From: Thermogemmata fonticola
Lineage (GTDB): Bacteria > Planctomycetota > Planctomycetia > Gemmatales > Gemmataceae
NCBI RefSeq assembly: GCF_013694095.1
Contig: NZ_JACEFB010000006.1
Location: forward strand, 186,001 to 250,000
Direction: 5' to 3'
DNA length: 64,000 nt
This document shows, in pieces, positions 1-64,000 of the stretch; the first letter of the stretch is position 1, and every line of letters starts with the position of its first letter. The notes under the pieces were generated by a model. The model made no database searches, was not told the origin of the DNA, and saw only the letters and a list, made by a program, of their open reading frames with translations. Made by a program: the position numbers and the translations under genes.

Positions 1-59
1 AGGTGCAACGCAAGCTGTTCCACGATAATGCGGTGAAGTTCTACGGCCTGCCGAAATGA
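1..59 (+). CDS. C-terminal end of a plus-strand protein, possibly an amidohydrolase
   Basis: An open frame enters from the left edge (codons begin at base 3) and stops at TGA 57-59. The visible tail reads VQRKLFHDNAVKFYGLPK. A tail of the form 'K-hydrophobic-x-x-x-NA-x-x-x-YGL' is common at the end of amidohydrolase-2 (TIM-barrel metal hydrolase) proteins, which is the only basis for the guess. Bases 60-306 downstream hold no gene I can support. Confidence 0.45.
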   Translation, partial: VQRKLFHDNAVKFYGLPK

Positions 60-306
60 GGGTGAGAGGGCATGGGCGGTACCGGGTAGCCAGAAAGATG
101 CCACGAGTGTGAGCTATTGGATCAGGCCGGTGTGACGAACGGGGCCGGCAAGCCGGTCCTCAATTCCTAGTCCGCGGAAATGTTCCCTAGCTAGGCGTTC
201 TTCACCGACAGTCGGTTCGCAGCAGAGGCCGATTGTCTCCGTGTTTCATCTCCGCTGACTTATGCGGGTGAGGCGATAGAGAGGCGGGAAGGACAATTGC
301 GTTTCC

Positions 307-2154
307 TCAGCCCGAACGAGGCTTTTCCCGCACGTTGTATTCAAGCTTCCAGCGGTGGGAACCATCGCGGGAGTGGAGCCACAGTTCGAGTTGGCCCACA
401 GGTGTCACCTTGCTATGAAGGTGGACGGGAACGATCTGGCCGGCGGCAGCAGCGCCTTGGGGATCGAGCGTGGCGCGGATCGGTGTCAGCTCTTCGATTT
501 GTCCTTCCCAATCCTCGACGAGAGTGCCGGGGACATCTTCACGGCGCGTGGTGGAGCCGAGGAAACGGAACTCAGCTTCGGTTCCAACTCGCAGTCCGAC
601 TTCATAACCGGGAATATCGGTCTGGCTCCCTTCTTCCATCCCAAAGGGGGCGACACACAGGGCCTTGATGGGTGGGGGAAAACCCGGCACAGCCGGTAGA
701 TTGGCAGCGACACCGATGTAGTAGGCACGGGCGGTACCGCCCCGGATGCGTACCCCTTTGCCGCGGCGTGCCAATCCGTAGTAGGCAGCTCCCCGTGCGA
801 CGGCGAGATCAAAATCCGCTCCGGGAAGTTCTCGTGGCGTTTCGGAGTTTTCTGGCTCACTCCAACGGTGAAGCACCTCGCAAAGTCGTTGCCGGAGTAA
901 GTCGGATTTGAAGACTCCCCCGTTGAAGAGTAAAGCCGTGGGGAGGAGCCGCCCCGTCTTTTTGCGGCCCTTGCTTTCCCGGCGGGCGAGAGCTTCCCCG
1001 TGACGCTGGAGGAATTCTGCCAGATGCCGTGTAATGGCAGGATCGCTGGCATAAGGGAGGCCAAGCTCTTCCAAGCCCACGGCACTTCCGGTTTGTGGGG
1101 TAGCATCGGGCGGACAATAGGGGAAGAAACCATCCAGAATCACTTGTTCCACCAGGGATCGCGGCAATTCGTAGGTGATAGTGCCTCCCACAACAGCGCG
1201 CCCTTTGCCCAGCAAGGTGACCGGTGCACTGCCCAATTGAGGGGATGCCAGGAGCGACTCTTTGGCTATCCGGCACGCGTGGGTAAGTTGGGCCAGTTGT
1301 ACAGCATCTAGCCGCAGGCCGCGCTCTTTTTGCAGTTGCTGGGCGACATGATAGGCCAGCGTCAGGTCCATGTTATCGCCGCCCAGGAGCAGGTGTTCGC
1401 CAACCGCCAGCCGGGTCAGAACGAGTGAGCCATTTTCTTCGCCAACTTCAATGAGAGTGAAGTCAGTAGTGCCGCCGCCTACGTCTGCGACCAAGACCAG
1501 ATCGCCGACGTGGACCAAGTCTCGCCAAGTGTCGCCGCAATGGTCGATCCAGGCATAAAAGGCGGCCTGCGGTTCCTCCAGGAGGGTCAGATGTTCGAGG
1601 CCGGCGGCCCGTGCGGCCTCGACGGTCAGGTCACGGGCTGCCGCATCGAAGGAAGCCGGAACGGTTAGGATAATCTCTTGAAGTTCCAGCCGGTGATCTG
1701 GAACATCGCGGCCGATCGTATAATTCCACGCTTCTGCCAGATGCCGGAGGTAGCGGATACTGGCTTCCACAGGCGAAACTTTCCGCACAGAGTCCGGAGC
1801 ACGCAACGGGAGGAATGCAGCTCGGCGATCGACATGGGGATGGCATAACCACGACTTGGCAGATGCTACCAAGCGGGTCGGTACCTGTGACCCGAATTGC
1901 CGGGCAAATTCGCCGACGCAGTAGTCCCTCTGTTTGTCCCAAGGCAGTTGTAAGGCTCCAGCAGGTTGCTCACCTGGGGCTGGTAAATACAGAAATGATG
2001 GGAGCAGGGGGCGCTCTGCCACCTCTCCTGGTGCGATCAATTGGAGGATGGGCAAAACCTGAACACGAGGCGGGCTAGCGGCTCCTGTATCGACATAGGC
2101 CAAGGCGCAATTGGTCGTTCCTAAATCGATACCGACGACAAAACGTGAAGTCAT
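307..2154 (-). CDS. Hsp70-family (DnaK-like) protein
   Basis: This is a 615-residue cytoplasmic protein of the Hsp70/actin ATPase superfamily. The N-terminal nucleotide-binding domain shows phosphate-1 motif GIDLGTTNC (residues 8-16), phosphate-2 motif VADVGGGTTDF (222-232) and adenosine-binding motif LLFNGGVFKS (408-417). The roughly 200 residues after the ATPase core do not look like the usual DnaK substrate-binding domain and lid, so this is a divergent Hsp70 homologue rather than the housekeeping DnaK. No dnaJ or grpE is adjacent. The ATG is preceded by AGGAG at about 8 bases. The gene is divergent from the 2424 gene and the shared upstream region carries a 14-bp direct repeat. Family assignment is firm; the client or role is unknown. 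Confidence 0.93.
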   Translation of the reverse strand: MTSRFVVGIDLGTTNCALAYVDTGAASPPRVQVLPILQLIAPGEVAERPLLPSFLYLPAPGEQPAGALQLPWDKQRDYCVGEFARQFGSQVPTRLVASAKSWLCHPHVDRRAAFLPLRAPDSVRKVSPVEASIRYLRHLAEAWNYTIGRDVPDHRLELQEIILTVPASFDAAARDLTVEAARAAGLEHLTLLEEPQAAFYAWIDHCGDTWRDLVHVGDLVLVADVGGGTTDFTLIEVGEENGSLVLTRLAVGEHLLLGGDNMDLTLAYHVAQQLQKERGLRLDAVQLAQLTHACRIAKESLLASPQLGSAPVTLLGKGRAVVGGTITYELPRSLVEQVILDGFFPYCPPDATPQTGSAVGLEELGLPYASDPAITRHLAEFLQRHGEALARRESKGRKKTGRLLPTALLFNGGVFKSDLLRQRLCEVLHRWSEPENSETPRELPGADFDLAVARGAAYYGLARRGKGVRIRGGTARAYYIGVAANLPAVPGFPPPIKALCVAPFGMEEGSQTDIPGYEVGLRVGTEAEFRFLGSTTRREDVPGTLVEDWEGQIEELTPIRATLDPQGAAAAGQIVPVHLHSKVTPVGQLELWLHSRDGSHRWKLEYNVREKPRSG

Positions 2155-2259
2155 ATCCCCGTCTCCTGTGGGCGATTCCTAAGCTAGGAGGGAGGAGCGG
2201 TGACGGAGGCTGAACAAATGCCTTTGATCAAGCGTCAGGCTCCGTTACCCTTCGGGCAA

Positions 2260-2295
2260 TTAGTGCCCGGTCCGCCCCAAGTTAGTGCCCGGTCC
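2260..2295. repeat. Pair of 14-bp direct repeats in a divergent promoter region
   Basis: TTAGTGCCCGGTCC occurs at 2260-2273 and exactly again at 2282-2295, 22 bp start to start, about two helical turns. The first copy also sits in a short inverted repeat (CGGGCA at 2253-2258, TGCCCG at 2264-2269). It lies between the divergent Hsp70 and spermidine-synthase-like genes, so it could be an operator; no regulator is identified. Confidence 0.5.
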
Positions 2296-2423
2296 CTCCC
2301 AGATGGAATTTTCCGCTCGGTATGCTGAGAATTGTACACGCGTTACGGAAGCGGATGGCCGAAAGGGGTAGAATCGGATAACCTGGTGCACAGGTGACAG
2401 TTTCTTTCTCTGAATGAGTAGCC

Positions 2424-4925
2424 ATGAGCACTGCAACCATCGCCGGAGTTTCTGCCCTGCCGCTCGGCCGTTTGGCGGGGGTAGGATTGATCGTTTTTGT
2501 AGCCAATGCTGCCCTGCTGGTGTTACAACTTACCGCCAGCCGACTGCTCGCGCCGTTCGTCGGCTCCAGTTTGGAAACCTGGACCTCGATCATCGGGGTG
2601 TTTCTGACGGGTATTGCCTTGGGAAACGGTTGGGGCGGACGCGTGGCGGATCGGTTTCCCCAACCGCGGACCTTGATGCTGGTTCTGCTCATCAGTGCGG
2701 TGACAGCCATCTGGATGGCGGTGTTGCCTCTTCTGTTGCAACTCAGCGGCCTGTACAAAGCAATTCCTCTCGGACCACGCATTCCTCTTTTAGCCGTGCT
2801 GTTGTGTCTGCCCGCTGGCTTTACTCTTAGTTTACTGACCCCGTTGGCCATCAAGCTGGGCTTGCCCGATGTGTCCAAAACAGGGCGGGTGGCTGGTCTC
2901 ATTTTCGCGCTGAGCACTCTCGGTTGCCTTCTGGGAAATTATTTGACCGGTTTTTATCTGATGCGATGGTTCACAATTACCACCCTTGTGCTCATGTCAG
3001 CGGCATCCCTGTTGGTGCTTGCGGGTTGGGTGGGACTGGCTATGCGGAGAAATCCCTCAACGATGGAGGCAAGCAACGGCCGCTCAACTTCCCATGAAGC
3101 TCCCGTCACCGAGGGACGTGTGGAAGGGACAGAGGCGGTTGCTGGGAACCCCATGGACGGCACTACGGTCTGTATCGCACCTTACGCGATCCGGAACATT
3201 CGCCTGGCCTACCTCATCGTATTCCTGGCCAGCTTCTGCGGCATGACGTTGGAGCTGACCGCTTCCCGCGTGCTCGCCCTAGAACTTGGTGTGTCCCTCT
3301 TCACCTGGACGGGTATTATCGGAGTGATGCTGGCAGGAACAGCGCTAGGCAATCTGAGTGGGGGGCTTCTGGCAGACTTTATGAACAAACCGGGGCGGTC
3401 CCGCAATCCACGCGTGGCCTTGGCAGCGACCCTGATCGCCGGTGGGGCAGGGACGGTGCTGTTGTTTGTCACGCGGTTTCTGGTCAATGAGTTTAGTCCC
3501 TTCGCGGATTGGGAGCCGATGTATCAGGTTCTGGGCTGGACTTTCAGTCTCTTCTTTTTACCCATGTTCGTCTTGGGGATGGTGTCGCCTCAGGTGATTC
3601 GTTTGGCGATGCCCGACGTGGCACAAGCGGGGCGAGTTGCCGGACGGATTTATGCTTGGAGCACGGGCGGTGCGATTGCCGGTACCTTTGCTACAGGGTA
3701 TGTGCTGCTATCCCAATTTGGAGCGACGGCGACGTTATTAGGGGTTGCCGCCACTTTGACGCTGACTAGCGTCCTGATCATGCGTATCTGGGAACATAGC
3801 GTGCTCCTTTATTTCGCCAGTCTGGTCATCGGTGGTGTCACGGGAGGGGTCATTCTGAACTATCGAGGGGATAATGATCCTTTCCTTGTGGTGAAGACAG
3901 AGTCGAATTATTACACCATTCGCGTCACTGTGGATCGCACATACTTTGTGGATGAAGAAGGAAACCGTTACTATCGGCCCACAGGGTTTTTGAATCTATC
4001 GTTGGATATGCTGCTGCATTCGAGTGTGGATCCCGCCCATCCCGAAATACTGCACTACACCCACGAGTATGTGCAAATGGAGTTTGTCCAGGCGGCACGT
4101 TTGTCCACGCCAGAACCTCACGTCTTGGTGATTGGCGGAGGGGGATATACTTTCCCTCGTTATGTGATGGAAGTCATGCCGGAAGCCCAAATGGATGTGG
4201 TGGAGATCGACCCGGCTGTCACTCAGGTGGCCCGTGATTATCTCGGCCTGAAAGATTATCCCAACATGCATATCTACCACATGGATGGCCGGCAATACGT
4301 GGCAGAAAAAGCGACGCCGGGAAGCTATGATGTCATCGTTCAGGATGCTGTCAACGATCTCTCGGTACCCGCTCATTTGCTGACTAAAGAGTACAATGAT
4401 GCGGTCCGCGCTGCTCTCAAGCCGGATGGAGTCTACCTTCTGACGGTGATCGATGCTGTGGAGTATGGACAACTGTGGCGAGCAGCCATGCATACCCTCC
4501 GCCAGACGTTTCCTCACGTCGAGTTGCTCGGAGCTGACGATATCAATGTCCAGGATCGGCAAGTGTTTGTGATTTATGCTTCTAATAAGCCGCTGGATTT
4601 GCAAACAGTCCAGAAGGGTGTTACAGCGCACCAACAACGCCATTTGGCGCCGCTTTTGGAGAAAGCACGGCCTGCGATGATCACGGCCTGGGTAAGCGGG
4701 GGAGTCATAATCCCTCAGACACTGTTGTCTTGTGCGCCGATGTGTGCCTTGACAAGGGATTGGCTAGACGCTGTGCCCGCACGAATCCGAACTGTGCGAG
4801 CCGATCCGGAGGTGATTCGCCCCTATCTGGAGGCAGAACCGAAAATCATCCTGACGGATCAGTATGCACCCGTGGACAATCTCATGGCTGATGTTTACCG
4901 TTACCGTTCACGACGGCGGCCGTGA
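2424..4925 (+). CDS. Membrane-bound spermidine-synthase-like protein with duplicated transporter-like half
   Basis: The protein has 833 residues. Residues 20-205 and 260-480 are two related multi-pass membrane modules: LQLTASR (34-40) recurs as LELTASR (276-282), and GLPDVSKTGRVAG (146-158) recurs as AMPDVAQAGRVAG (395-407). An internal duplication is therefore directly visible. The C-terminal part (about 560-800) is a Rossmann fold of the spermidine synthase type, with VLVIGGGG (567-574), VEID (593-596) and VQDA (639-642). The nucleotide loop reads GGGG where polyamine synthases have GGGD, so aminopropyl transfer is not assured. Proteins of this build are common in environmental bacteria and mostly uncharacterised. 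The ATG has only a weak ribosome site. Confidence 0.85.
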   Translation: MSTATIAGVSALPLGRLAGVGLIVFVANAALLVLQLTASRLLAPFVGSSLETWTSIIGVFLTGIALGNGWGGRVADRFPQPRTLMLVLLISAVTAIWMAVLPLLLQLSGLYKAIPLGPRIPLLAVLLCLPAGFTLSLLTPLAIKLGLPDVSKTGRVAGLIFALSTLGCLLGNYLTGFYLMRWFTITTLVLMSAASLLVLAGWVGLAMRRNPSTMEASNGRSTSHEAPVTEGRVEGTEAVAGNPMDGTTVCIAPYAIRNIRLAYLIVFLASFCGMTLELTASRVLALELGVSLFTWTGIIGVMLAGTALGNLSGGLLADFMNKPGRSRNPRVALAATLIAGGAGTVLLFVTRFLVNEFSPFADWEPMYQVLGWTFSLFFLPMFVLGMVSPQVIRLAMPDVAQAGRVAGRIYAWSTGGAIAGTFATGYVLLSQFGATATLLGVAATLTLTSVLIMRIWEHSVLLYFASLVIGGVTGGVILNYRGDNDPFLVVKTESNYYTIRVTVDRTYFVDEEGNRYYRPTGFLNLSLDMLLHSSVDPAHPEILHYTHEYVQMEFVQAARLSTPEPHVLVIGGGGYTFPRYVMEVMPEAQMDVVEIDPAVTQVARDYLGLKDYPNMHIYHMDGRQYVAEKATPGSYDVIVQDAVNDLSVPAHLLTKEYNDAVRAALKPDGVYLLTVIDAVEYGQLWRAAMHTLRQTFPHVELLGADDINVQDRQVFVIYASNKPLDLQTVQKGVTAHQQRHLAPLLEKARPAMITAWVSGGVIIPQTLLSCAPMCALTRDWLDAVPARIRTVRADPEVIRPYLEAEPKIILTDQYAPVDNLMADVYRYRSRRRP

Positions 4926-5325
4926 TATTAGATTGTCTCACTCTTCAGGAATCATTTCATCATTGCCTTGGACCAGAAGCACTCTTGCATCGCGGGGGTA
5001 GTTCTGGACCATGGTTTTCCCACCTCAGGGCTACGTTGACATGATCTGATGAACTGCTTATAGCAGGCCGTCGTGGGGGAACATGGTAGCAGATGACCGT
5101 AAGTGCTCGACCTCAAGAGAAGTTGACGTTGTGTTACTTAGGACGAGGTAAGGGGACGGTGTGCAGAAGATAAAGTACAGCAGGTTCCCCAGCGCAATTT
5201 CGAGCATTGCGAAAGGACCCGACGTTATGGTCTCCGTAACCTGGCGGGTGAAAATGTGTTGTGGATCACTTCTCCGACTGAGGAGAAGCGGTTAGCGAGG
5301 CAGGGTACATTGGGGGAGTACCACA
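4926..5325. other. 400-base stretch without a recognisable gene
   Basis: No supported coding frame was seen. The clearest structure is a perfect 7-bp inverted repeat, CTTCTCC at 5269-5275 and GGAGAAG at 5282-5288, ending about 37 bases before the small gene at 5326. A weaker pair TTTCG/CGAAA lies near 5195-5215. These could be leader or terminator structures. Confidence 0.4.
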
Positions 5326-5556
5326 ATGGCAGTGCGGGGCGAGGCCAGGGGTTGGGTGATCCCGGCCGAGTGTGTGCGGCTGATTCCGGAGCCAGTGCGT
5401 GTGGGACCGCCTCCTCCGGAGGGTGCAGTAGAAGAGCCGACTATTGTGGTGCATCGCGAAAACGATGTGGTGCGCGCGGTGGATCTGACGTGTGTGTGCG
5501 GCCGCTCGTATCGGATTTGGTGTGAGGAAGAGCTGTCGAATGTAACAACCTCCTAG
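5326..5556 (+). CDS. Small hypothetical protein with a CxC motif
   Basis: The frame encodes 76 residues. It starts at an ATG preceded by GGGGGAG, is rich in valine and proline in the middle, and ends with a patterned stretch around LTCVCGRSYRIWCEE that looks like a folded segment with possible metal-binding cysteines (CxC plus a third Cys). Plus-strand position ahead of the lipoproteins and fliLMNO suggests it could belong to the flagellar locus, but 285 bases separate it from the next start. No function is recognised. The ribosome site and patterned sequence are the reasons for calling it a gene. Confidence 0.55.
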   Translation: MAVRGEARGWVIPAECVRLIPEPVRVGPPPPEGAVEEPTIVVHRENDVVRAVDLTCVCGRSYRIWCEEELSNVTTS

Positions 5557-5841
5557 GAACCGCCCTCTGGACGAGGGGATCGCCTGACTGAGCTACCTAT
5601 GTGAAGGGAAGATGGGCTACCGTCGCGGTTAGGCAGAATCATTCGAGTGTCGTGAATTGATTCTCTTTCCCCGCAGGAATTACCGGAAAACAACACACGG
5701 GGCAAAAGGGGCCATGCGGGTGCGTGGATCGCTTGCTAGGCGAACGACTTGGGAATAACGGCTTAGGGATAACTGGTCGGTGTTCCGGCAAGGATGTCAA
5801 GTGTTCCGAGAGTTCAGGGCGGACGGGCAAGGAGTGCTGGG

Positions 5842-6543
5842 GTGCGCTGGGCGAGCAGGACAAGGTGGATATTCCTAGGCTTGATGGGGCTGACGGCGGG
5901 TTGCCGACTTCCTCCTAAGGGAGATCATGTCGAGGCTCCTGTACCGCTGCCCTACGAGAAGGCTGCCGGCAAATTTTCCCAGCGTGTCATCGATAATGGC
6001 GAAGGGAGCATTGTTGCTCAGGCGGGTTTGTCCTCAAGGGGAATGAATGCACCGGAGGTCATGCCAGCAGGCGGACGTTGGCTAGCCAGAGAGAACACCA
6101 AATACCGTCCAGGTCCGCAGGTGCCCCCCCAGCCCTTGCCACCACCGACACCCTGGCCGGGAGGCGACCCTCATCAACGCAGCACCCCGACGGTTTTGGG
6201 GGACCGGCTGGAATTGGGACCAGGCGAAAACCCTCTGGAACGAGTGGTCGAGTTGACCCGCGAGTTGGAGGCCTTATCGCTCTACAATCGTTCGCTTCAG
6301 GAACGGATCCAGCAGTTGGAAACCCAACAGCAGGTGCGCGAGCAGGCTCTGGCCGAAGCCGTGCGACAGGTGGAAACAGCCACCCAGGAAGTCACTCGAT
6401 CCCGCAGCCAGATTGAACAGTTGCAAAACGAAGTGGCGATGCTACAAGCTCAAATCCGACAGATGGAAAAGGAGGATGTCGAATTGCTGCGGGCGGTGAT
6501 CAGCACTTTGGAGAAATTGCTCGGAGAACGGAGGGGGCCATGA
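5842..6543 (+). CDS. Predicted lipoprotein with a C-terminal coiled coil
   Basis: The start is set at GTG 5842, because AAGGAG lies 7 bases upstream and the product (233 residues) then opens with basic residues, a hydrophobic core and lipobox LTAGC. An upstream ATG at 5794 has no good ribosome site and would bury the signal peptide. After the lipobox comes a proline-rich linker, then from about residue 145 a long heptad-like region rich in Glu, Gln and Leu (for example NRSLQERIQQLETQQQV), predicted coiled coil. It overlaps the next lipoprotein by 4 bases (ATGA), so the two are probably co-translated. Position ahead of fliLMNO suggests an envelope accessory of the flagellum. No family is recognised. 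Confidence 0.75.
   Translation: MRWASRTRWIFLGLMGLTAGCRLPPKGDHVEAPVPLPYEKAAGKFSQRVIDNGEGSIVAQAGLSSRGMNAPEVMPAGGRWLARENTKYRPGPQVPPQPLPPPTPWPGGDPHQRSTPTVLGDRLELGPGENPLERVVELTRELEALSLYNRSLQERIQQLETQQQVREQALAEAVRQVETATQEVTRSRSQIEQLQNEVAMLQAQIRQMEKEDVELLRAVISTLEKLLGERRGP
5970..5996 (+). promoter_or_regulatory. Possible internal sigma-28-like promoter
   Basis: CAAA (5970-5973), 15 bases, then ATCGATAA (5989-5996). Form and spacing match the element upstream of the FlgM-like gene. It lies inside the coiled-coil lipoprotein gene and would read toward the second lipoprotein and fliLMNO. Because it is inside coding sequence it may be chance. Confidence 0.2.
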
Positions 6544-7343
6544 ATCGCCGGGGATTCTGTCTGAGTGTGCTCGGCGGTTCCCTGCTGACGGGATGCCAGC
6601 AATTGTTATCCAGTGTGCCTCGGCCTTTTCGGCCACCGCCGCCAGGTCCACCCACATTCAGCTACTATCACCTGCCCGATTGGACGTGGGAATCGGTCCA
6701 GCGCGTTGTTGTGCTCCCGTTTTTGAATGAGACGGCCTTTTCTCGCGTCGCAGATGAAGTACAGCAGAATTTCCTCGGTGAGTTGCAACGTTTGGGACGA
6801 TTTGAAGTGATACCGGCACCCGCCGACGATCGAGCGACGTTGGCGGCATCGGTTCGTCGGGGAGGTCGGTTTGATGAGGCGATTCTGCTCGATATTGCCC
6901 GCTTAAGCAGTGCCGATGTGCTCGTCCATGGGATCGTCAGCCAGTATGCCCTCCATCCTCGGCCTCGCCTGGGACTTGTCCTGCAAGCCGTGGCCCCGCA
7001 GCTCGGAAAGGTCGTGGCCTCGGTTGATGGTTTGTGGGATACCATGGATGCCACTTTGGCGGAACGCTGCCGTGCCTTTTATCGCCAGCGCCCGCGGCCA
7101 TTGCCTGCCTTCATCCGCAACAATTTCATCGTCCACGATTCTATCTATCTGGAAGAACTGGCCTTGGATTCTCCTACCTTATTCCAGCGGTGGGTTTGTT
7201 GGGAAGCCGCCATCATACTCCTAGGTTACCGGGTACCTGGGGTGACTTATGGCACGGATAGCAAACCTTTGCCGCCGATGGTGCCGTCCTTTCCGGAGGG
7301 TGAGGGAATGCCGCACCATGATCCTGCACTGCGGGGGATGTAG
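6540..7343 (+). CDS. Lipoprotein with a CsgG/LpoB/FlgO-like N-terminal fold
   Basis: The protein has 267 residues. It opens MNRRGF and has lipobox LLTGC near residue 18, so it is probably an envelope lipoprotein. After a proline-rich linker the segment VQRVVVLPFLNETAF, a helix, and 'LQRLGRFEVIPA' follow the beta-alpha-beta pattern seen in the N-terminal domains of CsgG, LpoB, FlgO/FlgT and TolB-like lipoproteins, and the segment around SSADVLVHGIVSQY fits the same pattern. The assignment is by pattern only. It starts within the stop of the upstream gene (ATGA) with GGAGG 5 bases before the ATG. The neighbours are flagellar, so a role at the outer-membrane part of the motor is a reasonable inference. 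Confidence 0.75.
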   Translation: MNRRGFCLSVLGGSLLTGCQQLLSSVPRPFRPPPPGPPTFSYYHLPDWTWESVQRVVVLPFLNETAFSRVADEVQQNFLGELQRLGRFEVIPAPADDRATLAASVRRGGRFDEAILLDIARLSSADVLVHGIVSQYALHPRPRLGLVLQAVAPQLGKVVASVDGLWDTMDATLAERCRAFYRQRPRPLPAFIRNNFIVHDSIYLEELALDSPTLFQRWVCWEAAIILLGYRVPGVTYGTDSKPLPPMVPSFPEGEGMPHHDPALRGM

Positions 7344-7520
7344 CCTGCGGAGAAGGATGGAACTATTCGCTAAGAGAAGCACCTTTGGTAGGACTCAGCC
7401 GAAGGCGCATTTGACCTTGCGATGAGGCACGGGACTGAGTAAATCCAGGTCCGGCACGGATGGCGGATCGACCGCACGCAGCAAGGACGCAGGGGCTGAT
7501 ATTCTCCAGGAGTTTGCACC

Positions 7521-8033
7521 ATGTCCGCTGCTGCACCTGTTGCCACGGCCCAAGACGTTGCGCCTGGCGGTAAGAAGAACCGCAAACTGCTCTTCGCCGC
7601 TGTCGGAGTGGTAGCCATCCTAGCAGGCGCGGCGTTACCGCTCGTAGTGGATATTTCCTCGTTACTGGGCAAACCAAAGGAGGGAACTCAGGACAAGCCG
7701 CACGCCGAAACCAAGACCGCTATCGTTCCTTTTGGAGACATGGTGGTCAATCTCGCGGATGAGCGCGCCATGCGCTACCTGCGGGTCAAGCTAGCGGTGC
7801 TCGTCGATGCGGATCAAGAGAAGGAGGTTGCCGACCTGTTGGCGAAAAAGAAGCCGGCTGTCAAGAGTAAATTGATCAGCCATCTGGCAGGTAAAACCCT
7901 CAAAGATGTGAGCGGTACCGTGGGGGTCAACCGGTTGCAGCGGGAAATACTCGAACGTTTTGAAGAGGTGCTCTATCCCGATGGCCATAGTCCCCTCCGG
8001 GCTATCTTGTTTGAGGAATACGTAGTGCAATGA
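7521..8033 (+). CDS. fliL: Flagellar basal-body protein FliL
   Basis: FliL is a single-pass inner-membrane protein that surrounds and supports the stator. The frame gives 170 residues with a basic cytoplasmic N terminus, one membrane helix (LLFAAVGVVAILAGAALPLV, about 27-46), then the FliL domain with characteristic stretches MVVNLAD, RYLRVKLAVLV and VNRLQREILERFEEVLYP. AGGAG precedes the ATG by 8 bases. The stop overlaps the fliM start (ATGA, 8030-8033), the classic fliL-fliM junction. A 177-base gap with no clear promoter separates it from the lipoprotein upstream. Confidence 0.93.
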   Translation: MSAAAPVATAQDVAPGGKKNRKLLFAAVGVVAILAGAALPLVVDISSLLGKPKEGTQDKPHAETKTAIVPFGDMVVNLADERAMRYLRVKLAVLVDADQEKEVADLLAKKKPAVKSKLISHLAGKTLKDVSGTVGVNRLQREILERFEEVLYPDGHSPLRAILFEEYVVQ

Positions 8034-8905
8034 CGACACCCCAGCCCTTGGACTTCCGCCACCCCCCGCCGGGAGCGCTGGAACGCCAGTTCGGTCAATG
8101 GATACAGCAAGCACTCCGGCGTTTCGCCCACCAGTCATCCCGGCTTTTGCCCTTTTCTCTCTCTTTGGAACTGGCTAGTGTTGAAACGGGGACACTCGCA
8201 CACCTGACGGCTGCTGTGCCGGATGAAGCGGCATGCTTTCCCCTGACCACCGATGATCCTAATGATGGCGCTCTCTGGCTGGTGCTGCCGCGGTCTGTCC
8301 AGCTCACCTTGCTGATGGGGTTGCTGGGTGAAATCCCAGATAAATGGCCGGAGGATCGAGAGGCTACGGACTTAGAGGCCGCCCTTGTCGACTATCTGCT
8401 CCGGGAGCTGTTCTTGACCCCGCTGGAGCAATCCTGGCCCGACGCTCCGTTGTCTCTGACAGCAGGGACGAGTCAAACCCTACGTGCAGTCCTGCGTCGT
8501 CACGAGGCGGAATTGGCACTCTGCGCGGCAATCCAGATTACGGCACCCTGGGGACAGCAGACTTTCTGGTTGTGCGCCCCCCGCCAAGGACGGTGGGAGC
8601 AGCTCGGTACTTCTCAGCCTTCAGTACCAGCGACTCCGCCCTCTGCTGCCTGGCGTGCCCAATTAGAATTGCTGGTGCAGAACCTGCCCGTGGAGCTGAG
8701 CGTCATTTTGGGACAGGTGGAAACCACCATGCAGCGACTGGCAGAACTGAAAGTGGGAGATGTTCTGGTCCTGGAGCAGTCAGTGCATCGGCCATTACAA
8801 ACCTGGGTGGGTGGGGTGCCGAAATTCCGAGCCTGGCCTGGCCGACGCGGGGCACGGACCGCTATCCTCATCGATGCCCTTGGGTCGGATTCTCCTCGGT
8901 CATGA
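8030..8905 (+). CDS. fliM: Flagellar switch protein FliM (lacks the CheY-binding motif)
   Basis: FliM forms the middle of the C-ring and sets rotation direction. The 291-residue product is assigned by position between fliL and fliN and by a C-terminal SpoA-like domain (about 215-285: LPVELSVILGQVETTMQRL, then LKVGDVLVLE). Canonical FliM is around 330 residues and starts with a conserved EIDALL helix that binds phosphorylated CheY. Here the N terminus is proline-rich and has no such motif, so coupling to CheY may be lost or rerouted through FliN. The middle domain is weakly conserved. It could alternatively be described only as a SpoA-domain switch protein. Confidence 0.82.
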   Translation: MTTPQPLDFRHPPPGALERQFGQWIQQALRRFAHQSSRLLPFSLSLELASVETGTLAHLTAAVPDEAACFPLTTDDPNDGALWLVLPRSVQLTLLMGLLGEIPDKWPEDREATDLEAALVDYLLRELFLTPLEQSWPDAPLSLTAGTSQTLRAVLRRHEAELALCAAIQITAPWGQQTFWLCAPRQGRWEQLGTSQPSVPATPPSAAWRAQLELLVQNLPVELSVILGQVETTMQRLAELKVGDVLVLEQSVHRPLQTWVGGVPKFRAWPGRRGARTAILIDALGSDSPRS

Positions 8906-8914
8906 GCCAACGCT

Positions 8915-9280
8915 ATGGCGAACCCTCAAGCTACTTCACCGACTGCGCCTCAGCCAACTGTCGATGTTCAGCCGGCAGTACTGGAACCTTTGGAATCCCA
9001 AGGTCCGTCGGCTGCTTCTGCTCCTACGCCCCTGGAGGCCCTCAGAGATGTCCCGATTACGATTACGGCCCAATTGGGCCATACGGTGTTGTCTATTGGT
9101 GACTTGCTGAAACTAGGGCCAGGAGCTGTGCTGGAACTGGAAGAAACTGTCGGTACGCCGGTTGAGCTAACCGTCCGGGGGATTCCCTTCGCACGAGGAG
9201 AAATTGTGGTTGTCAATGATCACTTCGCTGTGCGTATCACCCGCTTGCATGCCCCGCCTCCGTCGCGAGACACGCTATGA
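8915..9280 (+). CDS. fliN: Flagellar switch protein FliN
   Basis: FliN is the C-ring protein at the cytoplasmic base of the motor. The frame gives 121 residues: a variable, proline- and alanine-rich N terminus of about 45 residues, then a complete SpoA domain (LRDVPITITAQLGHTVLSI, GPGAVLELEETVGTPVEL, RGIPFARGEIVVVNDHFAV). Length and domain match the family. It begins 9 bases after the fliM stop and its stop overlaps the fliO start (ATGA), so the set fliL-fliM-fliN-fliO is probably one transcript. Confidence 0.94.
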   Translation: MANPQATSPTAPQPTVDVQPAVLEPLESQGPSAASAPTPLEALRDVPITITAQLGHTVLSIGDLLKLGPGAVLELEETVGTPVELTVRGIPFARGEIVVVNDHFAVRITRLHAPPPSRDTL

Positions 9281-9762
9281 TGTCAATCCTACTGGCGAAT
9301 CTATCATTGCCTGACACGTATACCCCGCCCGTTGCGCCTTCGTTCCACTTCTATGAGCTGCTCTGGCGCCTGGTCATGTGGACGATTTTTCTAATGGCGA
9401 TGTGTCTGTTGATGTTGCTCGTTAGCAAAGCCCGGCGCCGTTCTCGATTGGCTACACAGACGAACTCGCTCCGTCTCCAAGCGGTTGTCCCGCTCTCATA
9501 TCGGGCCAAGTTGTACCTTGTGCAAGTAGAAGAACAGACTGTCGCCGTAGCCAGCGATGCGGGCGGCCTTCGCACCTTGATCCTGCTCAGTCCGACTTTT
9601 ACCGATACCTTAGCTCACACCACGGGGGACGGACCGGTAACCTCCGGATCGTTGAGAGGTTCTGCGGATTCCGAACCTATCCATTCGTCGGCAGAGGTCC
9701 TCAGTTTCCAAGGAGCGTCACCGGCCAACATACCGGGAGCCGCGGAGAATAAAGCTGCCTAA
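9277..9762 (+). CDS. fliO: Flagellar assembly protein FliO-like
   Basis: FliO is a small membrane protein that helps assemble the FliP export gate. The frame gives 161 residues with a membrane segment (LVMWTIFLMAMCLLMLLV, about 31-48), a short basic stretch, then the small cytoplasmic domain typical of FliO (LRLQAVVPLSYRAKLYLVQVEEQTVAVASDAGGLRTLILL). This pattern, the length and the position after fliN support the call. In many bacteria fliP, fliQ and fliR follow; here the next gene (flgE) is convergent and begins about 60 bases on, so the export-gate genes must lie elsewhere. Confidence 0.85.
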   Translation: MMSILLANLSLPDTYTPPVAPSFHFYELLWRLVMWTIFLMAMCLLMLLVSKARRRSRLATQTNSLRLQAVVPLSYRAKLYLVQVEEQTVAVASDAGGLRTLILLSPTFTDTLAHTTGDGPVTSGSLRGSADSEPIHSSAEVLSFQGASPANIPGAAENKAA

Positions 9763-9821
9763 TCCACCCTCTTTAAGGAAACGGCTTGTCCTTTGGAGGT
9801 CGTTACGCTCTCAAAAATGGC

Positions 9822-11075
9822 TCAGCGGATCAAGTTGGCCAACTCTTGCAAAGTCTCGTTGGCGGCGGTAATGGAGCGAGCATTGACCTGGAAACCCCGC
9901 TGAGCGATGATCAACCGGGCGAATTCCGTGGCGATATCCACGTTGGAGCCTTCCAGAGCCGACCCTTGCACGAGTCCTAATCCTCCTGTACCGGCCGCTC
10001 CGATGACGGCCTCACCTGAGGATGGAGATGCGGCATAGTAGTTATTCCCACTCCGAAGCAGACCCGCCTCGTTGTTGAAGCCAGCAATGGCCAGTTGGGC
10101 CAGGGGTTGGGTTCGCCCGTTGCTGAATTGCCCGACCAGTTCACCACTTTGGTTGAAAGACACACTAATCAACGTGCCCGAGGCGAAGCCATCTTGAGTA
10201 ACGGCGGCGGCGGTGGAAGAACCGCCAAATTGGGTCAATCCCGATGATGTGCCGGGTGTGCCCAAGTTCAACACAATGTTTTGAGCCGCAGCTCCCGGAA
10301 TGCCGGTAATGTTGACTGTAAGGGTAGCGGGGGATACCAGCAAACCAGAGGTGTCGAAGACTATAGGCGTGGGCGGGACAGTTGCCGTACCATCTGTAAC
10401 GGTTGCGGAAGCCTGAAATTGGTTGACCGCGATTTTAGTAAAAGTAATGGTCAAGGCATGGAGCGTGCTTTGCGTATCGTAGATCTGGATTGAAGTGGAA
10501 ATGCTGTCGCCGACGTTGAGCGTACTGCTGAGATTACCTTGCAACACCACGTTGGCTGTGGGGACACCGGATAATCCTGCGCCAAAGGGCACACGAATGT
10601 TCAGCACTCCAGGTGTTTGAAACCCCGGTTGGCCGGGTTGTGGCTCACCCACAGTGCCTATGCGCTGGACACGAAAGCCGGTGATCGGGTCCACCAGAAA
10701 GCCTGCGGCATCCACAGTGAACGAGCCGGCCCGCGTGTAGAAGGTGGAAGTGCCATCCGTCACTACGAAAAATCCTTTCCCTTGGATCGCGGCATCCAAT
10801 GTTCGGCCTGTTGGGTTGATGGAACCTTGCAAGAACAGGCTATCAATAACCCCCACCGCTGATCCGAATCCGAGTTGGCTGGGATTGGTTCCCCCAAAGT
10901 TTCCCGCTGGAGCGGAACCGGGATTGAGAGTTTGATAAAAAATATCCTTGAACAATGTGCGCTGAACCTTGTAGGCAGTGGTATTGAGATTGGCTAAGTT
11001 GTTACCCACGACGTCGAGCGCACGTGAAAAGGTTAATAAACCTGTGGAACCTGTAAATAAAGCTGTCAATGCCAT
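9822..11075 (-). CDS. flgE: Flagellar hook protein FlgE
   Basis: FlgE polymerises into the hook. The start is set at ATG 11075 (417 residues), with GGAG upstream; a TTG 15 bases earlier is in frame but unlikely. N-terminal rod/hook motif: ALTALFTGSTGLLTFSRALD, then NNLANLNTTAYKVQ. The central FlgF/G/E segment GKGFFVVTDG...TFYTRAGSF is visible, and the C terminus has SNVDIATEFARLIIAQRGFQ and ELANLI. It lies 53 bases downstream of flgD, the hook cap, as is usual. Base composition is balanced to GC-rich, unlike the rod and ring genes further along. Confidence 0.95.
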   Translation of the reverse strand: MALTALFTGSTGLLTFSRALDVVGNNLANLNTTAYKVQRTLFKDIFYQTLNPGSAPAGNFGGTNPSQLGFGSAVGVIDSLFLQGSINPTGRTLDAAIQGKGFFVVTDGTSTFYTRAGSFTVDAAGFLVDPITGFRVQRIGTVGEPQPGQPGFQTPGVLNIRVPFGAGLSGVPTANVVLQGNLSSTLNVGDSISTSIQIYDTQSTLHALTITFTKIAVNQFQASATVTDGTATVPPTPIVFDTSGLLVSPATLTVNITGIPGAAAQNIVLNLGTPGTSSGLTQFGGSSTAAAVTQDGFASGTLISVSFNQSGELVGQFSNGRTQPLAQLAIAGFNNEAGLLRSGNNYYAASPSSGEAVIGAAGTGGLGLVQGSALEGSNVDIATEFARLIIAQRGFQVNARSITAANETLQELANLIR

Positions 11076-11128
11076 GGTGTCGTACTCCAAGATAAAGGTG
11101 AAATCTGTTTGCTATCGACTCCACAAGC

Positions 11129-11491
11129 CTACGAAACAGACCGTATTTGATCAAGACTAACTCGATCCGCTCCAACAAGTAAAACCACTTGGCCGTTTTG
11201 CACGCTCAAACCGCTGACGGAGCCGCTCGATGTCGGGCCGCCCGGTGTACGCTCGTAGGTGACGCTTCGGCCTATCAAGCTAGCTCCCCCCATCAACTGT
11301 TGCAAACGTAACATCTGCTCAAAGCTGACATTCAGGGACTGAATCCCCTGCAACGTGCTGAAGGCCGTCAATTGAGATATGAACTGCTGGTCAGTTATCG
11401 GTTCCAACGGATTCTGGTTTTGCAATTGCGCAATGAGCAACTTCAGAAATTGCTCTTGCGTGATGGTATTGATGGCCGCGACACTTGCCAT
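11129..11491 (-). CDS. flgD: Short flagellar hook-capping protein FlgD
   Basis: FlgD caps the growing hook. Only 120 residues: the conserved N-terminal FlgD domain (QEQFLKLLIAQLQNQNPLEP, QLTAFSTLQGIQSLN) and a short tail (SLIGRSVTYER, NGQVVLLVG). Canonical FlgD proteins are about 220 residues with FlgD-Ig and Tudor-like domains; the Ig part is absent and the tail resembles only part of the Tudor-like fold. The stop is clean, followed by flgE, so this looks like a naturally short form and not a frameshift. It lies between fliK and flgE. Confidence 0.92.
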   Translation of the reverse strand: MASVAAINTITQEQFLKLLIAQLQNQNPLEPITDQQFISQLTAFSTLQGIQSLNVSFEQMLRLQQLMGGASLIGRSVTYERTPGGPTSSGSVSGLSVQNGQVVLLVGADRVSLDQIRSVS

Positions 11492-11591
11492 ATGCCTTCC
11501 TCCTCAGCGTTTTTCACATATGTATGTACCGTCTAGCTTTACGTGTTACATGTCCCTTATTTGCCATTCCCCTGGAGTGTCCCTCATTGGA

Positions 11592-13115
11592 TCACACGAT
11601 AACATCGACGTGATTCGATTCCCGACCATCATCTTCGGCATAGACGTGGCCATGGGAAGTCCATCTGGTAGTGGCCAGGTTGAAATCCTTTCGGTTGTCC
11701 CCCATACTTGGTGTTTCTTTGGGTGTCGCGTCAGATTCCTGCCATGACGACCAAAGCGTGTCGGCTTGGTGGCTGCTTTGGTCCGGAGCAATTTCCCATT
11801 GGCCTAGACTTAATCCTAACGCTTCGAGGCGGTGACGCAATTCCGGAAGCTGATCTTGCAGCAGGCGGCGTAGAGTGTCGTCCAGTACGTACAATTGGCC
11901 GTGAATCTCACCTTCCCGCACGCTCAGATGGACCCGGAGTGGTCCCAGTTCCGTTGGATGCAAATGCATGCGGAACTCCACTTCTCCTTCCTGATTCAAT
12001 TGATGCAGATGCGCTTTGATCGCGGTCAGTGTCTGTTCGGGTATCTCCCCCCCCGTAATCGGCTTGTTGGCGAGGAGGACAGTGCTGGTTGGGGTTGTGC
12101 CCTCTGCCCAACCCAATGTCCCTTGGGGATTAGCAGCGACAGGTCCGCTGCCGGAATTGTTCGCTCCCCCCTGAGCGGCAATCACCTCACTTCCAGGGCT
12201 GTCAGGTAGTTCTGTCGGGAACGATATACCTCCAGCAACAGCGGAGTTTTCGGGAAGATGAGAACTGAGGTGATGGAATTGCTGGACGAAGGCGGAAGAA
12301 TCGACCGGAGTCGAGGACGCTAGTTGCGCTCCCATTTCCGCCACTAAGGCGATGCGATTGCCTGCTACACTGGGACGTTCCCCAACTTGCATCGAAGGTA
12401 GCCCAATCTGAACTTCTACAGCACCCACAGGCTCAGGAACTTCGAGAACCACCTCTCCAGGTATTCCTAAGGACGGCAAAAGATTGCTAACAACAGGAGC
12501 TTGGGCAGGGATATGAATGAATGCATGTCTTGCACCAGGAAGGGTAACTTGGGGTATTTCCTCCCTCATTCCTTCCGTGCCTTTTGGAGACAAACTCACT
12601 GGAGGTGGTGTTGTGATAACTGCGCTAGTTGCATCTTGTGCCATCTCTGTTCTGGTGTCAAATGGGTTTGCACCTAGGGATATTTGTGCCGGTGTGCCCT
12701 CCGCAATTGTCTCGCCGTCTTGCCGGTCGTTTGCCAAAGCCAAAGCCGCTGTTGTCAGATTCTCTGAAGATTGACTCGCACCGCTGGGGAGCACTACCGG
12801 AGGTGAATCTGCGGTATTCGATTGAGACGGGAGGCCTGTCACGGCAGGAGCGAGCATGTTCAAAAGAATGGCGAGTAACTCAGCCGGTGGTGTTTCCCCG
12901 TCCGAAGGGTCTTGCAAGGTTTGTAGGCTCGTTTCACCGAGGGGATTTACTGCCTCAAGAGCCTCTGCTAGCGATGTGCTCTGAAGTGAGTTCGCTTCCA
13001 GTACTGTGCGGAACGGCGACGACGCAGTCATGGTGAGAGCAGACAATAATTCGTTGTCTGCGGCTCCAGCACCGCGAGCATCGGTAACGCTCGTGACAGC
13101 TTCGATTGGTGGCAT
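11592..13115 (-). CDS. fliK: Flagellar hook-length control protein FliK
   Basis: FliK is a secreted ruler that switches export specificity when the hook is complete. The frame gives 507 residues. The first about 360 are low-complexity, rich in Pro, Ala, Ser, Thr and Glu, as is normal for the ruler portion. The C-terminal Flg_hook domain is clear: VEFRMHLHPTELGPLRVHLS, GEIHGQLYVLD, LPELRHRLEALGLSLGQWEI (about 375-455). A tail of about 50 residues follows. It starts 4 bases after the stop of the 122-residue gene and is followed by flgD and flgE, a common fliK-flgD-flgE order. Confidence 0.92.
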   Translation of the reverse strand: MPPIEAVTSVTDARGAGAADNELLSALTMTASSPFRTVLEANSLQSTSLAEALEAVNPLGETSLQTLQDPSDGETPPAELLAILLNMLAPAVTGLPSQSNTADSPPVVLPSGASQSSENLTTAALALANDRQDGETIAEGTPAQISLGANPFDTRTEMAQDATSAVITTPPPVSLSPKGTEGMREEIPQVTLPGARHAFIHIPAQAPVVSNLLPSLGIPGEVVLEVPEPVGAVEVQIGLPSMQVGERPSVAGNRIALVAEMGAQLASSTPVDSSAFVQQFHHLSSHLPENSAVAGGISFPTELPDSPGSEVIAAQGGANNSGSGPVAANPQGTLGWAEGTTPTSTVLLANKPITGGEIPEQTLTAIKAHLHQLNQEGEVEFRMHLHPTELGPLRVHLSVREGEIHGQLYVLDDTLRRLLQDQLPELRHRLEALGLSLGQWEIAPDQSSHQADTLWSSWQESDATPKETPSMGDNRKDFNLATTRWTSHGHVYAEDDGRESNHVDVIV

Positions 13116-13119
13116 AACT

Positions 13120-13488
13120 CTATCGCGGCATGTTTGGCAACGTTGAAGTCAAACCATAGGCTTTGCCGAGCCGTTCACGCCATGCCGTCTCTGCCAATTG
13201 TGGACCCCCGCTGTTTTTGAGCCATTCTTCACCACAGCGAATAACTTCTTCGATACAACCTAGGAACTTAATGGCTTCCTCTCGAATATCTTCCGGCAAG
13301 TGTCCGCCTTCGTGTACTAGCACTTCCCGCAGCTCTAGTCCTGCCTCCACAACAGTTTGAACTAATTCGGGGGCTACTTGGCCACCTTTCCATAGTTCCA
13401 TTAACTGCTGGGTTCGCTCTACAGCCTCGCGCAGGCGCTGTTGGAGCATTTTTTGGATTATCCTCGGATGAGTGTATCGTTCACCCAT
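13120..13488 (-). CDS. Small helical protein in the flagellar operon, function unknown
   Basis: The frame gives 122 residues, mostly predicted helix with heptad-like spacing (IIQKMLQQRLREAVERTQQL, LVQTVVEAGLELREVLVHEG, IKFLGCIEEVIRCGEEWL). ATG 13488 has GGAGAGG upstream. It sits 4 bases before fliK, so it is probably translated with it. Small helical proteins at this place in flagellar operons are often export chaperones (FliT/FlgN type) or FliJ-like proteins, but no signature residues let me name a family. It could equally be lineage-specific. Confidence 0.7.
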   Translation of the reverse strand: MGERYTHPRIIQKMLQQRLREAVERTQQLMELWKGGQVAPELVQTVVEAGLELREVLVHEGGHLPEDIREEAIKFLGCIEEVIRCGEEWLKNSGGPQLAETAWRERLGKAYGLTSTLPNMPR

Positions 13489-13550
13489 GCGCTAGCCTCT
13501 CCAACCAAGCTATTTTTTCTGCTCTTTTTGTGTTTCTTCCGTAACTTATC

Positions 13551-14171
13551 TCATTTTTTTCGCAGGCGATCCAGATACCCCTGAAATTCCTGAGTGAAGC
13601 GAATAATGGATAATTGCCAAATTGCGCACTCGGCCAGGAAGTCATCCTCGCGGCTTTCGGCCACCTCCCGGTACAAGGTTGCCGCTTCACTGACGCGGCC
13701 GGTTCGTCGCAAGCATGTTGCAATCATGTACTTGACGTAAGCACGGTCTTCACGACCTAGCGCCGATGTATCGACCATCCGTAAGGTTCGCAAGGCTGCG
13801 TCTACATCCCCATCCTTATAAAGATTGGTGGCAGAACGAAGTAAATCCAGTGGCTTGTCTCCCGCTCCGATCTCGAATTTTTTCGCCGGTGTTTCGCTCC
13901 CTTTAGGTCGAGGAGTCGCGGGAGGGCGGGACTCGATCCTTTGCAACAGCTCCTTCAGTTCCTGTTGCAGACGGTTGCGCTCAGAATGCCTACCCACGCC
14001 GGCTTTTCCATTCTCGATTCCCTCACGGAGTTTGAGCAATGCATCGACCTCGGCCTTGAGTTTCTCTAGCGCCGCTTTCGAATCTCGGGCCGGCTCTTGA
14101 GCGCCCACTGGCCAAGCCAATGCCGCCAATGCAACCCCCAAAATGACCCTTGCAGGTATCAATCCTTGCAC
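13551..14171 (-). CDS. Secreted TPR-like protein upstream of the hook genes
   Basis: The frame gives 206 residues from GTG 14171, with AGGAGG 7 bases upstream. A signal peptide is clear (ILGVALAALAWPVGAQEP), so the protein is probably periplasmic. Residues 25-85 are charged and helical, likely coiled coil (LEKLKAEVDALLKLREG, QQELKELLQRIE). The second half has TPR-like helix pairs (ATNLYKDGDVDAALRTLRMV, ATCLRRTGRVSEAATLYREV). The layout resembles YbgF/CpoB-like periplasmic proteins. It is co-oriented with motB upstream and the fliK group downstream; an envelope accessory role for the motor is inference. Confidence 0.75.
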   Translation of the reverse strand: MQGLIPARVILGVALAALAWPVGAQEPARDSKAALEKLKAEVDALLKLREGIENGKAGVGRHSERNRLQQELKELLQRIESRPPATPRPKGSETPAKKFEIGAGDKPLDLLRSATNLYKDGDVDAALRTLRMVDTSALGREDRAYVKYMIATCLRRTGRVSEAATLYREVAESREDDFLAECAIWQLSIIRFTQEFQGYLDRLRKK

Positions 14172-14326
14172 AACTCATCCTCCTGTGAGGGGAATTTCCC
14201 ACACCTAACTTTGTCCATCGCGTGCGTCAACCCTCCTTTCACTCACTGTCCCTTGGACTACCCTAGCAGTATAGCAGGGGATCGTGATGGCTAACCACCC
14301 CAACGCCATCAATTCGCCTCACCGGT

Positions 14327-14890
14327 TTACGCGCGCAACAAATCCTCTGCAATTTGAGTCCAGTTCACTTCATGAAAAGAGTAGAGAATCAAGTTCTTAT
14401 AAACTTCCGGTGTCTCCGGTGGAATTTCCCCGGTGAACTCGGCTCGCAACTGCTGGGCGAGATGCTGTGTAGCCAACTCATCTGGAGATTTTGCAATAGC
14501 TGGAGAGGGTGCTGAAGACGCTACTGCCTCACGCGCCTTTTGAGCCTGGGCCTTCCAATAACGATAGCGTTTTTGATCTGATTGAATCCAATTGATGATC
14601 GCCTTGGTGGCAGGACTCATCTGGTCGCTGGGGGTGTACTGATGGCGGCCGTTATCCATTTGCAGCGTTTTCTCATCCGGTATGGTGCCATAGGTGGGGA
14701 TGGTCATGGCGGCACCACTCTGAACAGCGTGTTTGCTGACTCCAGATGGATCAATGAAATAATTGGCCACGGATTGCCGCACCTTCTCATCTTGTGCACC
14801 AATCCACATAACTAGAAAAAAAGCCATCATAGCGGTTACAAAATCCGCATAAGCTACCTTCCATGATCCGCCGGACTTTCCAGCAGCCAT
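14327..14890 (-). CDS. motB: MotB-like stator subunit lacking the OmpA-type anchor domain
   Basis: MotB pairs with MotA to form the proton-conducting stator. The N terminus has the hallmark [20 protein letters not shown], including the ion-carrying aspartate (YAD), and one membrane helix, followed by a plug-like segment ([12 protein letters not shown]). Canonical MotB is about 300 residues and ends in an OmpA-like domain that clamps onto peptidoglycan. This product stops at 187 residues, and the last about 90 residues (helical, charged) do not show OmpA-type motifs. The stop codon and following DNA look clean, so this is not an obvious frameshift. It follows motA by 21 bases. It may work with another anchoring protein. 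Confidence 0.88.
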
Positions 14891-14911
14891 ATTCGGGATC
14901 CACTCCTTATC

Positions 14912-15757
14912 TTATCCAAACAGCTCTTTCATTTCGGACGGAGTAGGACGACAATCTGTCCCAATGATGCGGCGGGCACGCATCACAACATCTTTGGGAC
15001 TTGCACCGTCATTAATAGCTATTACAGCCTCAGATAATGCCCGATAGAATAAAAGTTCCTGTTCGCCTAACGCTTCCATTCGAGCACCAACTGGAGCAAA
15101 GAATCCATATGCCATCAGTATTCCCAAAAAAGTTCCAACTAGCGCAGCACCAACTTTGTACCCAATGGTTTCGACAGGGCCACCGATTGCCTGCATGGTG
15201 ACGACAATACCTAAAACCGCAGCCACTATGCCAAAACCGGGTAATGAATCTGCTGTACGTAACATAGCCATGACCGCAGCATGATGCTCGCGCTCAAGAA
15301 CGAGAATTTCTTCCTCAAGCCACTTACGCAGCTGCTCCGATTCAACTGTACCATCGATAATCAATGACAAAGAATCACATAGAAAATGTCGTATATGATG
15401 GTTATTATAAATTTTCGGATATTGCTGCAAAACTTCGCTTTGCTCAGGATTAGTCACGTGAGAATCAAGGGCTAATAAACCATTTTGTCGCACCAAACGT
15501 GCGAACGCATACATGACCTGTAACATCTGAATACAGGTAGATTTACCGTATGATGATCCTTTAAGTACCTGTAAAAATCCGCGAATAAGATCCTTCATTA
15601 CCTTAGGAGGGGACATTATGATAAGCGCACCAAACGCTGCTCCGCCGATAGTAATAAATTCTGATATGTGTATAAGGGCACCAATTTTTCCCCCCGCCAT
15701 CGTGAATCCTACCACCACTGCGGAGAGAACGATAATTCCACCTACGATAACGACCAC
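14912..15757 (-). CDS. motA: Flagellar motor stator protein MotA
   Basis: The frame gives 281 residues, the normal length, with four predicted membrane helices. Family landmarks: GGKIGALIHISEFITIGGAA near the N terminus, the cytoplasmic loop with NPEQSEVLQQYPKI, the conserved proline/glycine segment DSLPGFGIVAAVLGIVVTM and LVGTFLGILMAYGFFAPVG. The GTG start at 15757 has GAGG about 7 bases upstream. It heads the motA-motB pair. A sigma-28-like element (GCAA-N15-TTCGATAA) lies 58-84 bases upstream. Base composition begins to fall in this gene going toward the AT-rich flagellar block. Confidence 0.96.
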   Translation of the reverse strand: MVVIVGGIIVLSAVVVGFTMAGGKIGALIHISEFITIGGAAFGALIIMSPPKVMKDLIRGFLQVLKGSSYGKSTCIQMLQVMYAFARLVRQNGLLALDSHVTNPEQSEVLQQYPKIYNNHHIRHFLCDSLSLIIDGTVESEQLRKWLEEEILVLEREHHAAVMAMLRTADSLPGFGIVAAVLGIVVTMQAIGGPVETIGYKVGAALVGTFLGILMAYGFFAPVGARMEALGEQELLFYRALSEAVIAINDGASPKDVVMRARRIIGTDCRPTPSEMKELFG

Positions 15758-15814
15758 GACTAGCCTCGGATGAAAACCGATGTAAACAGCCCAGGGAGCT
15801 GCCTTCCTAGTAGA

Positions 15815-15841
15815 TTATCGAAGCTAACGTCGGCAAGTTGC
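15815..15841 (-). promoter_or_regulatory. Sigma-28-like promoter of motA-motB
   Basis: On the minus strand GCAA (15841-15838), 15 bases, TTCGATAA (15822-15815). The -10 part matches the sigma-28 consensus GCCGATAA at 6 of 8 positions, and the same element with the same spacing precedes flagellin. The -35 part lies within a small palindrome GGCAAGTTGCC (15832-15842), which could be an operator. Confidence 0.5.
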
Positions 15842-15891
15842 CAGAGAGTCTATAAAAGGACAAGTCTAGTAAAAGTTGTTGGGCCAATGCT

Positions 15892-16716
15892 ATGTATAGG
15901 AATATAGTAATATACTGCCGCACGCCATTTGTGCTTTATTTGATTAGTATACTTGTGGTATTTTTTTATCACGAATCAGGTGATGAGAATAATCCAATTA
16001 AGCAGCTTATTAAAATAGTCGACGATCCAAGTCAACCCTTAGATACGAGGATCGAGGCTGCATACCTTATTGGAAAATTAGGAGTATCAGCGAAGGAAGC
16101 TATTCCACACTTAATCACTGTGCTGAGACGACTTCAGGGCAGAGAATTAGAACCACTGCAAATTGCAATTATCGATTCATTGGCCCAAATGGGATATACC
16201 GCACGTATCGCGCTCCCAGCACTAACAATGGCAAGTGGCAGAAGCATAGATATAGATCTAGCGATCAAGCGCGCAACAAAAGCCATACTGAGTACAACAG
16301 ATGAGCACGATGTAACATCACTTGTTAAACAGCTAGGATCAAGCGATCCGAGTCAGCGACTTCGTGCCGTTGACGCTTTAAGGCGGTTAGGTGATGAAGC
16401 AAAAGAGGCATCGTCTGCATTGATGGAGTTACTAGACGATGCAGACTACACGGTCAGAAATGCCGCAATAGAAGCTTTGCTGACCATTTCAAGAGATAGA
16501 AAAATACCCGATGCGATAATTCGCGCGATTGCTAAGGACTTGAATGAGTCTGATCCATTGCGAAGATTGCTGGCCCTATACCGTCTTGGTAAAATTGGCA
16601 GTCCATCTGCTATAGTAGCCGATGAAGTGGACAAGTTAAGAAATGATACTGATACGAATGTACGACGAGTTGCCCAAGAAATACTGAATAAAATATTAAA
16701 TACAGAAAAAAAGTGA
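15892..16716 (+). CDS. Membrane-anchored HEAT-repeat protein
   Basis: The frame gives 274 residues. The N terminus has a hydrophobic segment (VLYLISILVVFF, about 14-25) likely to act as a signal anchor. The rest is tandem helical pairs of the HEAT type, for example DTRIEAAYLIGKLGVSAKEA, SQRLRAVDALRRLGDEAKEA and YTVRNAAIEALLTI. HEAT arrays are protein-binding scaffolds and give no reaction. It is divergent from motA and its stop abuts flgL convergently, so it interrupts a run of flagellar genes. It is AT-rich like its flagellar neighbours to the right. No clear ribosome site precedes the ATG. TATAAA at 15852-15857 may be part of its promoter. Confidence 0.8.
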   Translation: MYRNIVIYCRTPFVLYLISILVVFFYHESGDENNPIKQLIKIVDDPSQPLDTRIEAAYLIGKLGVSAKEAIPHLITVLRRLQGRELEPLQIAIIDSLAQMGYTARIALPALTMASGRSIDIDLAIKRATKAILSTTDEHDVTSLVKQLGSSDPSQRLRAVDALRRLGDEAKEASSALMELLDDADYTVRNAAIEALLTISRDRKIPDAIIRAIAKDLNESDPLRRLLALYRLGKIGSPSAIVADEVDKLRNDTDTNVRRVAQEILNKILNTEKK

Positions 16717-16717
16717 A

Positions 16718-17641
16718 TTAAGTAATGTAATCAAGAAAAGAAAAGTTATAATATCGTGCTATTATAGCCATACTTGCCTGTAATAAATATTGAGATTGAT
16801 TCATTCTGACTATAGCATCAGCATAATCCGTACTCTGCAATTCAGATTGCATGACCTGATGGTCGTATAAAAGTTTATCTAACTGCTCAGAATAACTACG
16901 CAATCCAGATAAATGAGAGGAAATACTTCCGATGACACCAGTAATATGATCGCGAGCTAATTCGATGTCTTGCATGGCTGAGCCTAATAGAGACGACCGT
17001 TGGGGTAAGTCAGCTAATAATGCATTACGTAAATCTATTAAGGATTGGAATATATTTTTACCATTGTTTTGTAGGAATACATTACCTGTATAGTAGAGAG
17101 GTATAATGATATCATCACTAATAAATGCATTACTATTATTAGTAGATCCCATATACGTGATGTTATTAATTCTACCATTTATATCGTAAGAACTAATAAC
17201 AAATGGAGTTATATTTAGAGCCGCCCCGGAAAATAAATAATTATCATACATTTTTCTATTGGAAATATTCAATATGTTGTTAATCATAACGTCTATTTCG
17301 TCTGCCAATGCCCGCATTGTAGATTGGTCCAATGTAGTATCGGAACCAGTTGAAGCGATTTGAGAAGCACGTAGTAATACATTATTTATATCAAGCAATG
17401 AATTTACTATATAATCGAGAGTATTATTCAGCGTATGAATATTATCGATCGTTGATGAAATGCGTTTGCTTTCTGTACTATGATATAATATCTTATTATA
17501 ATTATTAATATTTTCTGATGGCCTAGTTATATTAACACCAGATGATATGTCTCTATAATGTTGAGATAATGTATATGAATACCTTTGTATTTGCGATAAA
17601 ATTTGAGATGTAATATTTAGCTGTGTAGTTCGTAGATTCAT
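16718..17641 (-). CDS. flgL: Hook-filament junction protein FlgL
   Basis: FlgL (HAP3) joins hook to filament. The likely start is ATG 17641 (307 residues, MNLRTTQLNITSQI), matching the family opening and having a GGAG-like site; an in-frame start at 17662 overlaps the flgK stop. The flagellin-like N-terminal helix is visible (YSYTLSQHYRDISSGVNITRPSE) and the C terminus has the matching helix (DYADAIVRMNQSQYLLQASM). Codon use is extreme: AT-ending codons, ATA for Ile and many Asn, far from the GC-rich genes outside the block. It is convergent with the HEAT gene with almost no gap. Confidence 0.9.
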   Translation of the reverse strand: MNLRTTQLNITSQILSQIQRYSYTLSQHYRDISSGVNITRPSENINNYNKILYHSTESKRISSTIDNIHTLNNTLDYIVNSLLDINNVLLRASQIASTGSDTTLDQSTMRALADEIDVMINNILNISNRKMYDNYLFSGAALNITPFVISSYDINGRINNITYMGSTNNSNAFISDDIIIPLYYTGNVFLQNNGKNIFQSLIDLRNALLADLPQRSSLLGSAMQDIELARDHITGVIGSISSHLSGLRSYSEQLDKLLYDHQVMQSELQSTDYADAIVRMNQSQYLLQASMAIIARYYNFSFLDYIT

Positions 17642-17658
17642 ACCACCACTCCACATTA

Positions 17659-19272
17659 TCAAAACATATTAAGTAAGGTATCAATTGTTTGGTTAACAAT
17701 TGATATATATTTAGACGATGATTCTAGCATTTTTTGAAATTTTAAAAGATTAATGAATTCTTCGTTCGTATCAACACCTATGATTTCACTTAATTTGGTA
17801 TACGTATCATTGTAAATTTCTTTTGAATAATTTTTGCTATTTGTTACAGTTGTACCAAAGTTTCCTATATCCGTTATAATTTTCGACATACGCTGAATAA
17901 AATTGTTTTGAGTAAATAATGAAGATTTAAATACATCTAACAAACGAATTATATTATCATTATTACCGATCTCACCAGTTTTAGAGAATGCAAATAAGTT
18001 TGGATTATCAATGAACTGCTGTCGAAGACTTATTGTATCTGCATTATAACCATCAAATATGCCGTTTATACCTAGCGCAGAGAGTAGACCTGAAGTATCA
18101 GGATTTGTAACAGAAGTGTTAGTCGCTGGTATTGTATCCCTTCCTGCAAAGTCGAATTTATACCCAGGTAACGCACTTATGCTAATTAATCCTGTTGAAG
18201 TGTTGACAGATGCAGATATGCCAGGAAGTGAAGATAAAAAATTACTAATATCATATAGGCTATGTATATTAGGATTGATATGAAATGTATAATTATTTCT
18301 TGTCGATGAATTTATATCAGTAATGCTAATAGTTATATCGCCCTCGAAAATTTCTAGCGGTAAATCTTGAGTGGCTAGCGGCGCAAAGACATCTGGAACG
18401 GCGATACGAGAGTCTACACTTTCGTATTCTCCAGCAATACCTAACCCTGTTGCCTGTATTTGATTTATATTCCTAATAAAATCAGAAACAAGATAATTAA
18501 TTTCGTTTTTTATTTTTGGTATATATTGATTGTACATATAAATCAAAGATCCAAGTCTTCCAGAATCAACATCTATAGTTCCTATATCATTAATAAGATT
18601 AATATTGTTATTATTATACTGTATTTTCAGGTGATATACTGTATTATCTAAAATCAATGGCAAACCGTTATCTGAAAGAATGTTAATACCTTTATTAGTT
18701 TGTACTAAATTTGTATTCATAATATTGGATAAATGTTCTAAAATTTGATCTCTATTATCCAATAAATTATGATCCAGTCTAGTTAAATTTGTTAAGTAAT
18801 TGTTTATTTGTTCTACATACGACGTTATTTGGTGTTCAATGTTAATTTTTAAGGTATCTAAGGCATCGCTAGTGCTCCGGATAGACATCACTAGATCGTG
18901 CATGTTAGATATAAGATCATTAATCCTATATCTACTTCCAGTTAACTGTGATAGTACATTATATATATCATTAAATTTTGCCACATAATCTCCAATTGTT
19001 AAATATGATTCTAATAATGAATAATAATTGTATAATTCATCGTAAAATGAAAAGTCGCTTAAATTATTATAATATAGTTTTTGTAAAATATCTTCAGTTT
19101 CTCTATGTGTATAGCTATAAATCACGCCGTTGTCGTTAGGTAAAGTTGAGAGCCTTGCCGTTTTTCTATGGTATTGTGGCATATCAGACTTAGTAATATT
19201 TTGACCAATTACATACGTTGATTCATTAGCTACAGTAATGCCAGAAAGACCAATCAGTAAGTGATCAAACAT
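17659..19272 (-). CDS. flgK: Hook-filament junction protein FlgK
   Basis: FlgK (HAP1) sits between the hook and FlgL. The frame gives 537 residues, in the normal range. The N terminus carries the hook-associated motif (FDHLLIGLSGITVANESTYV, IGQNITKSDMPQYHRK) and a long helical region with 'NQIQATGLG', typical of FlgK. The C terminus has EEFINLLKFQKMLESSSKYI and 'IVNQTIDTLLNMF', the family's closing helix. It is very AT-rich and Asn/Ile/Tyr-rich. It lies 26 bases downstream of flgI and its stop overlaps a possible flgL start. Confidence 0.94.
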   Translation of the reverse strand: MFDHLLIGLSGITVANESTYVIGQNITKSDMPQYHRKTARLSTLPNDNGVIYSYTHRETEDILQKLYYNNLSDFSFYDELYNYYSLLESYLTIGDYVAKFNDIYNVLSQLTGSRYRINDLISNMHDLVMSIRSTSDALDTLKINIEHQITSYVEQINNYLTNLTRLDHNLLDNRDQILEHLSNIMNTNLVQTNKGINILSDNGLPLILDNTVYHLKIQYNNNNINLINDIGTIDVDSGRLGSLIYMYNQYIPKIKNEINYLVSDFIRNINQIQATGLGIAGEYESVDSRIAVPDVFAPLATQDLPLEIFEGDITISITDINSSTRNNYTFHINPNIHSLYDISNFLSSLPGISASVNTSTGLISISALPGYKFDFAGRDTIPATNTSVTNPDTSGLLSALGINGIFDGYNADTISLRQQFIDNPNLFAFSKTGEIGNNDNIIRLLDVFKSSLFTQNNFIQRMSKIITDIGNFGTTVTNSKNYSKEIYNDTYTKLSEIIGVDTNEEFINLLKFQKMLESSSKYISIVNQTIDTLLNMF

Positions 19273-19298
19273 ATTTCACTCGTAGTAACAATTATTAG

Positions 19299-20402
19299 TT
19301 ACATAACGATGATTTCGGCATGCAGTGCGCCTGCCTGCTTTAACGCTTGAAATATAGCTATTATATCTCTTGGTGATACACCTAAAGCATTAAGTGCACG
19401 AGCTACATCACCTACGGTTGTTGTGGGCGGTAGGGCGACGAACCGAGCTTGCTGCTCCACAGCACCTATTTGCGTACGCGGTACTATTGCAGTTTGACCT
19501 GTGGCAAAACTAGTCGGCTGGGATATAATGGGGCGTTCGCTAATCCCAAGATACAAGTTCCCATGCGATATAGCAACAGGCGATATAGTTACATGCTCGC
19601 CTGCAACTACTGTTCCAGTTCTTTCATTGATTACTACCTTTGCCGCATTATCAGGTGATATAGTGAGTTGCCCAATCTCAGCAATAAAGTTTATCGGCTC
19701 GTTTAACCTGTTCCGAGGAATAAAGATTGTAACAGCTCCAGCATCAATTGGTATCGAACACGCAGGGTATTTTTTATTGATTACATTACATATATTTCTT
19801 GCAGTGTTAAAATCCGGCGTCTTTAGCAGTAATGTAAGCTTCCCGTGCTTAATAATGTCCCCTAGTGCCTCCTTTTCTACTATACCACCTGCAGGTATTC
19901 GTCCGACGTTTAAGTGGTTCTTCTGAACGGAAGCTGCCTGTCCCGCGATTGAGAATCCTCCTACGGATACTGGACCTTGAGCAATGGCATATACTTCACC
20001 ATCCACACCTCGCAATGGTGTAAGTATTAGGATTCCACCTTGTAAACTACGAGTGTCATCTATGGCAGATACAGTAACATCGATCCTACTTCCTTTACGT
20101 GAATATGGACTTAGTTCAGCAGTTACCATAACAGCCGATATACTAGTAGATCTAATGACCGATTCTGCTGGCAGTTGGCTGAATATTTGCGTGGTTGTTC
20201 CGAGACGCTGTAGCATTTCTACGGCAACTTGCTGCGTGAATGTGCTCCTGCTTCCAGTTCCATCTAATCCTACTACAAGCCCAAAGCCAAATAACTGATT
20301 TGGGTGGGCACCAGCGACGTCAGTAATATCTTTTACTCGCACCTGAGCATAGATTATATCTGGACTAATAAAAGCAATAAATAAAGCGGCAATCATTCTC
20401 AT
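19299..20402 (-). CDS. flgI: Flagellar P-ring protein FlgI
   Basis: FlgI forms the periplasmic bushing around the rod. The frame gives 367 residues with signal peptide (MIAALFIAFISPDIIYAQ) and canonical start of the mature protein (VRVKDITDVAGAHPNQLFGF, then GLVVGLDGTGS). Further family landmarks: TPLRGVDGEVYAIAQGPVSV, VVNERTGTVVAGEHVTISPV and, at the end, TVGDVARALNALGVSPRDII. The usual length is about 365. It sits 6 bases after flgH. Its composition is less AT-rich than flgH, flgA or flgK, as expected for the most conserved gene of the block. Confidence 0.97.
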   Translation of the reverse strand: MRMIAALFIAFISPDIIYAQVRVKDITDVAGAHPNQLFGFGLVVGLDGTGSRSTFTQQVAVEMLQRLGTTTQIFSQLPAESVIRSTSISAVMVTAELSPYSRKGSRIDVTVSAIDDTRSLQGGILILTPLRGVDGEVYAIAQGPVSVGGFSIAGQAASVQKNHLNVGRIPAGGIVEKEALGDIIKHGKLTLLLKTPDFNTARNICNVINKKYPACSIPIDAGAVTIFIPRNRLNEPINFIAEIGQLTISPDNAAKVVINERTGTVVAGEHVTISPVAISHGNLYLGISERPIISQPTSFATGQTAIVPRTQIGAVEQQARFVALPPTTTVGDVARALNALGVSPRDIIAIFQALKQAGALHAEIIVM

Positions 20403-20408
20403 GATAAA

Positions 20409-20990
20409 TCACCAAGGCCAAATTTGATAAAATATTCTATTGAAGTAGTTAGGATTATTTGATCTGGATATTATACCACGACCTAAATAATATATTCGTA
20501 GATTAGCAATTTTATCAGTAGTTATAGTATTTCCTACACGGATATCAGCAGGCCTTATTATACCTGTTATATATATAATTCGTTCTTCACCTGCTATTAT
20601 TCTGCGCTTATATCCCTCTATCACTAAATTATTATTGGGTAATATATCAATTATGACAGCAGTTAATCTATCAGTGAACGTATGATTAGTAGTATTAGCA
20701 GCATTGCCATTAAACGCATATCTATTATCAGTTGTCAATAATTGTGCAGGATTGTTAGTATTGCCAAACGTCAACCCAGCATTTGCGCTACTATTCTTTC
20801 CTAACTCGCGCTTGTCTTGTTCTTGAAGGATGGTTATTTCATCAACAATAATTGTTATAAGATCGCCTATACGCCTAGCATTATTGTCTTGAAATAAATA
20901 TCCGTATCTGGGATTGTGTCTATCCCAAATTGAATCACAATTGCCAGATATTTTCGCAAACGCTAAAATAAATAATAGTGAATTAAACAT
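20409..20990 (-). CDS. flgH: Flagellar L-ring protein FlgH
   Basis: FlgH forms the outer-membrane ring. The frame gives 193 residues. The N terminus is hydrophobic (FNSLLFILAFAKI) followed by GNCDSIWDR; Cys near residue 18 may be lipidated, although the lipobox is not classical. Family motifs: RRIGDLITIIVDEIT, NTTNHTFTDRLTAVIIDILP, NNNLVIEGYKRRIIAGEERI and the ending GIIRPADIR...YLGRG. Presence of FlgH implies that the flagellum crosses an outer membrane. It lies between flgA and flgI, the usual order. Confidence 0.95.
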   Translation of the reverse strand: MFNSLLFILAFAKISGNCDSIWDRHNPRYGYLFQDNNARRIGDLITIIVDEITILQEQDKRELGKNSSANAGLTFGNTNNPAQLLTTDNRYAFNGNAANTTNHTFTDRLTAVIIDILPNNNLVIEGYKRRIIAGEERIIYITGIIRPADIRVGNTITTDKIANLRIYYLGRGIISRSNNPNYFNRIFYQIWPW

Positions 20991-20999
20991 ATTATTTAT

Positions 21000-21509
21000 T
21001 TACTCTATAATCGCATTATTTTCATCAATAAGTAATGCTGTTATAATTCTCGATGTATCGCCAATGCGTAGCTTTACCATCTCTCCTATCTTGCCCGCCT
21101 GAATTAATTCAGCCGTAGTTATTATCTCAATTCCATTTTTTTTGTAATATAACGTTACTTTTTTCCCAGGTAAAAATGTATATTTGTTAATATTAGAATC
21201 ACTTATATATTTAACTTCGACATAATCAGGTCCGAGAATATCATAATTGTAACGATTGTCATATAGCATTAGCCGCAGTAATATATGTTTCTTACTAATA
21301 ATTAGAGTATTCTGATTAGGCTTCAATTCAGCTATATCTATATTTTTGATATAATTATTTACAATTGTCACATCATAAAGATTTACAATTTTCTTTGATA
21401 TTGTTATATTTTTTTTTAGAATTAAAGTAATACTCTGTTTAGATACATACAAATAATCTACTGTATTTCCAATACATAATATTGATACTATAGTATATAT
21501 ATAATTCAT
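21000..21509 (-). CDS. flgA: P-ring assembly chaperone FlgA-like
   Basis: FlgA is a periplasmic chaperone needed to assemble FlgI. The frame gives 169 residues with a hydrophobic N terminus serving as signal (YIYTIVSILCIG). The middle is very divergent and full of Ile, Asn, Tyr and Lys; the C-terminal SAF-type segment is recognisable: LPGKKVTLYYKKNGIEI, AGKIGEMVKLRIGDTSRII. The start overlaps the flgG stop by 4 bases (ATGA). Bases 21361-21420 contain only 11 G/C in 60, among the lowest values I counted. Position between flgG and flgH strongly supports the call. Confidence 0.87.
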   Translation of the reverse strand: MNYIYTIVSILCIGNTVDYLYVSKQSITLILKKNITISKKIVNLYDVTIVNNYIKNIDIAELKPNQNTLIISKKHILLRLMLYDNRYNYDILGPDYVEVKYISDSNINKYTFLPGKKVTLYYKKNGIEIITTAELIQAGKIGEMVKLRIGDTSRIITALLIDENNAIIE

Positions 21510-22297
21510 CTTACTAATTCCGTTGTAGCGGCAAGCATATTATCAGCAGTGCGTATTGCACGTGTATTGAACTCGTATGCCCTTTGTGACGTAATCAGAT
21601 TAATTAATTCACTTACTACATCTACATTTGAACGCTCTAAGAAACCTTGTCGAGTGAAGCCTGTGCCGTTTTGTCCGGGTACTGATATTATCGGTGGCCC
21701 TGAGGCAGCTGTTTCGGCAAAAAGATTGCGCCCTTCGGCACTCAATCCTGCTGGGTTCTGGAATCGTACTAATGTGAGTTGACCAACTACCGTGGTCGTG
21801 TTGAGTGCCCCAGCATTTTGAACTGAAACGGTACCGTCCGAACCAATAGTGATTGAAACTGCTTGTGGAGGGATAGTAATTTGTGGTGAAACCAAAAAGC
21901 CATCACTTGTTACAAGGCTACCTTGTGCATTGATCCGGAAAGAGCCATCCCTGGTATAGCGGACCTCACCGTTGGGGAGGAGCACTTGAAAAAAACCTTC
22001 ACCTTCAATTGCTATATCTAAAGGATTTTGCGTATTAATTATAGCTCCGGGCGTAAATATCTTAGTAATTCCTGATACTCTAGTCCCACTACCAATCTGA
22101 ATTCCTATTGGTGATTGTAATCCTTGTGCTACAACGCCTCCAGGTGTCTGTTGGTTGTAATATAATAGATCCTGAAATGATACCTCGCCCTTTTTGTAAC
22201 CAGTCGTATTGACATTTGCCAAATTATGTGCGGTGTTATCTAAATTTGTTGTCTGTGCATTCATTCCGGTAGCACTAGTATATAATGCTCGAATCAT
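21506..22297 (-). CDS. flgG: Distal rod protein FlgG
   Basis: FlgG builds the distal rod. The frame gives 263 residues, the standard length. N terminus IRALYTSATGMNAQTTNLD and NTAHNLANVNTTGYKKGEVSFQDLLY are diagnostic; the segment IAIEGEGFFQVLLPNGEVRY-TRDGSF follows, and the C terminus has ERSNVDVVSELINLITSQRA and FNTRAIRTADNML. GAGG precedes the ATG. It follows flgF by 18 bases and overlaps flgA. It is moderately AT-rich, less than its neighbours, in line with its conservation. Confidence 0.97.
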   Translation of the reverse strand: MIRALYTSATGMNAQTTNLDNTAHNLANVNTTGYKKGEVSFQDLLYYNQQTPGGVVAQGLQSPIGIQIGSGTRVSGITKIFTPGAIINTQNPLDIAIEGEGFFQVLLPNGEVRYTRDGSFRINAQGSLVTSDGFLVSPQITIPPQAVSITIGSDGTVSVQNAGALNTTTVVGQLTLVRFQNPAGLSAEGRNLFAETAASGPPIISVPGQNGTGFTRQGFLERSNVDVVSELINLITSQRAYEFNTRAIRTADNMLAATTELVR

Positions 22298-22315
22298 ATT
22301 TTTTACCTCGGTATA

Positions 22316-23020
22316 TTATACCCTAGTGTTTAGTTGTATTATATCAGCAATTAAACGTAAGGCTTTTTGCGTAGCTTCATAATAGCGACTACCTAATATC
22401 ATTTTGACAAATATATCATTTATATTTATATTTGATGTTTCGAGATATCCTTGTAGTATTCGAGATTCTGTATCTTGGATACTTAACTCACTATCAGGTT
22501 TATATATGTTGGCACTTATCCTTTTAATTGAATTATTATTTATAGCTGTTACTATCCGTATCTTGTCGACTTCTTCTCCATCTGCGATTAGCGTACCATT
22601 ACTAGTTACAGAAATATTGCTGGCATCAGCGGATATACGGATTGGACCAGTGGCACCCAATAATAGGTAACCATTAGAATCTACTAATAAACCGTCAGGT
22701 GTACGCATAAAGTGACCATAGCGACTGACAACTTGTCCATTATTGCTAAGAAGTAAAAAATAACGATTCGGTTCTGCGATAGCTAAGTCTAATGATCTCC
22801 CGGTTTGTACAAATCCTCCTATTTCATTTCTATCCCAGATGATTCCCGTTTTTACACCGTTTAATTCACTTGCAGAAGCAGCACTATCTACTTCATTAAA
22901 TGTCATCTGGATCTCTTTAAAACTAGGAGTATTAATATTCGCTAAATTTATAGAAATGACATCCTGCTGTTCTGAGGCTGTTATCAAGCCAGATGTTGCG
23001 GAATAGATACCACTTATCAT
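22316..23020 (-). CDS. flgF: Proximal/distal rod protein FlgF
   Basis: FlgF is a rod component related to FlgG. The frame gives 234 residues from ATG 23020 (a GTG just before is in frame); AGGG lies about 9 bases upstream. Motifs: ISGIYSATSGLITASEQQD, ISINLANINTPSFKEI, DLAIAEPNRYFLLLSNNGQV and the C-terminal LETSNININDIFVKMILGSR. The GN-type 'GEGFF' of most family members reads EPNRYF here. It heads flgF-flgG-flgA-flgH-flgI. Upstream, TAAA and ACCGATAT near 23070-23098 resemble sigma-28 boxes, but spacing is off by two bases. Confidence 0.93.
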   Translation of the reverse strand: MISGIYSATSGLITASEQQDVISINLANINTPSFKEIQMTFNEVDSAASASELNGVKTGIIWDRNEIGGFVQTGRSLDLAIAEPNRYFLLLSNNGQVVSRYGHFMRTPDGLLVDSNGYLLLGATGPIRISADASNISVTSNGTLIADGEEVDKIRIVTAINNNSIKRISANIYKPDSELSIQDTESRILQGYLETSNININDIFVKMILGSRYYEATQKALRLIADIIQLNTRV

Positions 23021-23103
23021 CACTGTAATCCCTGCCTATATATCGCATATTACTATCGCCTTATATATCGGTATGACTAGTAGCAGATCTTTAGTATAAT
23101 CGA

Positions 23104-23514
23104 TTATGCCTCAAATTCTGTTGATTGAAATGCTTGGACATCTATATCTATATTATTATTTATACTATTTGCTTTCAATTTAGTGATTGATTCTCGTAAT
23201 ATCTGAATAGATCGAATTATTATATCAATTTGTTTAATGTCGCACATCTCTAATTTATTATTAATAATACTATAGATAAGCTTCAATCTATTAGACATTA
23301 TGTTATTAGTTGCTGTATTATTTAAAGTATATGCGAGTGTCATTATTATTAGGCGACATTTGATTATTTTTCCACGTGCAATCGTAGGATATTCTATATA
23401 TGTATTCTTTACTTCTTCCAATAAATTTTCTAGTTTATCGTAAGCTTCTAATGTGATGTCAATATAATTCCAATTGGTAAAATCAGACAGTGTTTGTTTA
23501 TAATATTGAAACAT
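23104..23514 (-). CDS. fliS: Probable flagellin export chaperone FliS
   Basis: FliS binds the flagellin C terminus in the cytoplasm until export. The frame gives 136 residues, the family's usual length, with four predicted helices and an opening of the right type (FQYYKQTLSDFTNW). Sequence similarity is faint because the gene is extremely AT-rich and Ile/Asn-rich; the call rests mainly on size, helical build and position directly after fliD (13 bases). AAGGA lies 8 bases before the ATG. Another small flagellar chaperone cannot be excluded. Confidence 0.72.
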   Translation of the reverse strand: MFQYYKQTLSDFTNWNYIDITLEAYDKLENLLEEVKNTYIEYPTIARGKIIKCRLIIMTLAYTLNNTATNNIMSNRLKLIYSIINNKLEMCDIKQIDIIIRSIQILRESITKLKANSINNNIDIDVQAFQSTEFEA

Positions 23515-23527
23515 ATATTATATTCCT

Positions 23528-25534
23528 TTACTTACGTGTAGTGTTCATCAGAGTTATAGGCATGAGAGCTACCAATTGACTTTGCAGGTTTTTGAGGCTA
23601 CTTACAGCGGATTCCATTGCAGCGAACTGTTTAATGAGTTCGTTTTTACGATTTTCTAATATAAGATTCTGTTTATCTATTTCTTTATTAATATTATCAA
23701 TTTGTATTTGGTAATTATCCTGTGTATCTTTTAACCTTCCATATGCTGGATTTAGATATTTGTCTAGTACTGAATTGAGTTTTGCTGATACTCCGATTGT
23801 GACAAATATGTTCCCGATAGTCGATGTAGGTGAGGTTGCCCTGACTTGCAATCCATCAGTATGTTGATTTCCATTCATTCCAGTTAGGATTTGTCCGCTT
23901 CCAGATGCAAGCTCTGATGTCCCATTGACCACAAAGTAACCTTCCACATCATCACCCCGGGCGGATTCACCACCAATGAATCCTAGATGCGGGAGGACTG
24001 TGCCTCCTTCCACACTTACATGTGACAATGATCCGTACTTTTGTGATGTTATTTGCAATTGATTGGAATTATTCAATACTACGTTTACATGATTATTATT
24101 ATTGTTTGGATGGGTATTAATGAGTCTTTGTAATAGTGCCGCCAGCTCTTCTGGTGTATATGTACCAGGTTCAACGATTATGTTCAGCAGTGCTACATTA
24201 TTCAATTTAATCACTAAGGTGTTATCTGGCGGTTGAATAGTTATAACTCCGCTCAGCGGATTCGATGCTGTGACACTCGCACGTGTTGCCGGTGAAGTGA
24301 CATGTACTTCGTATGCTGTTGTGGACAACTTTGTTTTATTGGTACCTTGGACGAATTCGATAGTAGGGTTTGTACTTTGTCCTGTGATTGCGAAAAGCTT
24401 TTTTATGTCGGCAATAACTTGGGTATTTCCCATTGATAATGCCTGTTCTAGCTTAGTTTGATCTAGATTTAGTTTATTATTATCAGTCAGTGCAATTCCT
24501 ATTTTACTTAATCTGTTGATTCCCGTGCTTGATGATTCGAGAGTCGTCATCAGCGTTGTAACTATATCGCTTACTAGATCCTGTATTTCGCGATTTCCGA
24601 GTAGTACACCGGCTTGTTGATTCTCTACGTTATATTTGCTTTGTTCATTAATATAATCCATTACCTTATTATATGTGTCTACAAAATCTTTAATTCCATC
24701 CTGGATTTTTTTTATATCTCTCGATATATCGATGTTAATTGGCTTTCCTGGTTCTGCCTTCAGTAGGTTGATTGTGACTCCGGGGATTACTGTTTCTATT
24801 TTGTTGTTAGAGCTTCGGATAGTGAGAGCACCCTCTCCGCTGCCAAGTCGGAGGATAGCGTCTGAGGCTTGCTGCAATGTATTTTCCTGAAAATTGATAT
24901 CCTCACCGTCACCATTTGTAAGGTTGCTTGTAATAGTAAAAGCACTACTTACGCCCGTGTTCTTTGCTGTAAGTATTATCTTGTATGGAAGATTTGATCC
25001 ATCATTGATAATTGATGCGCGCAGGTCCTGAGTCGCTGAGTTGATCGCCTGGACTACGCCTTGTAAAGTATTATTCGTAGAATCGACATTGATTGTTGTT
25101 GACTGTCCATTTCCAAATTGTATTGTAATAGTCCCTTGTTTGAGTTGTGTATTCGGGTCGTTGAACCCAGAAGAGGCGACCATATGCGCCTTGGCAATGC
25201 TCTCGACACTAACAATGTAGCTTCCTGGAGTGGCACTAGAACTAGCGGCAACAGTGAGGGTGTTCGGGTCACTTGAAGTGGCAGTTGTGGTATCGAAGAT
25301 GCTGCCGATGGAGCGAGCCAACAGGGAGGTTTTGCTTTGCAGATCGTAGAGGTATCCTTTCAGCGTGGCGATGGCCGATTGCTTGGCCATGACATCCGCC
25401 TGTCTTGCCTTCAGACGATCGATACGTTGCTGGTTGATGCGAGTCAGCCCTTCGATGAGTACATCCGTATTGATACCGGTTGCGAGGCCGCTGAAATTGA
25501 TGCCGTTTGTGTTAAGTCCTGTGATGGATGCCAC
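23528..25534 (-). CDS. fliD: Filament cap protein FliD
   Basis: FliD (HAP2) caps the filament and inserts flagellin. The frame gives 668 residues. N-terminal domain: FSGLATGINTDVLIEGLTRI, AIATLKGYLYDLQSKTSLLA; then SSATPGSYIVSVESIAKAHM; the C terminus is a long helical segment (IQIDNINKEIDKQNLILENR, MESAVSSLKNLQSQLVAL) as expected. Length is at the upper end of the family. Composition shifts within the gene: bases 25321-25380 (N-terminal codons) have 31 G/C in 60, whereas 24661-24720 have 15 in 60. It lies between flagellin and fliS on the same strand. Confidence 0.95.
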   Translation of the reverse strand: MASITGLNTNGINFSGLATGINTDVLIEGLTRINQQRIDRLKARQADVMAKQSAIATLKGYLYDLQSKTSLLARSIGSIFDTTTATSSDPNTLTVAASSSATPGSYIVSVESIAKAHMVASSGFNDPNTQLKQGTITIQFGNGQSTTINVDSTNNTLQGVVQAINSATQDLRASIINDGSNLPYKIILTAKNTGVSSAFTITSNLTNGDGEDINFQENTLQQASDAILRLGSGEGALTIRSSNNKIETVIPGVTINLLKAEPGKPINIDISRDIKKIQDGIKDFVDTYNKVMDYINEQSKYNVENQQAGVLLGNREIQDLVSDIVTTLMTTLESSSTGINRLSKIGIALTDNNKLNLDQTKLEQALSMGNTQVIADIKKLFAITGQSTNPTIEFVQGTNKTKLSTTAYEVHVTSPATRASVTASNPLSGVITIQPPDNTLVIKLNNVALLNIIVEPGTYTPEELAALLQRLINTHPNNNNNHVNVVLNNSNQLQITSQKYGSLSHVSVEGGTVLPHLGFIGGESARGDDVEGYFVVNGTSELASGSGQILTGMNGNQHTDGLQVRATSPTSTIGNIFVTIGVSAKLNSVLDKYLNPAYGRLKDTQDNYQIQIDNINKEIDKQNLILENRKNELIKQFAAMESAVSSLKNLQSQLVALMPITLMNTTRK

Positions 25535-25604
25535 GGCTTGGTCCTCTCACCACGACACCAACTCGCTACATTTTTCAGAGCTAGTCGTTCGCCCAAGTCA
25601 AGGG

Positions 25605-25639
25605 ACGCGGGATGACTCGAATGCAGCCATCCCGCGTCG
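25605..25639 (-). terminator. Hairpin after the flagellin gene
   Basis: A perfect 11-bp inverted repeat, GACGCGGGATG (25605-25615) and CATCCCGCGTC (25629-25639), with a 13-base loop, begins 22 bases after the flagellin stop on the minus strand. No long T-run follows, so it may be a partial terminator or an mRNA 3' stabiliser that sets flagellin above fliD expression. Confidence 0.55.
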
Positions 25640-25660
25640 AGTTTGTTTGCAAATCTCGCA

Positions 25661-27088
25661 TTAGCCGCGGAGCAATCCGGCGATCAGTTGGCTCAACTGG
25701 TTGGCGTTGCCAAGCACCGTCGCGCCGGCTTGCATTTGCGTTTGCAGCTTCGTAAAGTTCGAGATTTCTTGCGCAAAGTCCGTATCTCGGATGACGGATT
25801 CGGCAAAAACGGTGTTCTCCAGGGTAAATTTCAGGTTGTTGACATTTGATTCCAGTGTGTTGGCTTGGAAGGCCCCCAAGGCACCCCGGAGGTTGGCTAC
25901 GTCAGAGATCGCCTTATCGATCACGCGGATGGCGTCTTGAGCACCGCTTTGAGTCGTCACGTTGATCATGGCCAAGTTGGCGAATTGCGATCCTGCAACT
26001 CCTTGACCCAGCGCCGATGCCCGAACATCCCCCAGGGAGATAGTAGCGGTTTGGTTCGCGTTGGCCCCGATTTGGAAAGTCAGAGCGTTGTTCTCAATTT
26101 GGATGATTCCGTTATCCACAGAAGCATCTAGCGTGGTGAAGGGAGTGGTCGGATCATCCGCGATGGTGATGGACAATCCCATGGCATTGACAGTATTACC
26201 CTGTCCCACCACACCGGTCAAGGCGCCACCTGGTCCCGTGATGTCAAGAACGAGATCGACTCCATTGTTCACGGTACCAGCCAAGCTGCTGATGTTGGCC
26301 GCATTGGGACCACTAGCCGCCACGACGAAGTTGCCTTGGGTACCGTACACTGTCGAGGCAAGTACGAGGTCGCCGCTACTGCTGTCGATGGAGGCGACGA
26401 CCCCGGTTTGTCCCGTGTACTTGTTGATGGTGCTGACCATATCGTTGAGGCTACCGGCATTGGAAGCATTGAGGGTGATATTCACGCCATTGATGGTGAG
26501 CGTGGCCGATTGGGTGCCGGTGAAAGCAGTCACGGCGCCGGAGGTATTGGCACGCACGGCTGCGGTATCCACAACGATGGTGTAGTTTCCAGTGGCTGCA
26601 CCAGCGCCGGGTGTGGCAGAGACGCTGACACCAGCAGGAGCGGAGACCACACGAACACCGGCACTGCCATCGAGGAGTTTCTTGGAGCCGAATTGGGTTC
26701 GGGTGGCGATGTCGGTGATGGTGTTGAGGGCATTGTTGATTTCGGCCTGGTTGGCGGCCAGAGAGTCGGCATCGTTGACGCCGCTGTTGGCGGAATCAAG
26801 TGCGAGGCGGCGGATCTTGTTGAGCAGGCTGTTGATTTCGTTAAGGGCGCCTTCCCCTGTTTGAATGACGGAGATGGCTTTGTTGGTGTTGTCAATGGCT
26901 TGTTTCAAGCCGGCGATTTGGGCTCGCTGCTTTTCGGAGATGACAAGGGCAGCAGGTCCGTCTGCACCGCGATTGACTTTCAGACCGGTCGAGAGCCGCT
27001 CCAACGACCGGGACAGTTGGGTGTTGGTGGCCAACAGATTGTGTTGGGCCGTGAGCGAGGAAACATTGTTGTTGAGAGCCAAACCCAT
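25661..27088 (-). CDS. fliC: Flagellin
   Basis: Flagellin is the filament subunit. The start is set at ATG 27088 (475 residues, MGLALNNNVSSL), because AGGTG lies 6-8 bases upstream; an upstream in-frame GTG adds only three residues. The conserved N-terminal D0/D1 domain (ARTQ-type: LLATNTQLSRSLERLSTGL, INRGADGPAALVISEKQ equivalent) and C-terminal domain (SVIRDTDFAQEISNFTKLQT, QAGATVLGNANQLSQLIAGL) are complete. The middle (about 145-390) is variable and Gly/Thr/Ala-rich. Composition is GC-rich, in sharp contrast to fliD's distal part. It has its own sigma-28-like promoter and a 3' hairpin. Confidence 0.98.
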   Translation of the reverse strand: MGLALNNNVSSLTAQHNLLATNTQLSRSLERLSTGLKVNRGADGPAALVISEKQRAQIAGLKQAIDNTNKAISVIQTGEGALNEINSLLNKIRRLALDSANSGVNDADSLAANQAEINNALNTITDIATRTQFGSKKLLDGSAGVRVVSAPAGVSVSATPGAGAATGNYTIVVDTAAVRANTSGAVTAFTGTQSATLTINGVNITLNASNAGSLNDMVSTINKYTGQTGVVASIDSSSGDLVLASTVYGTQGNFVVAASGPNAANISSLAGTVNNGVDLVLDITGPGGALTGVVGQGNTVNAMGLSITIADDPTTPFTTLDASVDNGIIQIENNALTFQIGANANQTATISLGDVRASALGQGVAGSQFANLAMINVTTQSGAQDAIRVIDKAISDVANLRGALGAFQANTLESNVNNLKFTLENTVFAESVIRDTDFAQEISNFTKLQTQMQAGATVLGNANQLSQLIAGLLRG

Positions 27089-27154
27089 GGCGCACACCTC
27101 ATGCTGAGATCATCGGAACTTTCCGGGCCGGAACGTCCGTCCCGTCTGAAGAGG

Positions 27155-27181
27155 TTATCGAAGTGGAGCGGGACTTTTTGC
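27155..27181 (-). promoter_or_regulatory. Sigma-28-like promoter of flagellin
   Basis: On the minus strand GCAA (27181-27178), 15 bases, TTCGATAA (27162-27155), ending 66 bases before the flagellin ATG. Both boxes and the spacing are identical to the element before motA. The predicted transcript would carry a leader of about 55-60 bases. Confidence 0.5.
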
Positions 27182-27364
27182 TGGTCCAACCGAGCTTTTT
27201 GCAGCGGAACAGGGGGCTGATCCAGCACCACACATTCCCCCGACGCATGGAGACGAATGGCCTTCTTATTTCGGGGAGAAAGCCAGTAACCACGGGAGCG
27301 GAAAGAAGGGCAGAAAGTGTCATCATAACGTCACGAGCAATGAGGGAAACAGCATGCCGGAGAT

Positions 27365-27673
27365 TCAGGAGCGCGATTCGTTCACGGAATGCTGAAGAAG
27401 AGCGCGAGCGGTCTCGGCAGCGGCTTGGGGAGATCCCAATTCACCATTGGCCAAGCGAGCAGCGACCGCTTCGATCACTTCGGCGCGAACATCGGGAAGT
27501 TGCTGCAACGCGAGCAAAAGCTGGGAGAATTGTTCGGTGGGTGAAAACGGGTGGCTGGCTAACGGTGCAGCGGGACTTCCCACCGTGTCGGCTCCGCCGA
27601 CACGGGCAGGTGGAGTCAATTCCGGCTGATGGCGGTTCACATACGGATGAGAGCCGGAGGGGTGAACCTGCAT
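27365..27673 (-). CDS. flgM: FlgM-like anti-sigma-28 factor
   Basis: FlgM holds sigma-28 inactive and is exported when the hook is finished. The frame gives 102 residues, close to the family's 90-110. The N-terminal half is Pro/Ser/His-rich and probably unstructured; the C-terminal half (about 50-95) fits the FlgM helical pattern: LPDVRAEVIEAVAARLANG then ELGSPQAAAETARALL, comparable to the 'R-x-x-K-V-x-x-L-K-x-x-I-x-x-G-x-Y-x-V-D...VA-x-x-L' signature. It lies upstream of flagellin on the same strand and has its own sigma-28-like promoter, which fits autoregulated FlgM. The ATG has GGAG about 12 bases upstream. Sequence similarity is modest, so this is a pattern-based call. Confidence 0.68.
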   Translation of the reverse strand: MQVHPSGSHPYVNRHQPELTPPARVGGADTVGSPAAPLASHPFSPTEQFSQLLLALQQLPDVRAEVIEAVAARLANGELGSPQAAAETARALLQHSVNESRS

Positions 27674-27727
27674 ATGTTAGCACTCCGCTTCGCTTGGGGG
27701 CAAGGAACTTTGCCTCTGCTAAAAAGA

Positions 27728-27754
27728 TTATCGTCATTTCAACCGGTTTTTTTG
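27728..27754 (-). promoter_or_regulatory. Sigma-28-like promoter of the FlgM-like gene
   Basis: On the minus strand CAAA (27754-27751), 15 bases, GACGATAA (27735-27728). The -10 part matches the enterobacterial consensus GCCGATAA at 7 of 8 positions and the -35 core TAAA at 3 of 4. It ends 54 bases before the ATG. A GCAA is also present one base further, as in the motA and flagellin elements. Confidence 0.5.
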
Positions 27755-27891
27755 CTCTATTTTTTTCGCTGAGGGAGTTTTTTCGTTGAAGCTAGGTCCA
27801 TTGGCTCCAGTTTGGCCAACGACAGGAGAGCGGGAATGCTGCCGAGGGCATGCCACCAAGGTCGCCATGCGCGATTGACGGCACTTAGCTT

Positions 27892-30036
27892 GTGGAGGCA
27901 GTCGTGATAAGAACGGAAGAAAAGGCGGTCCAACATGGACAGCGCCAGGGGATATGGCGCTGGTGGGCGTTGCTCGGCGTCTGCTTTGCAGCGGGACTTG
28001 GGGCGAGTTGGTGGTGGAAAACGCATGCTGGGACGCCAAGCTCGTCGGACTCGGATGCCGAGGTGCTAGCAAGTTCCACCAATGAGATGGATGAGCCTGG
28101 GGAAAAGAGGACATCTGTCGCGGCAGGCACCAGGGTTCAAGAGGGGGGCACTCATCCGAGTCCGTTACACAAAACCGCCTCGGCCACTGCCGGAACATTA
28201 CCGGGAAAGGCGAACGACGGTGATGAGACATGGGACTTGCTTTTAGCGTTGGGGGAGTTTGAAAAGGCGCTCCAGCACTACGCCGGGGAGAGTGGTGAGG
28301 AACGAGTGCCTGAGAAGGAATGGCGCAAGGGGCTGGCCCTGGAAGGGTTGGGAAGATGGGATGAGGCGGAGAAACTGTATGACGAATGGGAAGGGAAAGT
28401 GGATGGCGATTTGCAAGCTTGGATGCGTTTGGGAAAGGTGCGGTGCCGGATGGCTAAAGGTGACTGGGAGGAAGCACGGCGGTGGAGGGCGAAGGTATTG
28501 CTACGGTCTGGGGAAGGAGATCGCCGTGTTGTGGAGGAGTGCCTGATCCTGCGTGCTCAGGAGTGGTATCAACGCCAGGGACAACCTGACCCTTTGGATC
28601 CCCTGACGGAGGGACAGTGGGCTTGGCCAACATCTCGCCCTGTGCACGAGCGGCTTTGCGAATGGTACTTGCATCATCCCGGACGCACGGCCCACAAAAG
28701 CGGTACAGTCAGGTGGCCCTGGGGATTCGCACGTGTGGAGATGGCACTGCGGGACGAAGTGGCCGAACTGATGCTAACTGCACGTTGGGGCGAGGCGACG
28801 GTCGGAGAGCAGTTGCGACGGCTCTGCGCCACCTTGGGATGGGAGTTGAGAGGGGACCCCGACACACTGAGTCGCCTCGAGACCGTCCGAACTGTGGTGG
28901 AGGTGAACTCGGTTCCATTGGGAGAAGTTCTCTCGGCTCTGGCCGATTGTGCGGGTCTCCATTGGCGGCGGGAGGAATGGCGGTGTTTTGTGCAGAGGAA
29001 GGAAACAAGGGATGAGGCGGCTGTCCTCTGGCGTGCCTGGTTCTGGGGAGGCGAACATCCTTGGACGGATGCAGTTGGGCTGCTCCTGGCGCAGGAGTAC
29101 CGGGATATTGCTGAGGGGGAATGGTCCCGGAGGCTGTACCGCCACGTGCTGGAACGGGGGACGCCAGAGGTGCAGCGGTTGGCATTGTACAATTGGGCCG
29201 TGTTGGAGTGGGAGCAGGGACGCTATGCTGCAGCACGGGCCAGGTGGTATGACCTGCTGGACAGTGCGCCGGGAACCCTCTGGGCTTCGCGGGCGCATTG
29301 GTGGTTAGGCCGAGTCGCCCTCGAGAACGGGGACCTGACGGCAGCGGAACACCATTGGCAGGCAGTGCTCAGAGACCAAAATGCGGAATGGCAGTCAGCG
29401 GCCCTGTTGGGATTAGCATTCGTGGCTCTGCTGCGGGAAGATATGCATCAGGTGCAGCGGTTGTTTCAGCACCAACGATTGCCGGGACGAGAGCCATACG
29501 TAGCCTGGGCTGACTTGCTGGAAGGGTGGGGGCATTATCGACGCCATCCTACGCCAAGCCGGGCGGAGACGGTGGCGAATGCGCTGGAACGGGTTGCGGA
29601 AGCCTCAGCCTTCGGTGCTGCGGGCCGCTTTTGGGCCGGTCAGGTGTGGTATGCACTGGGACAGCCGGACCACATGATCCGGTGTTATGAAAATCAAGCA
29701 CTCCGTGGTCGCAATCCGTGGGTCTTGCGGATGTGGAATGCTGTGGCCGACCATTATCATCGATTGGGACTGATTGCCCAATCCCGGCAGCGGGACTTGG
29801 CCCTGTTGGCGGTGGATCCGGACGGCTGGGGCCAAAGGGCGGCTTTGCGTTTGGCCGAGGCTGCTTGGCAGCAGGGTCAGGTGGAGGAGTGTATTCACTA
29901 CGCCCAACGGCTGCGCCGCGCTGCGCCGGAATTGCAGCGTTCGGCGCTACTGTTGCTGGGTCGAGCCTACGAGCGTGCGAATCGTCACCGCCAGGCTGCA
30001 GAGTGCTTCGCCGGACGTTGGCCGATAGAAGAATAA
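27892..30036 (+). CDS. Membrane-anchored TPR protein
   Basis: The frame gives 714 residues from a GTG start. One membrane helix near the N terminus (WWALLGVCFAAGLGASWWW, about 24-42) is followed by a Ser/Thr/Pro-rich linker, so the bulk is probably outside the cytoplasm. From about residue 118 to the end there are repeated TPR-like helix pairs, for example LGEFEKALQHYAGESG, LEGLGRWDEAEKLYDEWEG, LAEAAWQQGQVEECIHYAQR and LLGRAYERANRHRQAAECF. The composition is very rich in Trp, Arg and Glu. TPR arrays suggest a scaffold for a protein complex; nothing shows which. It is divergent from the FlgM-like gene and convergent with the zinc-ribbon gene (9-base gap). Confidence 0.85.
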   Translation: MEAVVIRTEEKAVQHGQRQGIWRWWALLGVCFAAGLGASWWWKTHAGTPSSSDSDAEVLASSTNEMDEPGEKRTSVAAGTRVQEGGTHPSPLHKTASATAGTLPGKANDGDETWDLLLALGEFEKALQHYAGESGEERVPEKEWRKGLALEGLGRWDEAEKLYDEWEGKVDGDLQAWMRLGKVRCRMAKGDWEEARRWRAKVLLRSGEGDRRVVEECLILRAQEWYQRQGQPDPLDPLTEGQWAWPTSRPVHERLCEWYLHHPGRTAHKSGTVRWPWGFARVEMALRDEVAELMLTARWGEATVGEQLRRLCATLGWELRGDPDTLSRLETVRTVVEVNSVPLGEVLSALADCAGLHWRREEWRCFVQRKETRDEAAVLWRAWFWGGEHPWTDAVGLLLAQEYRDIAEGEWSRRLYRHVLERGTPEVQRLALYNWAVLEWEQGRYAAARARWYDLLDSAPGTLWASRAHWWLGRVALENGDLTAAEHHWQAVLRDQNAEWQSAALLGLAFVALLREDMHQVQRLFQHQRLPGREPYVAWADLLEGWGHYRRHPTPSRAETVANALERVAEASAFGAAGRFWAGQVWYALGQPDHMIRCYENQALRGRNPWVLRMWNAVADHYHRLGLIAQSRQRDLALLAVDPDGWGQRAALRLAEAAWQQGQVEECIHYAQRLRRAAPELQRSALLLLGRAYERANRHRQAAECFAGRWPIEE

Positions 30037-30045
30037 CGAGTGGCT

Positions 30046-30756
30046 TCAGGCATCCTCAGCATAATAAAGCATCCGGCCGCAATTGAAACAGCGGTGGAAG
30101 ATGCCGCTTCGTAATTCCAGGATGGTTTGCTCCGATATTTGCGTGTGGCAGCCCTGGCAGTAGCGGTGCTTGACAGCGGCGAAGGCGTCTGGACCCATCG
30201 CACGAACCAGCTTGTCGTAACGCTCCCGCAAATCCTCGGGAATCTGTTCTTCCCAGCGGTTCAACTCCTGTTGGCTCAGTTGCAGGTCTTGCTGCAGGCG
30301 AGCATAGCGTTCCTCAGCTTCACGTTGGAAGACAGTATAATCTGCCTGAGCCTGTGCCCAACGCTTCTCCACTTCTGCCGTCGCGGCAGTCTTCTCTTCC
30401 AGTTCCATGATGGTTGCCAGGATGGCGTCTTCTAGGGCGCTTTTTTTCTCCTTGGCTTGGGCGATTTCGGATAGCTTGGCTTGGTACTCTTTCGCGGAGG
30501 TGATACTCAGGAGCTGTTCCTCCAGGCGGGCAAGGCGGGCCTCTGTCTGTTTGAGGGATCCTTCGTCTTCGCGCTGCTTGAGCTTGAGGCGTTTGATGGT
30601 TTCCAAGTGCCCCTCGTAAGCTCGACGTTCTTGTTCGAGTTCTTCCTGGCGGCTTTTCAGGACCCGTGGTCCGCGGTCGATCTCCTGTTGCAAGTGATGG
30701 ATGTGGGAGCGAAGCCGGTGGCATTCCCGGATAATGTCGGTGATCAGAGGCGTCAT
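30046..30756 (-). CDS. Coiled-coil protein with C-terminal C4 zinc ribbon
   Basis: The frame gives 236 residues. Residues 1-185 are a long charged coiled coil (LKSRQEELEQERRAYEGHLE, KQTEARLARLEEQLLSI). The end is a zinc ribbon with two Cys pairs: CQGCHTQIS and, 20-odd residues later, FNCGRMLYY with RCFNCG. This layout matches the bacterial 'C4-type zinc ribbon' family (CT398/CdsZ-like), proposed in some bacteria to bind RNA polymerase sigma factors or secretion parts; its role here is unknown. AAGGAGG lies 8 bases before the ATG. It is downstream of rpoD on the same strand, 158 bases away. Confidence 0.88.
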   Translation of the reverse strand: MTPLITDIIRECHRLRSHIHHLQQEIDRGPRVLKSRQEELEQERRAYEGHLETIKRLKLKQREDEGSLKQTEARLARLEEQLLSITSAKEYQAKLSEIAQAKEKKSALEDAILATIMELEEKTAATAEVEKRWAQAQADYTVFQREAEERYARLQQDLQLSQQELNRWEEQIPEDLRERYDKLVRAMGPDAFAAVKHRYCQGCHTQISEQTILELRSGIFHRCFNCGRMLYYAEDA

Positions 30757-30913
30757 GGCGAGAACCTCCTTCCCGGCATATTGTAGCGGATGCAGGAGGC
30801 CGCCGCGGGAACTGCTACAACAGGAACCGAGGGGACGGCCTGATTAGGTTGAGGGAAATGTCCCGCGGGAAGAGGATGCTAGGGTATCGAGAAGCGTTTG
30901 TGGAATCGAGGAA

Positions 30914-32575
30914 TCAAGTGGAGTGCTGCCGGTAGGCCTCCAGGAAGCCTTCGAGTTGCCGGCTGCGGACCGGATGCTGGAGTTTGCGGACGGCCTTAGC
31001 TTCGATCTGGCGCACGCGTTCCCGCGTCACTTTGAAGATGCGTCCGACTTCCTCGAGGGTGTAGGAATAGCCGTCACCCAGGCCATAGCGCAGTTTGATG
31101 ATTTCCCGTTCGCGGTAGGTGAGGGTCTTCAGCACGCCTTCGATCTTGTCGCGGAGCATTTCCTGAGCGGCGGCGTTCAGAGGGGATTCCGCGGTTTCAT
31201 CCTGAATGAACTCGCCAAAAGTGGAATCGTCGGATTCGCCCACGGGGCGGTCCAAGCTGACGGGAGGCCGGCTGATGCGGAGGACCCGCACGCATTCGTC
31301 CGGGGGGATGTTGGCCGCTTTGGCTAGCTCCTCCATGGTCGGCTCTCGCCCTAGCTCTTGCACGAGGCGTTTGTTGATATTGCGGAGACGGGTCATGGTT
31401 TCGATCATGTGGACGGGAATGCGGATAGTCCGGGCTTGATCGGCAATGGCCCGTGTGATCGCCTGGCGGATCCACCAGGTAGCATAGGTGCTGAATTTGT
31501 AACCCCGGCGGTGTTCGTACTTGTCCACCGCCCGCATCAAGCCCGTGTTTCCCTCCTGAATCAGGTCCAGGAAAGACAAGCCGCGATTGCGATACTTTTT
31601 AGCGATGGAAACCACCAGGCGGAGATTGCCGCCGGAGAGATCGCGCTTGGCCTGTTCGTATTCTGCGAAGCGCTTGCGAATGACAGCGATCCGCTGGCGC
31701 AAAGTGGCAGGTTCTTCCAAAGTCATGAGCATCAGATCATGGAGTTCGCGTTCCGCGTTGGCGCGATCTTCCCGGCGGGCGCGATCCTGCCCTAAGGCGG
31801 CGATTTTGGCTTCCAATTCATCCATGCGCTGGCTGATCTGTTCCAGCTTTTTCATGAGCGGCTGGACTTTTTGTGTGCGGATGGACAATTCCTCGACCAG
31901 CGTGGCGGTTTTGCGGCGGCGGCGGCGGAGTCGCTCGCGCAGGCGTTCCTTTTCCTCCGGTGGGGTGCGCTCGTCGATCAGCCGGCAGAAGTCCTCGTAG
32001 TTAGCCTCCATGAGGGGTTCGAGGGTCCGCAGATTGTGGGGCATTCGGGCGAGGATTTTGTCCTTTTCCAGATTTTCCGTTTGAGAGATTTTGATCGTGC
32101 GATCGAAGGGAAGTTCGCCGCGGTGTACGCGTTTGAGAGTTTCGACCACTTGGCGGAGAGCATAATCGCATTCGAGGACCTTGCGGCGGAACCGCCGGCG
32201 CGTCAGCTCGATCCGCATGGCCAGTTGGACTTCCTGCTTGCGGTCGAGGAGCTTGATCTGACCCATCTGGGTCAGGTACATGCGCACGGGGTCATCGACA
32301 TGGCGCCCATCGCCGTCGGCATCTTCCAGGAAGCTATCGCTGTCCGCGAGCAAATCCTCCGTCGCAGCGTCGCCGCCTTCAGGAGAGGGTTCTTCGTCCT
32401 CGGAGTCGATCACACTGATCCCGTGTTTGTCAAGCTGTTCGAGGATATCTTGCAAGCGGTCCGGATCAGCGACTCCCTCCGGCAGAGCGGCATTGAGATC
32501 GTCGTAGGTCAGGGAGCCGGTTTGTTTCCCCTTGGCGATGAGATTTTTGAGGATTCGATCGTCGGTGTTATCCAT
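30914..32575 (-). CDS. rpoD: Primary sigma factor RpoD
   Basis: This is the housekeeping sigma-70 that directs RNA polymerase to -35/-10 promoters. The start is set at ATG 32575 (553 residues), 7 bases after GGGAGG; earlier in-frame starts fall on the ribosome site itself. Region 1.1-like N terminus ([20 protein letters not shown]), region 1.2 ([16 protein letters not shown]), a nonconserved insert rich in Arg/Glu, region 2 ([39 protein letters not shown]), region 3 ([20 protein letters not shown]) and region 4 with the helix-turn-helix ([20 protein letters not shown]). It follows dnaG by about 80 bases, the classic macromolecular-synthesis pairing. Confidence 0.98.
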
Positions 32576-32656
32576 CCGCATGCCTCCCAAAACAACACGA
32601 GGGTCGGAAGTCCTGTTCCTGTCCAGGCTTGGGGTCCTGGTCCGAGGTTAGGGCAG

Positions 32657-34480
32657 TCAAAGGCCCGGTGACCCCTGGACTCCCCGATGGGTTTGCTGCC
32701 AACGGCGGAGCAGAGCTACGGCTTGCTCCGCATCGGCGGCGGCTAGTTGTTCCTTGAGGGCCTGCCGTTCTGCAGCCAGTCGCAGCTCTTGCAAGCGCTG
32801 CAGGACCCGTTGCAACCATTGGCCGCGATCCTGCATATGCTGTCCGACCAAATGCAAACGGCAGGCGTCATCATAGAGATCAGGCCGGTCGAACAAGCGT
32901 TCGCGCAGAGCATCCAGGTCCGGGATCCCGCCGCTGTGGTGGATGGCGTACAACTCGCTCAGAATGCGGCGCAGGCGGGGATGGCGCATGGCTTCCGCCG
33001 GCCAAACAGCACACGCTTGGGGAAGGAGGGCGGGGTCCGCTAGCAGGATTTCCACGAGTTGCTTTTCGGCTACGACCTGCGGATCGACCCGTGCCGCAGA
33101 AGGCGTCGAGGCAGTCACCGGTTCCTCGCAGGCGGCCGGTGGGGTAGTCTGCCGGTGCTTGCGGAGTTCCTCCAAGCGGTCCCAAACAGTTTCGCTCCGC
33201 AGGCGCAGGCGGTGGGCCAGCCGGTTGATCATCAATTCCTTCTTGACCCGTAATTCTGGGCTGGAATGCTCTGGGACCACCGCGATGACCTGGAGAATGG
33301 CATCGAGCACCCGGCGGGTTCCCTCGAGCGTGGTCGTGTCATACTGCTGGAAGAGGCGGTGCAGCTTGAATTCCAAGGCATCGCAGGCCGAAGCGAGAGC
33401 CTGAGCGAAGAGCGTCGGACCGTGACTTTGCGCTAGCAAATCGCAGGGGTCCAGTCCCGGCGGAAGCGTGGCAATGGCGACTTCCAGATCATGGGTGAGG
33501 AACAACTCCAGAGCGCGATCGGTACCCGTCAGGCCGCCAGCATCGGCATCAAAGACCAGGATGACCTTGGGGACAAAGCGCCGGATCAGGCTGATATGTC
33601 GGGCGGTCAGAGCGGTGCCCATCGTGGCAACCACCTGGGCAAAGCCGCATTGGTGGGCCATGAGGACATCGGTATATCCTTCGACGATGACGAGATAACC
33701 GGCAGAAACTGCGGCAGGGCGGGCGCGGTCCAGTCCATAGAGGACTTCACTTTTGCTGAACAGCGGTGTTTCGGCAGAGTTGTAATATTTGGGGGCACGG
33801 GTGGCGAGTGGCGAACTTGGAAGGATACGGCCCCCGAAAGCGATGACTTGGCCGCGGGGATCGCGGATGGGGAACATGATCCGATCGCGGAAGCGGTCGA
33901 ACCAGCCGCGATTTTCCTGGCGTGCCAAGAGCAGGCCGGTTTCGACGAGGATTTGCGGATCGATGAGATCACGCCGGGCCTGTTGGAGGAGCCATTCGCC
34001 TGCGAGCGGGGCATAACCGAGGCCAAAATCGCGCACCGTGCCCCCATGCAGGCCCCGTTCTCCCAGGTATTTGCGGGCGGTTTCTGCCAAATCGGACTCC
34101 CGCAGGCATTCGTGGTAGCGCTGCTGGGCCCATTGGAGAACCTCCAGCCAGCGGCGACGCTGGGAAGCCGGTCCGGAGCTGGATTCGTCTTCCAAGCGGA
34201 TACCGGCCCGCCGGGCCAGAATAGCCCGTGCTTCCCGGAAATCCACTTTTTCCATGGCCATGACAAATTGGAAGACATCGCCGTAGGCACCGCAAGCCCA
34301 ACAGCGATAGCGTTGCCGTCGCGGGTCCACATCCAGAGACGGACGTGTGTCATCGTGGAACGGACACAGTCCTTTGAACGTGGCCCCTGCTGGCTTGAGG
34401 GTCAGATAGGAGCCTACGACGGAAACAATATCGCAGGCTGCCTTGATCGCTTTGGTCAACTCCACCGGGTCGGACGGCAC
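32657..34480 (-). CDS. dnaG: DNA primase DnaG
   Basis: DnaG lays RNA primers at the replication fork. The frame gives 607 residues from a GTG start with AAGGG about 11 bases upstream. The N-terminal CHC2 zinc finger is intact (GLCPFHDDTRPSL, then RCWACGAYGDVFQF). The catalytic TOPRIM core shows FGGRIL, LVIVEGYTDVLMAHQCG and KVILVFDADAGG. The C-terminal part (about 440-600) is helical and fits the helicase-binding region (LLADPALLPQACAVWPAEAM). rpoD follows. A near-consensus promoter and a structured leader of about 290 bases precede it. Confidence 0.97.
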   Translation of the reverse strand: MPSDPVELTKAIKAACDIVSVVGSYLTLKPAGATFKGLCPFHDDTRPSLDVDPRRQRYRCWACGAYGDVFQFVMAMEKVDFREARAILARRAGIRLEDESSSGPASQRRRWLEVLQWAQQRYHECLRESDLAETARKYLGERGLHGGTVRDFGLGYAPLAGEWLLQQARRDLIDPQILVETGLLLARQENRGWFDRFRDRIMFPIRDPRGQVIAFGGRILPSSPLATRAPKYYNSAETPLFSKSEVLYGLDRARPAAVSAGYLVIVEGYTDVLMAHQCGFAQVVATMGTALTARHISLIRRFVPKVILVFDADAGGLTGTDRALELFLTHDLEVAIATLPPGLDPCDLLAQSHGPTLFAQALASACDALEFKLHRLFQQYDTTTLEGTRRVLDAILQVIAVVPEHSSPELRVKKELMINRLAHRLRLRSETVWDRLEELRKHRQTTPPAACEEPVTASTPSAARVDPQVVAEKQLVEILLADPALLPQACAVWPAEAMRHPRLRRILSELYAIHHSGGIPDLDALRERLFDRPDLYDDACRLHLVGQHMQDRGQWLQRVLQRLQELRLAAERQALKEQLAAADAEQAVALLRRWQQTHRGVQGSPGL

Positions 34481-34640
34481 AGCACGCCCTTATTGCAAAG
34501 TCCGTACATCCGTGTCTCGGAACGGCTTCCTCTGGAAACCCATCCCGTGACATCCTCACGGATCCATGACACCTCAATGCACATCGGCCTTTGCGGTCGG
34601 TAGTCGGGTTCCCTTTACCCCGGCTGCATTCTGAGCGTGG

Positions 34641-34683
34641 CGTTACGGTTGCTTTCGATTCACCCACGTGAATCGCCGTAATG
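34641..34683 (-). promoter_or_regulatory. Long hairpin in the dnaG leader
   Basis: An inverted repeat: CGATTCAC (34656-34663) with GTGAATCG (34668-34675) around a 4-base loop, continued by TTACGG (34643-34648) with CCGTAA (34676-34681) after a 7-base bulge. In the dnaG transcript this makes about 14 pairs around a GUGG loop. No known riboswitch class is recognised. Confidence 0.5.
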
Positions 34684-34752
34684 AGCGCCGAAATATGGGG
34701 TGGGGTGGACCTCGAGCGATGCCGCGGCTCGTTTACGAACCATAAGGTCGGC

Positions 34753-34770
34753 GCATCAATCCGTTGATGC
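34753..34770 (-). promoter_or_regulatory. 5'-end hairpin of the dnaG transcript
   Basis: GCATCAA (34753-34759) and TTGATGC (34764-34770) pair perfectly around a 4-base loop. The predicted transcription start from the promoter next to it falls at about 34770-34772, so the hairpin would sit at the very 5' end of the mRNA, a place where hairpins often slow decay. Confidence 0.45.
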
Positions 34771-34777
34771 TGCGTGA

Positions 34778-34805
34778 ATTATAGCCCTACCAGAGAGGGG
34801 GTCAA
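34778..34805 (-). promoter_or_regulatory. Sigma-70 promoter of dnaG-rpoD
   Basis: On the minus strand TTGACC (34805-34800), 16 bases, TATAAT (34783-34778): a perfect -10 and 5 of 6 for the -35. It is the clearest housekeeping promoter I saw in the window and reads into dnaG, about 290 bases downstream. Confidence 0.75.
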
Positions 34806-34923
34806 GACGAACTGGACAAACAGCAAAAGTTAGGGGCACGAGCCAAGACCGCCCATCTACCCGCCGCTTCAGGGTGATCTGTAAAACGGCAGAGCGTAGG
34901 TTCTCTTGCAAACAGCCGGTCTC

Positions 34924-36381
34924 ATGGGGCGACGGCAGGCGATGAAAAGCGTCTGGAACAACGAAGACGGCTGGGCACTCGTCCTCGGACTGGGCCTCTT
35001 TCTGCTCGCGCTGGGGCCGATCGTGGGGATGGATGTTCTGGGCTGGGCCGTAGCGACGCAAGTTTGGCGCGAACCCGTTCGAGCCATACAACCGGTGTCG
35101 AAAGGATACGCCTCCTGGGGCGGCGGAGCGGCGCTTGGGCTGACCTTTCTGTTCCTGCTCGGCGTGCTCACGGTCGCCGTGATGCTCATGGGTGGGAAGG
35201 TGCGCCGCTTTGTGCCAGCTTTTACTGTGGTCTTCGGCCTGAGTTTTCTTTGCTGGTGGTTGGGGCATTGGGTCTACATCGCCGCGACTCCGGATAAGCG
35301 ACCGGCTTGGGGGGTATCTTGGTCCTTAGGACTGACAGGCGAGGCCGGTTACTTGCTGGCCTTGATCGCGGGATTACTCCTCGGCAACTTCTGGCCCAAA
35401 GCTGCGGCGACCCTGCAGGAAGCGATCCGCCCGGAGTGGTACATCAAGACGGCCATCGTGGTGATGGGAGCGGCGGTGGGGGTCAAGGCCGCCGAAGCTA
35501 GCGGGTTGGCCGCGGCGATCCTCTTCCGGGGCTTCGCCGCAATTGTCGAAGCCTATCTGATCTATTGGGCACTGGTGTACTTTGTCGCCCGCCGTTACTT
35601 CGGCTTCAGCCGGGAATGGGCGGCGCCGTTGGCTTCGGGCATTTCTATTTGCGGCGTCTCAGCAGCCATCGCCACAGGGGCAGCCATCCGCGCGCGTCCC
35701 GTGGTCCCCATTTTGGTCTCTTCGCTCGTGGTGATTTTTTCGGTGGTGGAATTGCTGATACTCCCCTGGATCGCTAGCCACCTGCTGGTCCATGAACCTC
35801 TGGTCGCAGCCGCCTGGATGGGATTGGCCGTCAAAACGGATGGAGCAGCGGTGGCCAGTGGAGCGATTACGGAAGCTCTGGTATACGCTCAGGCTTCCTC
35901 TTCCGGTCTCTACTACGATCGCGGTTGGATGCTCATGACCACAACCACCGTCAAGGTCTTCATTGACATTTTCATCGGCATCTGGGCGTTCCTGCTCGCA
36001 ATTATCTGGACCTGTGCGATCGATCCCAAGCCGGGAGAACGACTTCCCCTGCGGGCGATCTGGGAGCGATTCCCGAAATTCGTCCTCGGCTACCTCGCCA
36101 CGTTCGCACTGGCCCTCATTTTGGCTCACACCCTCACTCACCGGGGAGGAGAACTCAAAACCGCCATCGAACAGGTGGATATTTTTCGCAGATTGTTCTT
36201 CGTCCTGACCTTTTTCACCATCGGCATGACCTCCAATTTCCGCAAACTGAGAGAGGAAGGACTCGCGCGATTGGCCCTCGTGTATGTGATCTGCTTATTT
36301 GGGTTTATCCTTTGGATTGGATTGGCAATCTCCTGGCTCTTTTTCCACGGAGTTTATCCGCCGATCGTGCAGGGGAACTAG
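34924..36381 (+). CDS. YeiH-family putative sulfate/anion exporter
   Basis: This is a multi-pass membrane protein of 485 residues if ATG 34924 is used; ATG 34942 (MKSVWNNEDGW) is also plausible, and TTG 34906 less so. About 11-13 hydrophobic segments are visible. The family's core appears in ASGISICGVSAAIATGAAIR and LLGNFWPKAAATLQEAIRPEWYIK, with 'KTAIVVMGAAVG' and FFVLTFFTIGMTSNFRKL. YeiH/UPF0324 proteins are usually about 340 residues; this one has an enlarged N terminus with extra membrane segments, a longer form seen in some bacteria. The substrate has been proposed as sulfate or sulfonates and is not established. Divergent from dnaG. Confidence 0.85.
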   Translation: MGRRQAMKSVWNNEDGWALVLGLGLFLLALGPIVGMDVLGWAVATQVWREPVRAIQPVSKGYASWGGGAALGLTFLFLLGVLTVAVMLMGGKVRRFVPAFTVVFGLSFLCWWLGHWVYIAATPDKRPAWGVSWSLGLTGEAGYLLALIAGLLLGNFWPKAAATLQEAIRPEWYIKTAIVVMGAAVGVKAAEASGLAAAILFRGFAAIVEAYLIYWALVYFVARRYFGFSREWAAPLASGISICGVSAAIATGAAIRARPVVPILVSSLVVIFSVVELLILPWIASHLLVHEPLVAAAWMGLAVKTDGAAVASGAITEALVYAQASSSGLYYDRGWMLMTTTTVKVFIDIFIGIWAFLLAIIWTCAIDPKPGERLPLRAIWERFPKFVLGYLATFALALILAHTLTHRGGELKTAIEQVDIFRRLFFVLTFFTIGMTSNFRKLREEGLARLALVYVICLFGFILWIGLAISWLFFHGVYPPIVQGN

Positions 36382-36450
36382 GAACAACACCGGCCTGCAT
36401 CAATCAGTGGGCGGAAGATTGCACAAGCCGGATTATTAGGAGCGACACTT

Positions 36451-36726
36451 ATGTCACCGACGCACGATACACCGGCAGGGGACAAGCTGGTGACTTCCCC
36501 GGATCCCGGAGGAGAAGGGGAGGGCAGATCGTCGGCGGAGTCTCAGCCTTCCGCGGCGGAGCATGCTCCCACTTTCGCTCAGGAGATGGCACGCATTCCC
36601 TATGAACCCTTACTGGGAGCGGAAAAGAAATTGATCGTTGGCTCGTTGCTTTTGGGATTGGTCTTGTTGATCGTCCTATATGGTTTGAGCCAACTTTTCT
36701 TTACGGTTCCGGCGGCCGGACATTAG
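36451..36726 (+). CDS. Small single-pass membrane protein
   Basis: The frame gives 91 residues. The ATG has AGGAG 8 bases upstream. The first 45 residues are polar, rich in Gly, Ser, Pro and Glu; a single membrane helix lies at about 62-82 (LIVGSLLLGLVLLIVLYGL), leaving a short tail. It lies 69 bases downstream of the exporter on the same strand, so it may be co-expressed with it. No family is recognised. Confidence 0.7.
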   Translation: MSPTHDTPAGDKLVTSPDPGGEGEGRSSAESQPSAAEHAPTFAQEMARIPYEPLLGAEKKLIVGSLLLGLVLLIVLYGLSQLFFTVPAAGH

Positions 36727-37069
36727 CTCGTCGTTAGATTGGAATCTCTCGGCGAAGCCTTTCTCCTCATAGTCCCTCATATTTTCGCATTAGCAAACGC
36801 CAACAATACGGATGGAAATCACGAGAGCGAGATTGCCGATTGGGAGGGGGAAAAATGCGTTTCAGACCCGGCAGGCGGGAATTTCTGGATTTGACAATGG
36901 ACATTTTGGAGGCCAGATTATAGTATAAGCCCTTTCTCTCCCCCCTACTCAAATTTGGGCTTGGCAAGAGAGCGGTCGTTCGGGTAAGGGTAACGTCTGA
37001 CCTCTCCACCGCAGGAAGCGGTCACTTCCTATACCGGAGGGATCCGTAGATCAAGCGGAGGGCAATCGT
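36727..37069. other. 343-base stretch without a recognisable gene
   Basis: No convincing coding frame. TTGACA (36891-36896) and TATAGTATAAG (about 36920-36930) resemble promoter boxes, but their spacing (about 22 bases) is too long for sigma-70, so I do not call a promoter. Purine-rich sequence precedes the next gene. Confidence 0.35.
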
Positions 37070-38038
37070 ATGCCCCAGACGTGGAGCCGGACAGGTATTG
37101 TGTGCGCAACAGTGGCAACTTTGGGGCTAACGGCTTGGAGTTCCCAAGGCGGAATGGCTTCACAACCGCCGGGTACGGAGGGAGGGAATCGGTCCACTCC
37201 GGCCGGCGTGGAGGTCGAAGTCAAGTGTTGCGACGACAGTGTGCTCAAATTGCGGCTCTTGGATGAGAAACTGGAGCTGCAGACCAAATATGGGGTGCTG
37301 AGTATTCCGGCGGCGGACATCCGGCGCATCGAGTTTGCCCCACGGATTCCACCCGCCGATGCTGAACGGATCTCCTTGGCGATTTCGCGCCTCTCTCATC
37401 CGGACTACCAGATCCGGGAGCGAGCCTCGGCGGAGTTGCTCACATTCCGGGAACGGGCTTATCCGTTTCTGCTCCGAGCGACCAAAAGCGACAATCCGGA
37501 AGTTAGCCGGCGAGCGGAGGAAGCGATCCGGGCCATTCAAAGCCGCGTACCGGCCGCCTTGCTGGAATCCCGCGAGTACGATCTGGTCACCACCGAGGAT
37601 TGTAAGATCGTCGGCCGCTTGACCACGTCGGCCCTGCGCGTCCATACCACTCAGTTCGGCGAACAGTTGCTACGCCTGTCGGATTTGCGCGTTCTTAGCG
37701 CTGGTAGTACCGCGAGTGAGACCGCAACCGCTCCCCCGGCTCCTACCAATCTGATGGCCTTCCAGCACCAGTTTGGCAAGGAATTGACCTATACCTTGAC
37801 GGGCTACACGCCGGGTACCGGTCAGGCCAATGTCTGGGGCACGGATGTGTACACTCTGGATTCCCACTTGGCAGCGGCGGCAGTCCATGCCGGTGTAGTC
37901 CAGCCGGGTAAGACGGCCGTCGTCCACGTTCGCATTGTGCAATCTCCCCCGCAATTTATCGCCAGTTACCGCAATGGCATCAACAGCACCGCCTACGGGA
38001 ACTACCCGGCGGGGGCCTACGAGTTTGTCCGCAAATGA
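37070..38038 (+). CDS. Secreted protein with HEAT-like helices and a C-terminal LCCL domain
   Basis: The frame gives 322 residues. A signal peptide is likely (IVCATVATLGLTAWSSQGGMA). Residues 45-85 form a small beta domain (LKLRLLDEKLELQTKYGVLS, 'IPAADIRRIEF'), followed by HEAT-like helices (ISRLSHPDYQIRERASAELL, DNPEVSRRAEEAIRAIQ), a second beta segment (DLVTTEDCKIVGRLTTSALR), and an LCCL domain at about 245-320: NVWGTDVYTLDSHLAAAAVH, AGVVQPGKTAVVHVRI, NGINSTAYGNYPAGAYEF. The usual LCCL cysteines are absent at most positions. LCCL domains are extracellular binding modules. Its function is unknown; it is convergent with the propeller protein. Confidence 0.82.
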   Translation: MPQTWSRTGIVCATVATLGLTAWSSQGGMASQPPGTEGGNRSTPAGVEVEVKCCDDSVLKLRLLDEKLELQTKYGVLSIPAADIRRIEFAPRIPPADAERISLAISRLSHPDYQIRERASAELLTFRERAYPFLLRATKSDNPEVSRRAEEAIRAIQSRVPAALLESREYDLVTTEDCKIVGRLTTSALRVHTTQFGEQLLRLSDLRVLSAGSTASETATAPPAPTNLMAFQHQFGKELTYTLTGYTPGTGQANVWGTDVYTLDSHLAAAAVHAGVVQPGKTAVVHVRIVQSPPQFIASYRNGINSTAYGNYPAGAYEFVRK

Positions 38039-38101
38039 CTGATCCAAGTTGGTGTCAGAAACCAACCTGCGACACGCGGAACCAGATGTGGCTCTAGCCA
38101 A

Positions 38102-38147
38102 GGTACTGCAACGTAATCCGGGAGGGTTCTCCTCCCCGTGAAGTACC
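38102..38147. terminator. Nested hairpin between convergent genes
   Basis: GGTACT (38102-38107) pairs with AGTACC (38142-38147), enclosing GGGAGG (38120-38125) and CCTCCC (38131-38136). It lies between two convergent genes and could end transcripts from either side. There is no clear T-run. Confidence 0.4.
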
Positions 38148-38177
38148 GCTCTCCCTCTCTCTTCTAGCGGCGCCATT

Positions 38178-40382
38178 CTAACGGCGCAACTCGTTGAGGG
38201 TGTAATAGGCCTCGGGATGCAGGAGGGCCTCACCTTGGGCATTCCGAATTCCTTCCAGGCGGATCTCGTAAACGCGGCCTTTCCGTAATCCCTCGACCGG
38301 CACGGTCAAAGTGCGGCGATCGGGCGAGAGGACCAGCGCTCCGACCTTTTCCGCACGGGTATCAATTTCCGGGCAGCCGTAGTTACTGTGGTAGATGTAG
38401 GTGAAGGAACTCACCGTGATCGGAGGACGCGGTTGAGCCGGGGCAATGCTGGCCGGGTCGAGTGGTTGAGTAAACACCAAATCGAAACCTTGGGGGGTGA
38501 GGGTGATGTGGTGAACCTCGAATGGCTCCTTACCGGTGTAGATGAGGCGTTGCAAGCCGTAGGGTTTGCCTCCGAGCGATCCCCAGCCGCGGTTGGTTTG
38601 CCCGATCATCAAGCTACCGTCGGGTGCGAAGCACAGCCGATTGACACCACATTGTAATCCGGAACGGAAGGGGAAGCATGCCCCTTGATAGACCCCGTTG
38701 ACTTGCTCCAGTGCCACTCGCATGACCGTCGCACGTGTTTGGTCTCCGACGAAGCATTGACCTGCAAAGGGGCCGAATTTTCCTCCCGTGGTATCCCAAA
38801 CCGGCTCGCTTACGGATTGGCCCATGCGGCCATAAGGGAACCAGATGGCGGGAGGGTCATGCGGGGGATAGCGGCCCGTGAAGCGGCCCGATCCATCAAC
38901 CCCATCGTAGCGCATGCCACTCGCTGCTTTATCTGGCAGAAGACCAGCGAAAGGGGAATCTTTGACCCAGCGCAGGCTAGCCTGATGGCCGAAAAATCGA
39001 CCAGGGCGAATGTGATGCATCTTGTTGGTCGCCACCCACTCCCCTTGGTTGTCGCAGTAGAACAACTCGCCGTCGGGAGAAAAGTTGATGCCATTGGGCG
39101 AACGCAATCCGCAAGCCACCGGCTCAAGCCGCCCCTGCGGAGTGACCTTGACGCACCAGCCGCGCCAGGGAACCTTGGCCTGATGCCCGCCGCCAAAACC
39201 GACGTTGAGGGTAATGTAAAAATTCCCCTGTTTGTCACGCGCTGGACCGAAGGCGAACTCATGGTAATCGCCGGAAACTCCCCATTGGTCACACACCGTG
39301 ACATACTCATCGGCTAGCCCGTCCCCATTCACATCGCGGATGCGGGTCAACTCCGGACGTTGGACCACGTACACCACTTGATTGCTTTCCACCCATAGTC
39401 CCAAGGCTTCATGGAGGCCGGAAGCAAAACGATGGAAGCGGACTTGCTGGGGGTCCTCCGCCAGGGCATTCTCAATCCGCCAGATTTCCCCGCGCCGAGT
39501 GCAGGCCAGAAGCTGCGAGTCTGGCCGAAACCCTAGCCCGCCGACCTCCAACACACAATCGCTGGGCAAAGGAATGGTCAGCAAACGGTAATGTTCCGCC
39601 TCGCGTCCACCACGGGCAATAGCGGGAGTAGCTGTCCGTTGGAAGGGAAAGTCCTTGTCCAATTGCTGACGAACTCCCGCCGGTAGGACCGTGGGAAGTT
39701 GAGCGGGATTGATATAAACGGCCCAATCACCGCCAGCTTGCCCAATCTTGAGAAGCAACTCATTGCTGCCGCGCTGGATGTCTAATTCGACAAAGTCCTG
39801 GTCCGCAGCCGCCGCCCGATGATACGGTTCATGGAGCAAGCGCTTGCCATTGAAAAACACACTCAGTGTATCGTCGCTGCCCAAGGACACCGCCAACCGG
39901 AAGGCCAAGGGAGACTCGAAGCGGTGGTACAAATAGGCCACAGTGTTGGTTCGATAACGCGGATACAAGCGGATGAGATCGAAAATCCGGCCCGGAGTAA
40001 AACCTTCCAACTTTTGCCAGGTGACCTTCTGGTTGCCTTTCCCCAAGTAACTGGCTGTCGGATCAAATTTCTTTTCCGGTGGATACGGGGTGTCGAAACC
40101 AGCGTTGTCCGTGTTGTCAAACGGGCCGATGTGGTACCATTCCCCCTCCAAATTGGGTAAGCCGAAGGCGGCAAGCGTCGCACGGATGGTATCGGCGCGA
40201 TTCCCTTTTTTGACGTACTGGCCCTTGAGGAGGGGCGAATCGGAAGCCGGTGCTTGCATCGCGGCGGATGCTTCCCAAGGAGCGGCGGGCACTTCTGAAA
40301 CTCGCCATCCTCCGGCGATCCCTGCCATCAAGAGCAGCACCATGGTCCAGACAACACGCCGCCGGATCAGAAGGGGATTCAT
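38178..40382 (-). CDS. Secreted beta-propeller (glucose/sorbosone-dehydrogenase-like) protein
   Basis: The frame gives 734 residues. An N-terminal signal or anchor is clear (VVWTMVLLLMAGIAGGW). Residues 75-230 look like a jelly-roll carbohydrate-binding or PA14-like module (WYHIGPFDNTDNAGFDTPYP, LAVSLGSDDTLSVFFNGKRL, GSNELLLKIGQAGGDWAVYI). The rest is a propeller of the type annotated as membrane-bound dehydrogenase or sorbosone dehydrogenase in planctomycetes (LPSDCVLEVGGLGFRPDSQL, GLRSPNGINFSPDGELFYCD, FVGDQTRATVMRVALEQVNG). No c-type haem motif CxxCH is present, so electron transfer by an attached cytochrome is unlikely. The substrate is unknown. Confidence 0.82.
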   Translation of the reverse strand: MNPLLIRRRVVWTMVLLLMAGIAGGWRVSEVPAAPWEASAAMQAPASDSPLLKGQYVKKGNRADTIRATLAAFGLPNLEGEWYHIGPFDNTDNAGFDTPYPPEKKFDPTASYLGKGNQKVTWQKLEGFTPGRIFDLIRLYPRYRTNTVAYLYHRFESPLAFRLAVSLGSDDTLSVFFNGKRLLHEPYHRAAAADQDFVELDIQRGSNELLLKIGQAGGDWAVYINPAQLPTVLPAGVRQQLDKDFPFQRTATPAIARGGREAEHYRLLTIPLPSDCVLEVGGLGFRPDSQLLACTRRGEIWRIENALAEDPQQVRFHRFASGLHEALGLWVESNQVVYVVQRPELTRIRDVNGDGLADEYVTVCDQWGVSGDYHEFAFGPARDKQGNFYITLNVGFGGGHQAKVPWRGWCVKVTPQGRLEPVACGLRSPNGINFSPDGELFYCDNQGEWVATNKMHHIRPGRFFGHQASLRWVKDSPFAGLLPDKAASGMRYDGVDGSGRFTGRYPPHDPPAIWFPYGRMGQSVSEPVWDTTGGKFGPFAGQCFVGDQTRATVMRVALEQVNGVYQGACFPFRSGLQCGVNRLCFAPDGSLMIGQTNRGWGSLGGKPYGLQRLIYTGKEPFEVHHITLTPQGFDLVFTQPLDPASIAPAQPRPPITVSSFTYIYHSNYGCPEIDTRAEKVGALVLSPDRRTLTVPVEGLRKGRVYEIRLEGIRNAQGEALLHPEAYYTLNELRR

Positions 40383-40507
40383 GGTGGGAACAATTGGAGT
40401 TCAGGGGGGCAGGTTCACATCTTCCGTTGACGCCAACATATCTGAGCAGTGAGGGAACGACAATGGGATGGGGAGAACAGTTTGGCAGGGGATGAGGCTG
40501 ACAGCCG

Positions 40508-41611
40508 TCAAACGTTCCGTTGCAAGGACCAATCGATGAGGGAGTCGAGGAGATCGCGATGAGTGGATGGGGGAAACGCTAGCAGAGCAGCGCGGGCAGT
40601 ATGAAGGGCCTCTTCAGCCCGGCGGCGGGCGTACTCCAGCGAACCTTGGCGTTGCAAAACGGCCAGAATGTAGGAGTAGCGCTCGGACTGGCCATTCTGC
40701 AACATCTGGCAGAACTCCTCGGCTTCGTTCCGTGGCATCTGACTTAGAGCATGGATTATAGGCAAAGTCGCTTTACCCTGGATAAGATCGGTACCAAGTG
40801 TCTTGCCGGCGGTATCTTCCCGGCCGGTCAGATCGAGTAGGTCGTCGATGATCTGGAAGGCTCGGCCGAGGGAACGTCCATAAAGGCAGGCCGCTTGGAC
40901 CATCTCCTCGGTACCCCCGGCGTAAACGGCGCCGAGCTGGGCTGCGCATTCGGTCAAGGCGGCTGTTTTGTCATCAATGATTCTCAGGTATTTCGCTTCC
41001 GGCAAATGCCAGTGCCCGCGCTCGGCCCATTGGAGCAGTTCCCCGGCACAGACGCGGTTGGTGGCCGATCCAATAAGCCGGCAAGCCCGTTGATCCACCG
41101 AAGCGGCCAGATGAAAGGCGTGAGTGAAAAGCAGGTCTCCCAGGAGGATCGCTGTCTTGTTCCCCCAACGAGCGTGTACGGTGGGAAGATGCCGGCGCTG
41201 CGCAGCTTCGTCGAGCACGTCATCGTGGATCAGCGTGGCGGTGTGGATCATTTCGACCACTGCTGCCAGGGTGTAATGGGCCGGCACGGTATGCCCGCAA
41301 CTGCGTGCCACAAGCAGCAACAGGGCAGGGCGGAGGCGCTTTCCCTGGTAGGCCTGGAGGTGGTTCAGCAATTCTGGGAAGCGTTCTCGATAAGGGGATA
41401 ACTCCTGGTGCAGAACCGCTTCCACAGCGGCGAGTTCCTCAGCCAGTGGGGCCAGCAGGGAGTCGATCTTCCTGGGGGGAGGTGCCGGAATCGGAGAGGG
41501 AGATGCGTGCGGGGGAGAGCCGTGGCTGTCGTGCGGATTGACCTGGGTGTCCGTGTCCCGGTGGATGGTCGTGGGTTGGCTGCGAAGTCCGCTGCGGGTT
41601 GCTGGACGCAT
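40508..41611 (-). CDS. Polyprenyl diphosphate synthase
   Basis: This enzyme extends isoprenoid diphosphates by head-to-tail condensation for quinone side chains or similar lipids. The frame gives 367 residues; the first about 45 are Pro/His/Ser-rich and may be partly untranslated or disordered. Both aspartate-rich motifs are intact: first LIHDDVLDEA (about 149-158), second AFQIIDDLLDLTG. Supporting motifs: GKRLRPALLLLVARSCGH and GKATLPIIHAL. Chain length cannot be read with certainty; it resembles octaprenyl/heptaprenyl (IspB/HepT) synthases. It begins 3 bases after moaC, so the two are probably cotranscribed. Confidence 0.92.
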   Translation of the reverse strand: MRPATRSGLRSQPTTIHRDTDTQVNPHDSHGSPPHASPSPIPAPPPRKIDSLLAPLAEELAAVEAVLHQELSPYRERFPELLNHLQAYQGKRLRPALLLLVARSCGHTVPAHYTLAAVVEMIHTATLIHDDVLDEAAQRRHLPTVHARWGNKTAILLGDLLFTHAFHLAASVDQRACRLIGSATNRVCAGELLQWAERGHWHLPEAKYLRIIDDKTAALTECAAQLGAVYAGGTEEMVQAACLYGRSLGRAFQIIDDLLDLTGREDTAGKTLGTDLIQGKATLPIIHALSQMPRNEAEEFCQMLQNGQSERYSYILAVLQRQGSLEYARRRAEEALHTARAALLAFPPSTHRDLLDSLIDWSLQRNV

Positions 41612-41614
41612 GGT

Positions 41615-42121
41615 TTACTCCCTTGGCGGTTCGACGTCTGTTTTGGCCCGTTGATAGTGGCCGCTCCGGCCGCCGCTCTTCTCCTCCAAGCGGATATCTT
41701 CGATGCTCATGCTTCGATCGAGGCTCTTGCACATGTCGTAAACGGTCAGGGCCGCTATACTAACCGCCGTCAGGGCTTCCATTTCAACACCGGTCTGGCC
41801 GCGAACCCGGACTGTGGCCTCGATTCGCAAGGAGTCTTCTCCTTCTTCGGCAAAGTCGATGTGGATGGCAGTGATCGGCAGGGGGTGACATAAGGGAATC
41901 AATTCCGCCGTTTTTTTCGCCGCGAGAATCCCTGCTAACCGGGCGGTTTCGAGGACAGCTCCCTTGGGAAGCTGCTGCTCGCGTATGGCTTGGAGGGTCT
42001 GGGGCTGCATCCTGACTCGTGCCGAGGCCCGCGCTAGCCGGTCTGTCACCTCCTTATCGCCCACGTCCACCATGCGGATTGCACCTTGGGCATCCAGGTG
42101 ACTGAACGATGCTTCGGACAT
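41615..42121 (-). CDS. moaC: Cyclic pyranopterin monophosphate synthase MoaC
   Basis: MoaC, acting after MoaA, completes the first step of molybdenum-cofactor synthesis. The start is set at ATG 42121 (168 residues, [10 protein letters not shown]), preceded by GGGAGGGG; this matches the family length of about 160, whereas the longer frame adds 50 unlikely residues. Motifs: [57 protein letters not shown] and [10 protein letters not shown], including the catalytic lysine. No other moa genes are in the window. Confidence 0.96.
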
Positions 42122-42271
42122 CGTATGGCCCCTCCCACTCTTGGGAACGCGATCAGTTCTGCCGGGCTGGTGCCCGCTTGGCCCTGTCCGATTCCCGGAC
42201 TCCAATGAACCTTCTGTCAAGGTCCCACTTTCTACCCTAGGAAATTTGCGGTTGCTCGCTGCCAAATCCAA

Positions 42272-43189
42272 TCAAAGCGAATGACAGGAGGAGGGAGAAT
42301 GCAGAAAACAATGCGGGGAAACGGAAAAAAGTGGAAACGTTCCGACGCCGCCTTGCGGTGACGGTACACGATCGAAGGACATACTGCCCGGAGGCGGCAG
42401 CTCTTCGACAGGTGGAGGTGTGCCCGGCGGTAAAGGCTCAGGAAAAAGCGGTTGCTGTCCAGAGACCGGCGGAGGAGGCAGAGGAGAGCCAGGTTGGGGC
42501 GGTAAAACGGGAGTCGGAACTGGCTTGATGCGGATGTCCCGGTCCGTTTCAAAGACTCTTCCATCCAGTGCTGTGAAGCGGACGGCGATCCGCAGGCGTT
42601 CGTAGCGGGGATAACGCGGCCAGGGTAAACTGAGAAAATAGCCGCTACTAATCCACCCTTGCCGCCAAGTGGGGCGCAGGCGTTCTGGGGAGATGGCCCA
42701 GGAACCGAGGAACTCTTTTTGTCCGGAGGGAGCCACCTCCCAGAGCCAAACTTCCACGCGGCCTGGCACTTTCACCACCGCGTCGTCTTCATCCTTGGGG
42801 GCCACCACGACCATAAGGGCTTCGTCTCCTGGTGCCCCGTCTTCGTCGATGCCCCCCGTGCCGCGAGCCAGAGTGACCTGCCGGAGGGGTATGGATGACG
42901 GAGGAGCGGTCGAACCAGTGACTGCACCGGCAGGATGCGGGCACGGTAGCTGGCGGGCGTACGCCTCGTTGAGATGGCGGGCCTGTTCCAAGGCGCTGCG
43001 GGTCTCTGCCAGTTCACGCTCGCGCTGCCGCAGTTCCGCTTCGAGTAGGTCGTAACGTTTGTGAGGACGGCAGGCCGCGGAAACGAGGAGCGCCGCCGTG
43101 CATACCAAGATCAACCACCGGTAAAACGCCTGGGAACCTGTATAGCAGTACCCCCCGAACGTCCGGCAGTTGCTGATCTCCTCCCTCAC
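42272..43189 (-). CDS. Predicted lipoprotein with short coiled coil and proline-rich tail
   Basis: The frame gives 305 residues. Near residue 30 there is a hydrophobic stretch ending LLVSAACRPH, a plausible lipobox (SAAC). A short coiled coil follows (LLEAELRQRERELAETRSAL), then a beta-rich domain (about 100-215: VWLWEVAPSGQKEFLGSWAI, ERLRIAVRFTALDGRVFETD), and a proline-rich tail (VLPPQPGSPLPPPPVSGQQP). No family is recognised. The true start may be internal. It lies 29 bases after clpP on the same strand, which may be chance. Confidence 0.7.
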   Translation of the reverse strand: MREEISNCRTFGGYCYTGSQAFYRWLILVCTAALLVSAACRPHKRYDLLEAELRQRERELAETRSALEQARHLNEAYARQLPCPHPAGAVTGSTAPPSSIPLRQVTLARGTGGIDEDGAPGDEALMVVVAPKDEDDAVVKVPGRVEVWLWEVAPSGQKEFLGSWAISPERLRPTWRQGWISSGYFLSLPWPRYPRYERLRIAVRFTALDGRVFETDRDIRIKPVPTPVLPPQPGSPLPPPPVSGQQPLFPEPLPPGTPPPVEELPPPGSMSFDRVPSPQGGVGTFPLFSVSPHCFLHSPSSCHSL

Positions 43190-43218
43190 GGCGATCCCCG
43201 CTGGTAGTTTCAGGATGG

Positions 43219-43839
43219 TCAGCCGCTTCCACCCGGTGTGACGCCGATCTGCTCCGGATGAATCCGCTCCAACACCTTGTCAATTAGCCCAAAATTCAGG
43301 GCCTCCATCGGGGACATGAAATTGTCCCGATCGGTCCCCTTGCGGATCGTCTCGATCGACTGGCCCGTATGTTTGGCGAGCAGCTCATTGAGCATCTCGC
43401 GAGTCCGCAGGAACTCCTTGGCATGGATAATGATTTCTTCGGTTGTTCCCTCCGTGCCACCCAACGGTTGGTGGATCATAATCCGGGCGTGGGGCAGAGC
43501 ATAACGCTTCCCTTTGGTTCCCGCCGTCAGCAGCATAGCACCCATACTGGCAGCTTGGCCGATACAGTAGGTGGCCACGTCGCAGGTCACAAATTGCATT
43601 GTGTCGTAAATGGCCATGCCGGCTGTGACGCTGCCGCCGGGACTATTGATGTACAAGTGTATGTCCTTTTTCGGGTCCTCAAACTGCAAGTACAGGAGTT
43701 GGGCCACCACCAGGTTGGCCGACTCATCTGTGACAGGACCCTGCAAGAAAACGATCCGGTCTTTCAGCAGGCGGCTATAGATGTCATAGGCCCGCTCTTC
43801 GCGGCCATGGCTTTCCACGACGATCGGTATCAAAGGCAT
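43219..43839 (-). CDS. clpP: ATP-dependent Clp protease proteolytic subunit (second copy in the pair)
   Basis: This is the serine peptidase barrel that works with ClpX or ClpA. The start is set at ATG 43839 (206 residues, [15 protein letters not shown]) with AGGAGG upstream; an earlier in-frame start at 43926 adds unlikely residues. Catalytic serine in [12 protein letters not shown], histidine in [10 protein letters not shown], aspartate in [13 protein letters not shown]. The sequence is close to canonical ClpP. It lies downstream of another clpP and of tig. No clpX follows; the order tig-clpP-clpP is kept here. Confidence 0.97.
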
Positions 43840-44088
43840 TGAGGTCACTCCTCCTGCGAACCGCCGTCGCGTCCGAAGGGTAGATCGGATTGGCGGCCCG
43901 CCCTTGATGAAACAACCTGTATACACGCGGCCCAGGTCAACACTTCCGTGAGGTTGGGATAGGGGCTGGGGAAACAGGAGCGGTTATGCTGCGGATGGCA
44001 ACCCTGCAATTTGCGCGCGGATAGCAACACCGCTCTTCCGCCCAGACTGCTGAGACTCTTTTTGTGCGGCATATGCCGGCCGTTGACC

Positions 44089-44742
44089 TTACTTCTTGTC
44101 CTCCGGTCGCGTCAGGACTTCATCGACCAGTCCGAACGCCTTGGCCTCATAGGCATGGAAGTAGCGGTCTCGATCCGTCTCGCGGGCAATCACCTCCAAC
44201 GGCTGGCCCGTATGCCGGGCAAGGATTTCGTTGAGGCGTTGCCGCTCCTTCAAAATCTCGTTGGCCTGAATCTCGATGTCCGACACCTGCCCAGCCACCT
44301 GACCGTAGGGTTGATGGATCATCACCTTGGAGTTGGGAAGACAATAGCGCTTCCCCTTTGTGCCGGCTGCCAGGAGGATGGCGGCTCCGCTCGCGGCCAG
44401 ACCCATGCAGTACGTATGGATCGGTGCCTCCAGAAACTGCATGGTATCGTATACCGCCAAAGTGGCCGATACGCTCCCTCCCGGACTGTTGATGTACATG
44501 TGAATGTCGGCGGTCTTGTTCTCATACTGCAAGTACAACAGCCGCTGGATGATCACGCTGGCCAGAAAGTCGGTGATCACCGGACTCCCCCCGGTATCGG
44601 GGCTGGCACCGACAAAAATGATCCGGTTTTCCAGCAGCAAGTCCCCCAGCGTCATCATCCGCTGCCGGGAGTATTGGCTGCGTTGCAACAGCGGTTGCAG
44701 CGGTCCTGCTACTGCTTCCATAGGGTTCCAAAGTGTGGGCAT
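44089..44742 (-). CDS. clpP: ATP-dependent Clp protease proteolytic subunit (first copy in the pair)
   Basis: The frame gives 217 residues, with AAGG before the ATG at 44742; an alternative ATG lies 21 bases on. Catalytic residues are retained: serine in MGLAASGAAILL, histidine in KVMIHQPYG, aspartate in ETDRDRYFHAYEA. It differs from the neighbouring copy at the oxyanion side (Ser is followed by Gly-Ala instead of Met-Gly) and in its N terminus (LLLENRIIFVGASPDTGGSP). Such pairs can assemble as mixed two-ring barrels, as in Mycobacterium and Listeria; whether they do here is inference. 250 bases separate the two genes. Confidence 0.96.
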   Translation of the reverse strand: MPTLWNPMEAVAGPLQPLLQRSQYSRQRMMTLGDLLLENRIIFVGASPDTGGSPVITDFLASVIIQRLLYLQYENKTADIHMYINSPGGSVSATLAVYDTMQFLEAPIHTYCMGLAASGAAILLAAGTKGKRYCLPNSKVMIHQPYGQVAGQVSDIEIQANEILKERQRLNEILARHTGQPLEVIARETDRDRYFHAYEAKAFGLVDEVLTRPEDKK

Positions 44743-45038
44743 AACCGTGTTACCTTTCTAGACCCGCACACGTGTGCAGGAGATCCAGGTCCCTTTCCTG
44801 GCATGCTATCGAGTCCGTCAAGACCTGTCCCTGCCACCCTCGCCATGCCTCCACGATTGGACCTGCTCGCGCTCTGAATCCTCTCGCTTCCTCCCTCCCC
44901 CCAACAATTAGCCAGAGGGTCAAGGTGATGATCGGCCCAACGTAGGGTTCCCCGCCGGATTGTGATTGATGCAGCCTCTGACGGAGGGGATTGGCTCCGC
45001 TTTTTCACGATGCCGCGGAACTTGGGCGGCGGAGAAAC

Positions 45039-46688
45039 TTAACCTGCCGACGTCTGGGACGACGGTGCGGAAGACGCACTGGCAGGGTTACTGGTCCCGC
45101 CGTCTGCTGCCTGGCCGGCAGTCTCACTGGCCTCCTGCTCGGTTTCCCCTTCTTCTGTCACCAATTGCTCCGTCACCCCGGTCATGTGCCATTCGTAGTC
45201 CTCAAATTGGGCGTGTCGGAGCACGGCTTCCAACGCTTTCCGTTCCAGCAAAATGTTGGCGATCGCTTCAGTAAGGTCTTCCTTTTCCACCCGTGCTTTC
45301 ATTTTGCGATAGCTGATGCCTTGTGTCCTCGCCAGACGCTGGATTTCCTGATCGATGTCTTCATCACTGATTTCGATTTTTTCCACTTCTGCGATCTTTT
45401 GCAGGAGGAAGTAGGAACGCAATTCGTGGTGGGCTGTCAATGCGGCTTCCCGGCGCAGTTGTCGCAGTTGGGCCCGTATTTCCTGCTCACTCTTGCCCTC
45501 TTGGTGCAACTCCAGAATGCGACGCTGGAGCAGACGGCGCGTTTGCCGTTCGAGCAAGTCCTCGGGGATGTCAAACCGCACCGATTGCAGTAATTGCTCC
45601 AGAACCTGCCGACGTGCCTCCTGCTGCTGGTACTGTTCCAAGCGCTCTTGCAGCAGATTCTGGATGATATCAAGCAGTTCCTGGTAACTATGGACGCCAA
45701 TGGTACTGGCTAGGAACTCCGGAGTGGGTTCCGGCAGGCGCACTGTCTTGACTTCCTGAATCTTCAGGCGCAATCGGGTGCCGGGTTTGGCGAGCGGAAA
45801 TCGGTCTGTTGGCTTAATCTCCGCTTCGATCACATCTCCGGCTCGTCGGCCGCCTATGAGCTTGCCGAAGTCTTCCACCACGCCGAACGGTCGGAGCAGC
45901 AAGCGTTCCTGCACCTTGAAAACTTGGGCTTCCAAGTGGGCGAGTTCCTTGCCGTCGGGCGCGAACACCTCCACGGTGGCACTGATATGATCGCCCAATT
46001 CGACCACTGGCTCACTGCCCGCCGGTCCTTCCTTGGGGACAATCTGGCCGTAACGTTCCAGAAAGGCTTTCGCTTCCTTTTCAATTTCGGCAGGGGTGAA
46101 AGTGTGCACCGGCCGACGAATCTTGAGGCCTTTGTATTCCGGCAACTCGAACTCCGGCCGCACTTCCACATCGAACTCATAGATGAATGGTCCCTCAGAC
46201 GGCAGGGTCAAAGCGTAGGGATCGAGATTCGGCGGGCTGAGGGGTGCAAGCTTCTGCTCCTCAGCCAATTGTTCCAGACTGGCCATGAGGACTTCGTTTT
46301 TGACTTCCTCCGCGACTTGATCCCGATACATGCGCTCGACCAACTTTCGGGGTGCCTTGCCAGGCCGGAAACCCCGCACCGCCGGGCGTTCCTCCAGCAT
46401 CAGCTTGGAAATCTTTTCATCCATCCGCTGATCGATTTGAGCACGATCAACAATCACCTTGACATGCTTTTTGCACGGCCCAACGTCGGTGATTTCGACA
46501 GTCTGCTGCAAGCGTGGTGGCACGCCATCGTCCTTGCCAACGCTCGGTGCCATTTCCGTGGGGCCGGATGCCGGTGAGTCTGCCGTCCCTGCCTCGGCGA
46601 CCGCGACCGACGCCGCATCCCCCGGCGCATCATTGCTTACCGCCTCGGATGCCTCTCCTTGTTGTCTCTGGGCGTCGTCAGGTAACAT
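45039..46688 (-). CDS. tig: Trigger factor
   Basis: Trigger factor is the ribosome-bound chaperone with peptidyl-prolyl isomerase activity. The frame gives 549 residues, longer than the usual about 430. The first about 65 residues are an acidic, Ala/Ser-rich extension, and the last about 40 are a similar low-complexity tail. Core: ribosome-docking motif VRGFRPGKAPRKLVERMYRD, N-terminal substrate region (LPSEGPFIYEFDVEVRPEFE), an FKBP-like domain (VELGDHISATVEVFAPDG to RRAGDVIEAEI) and the C-terminal helical arms (LEQLLQSVRFDIPEDLLERQ). It heads tig-clpP-clpP. An AGGGAG site precedes the ATG. Confidence 0.95.
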   Translation of the reverse strand: MLPDDAQRQQGEASEAVSNDAPGDAASVAVAEAGTADSPASGPTEMAPSVGKDDGVPPRLQQTVEITDVGPCKKHVKVIVDRAQIDQRMDEKISKLMLEERPAVRGFRPGKAPRKLVERMYRDQVAEEVKNEVLMASLEQLAEEQKLAPLSPPNLDPYALTLPSEGPFIYEFDVEVRPEFELPEYKGLKIRRPVHTFTPAEIEKEAKAFLERYGQIVPKEGPAGSEPVVELGDHISATVEVFAPDGKELAHLEAQVFKVQERLLLRPFGVVEDFGKLIGGRRAGDVIEAEIKPTDRFPLAKPGTRLRLKIQEVKTVRLPEPTPEFLASTIGVHSYQELLDIIQNLLQERLEQYQQQEARRQVLEQLLQSVRFDIPEDLLERQTRRLLQRRILELHQEGKSEQEIRAQLRQLRREAALTAHHELRSYFLLQKIAEVEKIEISDEDIDQEIQRLARTQGISYRKMKARVEKEDLTEAIANILLERKALEAVLRHAQFEDYEWHMTGVTEQLVTEEGETEQEASETAGQAADGGTSNPASASSAPSSQTSAG

Positions 46689-47010
46689 CGCTGGTTCTCC
46701 CTACTGGGGCTAGCCTCTCCCCCGGTGTCTTCAGGATCGGTCAGGGATTGGACGCGCTTCCCTCCACGCTCCGATCCGCCCTGACTTCCTTGTACCGACC
46801 CGTTCTTGCTCCTAGCTCCTGCCAGCGTGCCTTCCATCCTCCGCAAGCCGACAGTCTCCATCGCCTAGGAAAGGGGATTTTACGAGAAACCCGAAAAGCC
46901 GGAAAGCCGCCCACAGCGTTCCGGTTACGGAAAAAGTTATCATCTTCGTTCGATGAATGTTTGCCGTATGGACCTCAATCAGGAGAAGCCCCCATGATCC
47001 TTGGAGCGTT
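46689..47010. other. 322 bases upstream of trigger factor, no gene seen
   Basis: No supported coding frame. This is the presumed promoter region of tig. GATAAC lies near 46936-46941 on the minus strand, but I see no convincing -35/-10 pair. Confidence 0.35.
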
Positions 47011-47046
47011 GATGGGGCAGTGCTCACTGTGATGGGTTAGTGCTCA
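47011..47046. repeat. Pair of 16-bp near-identical direct repeats
   Basis: GATGGGGCAGTGCTCA (47011-47026) and GATGGGTTAGTGCTCA (47031-47046) match at 14 of 16 positions, 20 bp start to start. Between tig and tRNA-Gly. The core TTAGTGC-C is shared with the repeat pair at 2260-2295. Confidence 0.5.
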
Positions 47047-47141
47047 TAAGGGAAGGGTGCAAGTGGGCGTTCACTAAGTGATGGAAAAAGAACTGATCCT
47101 CGCGGTTTTGTTTCACCTCTCGGACATGATAATTGCTACAG

Positions 47142-47213
47142 AGCGGGTGATGGGACTCGAACCCACGACAGCCTCGTTGGCAACGAGGTACTCTACCACT
47201 GAGTTACACCCGC
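47142..47213 (-). tRNA. tRNA-Gly (GCC)
   Basis: The minus strand folds as a complete cloverleaf: acceptor stem GCGGGTG with CACCCGC, D arm ACTC/GAGT around AGTGGTA, anticodon stem CCTCG/CGAGG around loop TTGCCAA (anticodon GCC), and T arm GTGGG/CCCAT around TTCGAGT. The discriminator base is T. The 3' CCA is not encoded, so it must be added after transcription. Confidence 0.96.
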
Positions 47214-47236
47214 ATGCGATGCCGTTCATTGCCTAA

Positions 47237-47264
47237 TGTATATCCCCCGCCCGCCGGAATTCAA
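47237..47264 (-). promoter_or_regulatory. Probable promoter of tRNA-Gly
   Basis: On the minus strand TTGAAT (47264-47259), 16 bases that are very GC-rich, TATACA (47242-47237). Each box matches the sigma-70 consensus at 4 of 6 positions. The predicted start lies about 15-18 bases before the tRNA. Confidence 0.5.
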
Positions 47265-47809
47265 GAGGGAACCCACTCCAATTTTCCTGAACCGGCTGGG
47301 AAGAAGCGTCGGTGCAGGCATCGGCTGGGACGGTGTTCCACCGGCTGGATCAGAAGGGAAGAATACCCCCCTCGACCTCGGGAAAGGCTCCTCATGGGCG
47401 GCCATCTGTACAAAAAAACAAAAAAGTGGAATTTTTTACTTGACTTCCGGGATTTTATAGTACATTTTTATAGTTAGAGTGCGAGAAAGAGGGGTGAAGC
47501 TGACTGGTAAGGGAAGCGATCGAATGCTGGATGACGGAGGATGATGGGAATGTGGAGATCACAATACCAACGGCTAAATCTGTCGGTGAAAGAGAGACTG
47601 TCCGGAGTTGGCTATCAGGAAGTGCCGCCGATGGAAGTGAGAGATACCCATTCAGAGAGGCGAGAGCACGTGCAGTGGCATGGCAAACGGCCGATTGCTT
47701 TCGGTACAACCTTCGTCAATAAGGTAATGTCTCATGGATTTTTGTAAATTTGAGAGATTAGGAGAGCGATGGGCTAGAAAGCATTCAGAAAAAACTGGAG
47801 GATTCAGTC
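47265..47809. other. 545-base stretch without a supported gene
   Basis: A small frame at 47541-47747 (68 residues) exists but has no clear ribosome site or recognisable pattern. Around 47410-47475 the DNA is A/T-rich, with TTGACT (47439-47444) and two TATAG boxes, so a promoter for the ATP-grasp gene may lie here, but no pair has proper spacing. Nothing else recognised. Confidence 0.35.
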
Positions 47810-48745
47810 ATGAAAATCTACGTCTATGAGCATCTGACAGCAACAGGATTAGGGAAGGAACCGGACTCGGCAGAGCACGGGATGTACCGGGAGGGCTGGG
47901 CGATGCGGTCGGCACTAGAGGCGGATTTGCGTCAAGTTTCGGGGTTGGACGTTGTGGATGATCCGGCCGCGGCGGAAGCGGTGGTGGTGATCGCCCCGGA
48001 GACAGGAGGGGTGCTCGCCGAGTTGTCGGCAGGGTGGGATCGCCGGCGCGTTTGGCGATTGGGGCCTTCGCGGGAAACCATCCGCCTGGCGAGTGACAAG
48101 TGGGCGTTGGCCGAACACTGGCGTCAGAGGGGAGTGCCGACTCCACTAGTGCGCTTAGGCCAGCCTCGCCCGCAGGACCGATACCCCCTCGTGTGGAAAC
48201 CACGGGATGGGTGTGGCTCCCAGGCCACTTTCCTGGTGCATCGTTGGGAAGAGGTGGGCGGTTTGGAGTCCCAAGTGGAGGGGTGCGAAATGATCGTGCA
48301 AGACTATGTCCCCGGCCAAGCAGCCAGCGTAGCGTTTTTGTGCGGGCCGCAGACAACCTTGCCCCTCCTTCCGGCCTATCAGCACCTGAGCACCGATGGT
48401 CGGTTTCGCTATCAGGGCGGTGCCTTGCCATTGCCTGCGGAGTTGGCCCAGCGAGCGGTTGAGTTGGGTCAACGTGCGCTGGCACACCTTTCGGGTCTGC
48501 TCGGTTATGTCGGAGTGGACGTGGTATTGGGCGAGGCCGCCGATGGCAGCCAAGATTACGCCATCGAGATCAATCCGCGCTTGACGACGTCCTACATCGG
48601 ACTGCGGGTCGCTTGTTTGGACAATTTGGCGGGAGCAATGGTCGAGGTGGCGCTGGGTCGATGGGTAGGCCGTCTCCGTTGGAAGTCGGTTTCTATCCAG
48701 TTTTCCGCCGACGGCACTTGGACCGAATGTACCTGGAACCACTAG
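47810..48745 (+). CDS. ATP-grasp ligase, MfnD-like (methanofuran/C1-pathway type)
   Basis: The frame gives 311 residues, with GGAGG 8 bases before the ATG. It opens KIYVYEHLTATGLG and shows the ATP-grasp fold: lysine/glycine loop PLVWKPRDGCGSQATFLVHR (about 125-145), MIVQDYVPGQAASVAF, and the metal-binding end YAIEINPRLTTSYIG, with GYVGVDVVLGE before it. ATP-grasp enzymes join a carboxylate to an amine through an acyl phosphate. The opening and size resemble MfnD (tyramine-glutamate ligase) and its relatives in bacteria with tetrahydromethanopterin-linked C1 metabolism, which includes planctomycetes. Subfamily assignment is tentative; the ATP-grasp fold is clear. No other C1 genes are near. 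Confidence 0.82.
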   Translation: MKIYVYEHLTATGLGKEPDSAEHGMYREGWAMRSALEADLRQVSGLDVVDDPAAAEAVVVIAPETGGVLAELSAGWDRRRVWRLGPSRETIRLASDKWALAEHWRQRGVPTPLVRLGQPRPQDRYPLVWKPRDGCGSQATFLVHRWEEVGGLESQVEGCEMIVQDYVPGQAASVAFLCGPQTTLPLLPAYQHLSTDGRFRYQGGALPLPAELAQRAVELGQRALAHLSGLLGYVGVDVVLGEAADGSQDYAIEINPRLTTSYIGLRVACLDNLAGAMVEVALGRWVGRLRWKSVSIQFSADGTWTECTWNH

Positions 48746-49147
48746 CCATCCAAAAAAATTTTGGATTTCGACTACCTTTTTCCGAAAGGAAGCGTATATT
48801 GCAATGAACCATCTTGGGTGGACCGAGATGGCGAGGAAGCTCAGAACTGAATTGGCGTACTCGGTCGGATGAAGCGGACGATTAGCTTGACGAGCCTTGC
48901 GACAGGTCATTCCCTGCCTTGCCTTCGCTCTGAAGCGTATCACGCTGGCCTATCTCCGGTACGTTTCTGCTCGGAAACCACTCCGTGGGTTGAGAGGTGA
49001 GCTGCGGTAGTTCACATCCCCGGTGTGCTGTTGTCTGGGGGAGAGTTTCAGTCGCTATGAGCTTCCCGGTTGCTCCGAGCAACTGAGCAAGGTTTAGTGG
49101 TGTGCATCCCGGCAGCACCGTAAACAGGACCGGGGAGGTAAGTTGTT
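48746..49147. other. 402-base leader region ahead of the RRM gene
   Basis: No gene seen. ATCCAAAA (48748-48755) and TTTTGGAT (48759-48766) form an 8-bp hairpin right after the ATP-grasp stop, possibly a weak terminator. GTTGCT (49069-49074) and AGCAAC (49078-49083) form a tight hairpin near the RRM start. A long untranslated leader would fit a temperature- or self-regulated RNA-binding-protein gene, but this is inference. Confidence 0.35.
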
Positions 49148-49498
49148 ATGGCCAGCAAGAATTTGTACGTCGGGAATCTGCCGTTCGGGACCACCGATCA
49201 GGACCTAACTGAGCTGTTTGCCCAGTTCGGTGTGGTCGTCAAGGCCCAGGTCATTGTGGACCGCGAGACGGGACGGAGCCGCGGTTTTGGCTTCGTGGAA
49301 ATGAGCAGTGGTGCGGAGGAAGCCATCGCTGCCGTCAATGGTTATGAGTATGGCGGGCGCCGCTTGACTGTCAATGAGGCGCGGCCGCGCGAGGAGCGCC
49401 CCCGTGGCGGTCATGGAGGGGGTTACGGTGGCGGTCGCGGTGGCTATGGAGGTGGCCGCGGCGGCCGTGGCGGCTACGGCGACAGAGATCGCTACTAA
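49148..49498 (+). CDS. Glycine-rich RRM RNA-binding protein
   Basis: The frame gives 116 residues. One complete RRM occupies residues 1-80: RNP2 NLYVGNLPFGTT, RNP1 GRSRGFGFVEMSS, and the closing YGGRRLTVNEARPR. A glycine/arginine-rich tail (HGGGYGGGRGGYGGGR type) follows. Proteins of this build in cyanobacteria and planctomycetes are small RNA chaperones, often cold-induced. GGGGAGG lies 9 bases before the ATG. It is monocistronic between a 400-base leader and a 3' inverted repeat. Confidence 0.96.
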   Translation: MASKNLYVGNLPFGTTDQDLTELFAQFGVVVKAQVIVDRETGRSRGFGFVEMSSGAEEAIAAVNGYEYGGRRLTVNEARPREERPRGGHGGGYGGGRGGYGGGRGGRGGYGDRDRY

Positions 49499-49525
49499 TT
49501 CCCCATCCAGCCAGCGGATGACGAT

Positions 49526-49582
49526 CCGTGAATACACCGGGGCGGGATTGTTGGATGTATCCCCCTTAAGTGTATTTCACGG
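49526..49582. terminator. Long inverted repeat between RRM gene and selB
   Basis: CCGTGAATACAC (49526-49537) and GTGTATTTCACGG (49570-49582) pair over 12 bases with one bulged base, spanning a 32-base loop. A smaller hairpin CGGAT/ATCCG (49516-49528) overlaps its left arm, so the two may compete. It could serve as terminator for either convergent gene or as a 3' structure of the RRM mRNA. Confidence 0.45.
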
Positions 49583-49595
49583 GTTGCCACCGACT

Positions 49596-51629
49596 TCATG
49601 ACGCACAGTCGCTATCCTCGCGGGAAGAAACCGCTCGTGGGGATGGCGTAGTAGGTAGTATTGTTGGTGTGGCGGGAATACCGCCCTTTCCCTCCACTTC
49701 CGCGGGTGAGGCCAAATAACGCAGGTCCCCTTCTCGCCGGGTCAGCCCGCAACGATCCAAGTACTCGCAGAGCGGAACAGCATATTTGCGAGTCGTACCG
49801 AGTAAGTCGCGAACTTCGGCGACGGTTATGCCGGTACCTTGTTGCAAGCGAGCTAGGATACGGCGCCGCATCTCAGCCTCCGCTTCCGCTGCTAGATATA
49901 ACTGGTCGTTGATGCGGACTAACAATCCCTCGGCCACAGCGACTTCGTAAATATCCTTGAGCGCGTGGGCATTCCCACCGGCCAAGGGGATGAATTCCTT
50001 CGGTTCCGGCGGCTGGAAGGGAGAGGCCTGATGAGCCGCCACGATACGATCCTTGAGTTTGCGCTGATTCGCACTCAGTTTCGGTTTGAACGCAGCGTGG
50101 GCTATGCGATGGGCATCTCCCACCAAAGTATGGGCAGCCAGCAGGCGGTCGATCAAAGTCTGAATTAGCTCAACATCCCCCAAGTAGCCGAGTTGTGCCA
50201 CAATTTTTTGCCGATCCAGGCTGGTCAAGAGCGGATACTGCTGGTGCATGCTCTGGACTAAGGTGAGGATACGTTCTTCTGCTTCCTTAAGCCGCCCAGC
50301 ATGCACAAGCAAAGGTTGATGGCGGGATGGTAAAGCGAGAGATATCAGAGTCCCGTCTTGTTGGAGTTGGGCGAGGCCTTGATGGGCTTCCGCTGGTGTG
50401 ACCCCCGCATCGCGAATAAAATCCGCCAATTCCGCCCCCTTCAGCCCGGCAAACCAGGCCACCGTGGCCATGCGCTCGTGGGGTGAGGATGATTCCAGCT
50501 TTTCCAACTGTTCAATGACTTCGACATGGCGGCGGCGAATTTTATGGGCCACCGGCTGGAGCACTCTTCCCCCGCCTAAAGTGTAGGTGGCCGAGACATC
50601 CCGTAGGACAAAGGGTTGACCCCACACACTGGTAATGGGCTGTTCCAGGAACACTTGCGCCAGCGCTTGTTCCCCCGCACGCACCGTGTCGGCATCCAAG
50701 AGCGCAAGCGTTCCCATCACCTCAGCAGTACCCGCATGGAAATGGACGGGAAGGCGGTGCCGCAAACCCCGCGGATGCAACGTCGCTGCTTCGACCCGGA
50801 CGCTCAGCACGCGGCTAGGGCGCAAATAGCCCGGTGTGAACAGTTCCTGACCTCGGCGGACCAGTTCATGGGGGACGCCCGCCAGGTTGATGCCAGCCCT
50901 CTGCCCGCGCTGCACTTCGCTCACCGCTCGGCCATGATTGGTCAGGCTCCGCACCCGAACGCGCTCCACCCTGCCATCGCCTTGATGCCACTCCAACTCC
51001 TCCCCCACACGTACACGTCCGGACGGCACAGAGCCTGTGACGACTGTCCCGTGACCCTGGACGACAAACGCCCGGTCGATGGGCATGCGGAACCACTGAT
51101 CCTGAGCGCGGATTTCTACCTGTTCGCAGAGGTGCAGCAAATGACGCTTAAGTTCTTCCAATCCTTCGCCCGTGGTGGCGGAAGTGGCGACAATCGGAGC
51201 GTCCGCCAGGAATGTGCCTTGGACCAGATCCCGGATTTCCATTTCCACCACCGAACGGGTCGTCGCATCTACCAGATCGACTTTCGTCATCGCAATCAAG
51301 CCGTGGCGTACACCGAGCAAGCGGAGGATAGCGAGATGTTCGCGGGTTTGAGGCATGACGGAATCATCAGCGGCCACAACCAGCAAAGCCAGATCGATGC
51401 CCGTGGCACCCGCGAGCATGTTCCGAATAAAGCGCTCATGACCGGGGACATCCACAATTCCCAGGTGGTAGTCGCCGAGTTCCAAGTGGGCAAAACCGAT
51501 ATCAATGGTGATGCCGCGAGCCTTCTCCTCAGGTAGGCGGTCGCAATCGATACCCGTTAGCGCCTTGATCAAAGTGGTTTTGCCATGATCGATATGCCCG
51601 GCTGTGCCCAGGATTACGTCGCGTGGCAT
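49596..51629 (-). CDS. selB: Selenocysteine-specific elongation factor SelB
   Basis: SelB delivers Sec-tRNA to UGA codons followed by a SECIS element. The start is set at ATG 51629 (677 residues, [20 protein letters not shown]); an earlier in-frame start lacks a ribosome site. GTPase motifs: GHIDHGKT (G1), [10 protein letters not shown] (G2), [13 protein letters not shown] (G3) and MTKVD (G4). Domains II-III follow ([20 protein letters not shown]), then C-terminal winged helices (about 420-660; for example [20 protein letters not shown]). The GITIDIGFA signature separates it from EF-Tu. No selA, selD or tRNA-Sec is nearby. Confidence 0.93.
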
Positions 51630-51695
51630 GGATTTTGTCCCTGTTGGTTCTGCCCGATCTTTCATTGTACTGGTAGGCTAATCGGGCCTGGAAGT

Positions 51696-53648
51696 TCAGC
51701 GATGCCAAATGGAGACAGTTCCTAGCTGAGGCAGGGTGATGGCGTGAACCTGGCGGAATCGATCCTGTTCAAGTAATGCCATCTTGATCGCCGAATTATC
51801 TCGCCCCTGAGGTGGAGGTTCGTAAAGCGGACTATGGGGAGGGATTTCGACATACACGATGATTTGAGAGGTGGTTGCTGCAAGCCAGCGTCGCGCGTCT
51901 GCCAGCGACACGGGATCGAAGCAGCCGATTTCCCGCAGATTGTGGCGCAAGCCGTTTTTGTGGCCGAAGCGCTCTAGAAACGGCCAGCGCCAGGAAGCCT
52001 CTGGAAGATTGCAAAGGATGGCGGTCTCTTCTTGACCGCTCAAATGGGACAGGTAGGCGTTGTACACCACCCGCAAGCTCTGGGAGGGATTACCGTAACC
52101 ACGTCCGAAGTCGGGCCGGACCTGCGGCGGCTCCAACATTCCTGCCAGTATACCCCCGATGATCAAGAGCACCGCCGCGGAAGCCAAAACGGTGTTTATA
52201 AACGGAGGAATTGTTCTGATGATGCCGTTCATCATGGTGGCAAAACCAATGCCAGACATCAGCCAAAACAGAGGAAACCAAGTATGAACAAATCTCATCT
52301 GCTCATTGGGATGTAATAGTGTTAGAATACATGATACAATAAACAATAAAGGTATAATCCATTTCCATAAATCATTATTGTTCCTGAGAATAAAATGTGC
52401 CATTCCGATAGCAGATAATATACAGCTAATAATTGCTATCCAGTGATGAATAAAGTAATTATTATAAATACCGTCGAAATAGTAATGGCACTTTTGCCAG
52501 AAAGTATGATGCAGGATGCCCGGATCGTTTCCCGGACCTGCGTACCACACGAAGAATTGCAAGCGGAAAGGGAGGGCTAACCAAAGCAGGGGGGGAATCG
52601 TGGCCCACTCCAAGAGCTTCCTTTGGGGGAGGCCGCATTGCTGTTCCACCGTGTACCGTCCCCGTGTGCTCCACCACATTCCCAAACGTATCAAACTTAG
52701 TATGTAGGCTGCTTGGATCAATAATCTTGGTCTTTGTATTCCTATCCGATGACCAAAAATGGTCATTGATATACCATTGCAATAGATAATGACTAGGCTG
52801 AGTATTAGCAGGACCAAAATCAGATAGTTAACTAAACTTTTCGATTGTCTTACTAGAAATTTTTCATCAATGATATAATTCAATATCTGCACAGTATATT
52901 GTAATACAATTTTTCTGTTGCGGATGGCTTCATGTATGCTGAGGGAAAAGACAACTAGTCCCCAGTAGTTGTACTTGTGCAGGAACAAAGCGGAGAGCGA
53001 AGCTCCCAGCCAACAAGCGTGCTTGGACGTCGGATGTTGGACCCATGCGGCATAAGCAACCGCCGCGGTCAAAGTGAGACCTAACCCGAGGCTTTCCAGC
53101 ATCACATCGGTGGCCATCACCCGCAGAGCCGGGCTGGTAAGGATCAAGCCAACAGTTACAAGTCCGCCGATCGATCCACTTGGCCCCCCCAATCGCCGGA
53201 CGAGCCAGAAAGCCAGCACGGCGGTCAACATCCAACCGCATAAACTCGGTAGGACAGCAGCTTCGGGAATCAGTCCCACAACCGTAAGAATCAGACCCAG
53301 TAGCAGGGGATGCAAAACGGGCCAAGCGACACTCGCTGCATCCAAATCGAGCAACGCCCTCCCGATGTGCCCTTGCCGCAATTCACACGCGATGCAAAGA
53401 GCAGCTTGATAATGAGCATTGCGATCATGGTAAATGCTGGACCAACGCAGATCCAGGTGAGACACATAATGGCGATGCGTTATCAGAGCGGCATAGGTCA
53501 CCAGAGCGAATAGTCCTATCCAGATCAGGAGCGTGCTTAGGTTACCCTTCGAGTGACGTCCCTCCACTAGCAGCGACAGGAGGCGGGAACGGATCCCGTG
53601 CCAGAACTTCAGGAAGGGATGGCGTACGGAAAGCGGTGTTGACGGCAT
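51696..53648 (-). CDS. Multi-pass membrane protein, probable glycosyltransferase of the GT-C type
   Basis: The frame gives 650 residues with roughly ten or more hydrophobic segments (for example [53 protein letters not shown]). After the first membrane segment there is an acidic/aromatic loop ([14 protein letters not shown]), the usual place of the catalytic Asp in GT-C lipid-linked sugar transferases; the assignment is on layout only. The C-terminal about 100 residues form a soluble domain. The gene is a composition mosaic: 14 G/C in 60 at 52321-52380, 36 at 52561-52620, 14 at 52861-52920, 36 at 53041-53100, with the frame intact throughout. Confidence 0.75.
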
Positions 53649-53795
53649 AGCCTCTCCCGATTATCACACCGATTCTTAGAATGCCATCGAGCAAGTGAAC
53701 GCACTTGGAACCCCACGGCTGGATCGACCATATACCACGGTAACCGGATAGCAAACTATCCCATTTCGGACAAACGGACTGGCGAGAGGAAAGCG

Positions 53796-54416
53796 ATGTT
53801 AGGTGTCACGCTCAATCCACGACAATTTTTGGACCGAGTAGCGGCCGAACTGCAACGGATCGATCCAGCGCAGGTGCAACGGTTGTCCGACTTGATTTAT
53901 GAGTGTTATTGCCGCGAGCGATTCGTGTTCATCATTGGTAACGGGGGCAGTGGGTCGAACGCTTCGCACTTCTGCGAGGATTTAGGCAAAGGGACGCTTC
54001 ACCGCCGATTTTTCGACGACTCCAGCAAACGGCGCTTGAAGGTGCTGAGCCTGACGGATAACACTCCCTACATTCTCGCCTGGGGGAACGATGAGGGTTT
54101 CGAGCGAGTCTTTGTTGAGCAGTTGAAGAATTTGGCCAGCGCGGGTGATCTCCTCATTGCCATCAGCGGTTCGGGGAACAGCCCAAACATTTTGCGGGCG
54201 GTCGAGTGGGCCAACGCTCATGGATTGACCACCTTCGGCTGTACGGGGTTTTCGGGGGGACGGCTCAAGGAATTGGCTCATCATAACCTCCATGTTCCCC
54301 TAGATGACATGGGGATCGTCGAATCCATCCATCTGACCGCCTTCCATTGGGTGGTGGATGATTTGTACCGCCGAATCAGTCTGGACTCTCCGGTTGCTTC
54401 TACACCAGCAGCCTGA
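53796..54416 (+). CDS. gmhA: SIS-domain phosphoheptose isomerase (GmhA-like)
   Basis: The frame gives 206 residues, the family size. The enzyme converts sedoheptulose 7-phosphate to heptose 7-phosphate for LPS-core or S-layer heptose. SIS motifs: [40 protein letters not shown] and [20 protein letters not shown]; near the C terminus [20 protein letters not shown] has the Glu/His pair typical of GmhA. AGAGGA precedes the ATG. Divergent from the glycosyltransferase-like gene, which suits a common surface-sugar role. Confidence 0.88.
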
Positions 54417-54663
54417 AGATCGTCGTTGTTGTTCTACGGATGTTGGCAAGCAGCTCTGTGCTCCAGGAATCCTACATTTCTCAAGTCTGGGAACATTGTG
54501 GTGTCCGAAGAGGTAGCATCCCCCAAGCGGGCAACGAAATCGTCTGGAAATACGATCGGAGCGAGGCAGGATGTGCGGGAAGCGCCTTATCTGCTGGGGC
54601 GGAATAAGTTCGTCAGTGGGTCGGTGGGTTGTGTCCAAGTAAGGATGGTGTCTGGGGCGGTCA

Positions 54664-55371
54664 TCACCAGGGCCGTTCCATCATGGAGACGATCTGCGTG
54701 GCGAGCTGATCCTGGACCCGTTTGGCAGCGGAGCTACTGGTTTCGCCCAATTCGGACAAGTATCGTCCGGCGGCGACCAAGCGCGTGGGGATGACTTGAG
54801 GTGCTTCGGGCAAGGGAGCTGGAGGGGGGAGATTGGGATCAAAGGGGCCGGGGATGGGTAGGATGTCTCCTGGTAAGGGAGCTGCTGGGGGACGTGCTCC
54901 TTTGCGGGGGGCGGAGAGGATAGTGCCGTCACGCAAGTCGCGCCAGACCACATCGACGGTGACAATCAAGTCGCCATCCCGGACCATGTTCTGTTGGGTA
55001 CGATTGAGGATTTGCTTCTGGATGCCGACGATGACTCCGATCAACTCCGTGTCGGCTCGTTCGGGATCGGAGACAACCCGGAAGGAAGTGGTTCGCCCAA
55101 TCTCCCGAATGACGGCCTGGGTCAGGTCCACTTCAAAGCCGCGGTAGGGGGTCGTTTGCAAGGCCCGGTTGGCGAAGACTGGGACGTAGACAGTGCGGAT
55201 GTTGGGATCATAAAGTGCATCTGCACCGAGGCGATACCCGAAAATGTGGATCGGGCCGGTGTTCTGGCAACCAACGAATGCGAGAGCGGTTCCGCCGAGC
55301 CAAGACAGGAATGTGCGCCGAGGATGGCATCGCTGGGCGGGGGCAGGGTGGAAGGCGTGGATCGGCTTCAT
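54664..55371 (-). CDS. lptE: LptE-like outer-membrane lipoprotein
   Basis: LptE is the lipoprotein plug of the LptD LPS translocon. The frame gives 235 residues. The signal ends in lipobox AFVGCQ near residue 33-36. The LptE fold pattern is visible: YGYRLGADALYDPNIRTVYV-type start, VPVFANRALQTTPYRGFEVD, LTQAVIREIGRTTSFRVVSD, then GVIVGIQKQILN, and a helical end (SSAAKRVQDQLATQIVSMME). A proline-rich insertion of about 40 residues interrupts the domain. It starts inside the stop of the bamD-like gene (ATGA). LptE suggests a true asymmetric outer membrane. Confidence 0.82.
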   Translation of the reverse strand: MKPIHAFHPAPAQRCHPRRTFLSWLGGTALAFVGCQNTGPIHIFGYRLGADALYDPNIRTVYVPVFANRALQTTPYRGFEVDLTQAVIREIGRTTSFRVVSDPERADTELIGVIVGIQKQILNRTQQNMVRDGDLIVTVDVVWRDLRDGTILSAPRKGARPPAAPLPGDILPIPGPFDPNLPPPAPLPEAPQVIPTRLVAAGRYLSELGETSSSAAKRVQDQLATQIVSMMERPW

Positions 55372-56723
55372 GGCATCTTCCCCGGAGGAGGAACGGAAGC
55401 CCCGCGATCTGGAAGATCGCCGGGAAGTGGGTTGGGCGCCTCTGGCTTCATCTCCGTGGCAGAAGGCTGAGGGGAGGATGGGCTAGGAGGGGACGCTGGC
55501 TGTGGGGGAGTAGGGGGAGCCGTGGGAGCGGGCACTTGGCTAGAAGCTGGCGTGATCACCGGTTGAGGATCCCCGAACCATTCTTTCCATTTGGCTTGCA
55601 GAATGGCCCAAGGGTCATTCCCTGGTGCAGGCCGCCCCGCTTGGGCGAGCGCGAGCAGATGTTCCTTGCGTTGTGTGGCGAGGTCGGCGTAGCGGGTGCC
55701 GGCATAGCGGCGGCGGACGAGTTCATAGTAGAAAACCGCCGATCCGGGATGGCCGGTGCGCTCGTAGTATTCGGCGGTGCGCAGATCGTGTTCTGCCTGT
55801 TGCTGGCGAATAGCTTGTTTGGCGCGGCGCAGGCGTTCGGAGAGCTGCGGGTCCTGAGTGAATTCCGGCAAGCTCGTTTCTGCCATGTGAATCAGGTGTA
55901 GAGCTTCGGCGGCGCGGCGGATGTCGTAATCCGGTCCTCCGGTGGCGGCATTTTTGGCTTGCACGGCATAGAGGAGCGCATGCGGCAGCAAGGGGCTGTC
56001 CTTGTGGAATTCGACGAGTTGGCTGAAGCAGTGATCGGCTTCCTGAAAGTTGCCCCGGACGAAGTTGATGTAACCACACCAGAACATGGCCTTGTCGGCG
56101 TAAGGGCCGGAAATGTCCTGCACCCAGATGTTGTTGAGGGTTTCCAGGAGCCGCCCCTCCTGATCGATAGCGGGCCGAGTGCGATCGAAGGGGTTCGGCC
56201 AGCGGGGGCGCCAGTAGAGGATGCCGGATTCGTCTTTGCGCCGAGCGAGTTCATCGCGGAAATCGTTGAGCCAGTAGTCGGCAATCTGATACATGCGGTT
56301 ACAGGCATCGCGGCGATAAGCCCCAGCAGGGAAGTCCAGAAGTAGCCGGTGATAAGTATCCACAGCTTCCGGATAGTGGCCTTCGTGGAAGCGGCACTCG
56401 GCCTGGAAGAAACGTGCCCGTTCGGCTAGGTCAGTCGGATTGCCCTGGTTGTCGGCCAGTTTCTTGTAGATTTTGCGGGCTTGAGAGTAACGTCCCTCGG
56501 CGAAGAGGCGGTCGGCCTCGGTCATTTTCTCCTGGGCTTTAGGGTCCTGATAGCTGCTATCGAAGACGGCATGGCGGAACTGGACAGCCCGCTCGCGGAA
56601 GTTCTGCCAACTGTGGCAGCCAGTGGTGCCGACCCAAAGGGCGGCTAGCAGACACCAGAGGAGGAGCACCGTGCGGGGAGCGCCTAGACGGTGATATTTT
56701 GTTCTGGCTGTGTTACTGGCCAT
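55368..56723 (-). CDS. BamD-like TPR protein
   Basis: The frame gives 451 residues, longer than BamD (about 245). An N-terminal signal (TVLLLWCLLAALWVGTTGCH) ends in a plausible lipobox (TTGC). TPR pairs: ADRLFAEGRYSQARKIYKKL, ERARFFQAECRFHEGHYPEA, AGAYRRDACNRMYQIADYWL and, further on, EYYERTGHPGSAVFYYELVR. The last about 75 residues are Pro/Ala-rich and unlikely to fold. BamD is the lipoprotein that feeds outer-membrane proteins to BamA; the middle insertion and tail are unusual. It overlaps recO by 11 bases and lptE by 4, so the three are translationally linked. Confidence 0.82.
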   Translation of the reverse strand: MASNTARTKYHRLGAPRTVLLLWCLLAALWVGTTGCHSWQNFRERAVQFRHAVFDSSYQDPKAQEKMTEADRLFAEGRYSQARKIYKKLADNQGNPTDLAERARFFQAECRFHEGHYPEAVDTYHRLLLDFPAGAYRRDACNRMYQIADYWLNDFRDELARRKDESGILYWRPRWPNPFDRTRPAIDQEGRLLETLNNIWVQDISGPYADKAMFWCGYINFVRGNFQEADHCFSQLVEFHKDSPLLPHALLYAVQAKNAATGGPDYDIRRAAEALHLIHMAETSLPEFTQDPQLSERLRRAKQAIRQQQAEHDLRTAEYYERTGHPGSAVFYYELVRRRYAGTRYADLATQRKEHLLALAQAGRPAPGNDPWAILQAKWKEWFGDPQPVITPASSQVPAPTAPPTPPQPASPPSPSSPQPSATEMKPEAPNPLPGDLPDRGASVPPPGKMP

Positions 56724-57444
56724 CCAGATACCTCAGCATTTTCGGTCGCCGGCCCAGTACCTGGGTAACGGCCAGACCCAGAGCCTGGCGGACATCACAG
56801 GGCGGGGGGAGGGAGGCGGGTAAAGCTTCCCCTTGCGACAACCGCTGCAACCACAACCAGCTACCGGGGGAGAGGCGTACTCCTTCCAAAACCCGGCTGC
56901 GGCATTGAGGGCAGACCACTCCACCCGCTGCCGGACTCCATACCACATCCTCCCCCCCGACGGACCCCCCGCAGACAGCACAGGCATCCAGGCGTGGGCT
57001 ATAACCAACTTCCCGCAACCAAGCAAGTTCAAATTCCGTGGCGACTAGGGCAGGATGTCTACCGGCTTCGAGGGATTCCAAGGCGGAAATGGCGGTGTCG
57101 TAGAGGGTCGGGTGCGGATCGTAATCTTGGGTTCCTTCTGCGAGCAGTTCCGCCAAGTAGTAGCCGACATATAAAGCAGCCAAGCTTTTCCGTAGGATGG
57201 CAAAGCGCTGTTCTACCCGTGCTTCCGTGAGCAGGTCGAGTCCGCCGTGACCTTTGCGAATGACCATCACCCGGCAGACAGTAAGCAGGTCGAAAGCGAT
57301 CTCGAAATTGGAGCGCAAGCGCCGCCCGCCTTTGGCCAAGGCGCGTATCTTGCCCCATTCGCGTGTGAAAAGAGTGACGATGCGGCTGGTTTCACTCCAG
57401 TCACTGGCTCGGACTACCAGTCCCGTGGCTGCTTCCGCTGGCAT
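56713..57444 (-). CDS. recO: DNA repair protein RecO
   Basis: RecO helps load RecA at gaps together with RecR. The frame gives 243 residues, the family size. The N-terminal OB-fold segment is clear (TGLVVRASDWSETSRIVTLF, TREWGKIRALAKGGRRLRSN), followed by a helical domain (LAALYVGYYLAELLAEGTQD) and a zinc-binding site with two Cys pairs (ACAVCGG and VCPQCRS). It is the first gene of recO-bamD-like-lptE-like, with its stop overlapping the next start. Confidence 0.94.
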   Translation of the reverse strand: MPAEAATGLVVRASDWSETSRIVTLFTREWGKIRALAKGGRRLRSNFEIAFDLLTVCRVMVIRKGHGGLDLLTEARVEQRFAILRKSLAALYVGYYLAELLAEGTQDYDPHPTLYDTAISALESLEAGRHPALVATEFELAWLREVGYSPRLDACAVCGGSVGGEDVVWSPAAGGVVCPQCRSRVLEGVRLSPGSWLWLQRLSQGEALPASLPPPCDVRQALGLAVTQVLGRRPKMLRYLDGQ

Positions 57445-57616
57445 CTGGACGGCCCTCGGTATTCCACCTCTTGGGTTGGGAATATAGTGATGGTATGTCT
57501 AGGAATGATATGTCGCGCAGGTTGCTGCAAGCCGGAGGGAGGACGTTACGGCTAGGTGGGGCGGAGTCAAAATCGCCCTTCCTCGAAGGGGTAAATGCCG
57601 ACTTCAGGGAATCACG

Positions 57617-58297
57617 ATGGTCGAACACACCAATCCATCAGGATCGGGTTTGGGCCGCTCACTCGCAGAGTTACGCCAGGAGTACAGCCAGGGTGGTTTG
57701 TCGGAAGAGCAAGCCGGAGACGATCCCCTGGCATTATTTCAACGGTGGTTCGAGGAGGCTTTGGCCGCAGGCTTGCCGGAGCCGAATGCCATGGTTCTGG
57801 CAACGGCGGCTCCAGACGGAAAGCCTTCCGCCCGCATGGTCCTGCTCAAAGGTTTCGATGAACGGGGTCTGACCTTTTTCACGAGCTATCAAAGTCGCAA
57901 GGCCCGCGAATTATCCGCCAATCCGCAGGCCGCCCTGGTTTTTCCCTGGCACCCTCTGGAGCGGCAGGTACGTGTGGAAGGAATCGTAGAGTTGACCAGC
58001 GCGGAAGAATCGGATGAATATTTTCGAACCCGTCCCTTGGGTTCGCGCCTGGGGGCCTGGGCATCCGAACAAAGTGCAGTCATTCCGGATCGGACCTATC
58101 TGGAACGCCTGCATGCGGAGTGGATGGCTCGGTATCCGGATGGGAACATTCCGCGCCCGCCCCATTGGGGGGGATATCGCCTGGTGCCTTTCGTGTTCGA
58201 GTTCTGGCAAGGACGACCCAACCGCCTGCATGACCGCATCCAGTTTTCCCGCAGCCGGGTAGGCGCTCCCTGGCAGCGCTGCCGTCTGGCCCCGTGA
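57617..58297 (+). CDS. pdxH: Pyridoxamine/pyridoxine 5'-phosphate oxidase PdxH
   Basis: PdxH makes pyridoxal 5'-phosphate with FMN. The frame gives 226 residues. FMN and substrate motifs: [60 protein letters not shown] and the C-terminal signature [20 protein letters not shown] followed by NRLHDRIQF. The usual length is about 215. It is divergent from recO with about 170 bases between. Confidence 0.96.
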
Positions 58298-58473
58298 TGG
58301 CCGGCTAAACGCCAGCGGAACCGCGCGGGCTTTTCGGCATGCGGCAAGGCGTGCTCGTAACGTTGCTTTTGGGGATACGCCCGCATCGGGGAACCAATAG
58401 CAGGGCAGTGTATGACTTAGGGGAGGTACCGTTATTGGGAAGCAATGCTTCAGTTCGAGGGGGAGGCGGAGAC

Positions 58474-59721
58474 ATGCAACGGCGTGAGTGGTTACGAAGC
58501 TCATTGTTTGCCGTATTGGCTCACCTATCAGGTGGGAAATCGGGCGGTACCGCGGCACCGATCGGTTATACCGCTATCTCCAGCTTGGCAGGGGGGTTAT
58601 TCCCATCCGGTGTCTCGGAGGTGCTGAAGCAAATTGATGCAGCTGTCCAGCAGGCCATCGAACAGGGAGAAACTGCGGGAGCCGTCGTGCACATCTTACA
58701 CAAGGACCGCTCGCTTTATATCAAGGCCTTCGGCGACCGCTTGCAACAACCCCAGCGGCAGCCGATGACGATGGACACCCTCTTTGATCTGGCTTCGCTG
58801 ACCAAACCGGTGGCGACAGCCAGTGCCGTCATGCATCTGGTCGAGGCAGGACAATTGCGTGTCAGTGACACGGTTGCCCGGTACTGGCCTGAATTTGCAG
58901 CAGAAGGTAAGGAAAAGGTCACTCTCGAACACCTGTTGCTCCACACAGCGGGGCTGATTGCGGACAATCCCCTGGCGGACTATGCGGCGGGTGCGAAGCA
59001 AGCCTGGGAACGGATTGCACGCTTGAAATTGCTGAATCCGCCGGGCGAGCGGTTCCGTTACTCGGACGTTGGGTATCTCGTCCTGGGTCGCGTGGTGGAA
59101 CTTGTCAGCGGACAGTCCTTGGAAGTTTTTTGCCGCAAGCAGCTCTGGGAACCTTTGGGAATGAAGGACACGGACTATAAGCTAACCGAGGATCAGAAGC
59201 GCCGCTCCGCTGGAACAGGGCGCCGGCAAGAGCGGATGCTTCAGGGCGAGGTCCATGATCCACGAGCTGCTCTCCTCGGAGGCATCGCCGGCCATGCCGG
59301 TTTGTTTTCGACAGCTCAGGACCTGGCTCGATTCTGCCGCATGCTCCTGCAAGGCGGAGAACTCGATGGGAAACGACTGTTCCGCGAATCGACCGTCCGG
59401 CAATGGACAACTCCCCGCAAGGTCACAGTGGGCCAATCCCCCTCAGGTGCCGTAACCACCGGCTTGCGAACCTACGGTTGGGACGTGGATACCCCTTATT
59501 CCGCACCACGAGGTGATCTGTTTCCCAGGGACCGCAGCTTCGGACATACCGGTTTTACCGGCACCAGTCTGTGGCTTGATCCGGCGACACAAACCGCGGT
59601 GATCCTGCTCACCAATCGCCTCCATCCTGATGAAAAGGGGAACGTGACTCCTTTGCGGCGGCAGGTGGGCACACTCGCGGCGCAAGCCGTCGGCTACGGC
59701 CAGGCGAAGAAAAAACCGTGA
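58474..59721 (+). CDS. Secreted serine hydrolase of the class C beta-lactamase family
   Basis: The start is set at ATG 58474 (415 residues, MQRREWLRSSLF), with GGAGGCGGAG upstream; 45 residues of frame before it look non-coding. The RR near the N terminus and the hydrophobic run fit a signal, possibly Tat. Catalytic SxxK is in FDLASLTKPVAT, and YSDVGY provides the tyrosine motif (YxN variant with Asp). A conserved HTGFTGTSLWLDP follows (HTG third box). The family covers esterases, D-amino peptidases and PBP4*-like enzymes; beta-lactam resistance should not be assumed. Confidence 0.9.
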   Translation: MQRREWLRSSLFAVLAHLSGGKSGGTAAPIGYTAISSLAGGLFPSGVSEVLKQIDAAVQQAIEQGETAGAVVHILHKDRSLYIKAFGDRLQQPQRQPMTMDTLFDLASLTKPVATASAVMHLVEAGQLRVSDTVARYWPEFAAEGKEKVTLEHLLLHTAGLIADNPLADYAAGAKQAWERIARLKLLNPPGERFRYSDVGYLVLGRVVELVSGQSLEVFCRKQLWEPLGMKDTDYKLTEDQKRRSAGTGRRQERMLQGEVHDPRAALLGGIAGHAGLFSTAQDLARFCRMLLQGGELDGKRLFRESTVRQWTTPRKVTVGQSPSGAVTTGLRTYGWDVDTPYSAPRGDLFPRDRSFGHTGFTGTSLWLDPATQTAVILLTNRLHPDEKGNVTPLRRQVGTLAAQAVGYGQAKKKP

Positions 59722-59765
59722 TCCTACCGGAGGATAACCGCGGGAGTCGGTCAAAGGCCGGTAGA

Positions 59766-61109
59766 TTAGCGCCGGACTTGCAGATTCTTGTGGCACAATG
59801 CTAAAGCGATGACAGCTTGCGCGGTGGCTACCAAAGGCTCGTTTTCTCGCACGAGTTCCAGAGGATTTTCCCAACGCCCATCTGGTTTCTGCTGGTTCAA
59901 CAAAGCCTGTGCTAGCTCATGGGCCCAGTGGCGTTGTCCCGGCAAGACCAGTCGGTGCTCGGCGAAAGCGCGAGCTAGCGAACTGGCGTAATAGTAGTAC
60001 ACAGCGTTGCGATTGGAGGCATGATCGGGGATGTAGGCACCGGGATGTTCTGCGGCCTGGAAGTGGCGCAGGAGCCAATCAGCAGCGGCTCGGAGGCGGG
60101 CATCGTCCTGGAGTTGAGGGTCTGTGGCCTGCACTTTGTGGCAAAGGGCCAAAGCGCGGTAGCCGTCTGCCGTCATGCTCCCATAGGAAGGGAAGCCAGG
60201 GCCAGCGGGCTGTGAGGAAGCCGAAGATGTCGATAGCGGAGGGTTAGCCAAACCCGCTTTGTTGCGGACCGGGTCGCCGGGTACGAAGCGGAAACCCCCA
60301 TCACGCACGTGGGAGGGAACCTCACTGCCCCAATTCTGCATCCGGCGAATGAAGACCAACGCTTTGCGAGCTGTGGCGGTATCCAGTGCCTCCGCTTGCG
60401 CTAGACCTTGCAAGGCAAAAAGTGTGGCCGACAGGTTCGACTCCGTGTGAGCTGGTGCGAACTTCCCCGGCTCCGGTTTGTAGGGGATGAGGCGGCAATA
60501 ACCCCAACCGCCGTAGTGATCATCCTCCGGTTTCCAGCCGTTGGCCTCCGTTAATTGCCGTTGGAGCAAGTAACGGACCCAACCTTGGCGTAACGGTTTC
60601 ATTTCCTGAGCGGTAGCGTGGGAGAAGACTTCCAGTGTTAAGGCCGCAGTGTAGACCGGGTATTCCAGTTGGTCCTCTTTCAGCCCGAGGGTGCCATCCG
60701 GCTGACTCCAACGGGCCAAAAAGCGGTATCCCCGTTGCAATGTGGGGAGCACATCAGGCAAGTCGGGGTCTACATCATAAGCGTGCTGAAGCGCCAGGAG
60801 GACCAACGGTGTCAAAGCGGAGCCATCCTTGAAAACAGCGTAAAGATCGGAACGCCAGGCTCCGTCCTGGTCCTGATGCTGGCGGAGGAACATGACGGCT
60901 TGACGGAGGGCGGCCGCGGTTCGGGTTGCTTCCACCTTTCCAACTCCAGATTGGGACAAGGAGTTGGCTGGCGGGGATTGATCCGCTTGGGAATCCGTAC
61001 CTGCGGATTCAGGACAATCTGGGGGTTGACCCGGCGGGGTACATCCTGTCAGCAGCACCCCTCCCCAAGACAGAATTGTCAGGAGCAACAAGTGGCGTGC
61101 CGGAGTCAT
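59766..61109 (-). CDS. Lipoprotein with prenyltransferase/squalene-cyclase-like repeats
   Basis: The frame gives 447 residues. Signal with lipobox LLTGCT (about 19-24), then an acidic linker. From about residue 70 the alpha/alpha-barrel repeats with QW-like motifs: MFLRQHQDQDGAWRSDLYAV, YRFLARWSQPDGTLGLKED, LLNQQKPDGRWENPLELV. The DxDD acid motif of hopene cyclases is not seen, so cyclisation is unlikely; many planctomycete proteins of this type have no known activity. It lies 168 bases downstream of a second repeat protein on the same strand. Confidence 0.82.
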   Translation of the reverse strand: MTPARHLLLLTILSWGGVLLTGCTPPGQPPDCPESAGTDSQADQSPPANSLSQSGVGKVEATRTAAALRQAVMFLRQHQDQDGAWRSDLYAVFKDGSALTPLVLLALQHAYDVDPDLPDVLPTLQRGYRFLARWSQPDGTLGLKEDQLEYPVYTAALTLEVFSHATAQEMKPLRQGWVRYLLQRQLTEANGWKPEDDHYGGWGYCRLIPYKPEPGKFAPAHTESNLSATLFALQGLAQAEALDTATARKALVFIRRMQNWGSEVPSHVRDGGFRFVPGDPVRNKAGLANPPLSTSSASSQPAGPGFPSYGSMTADGYRALALCHKVQATDPQLQDDARLRAAADWLLRHFQAAEHPGAYIPDHASNRNAVYYYYASSLARAFAEHRLVLPGQRHWAHELAQALLNQQKPDGRWENPLELVRENEPLVATAQAVIALALCHKNLQVRR

Positions 61110-61155
61110 GGCTAGCGATGGATCGGGTGGAGTAGCGGGATACCCCGCCGACCTA

Positions 61156-61200
61156 ATGGAATTTAGATTTGGTGTAGGCTACGTGATGGAATTTGGGTTT
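61156..61200. repeat. Short direct repeat upstream of the lipoprotein
   Basis: ATGGAATTTAGATTT (61156-61170) and ATGGAATTTGGGTTT (61186-61200), 13 of 15 identical, 30 bp apart. It lies between the two cyclase-like genes; meaning unknown. Confidence 0.35.
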
Positions 61201-61277
61201 AGGGGATCGCTCCAGGGGCGGAGTTCGTCTGGTGTACTGGGCGATCCCCTCGAATCATTACGGTTAGCAGGTGACTT

Positions 61278-62843
61278 TTATTTGTCCGATTTGGGCACCT
61301 GGTTTTGGGAGGGCGAAAGGCTCCGTTTCTCCCGCTCCGCCGCAATGACTTCTACGGGGAAGGGAGTACGGTCGGCCATGAGAACGAGCAGAGCGGCAGC
61401 TGTGCAGAATGTGCGGCCCGTGATGCAGTGATGCCCTTGCCAAGAGCCATCGCGATCCTGGGCTGCTTCCAGTCCCTTGGTCATTCGGGCATCCCATTCC
61501 TCCCACTCTTTGCCTCCTTTGAGCACCAGGGTTTCACTGATGTTGAGGAAACTGAGGAATTCCTCACCGCCGTTGTTGCCGAAGCCTGCCAGGAAGCGCT
61601 GATCTCTCGCGTTGCGAGTTAGGTCGGCTTGGACAGCGGCGTTTTGCCGTTCCAGGCGGTCCAGCTCGGCCAGTTTCCGTTCCGCGGCTAGCCGGGCTGC
61701 GGGTGGAGCATTTTTGTTTTGGAGGACTTCTCGGGCCTTGGCTGCATCCAGACGTAGGCTATTGACCACGTCTTGCAGATTCCCAGCACCCTGGCTCGCG
61801 CTGTAGAGAGCAATGCCAGCGTCGGAGGGCGCGGCAGGTCCAGCAGCGGGGCGAGCGGGGCGAGCACCGTCGGCACCTGCCAGGCCAAAGCCTCCTGCCG
61901 GCGCACGGCCAGCGTTGTCGGCTGCCGTTTTCGCCTGAGCCACAATACGCTTCAGCACAACCTCGTCCACCTGAGCGCCGCGCTCCCGTGCACGGGCTAC
62001 GCTCTTATTGGCAATTCCAATCGAGAGAGTAGATGCCCAGCCGACATTGCCCGCAAAGCTGCCATCTGGTCCCTGATGCCGCACGATCTTGGTCATCGTC
62101 TTTTCCAGAGCTGCCACGACCCGCGGTTCCAAACGTCCGGCTTTCCCCCGCAACTCGGCGAGCACCAAGTTCGCCATGAAGGTGTCCACGTATCGCCCGA
62201 TCTTGCTCTGCAATTGCGTGCCGCGGATATCGGTGACATAAAGCGAGTCGCTGTCCGCTTTTTCCACGTGCTTGAGGATGAACTCCAGACCTCGTTGGAC
62301 GGCTTCCCGGTACTCGCCCTCGGTCGGTGTATTACCCGCTCGAATCAAAGCGAGCAGGGCAAAGGCGGTATTGCCGACATCGGAGGGGTCCTCGACATTG
62401 GGTCCCTCAATTCGTCCGCCGCCGATATTCTGGCGCCAGCCACCCCCCTGATTCCAGCCGCCATCCGGCCGTTGGTTTCTCACCAAGTATTCCAAGCCTT
62501 TCTTGACGGCAGGACTGAGGGGTTTCGGCTTGACTGCAAAATCTGTCTTGGCAATGTCATTGGTGACTTTCACCGGAGAAATGGATTTATCCGGCTTCGA
62601 TTCGGGCAGATAGTGATCCGATACTTCACGAGCAGGCTCACCGACTACGCCCCCTCCGGGAATAAGCTCAAATCCCCCGCCGGAGGGGTAACCCGCCGGG
62701 GGCGGCGGTCCTTCACGCGGCGCTACGGGCGGTGCTGGACGCCGCACAGGCTTCTCGTCGGCTTGCAGCCAATAACTGCTTCCGAACAGAACACCTGCTC
62801 CCAAACTCAGGGCAAACAACGCACGGCGCAACGTCTTTGACAT
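61278..62843 (-). CDS. Secreted prenyltransferase/squalene-cyclase-like repeat protein
   Basis: The start is set at ATG 62843 (521 residues, MSKTLRRALFAL) with AGGAG 7 bases before it. Signal peptide (FALSLGAGVLFGSSYWLQA), Pro/Gly-rich linker (about 25-60), then alpha-barrel repeats: KGLEYLVRNQRPDGGWNQGG, QRGLEFILKHVEKADSDSLY, LEKTMTKIVRHQGPDGSFAG. Between about 310 and 410 an Ala/Arg-rich helical insert (AAKAREVLQNKNAPPAARLA) interrupts the barrel. The end (ARMTKGLEAAQDRDGSWQGH) is another repeat. No catalytic motif is recognised. Confidence 0.82.
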   Translation of the reverse strand: MSKTLRRALFALSLGAGVLFGSSYWLQADEKPVRRPAPPVAPREGPPPPAGYPSGGGFELIPGGGVVGEPAREVSDHYLPESKPDKSISPVKVTNDIAKTDFAVKPKPLSPAVKKGLEYLVRNQRPDGGWNQGGGWRQNIGGGRIEGPNVEDPSDVGNTAFALLALIRAGNTPTEGEYREAVQRGLEFILKHVEKADSDSLYVTDIRGTQLQSKIGRYVDTFMANLVLAELRGKAGRLEPRVVAALEKTMTKIVRHQGPDGSFAGNVGWASTLSIGIANKSVARARERGAQVDEVVLKRIVAQAKTAADNAGRAPAGGFGLAGADGARPARPAAGPAAPSDAGIALYSASQGAGNLQDVVNSLRLDAAKAREVLQNKNAPPAARLAAERKLAELDRLERQNAAVQADLTRNARDQRFLAGFGNNGGEEFLSFLNISETLVLKGGKEWEEWDARMTKGLEAAQDRDGSWQGHHCITGRTFCTAAALLVLMADRTPFPVEVIAAEREKRSLSPSQNQVPKSDK

Positions 62844-63323
62844 GGCTTTTCTCCTGAACCTCAATCATACGGACAGCGGCGGGTAGCTCACCTTCGGGAA
62901 AATTACACGCCGGAGCACGGATGAGTTGTTCTGTTACCGGGCGCCCGCTTCTTGCCTTTCACCGATGCTCGATAGTATTGACGAGGTACCTTGGGATTTC
63001 GTTTGCCCGTTCCGGTTTTTTCCGAAAATTAGCATCACTACCTTGACAAGCGGAGACCGGGTGAAGTCGGTGGGCCAACCTAATCCTTTGTCTTTGGCCT
63101 TGGTGAATCTATTTTCCTCCTAATTTTTTGTGGTTTCCAAGAAAACGGATGGGAAACAAGACACGTGACACGAGGGCGCGTGGTCTGCCGAACTAGCATT
63201 GGGAAAAACTAGTCTTGTTTTTTGGCTCCTGGATTGCTAAATTGTTCACCAAATGAGTAGCATTAGTCTGCTTTGTGTGGTTAGCGTGGCATTTGGGGTA
63301 TCAGGAAAGCTGAGGAAGGGATC
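62844..63323. other. 480-base divergent intergenic region
   Basis: No gene seen. It holds the presumed promoters of the repeat protein (minus) and of cysK (plus). ACTAG (63192-63196) and CTAGT (63209-63213) followed by a T-run form a weak terminator-like structure on the plus strand. TTGACA at 63051-63056 has no matching -10. Confidence 0.35.
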
Positions 63324-64000
63324 ATGGCGGTTGAAACGGGTTTTCGTACGCAAGTATACGACGATATTACCCAAACGATAGGGCATACTCCGCTGGTCCG
63401 GCTACGGCGTGTGGTTGGGAATACTAAAGCCACGGTGCTGGGGAAGCTGGAGAATTTCAATCCCCTGTGGTCCGTCAAGGATCGGATCGGGGTGGCAATG
63501 ATCGATGCAGCGGAGAAGGCGGGGAAAATCACGCCGGAGACAATCATCATAGAGCCGACGAGTGGGAATACGGGGATTGGCTTAGCATTCACCTGTGCTG
63601 CCCGCGGTTACAAGCTGATGGTGACAATGCCTGAGAGCATGTCCTTGGAGCGCCAGCGACTGCTCAAGGCGTTCGGGGCCAAGGTGGTCCTGACTCCCCG
63701 CGAATTGGGCATGCGCGGGGCGGTGGCTGAGGCCAATCGGATCTTCGAAGAATTAGGAGGTGAGCCGCGCGCCTTCATGCCCCAGCAGTTCAAGAACCCC
63801 GCTAACCCGGAGATACACCGGCGTACGACGGCGGAAGAAATCTGGCGGGCGACCAATGGCCAGATTGACATTCTCGTGTCCGGCGTCGGCACAGGGGGAA
63901 CCATCACAGGATGCGGGGAAGTGCTCAAAGCCCGGAAGCCTAGCGTCCGATGCATTGCCGTGGAGCCGGCGGCTAGTCCTGTCATCACCCAACATCTCGT
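63324..64000 (+). CDS. cysK: Cysteine synthase A (start only)
   Basis: The frame runs off the right edge after 225 full codons. Cysteine synthase makes cysteine from O-acetylserine and sulfide with pyridoxal phosphate. Motifs: [13 protein letters not shown] lysine in [10 protein letters not shown], substrate loop [24 protein letters not shown] and the phosphate cradle [19 protein letters not shown] precedes the ATG. The '[13 protein letters not shown]' form is typical of CysK. A sulfate exporter-like gene lies elsewhere in the window, but no other cysteine genes do. Confidence 0.96.

Follow-up and report, generated by a model that had tools for sequence, protein, structure and literature searches.

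Why should base composition within a single intact gene swing between AT-rich and GC-rich over a few hundred bases? The question is raised by a 64,000-base stretch of the genome of Thermogemmata fonticola, a planctomycete of the family Gemmataceae (contig C6, positions 186001–250000; 4.81 Mb in 61 contigs), here called the window, in which a gene of 650 codons for a multi-helix membrane protein (51696–53648, minus strand) is strongly uneven in composition. A first-pass annotation had counted 14, 36, 14 and 36 G/C per 60 bases at positions 52321, 52561, 52861 and 53041, and we obtained exactly these values; the frame, which it had called intact, is open from end to end. It had attributed the alternation either to patchwork gene conversion or to a local mutation process, and had suggested the same cause for an AT-rich flagellar island in the window.

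Two-state segmentation placed two AT-rich segments in this gene, both on the minus strand: patch 1 (52186–52510, 34% GC) and patch 2 (52684–52989, 35% GC), separated by 173 GC-rich bases (52511–52683, minus strand; 61% GC, GC3 0.74). A two-patch model (log-likelihood −1304) is better than a single patch (−1324) by 20 log units and better than a uniform gene (−1354) by 49. Edge widths anywhere from 1 to 200 bp give almost the same likelihood, so the sharp tract edges reported earlier are not demonstrable. Scans of the gene with Rfam and for repeats revealed no known RNA and no repeat.

Sixteen other genomes of the family carry homologues of the gene; it matches no Pfam or NCBIfam entry at cut-off and no PDB sequence. 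A fold search with a structure model built from four sequences (mean pLDDT 65) placed AftA and ArnT on top (E about 5e-4), with TM-scores below 0.35. Because this weak model resembles these GT-C enzymes, the gene probably encodes a GT-C-type, sugar-transferase-like glycosyltransferase. It adjoins a gene for a SelB-like selenocysteine-specific elongation factor (window 49596–51665, minus strand), which suggests that selenocysteine may be used by this genome.

Ancestry and synonymous composition of the patches

We aligned the gene with homologues from the sister species, which belongs to the same genus (56% identity), and from nine more distant genomes (about 30%), and compared trees of its five regions. 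T. fonticola and its sister were joined in every one, with SH-aLRT support of 99 for the N-terminal part, 90 for patch 2, 99 for the middle, 98 for patch 1 and 100 for the C-terminal part; these trees test donors beyond the sister, and an AT-rich donor closer to T. fonticola than the sister would fall outside the sampled relatives. A search of the T. fonticola genome for a second or donor copy returned a single match, the gene itself. Judged by these trees, the gene does not combine several ancestries and is vertical relative to all sampled relatives. The proposed check for separate ancestry of each patch therefore speaks against conversion from a divergent donor, as every part groups with the sister.

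At the protein level the two patches differ. Identity between T. fonticola and its sister drops to 0.37–0.41 in both, the lowest of the gene. In the patch 1 tree, the T. fonticola branch measures 1.08 versus 0.32 for the sister, and sites conserved in the other homologues are broken 16 times in T. fonticola versus 3 times in the sister (p = 0.004), an acceleration of amino-acid change in the T. fonticola lineage. The same count in patch 2 is equal between the lineages (6 versus 7), with no such acceleration. Conservation among the other homologues is 0.32 in patch 1 versus 0.24 in the C-terminal part.

The first-pass annotation had allowed that the patches might follow only hydrophobic-residue constraints, with no shift at synonymous sites. 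GC3 is 0.37 in patch 1 (sister, 0.73) and 0.40 in patch 2 (sister, 0.67), versus 0.62 outside; in the sister and nine other homologues it lies near 0.67–0.73 at the patch positions, and the patches are absent from the distant homologues. For residues common to T. fonticola and its sister, GC3 is 0.31 in patch 1, 0.50 in patch 2 and 0.57 in the rest. On conserved residues the synonymous shift is thus clear in patch 1 and weak in patch 2, where it falls mostly at changed residues. When only synonymous third positions are scored, the gene is 8th among 683 T. fonticola genes (z = −5.4), and no shuffled gene falls below −5. Inside the patches, 0.18–0.24 of isoleucine codons end in C, versus 0.68 elsewhere in the gene. 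Mean hydropathy of patches 1 and 2 is 0.58 and 0.76 in T. fonticola and 0.67 and 0.59 in the sister, and hydrophobicity fails to explain the patches.

Fourfold-degenerate sites have A/C/G/T frequencies of.32/.26/.14/.28 in the patches and.15/.30/.33/.22 elsewhere in the gene. A and T rise alike, a shift without strand bias, and strand-coordinated deamination was dropped on this ground. Synonymous sites between T. fonticola and its sister are near saturation, so the patches cannot be dated.

Similar patches across the genome

We surveyed the genome for similar patches, as the annotation had advised. In 1.23 Mb of the T. fonticola genome, taken as stretches, two-state segmentation found 51 AT segments (median 307 bp, 3.4% of bases), 18 of them strictly within one open reading frame; codon-shuffled copies of an 820-kb stretch of contig C1 contained none. 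Synonymous positions were surveyed separately, a gene being counted as patchy if a 60-codon window fell short of the median of the same gene by 0.25 or more and, as a filter against frame artefacts, codon positions 1 and 2 were not GC-richer inside the patch. The filter cut the patchy T. fonticola genes from 33 to 20 of 683, compared with 4/229 in the sister, 4/94 in the high-GC relative G032, 0/128 in genome G002 and 0/142 in Escherichia coli K-12 (T. fonticola versus the last two, Fisher p = 0.002). Shuffled genes passed in 0.1% of cases. An apparent 21–28% of patchy genes in G032 was rejected as largely wrong starts and spurious reading frames. The membrane-protein gene is the sixth deepest of the patchy T. 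fonticola genes, some of which are of known mosaic type or erroneous (RHS genes; an N-terminal extension of ribD). Overall, patches span 0.2–10 kb and occur in unrelated genes without a visible common feature. Across windows within genes, conservation correlates with GC3 at r = 0.16 in T. fonticola and 0.23 in the sister, conserved windows being slightly higher.

An AT shift of the T. fonticola lineage is also present in conserved, vertically inherited genes, several of them essential: nuoD, nuoE, nuoF, alaS, larC, a pepT-like M20 peptidase gene and a PMT gene. In the peptidase, 40 codons have a GC3 of 0.15, where the sister has 0.68 and the same-family genome G016 has 0.70; the adjoining windows are at 0.53 and 0.68. 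About 1.2 kb of alaS lies at GC3 0.17–0.47, versus 0.45–0.74 in the sister and G016. nuoD, which is 84% identical to G016, carries two patches with 88–100% identity to the sister, and a tree of the patch columns alone joins T. fonticola with the sister (SH-aLRT 91) and then with G016, as in the remainder of the gene. In the patches of five genes, identity is 0.75 between T. fonticola and its sister versus 0.68 between the sister and G016.

The direction of change was examined in 30-codon windows of alaS, larC, the M20 peptidase, the PMT gene, nuoD and ribD, with G016 as the outgroup; these genes were picked for having patches in T. fonticola, so the result informs on the nature of patches and not on their frequency. 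To class a window as patch, we used solely the third positions of codons encoding an identical residue in all three species, and the changed residues under test therefore played no part in the classing. In patch windows, lineage-unique changes that lose GC at codon positions 1 and 2 number 32 in T. fonticola versus 7 in the sister (p = 7e-5), whereas neutral and GC-gaining changes number 18 versus 24 (p = 0.44); other thresholds agree. Relaxed selection, general hypermutation and a distant donor do not fit these genes, as each would raise neutral changes too. Because the neutral class is not raised, the AT-ward pull without raised overall change in the tested genes fits a local shift of bias. 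Had the donor been closer to T. fonticola than the sister is, the neutral class would stay flat, and the same question would then move to that donor. FlgI alone points in the same direction with too few changes (17/11/6 versus 9/10/5).

The flagellar island (15340–25153, minus strand; 36% GC) holds vertical-looking genes with GC3 of 0.20–0.38. Its GC3 falls gradually from the left and ends abruptly on the right. FlgI and FlgG are 65% and 80% identical to those of G016, and FlgI GC3 is 0.32 versus 0.68 there. No match to FlgI or FlgG was found in the sister genome (94% complete), so the sister has either lost them or has a gap in its assembly there. The annotation had likened the patches to this island in codon use. 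The likeness holds in direction, but the actual fourfold composition differs: in fliD of the island it is.49/.16/.14/.21 for A/C/G/T, with A well above the.32 of the patches. Because the island is vertical and AT-shifted, the common cause that had been suggested is plausible, as a matter of consistency only. A further GC3 valley with gradual flanks is formed by a lipopolysaccharide cluster (hldE, waaF and two WaaP/Kdo-kinase-like genes) at about 743–750 kb of contig C1 (743974–750352). Its flanks are gradual in the sister too, where the valley is deeper (L124/L125, G001:C87); waaF of G016, the nearest sampled outgroup, has a GC3 of 0.76.

Possible causes of the AT-ward drift

The patches are vertical relative to the sampled relatives, directed towards A/T, specific to the lineage and free of GC-neutral excess, and one of the annotation's options, a local process that shifts the gene towards A/T in situ, is thereby supported. 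Beyond this, we infer which force fails and why at these places. The membrane-protein gene was inherited vertically and is intact, and in this lineage the substitution balance has tipped towards A/T in two segments, each some 300 bp long, affecting synonymous sites and tolerant amino-acid sites. The force that holds the genome near 59% GC has probably long been missing at the patches, leaving the usual AT-biased mutation unopposed. Our first choice for that force, at slightly better than an even chance, is recombination-linked GC-biased gene conversion, which we favour over locally biased mutation. In most of the bacterial species tested, genes with more recombination have a higher GC3 (PMC4450053), and the GC difference expected of such conversion, at synonymous sites of vertical genes, is found here. 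Against the conversion reading, patch 2 has little shift on conserved residues and no acceleration in the T. fonticola lineage; nor does this reading explain an escape of alaS or nuoD from conversion at the scale of a few hundred bases.

Mutation or repair could instead be locally at fault, if the patch DNA, through a bound protein, melting or R-loops, raised GC-to-AT mutation or blocked repair. The patches are local and lineage-specific, and the shared AT direction of synonymous and amino-acid changes, with GC-neutral changes flat, suits a changed mutation spectrum equally. Still, the strand asymmetry expected from single-strand deamination is absent, the membrane-protein gene offers neither a repeat nor a known RNA, and the size range and diversity of the patches give no hint of a shared property of the DNA; we regard this explanation as possible but rather unlikely. 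Import or homologous conversion from an AT-rich relative, which would leave tracts of foreign ancestry, draws on the tract-like lengths of the patches, on the low protein identity to the sister within them and on the AT-rich segments of RHS and hsdS genes in the same genome. The pairing with the sister in both patch trees and in the nuoD patch columns runs counter to it, as do the identities in the five genes, the unraised GC-neutral changes and the lack of a second copy, and we consider it quite improbable.

Least probable, and in our view very unlikely, is ordinary protein constraint, by which weakly conserved hydrophobic stretches take AT-rich residues and codons. Identity to the sister is indeed lowest in the patches, conserved windows are slightly GC-richer at third positions, and the synonymous shift of patch 2 is weak on conserved residues. 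However, the sister protein is equally hydrophobic there yet keeps a high GC3, the choice of isoleucine codons changes inside the patches, and patches also occur in the highly conserved nuoD and M20 peptidase. For patch 1, whose conservation among other homologues is not below that of the C-terminal part, this reading is already contradicted.

Whether GC-biased gene conversion, or a local equivalent, operates in bacteria is disputed (PMC4450053 versus PMC8153448). The GC variation linked to recombination in PMC4450053 is likewise strongest at synonymous positions and in vertical core genes, but it lies between whole genes and recombination was measured, whereas here it lies within genes, at 0.1–1.2 kb, and is read from sequence alone. 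The downward GC drift of PMC8153448 is likewise a net AT-ward change in shared genes, although as a whole-genome average; here the change is confined to patches with GC-rich neighbouring bases. In the open-licence literature that we searched, we found no description of such within-gene AT patches in bacteria.

AT drift without replacement by foreign DNA from sampled relatives suggests that the GC upkeep of this genome can break down locally, at a scale of a few hundred bases. As the patches and GC-rich flanks of one gene have expression, function and chromosome position in common, the patches could act as internal controls that tell mutation, selection and conversion apart. AT-richness alone is no proof of horizontal transfer: composition would flag alaS, nuoDEF and the flagellar genes, all of which look vertical. 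A broader speculation, which we think distinctly unlikely as a whole, is that GC maintenance in the genus varies over 100–1200 bases within single genes, including essential ones, and that drifted patches diverge or bind proteins, excluding repair or recombination, so that they endure and may expand to valleys of kilobase size, the lipopolysaccharide and flagellar islands being examples.

RHS tips and HsdS target-recognition domains are AT-rich variable domains of mosaic genes and arise from domain exchange. They likewise set AT-rich segments within GC-rich frames, and such genes are present in this genome; in contrast to these, the patches described here have one ancestry with their flanks and also occur in alaS and nuoD. 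In an RHS-repeat cluster on contig C1 (34803–52687), the 3′ parts and small neighbouring reading frames are AT-rich (GC3 0.26–0.43 beside 0.74–0.81). An HsdS-like type I specificity gene on the same contig (211191–212666) has halves that look like an exact internal duplication, each carrying an identical AT-rich target-recognition segment of 192 bp.
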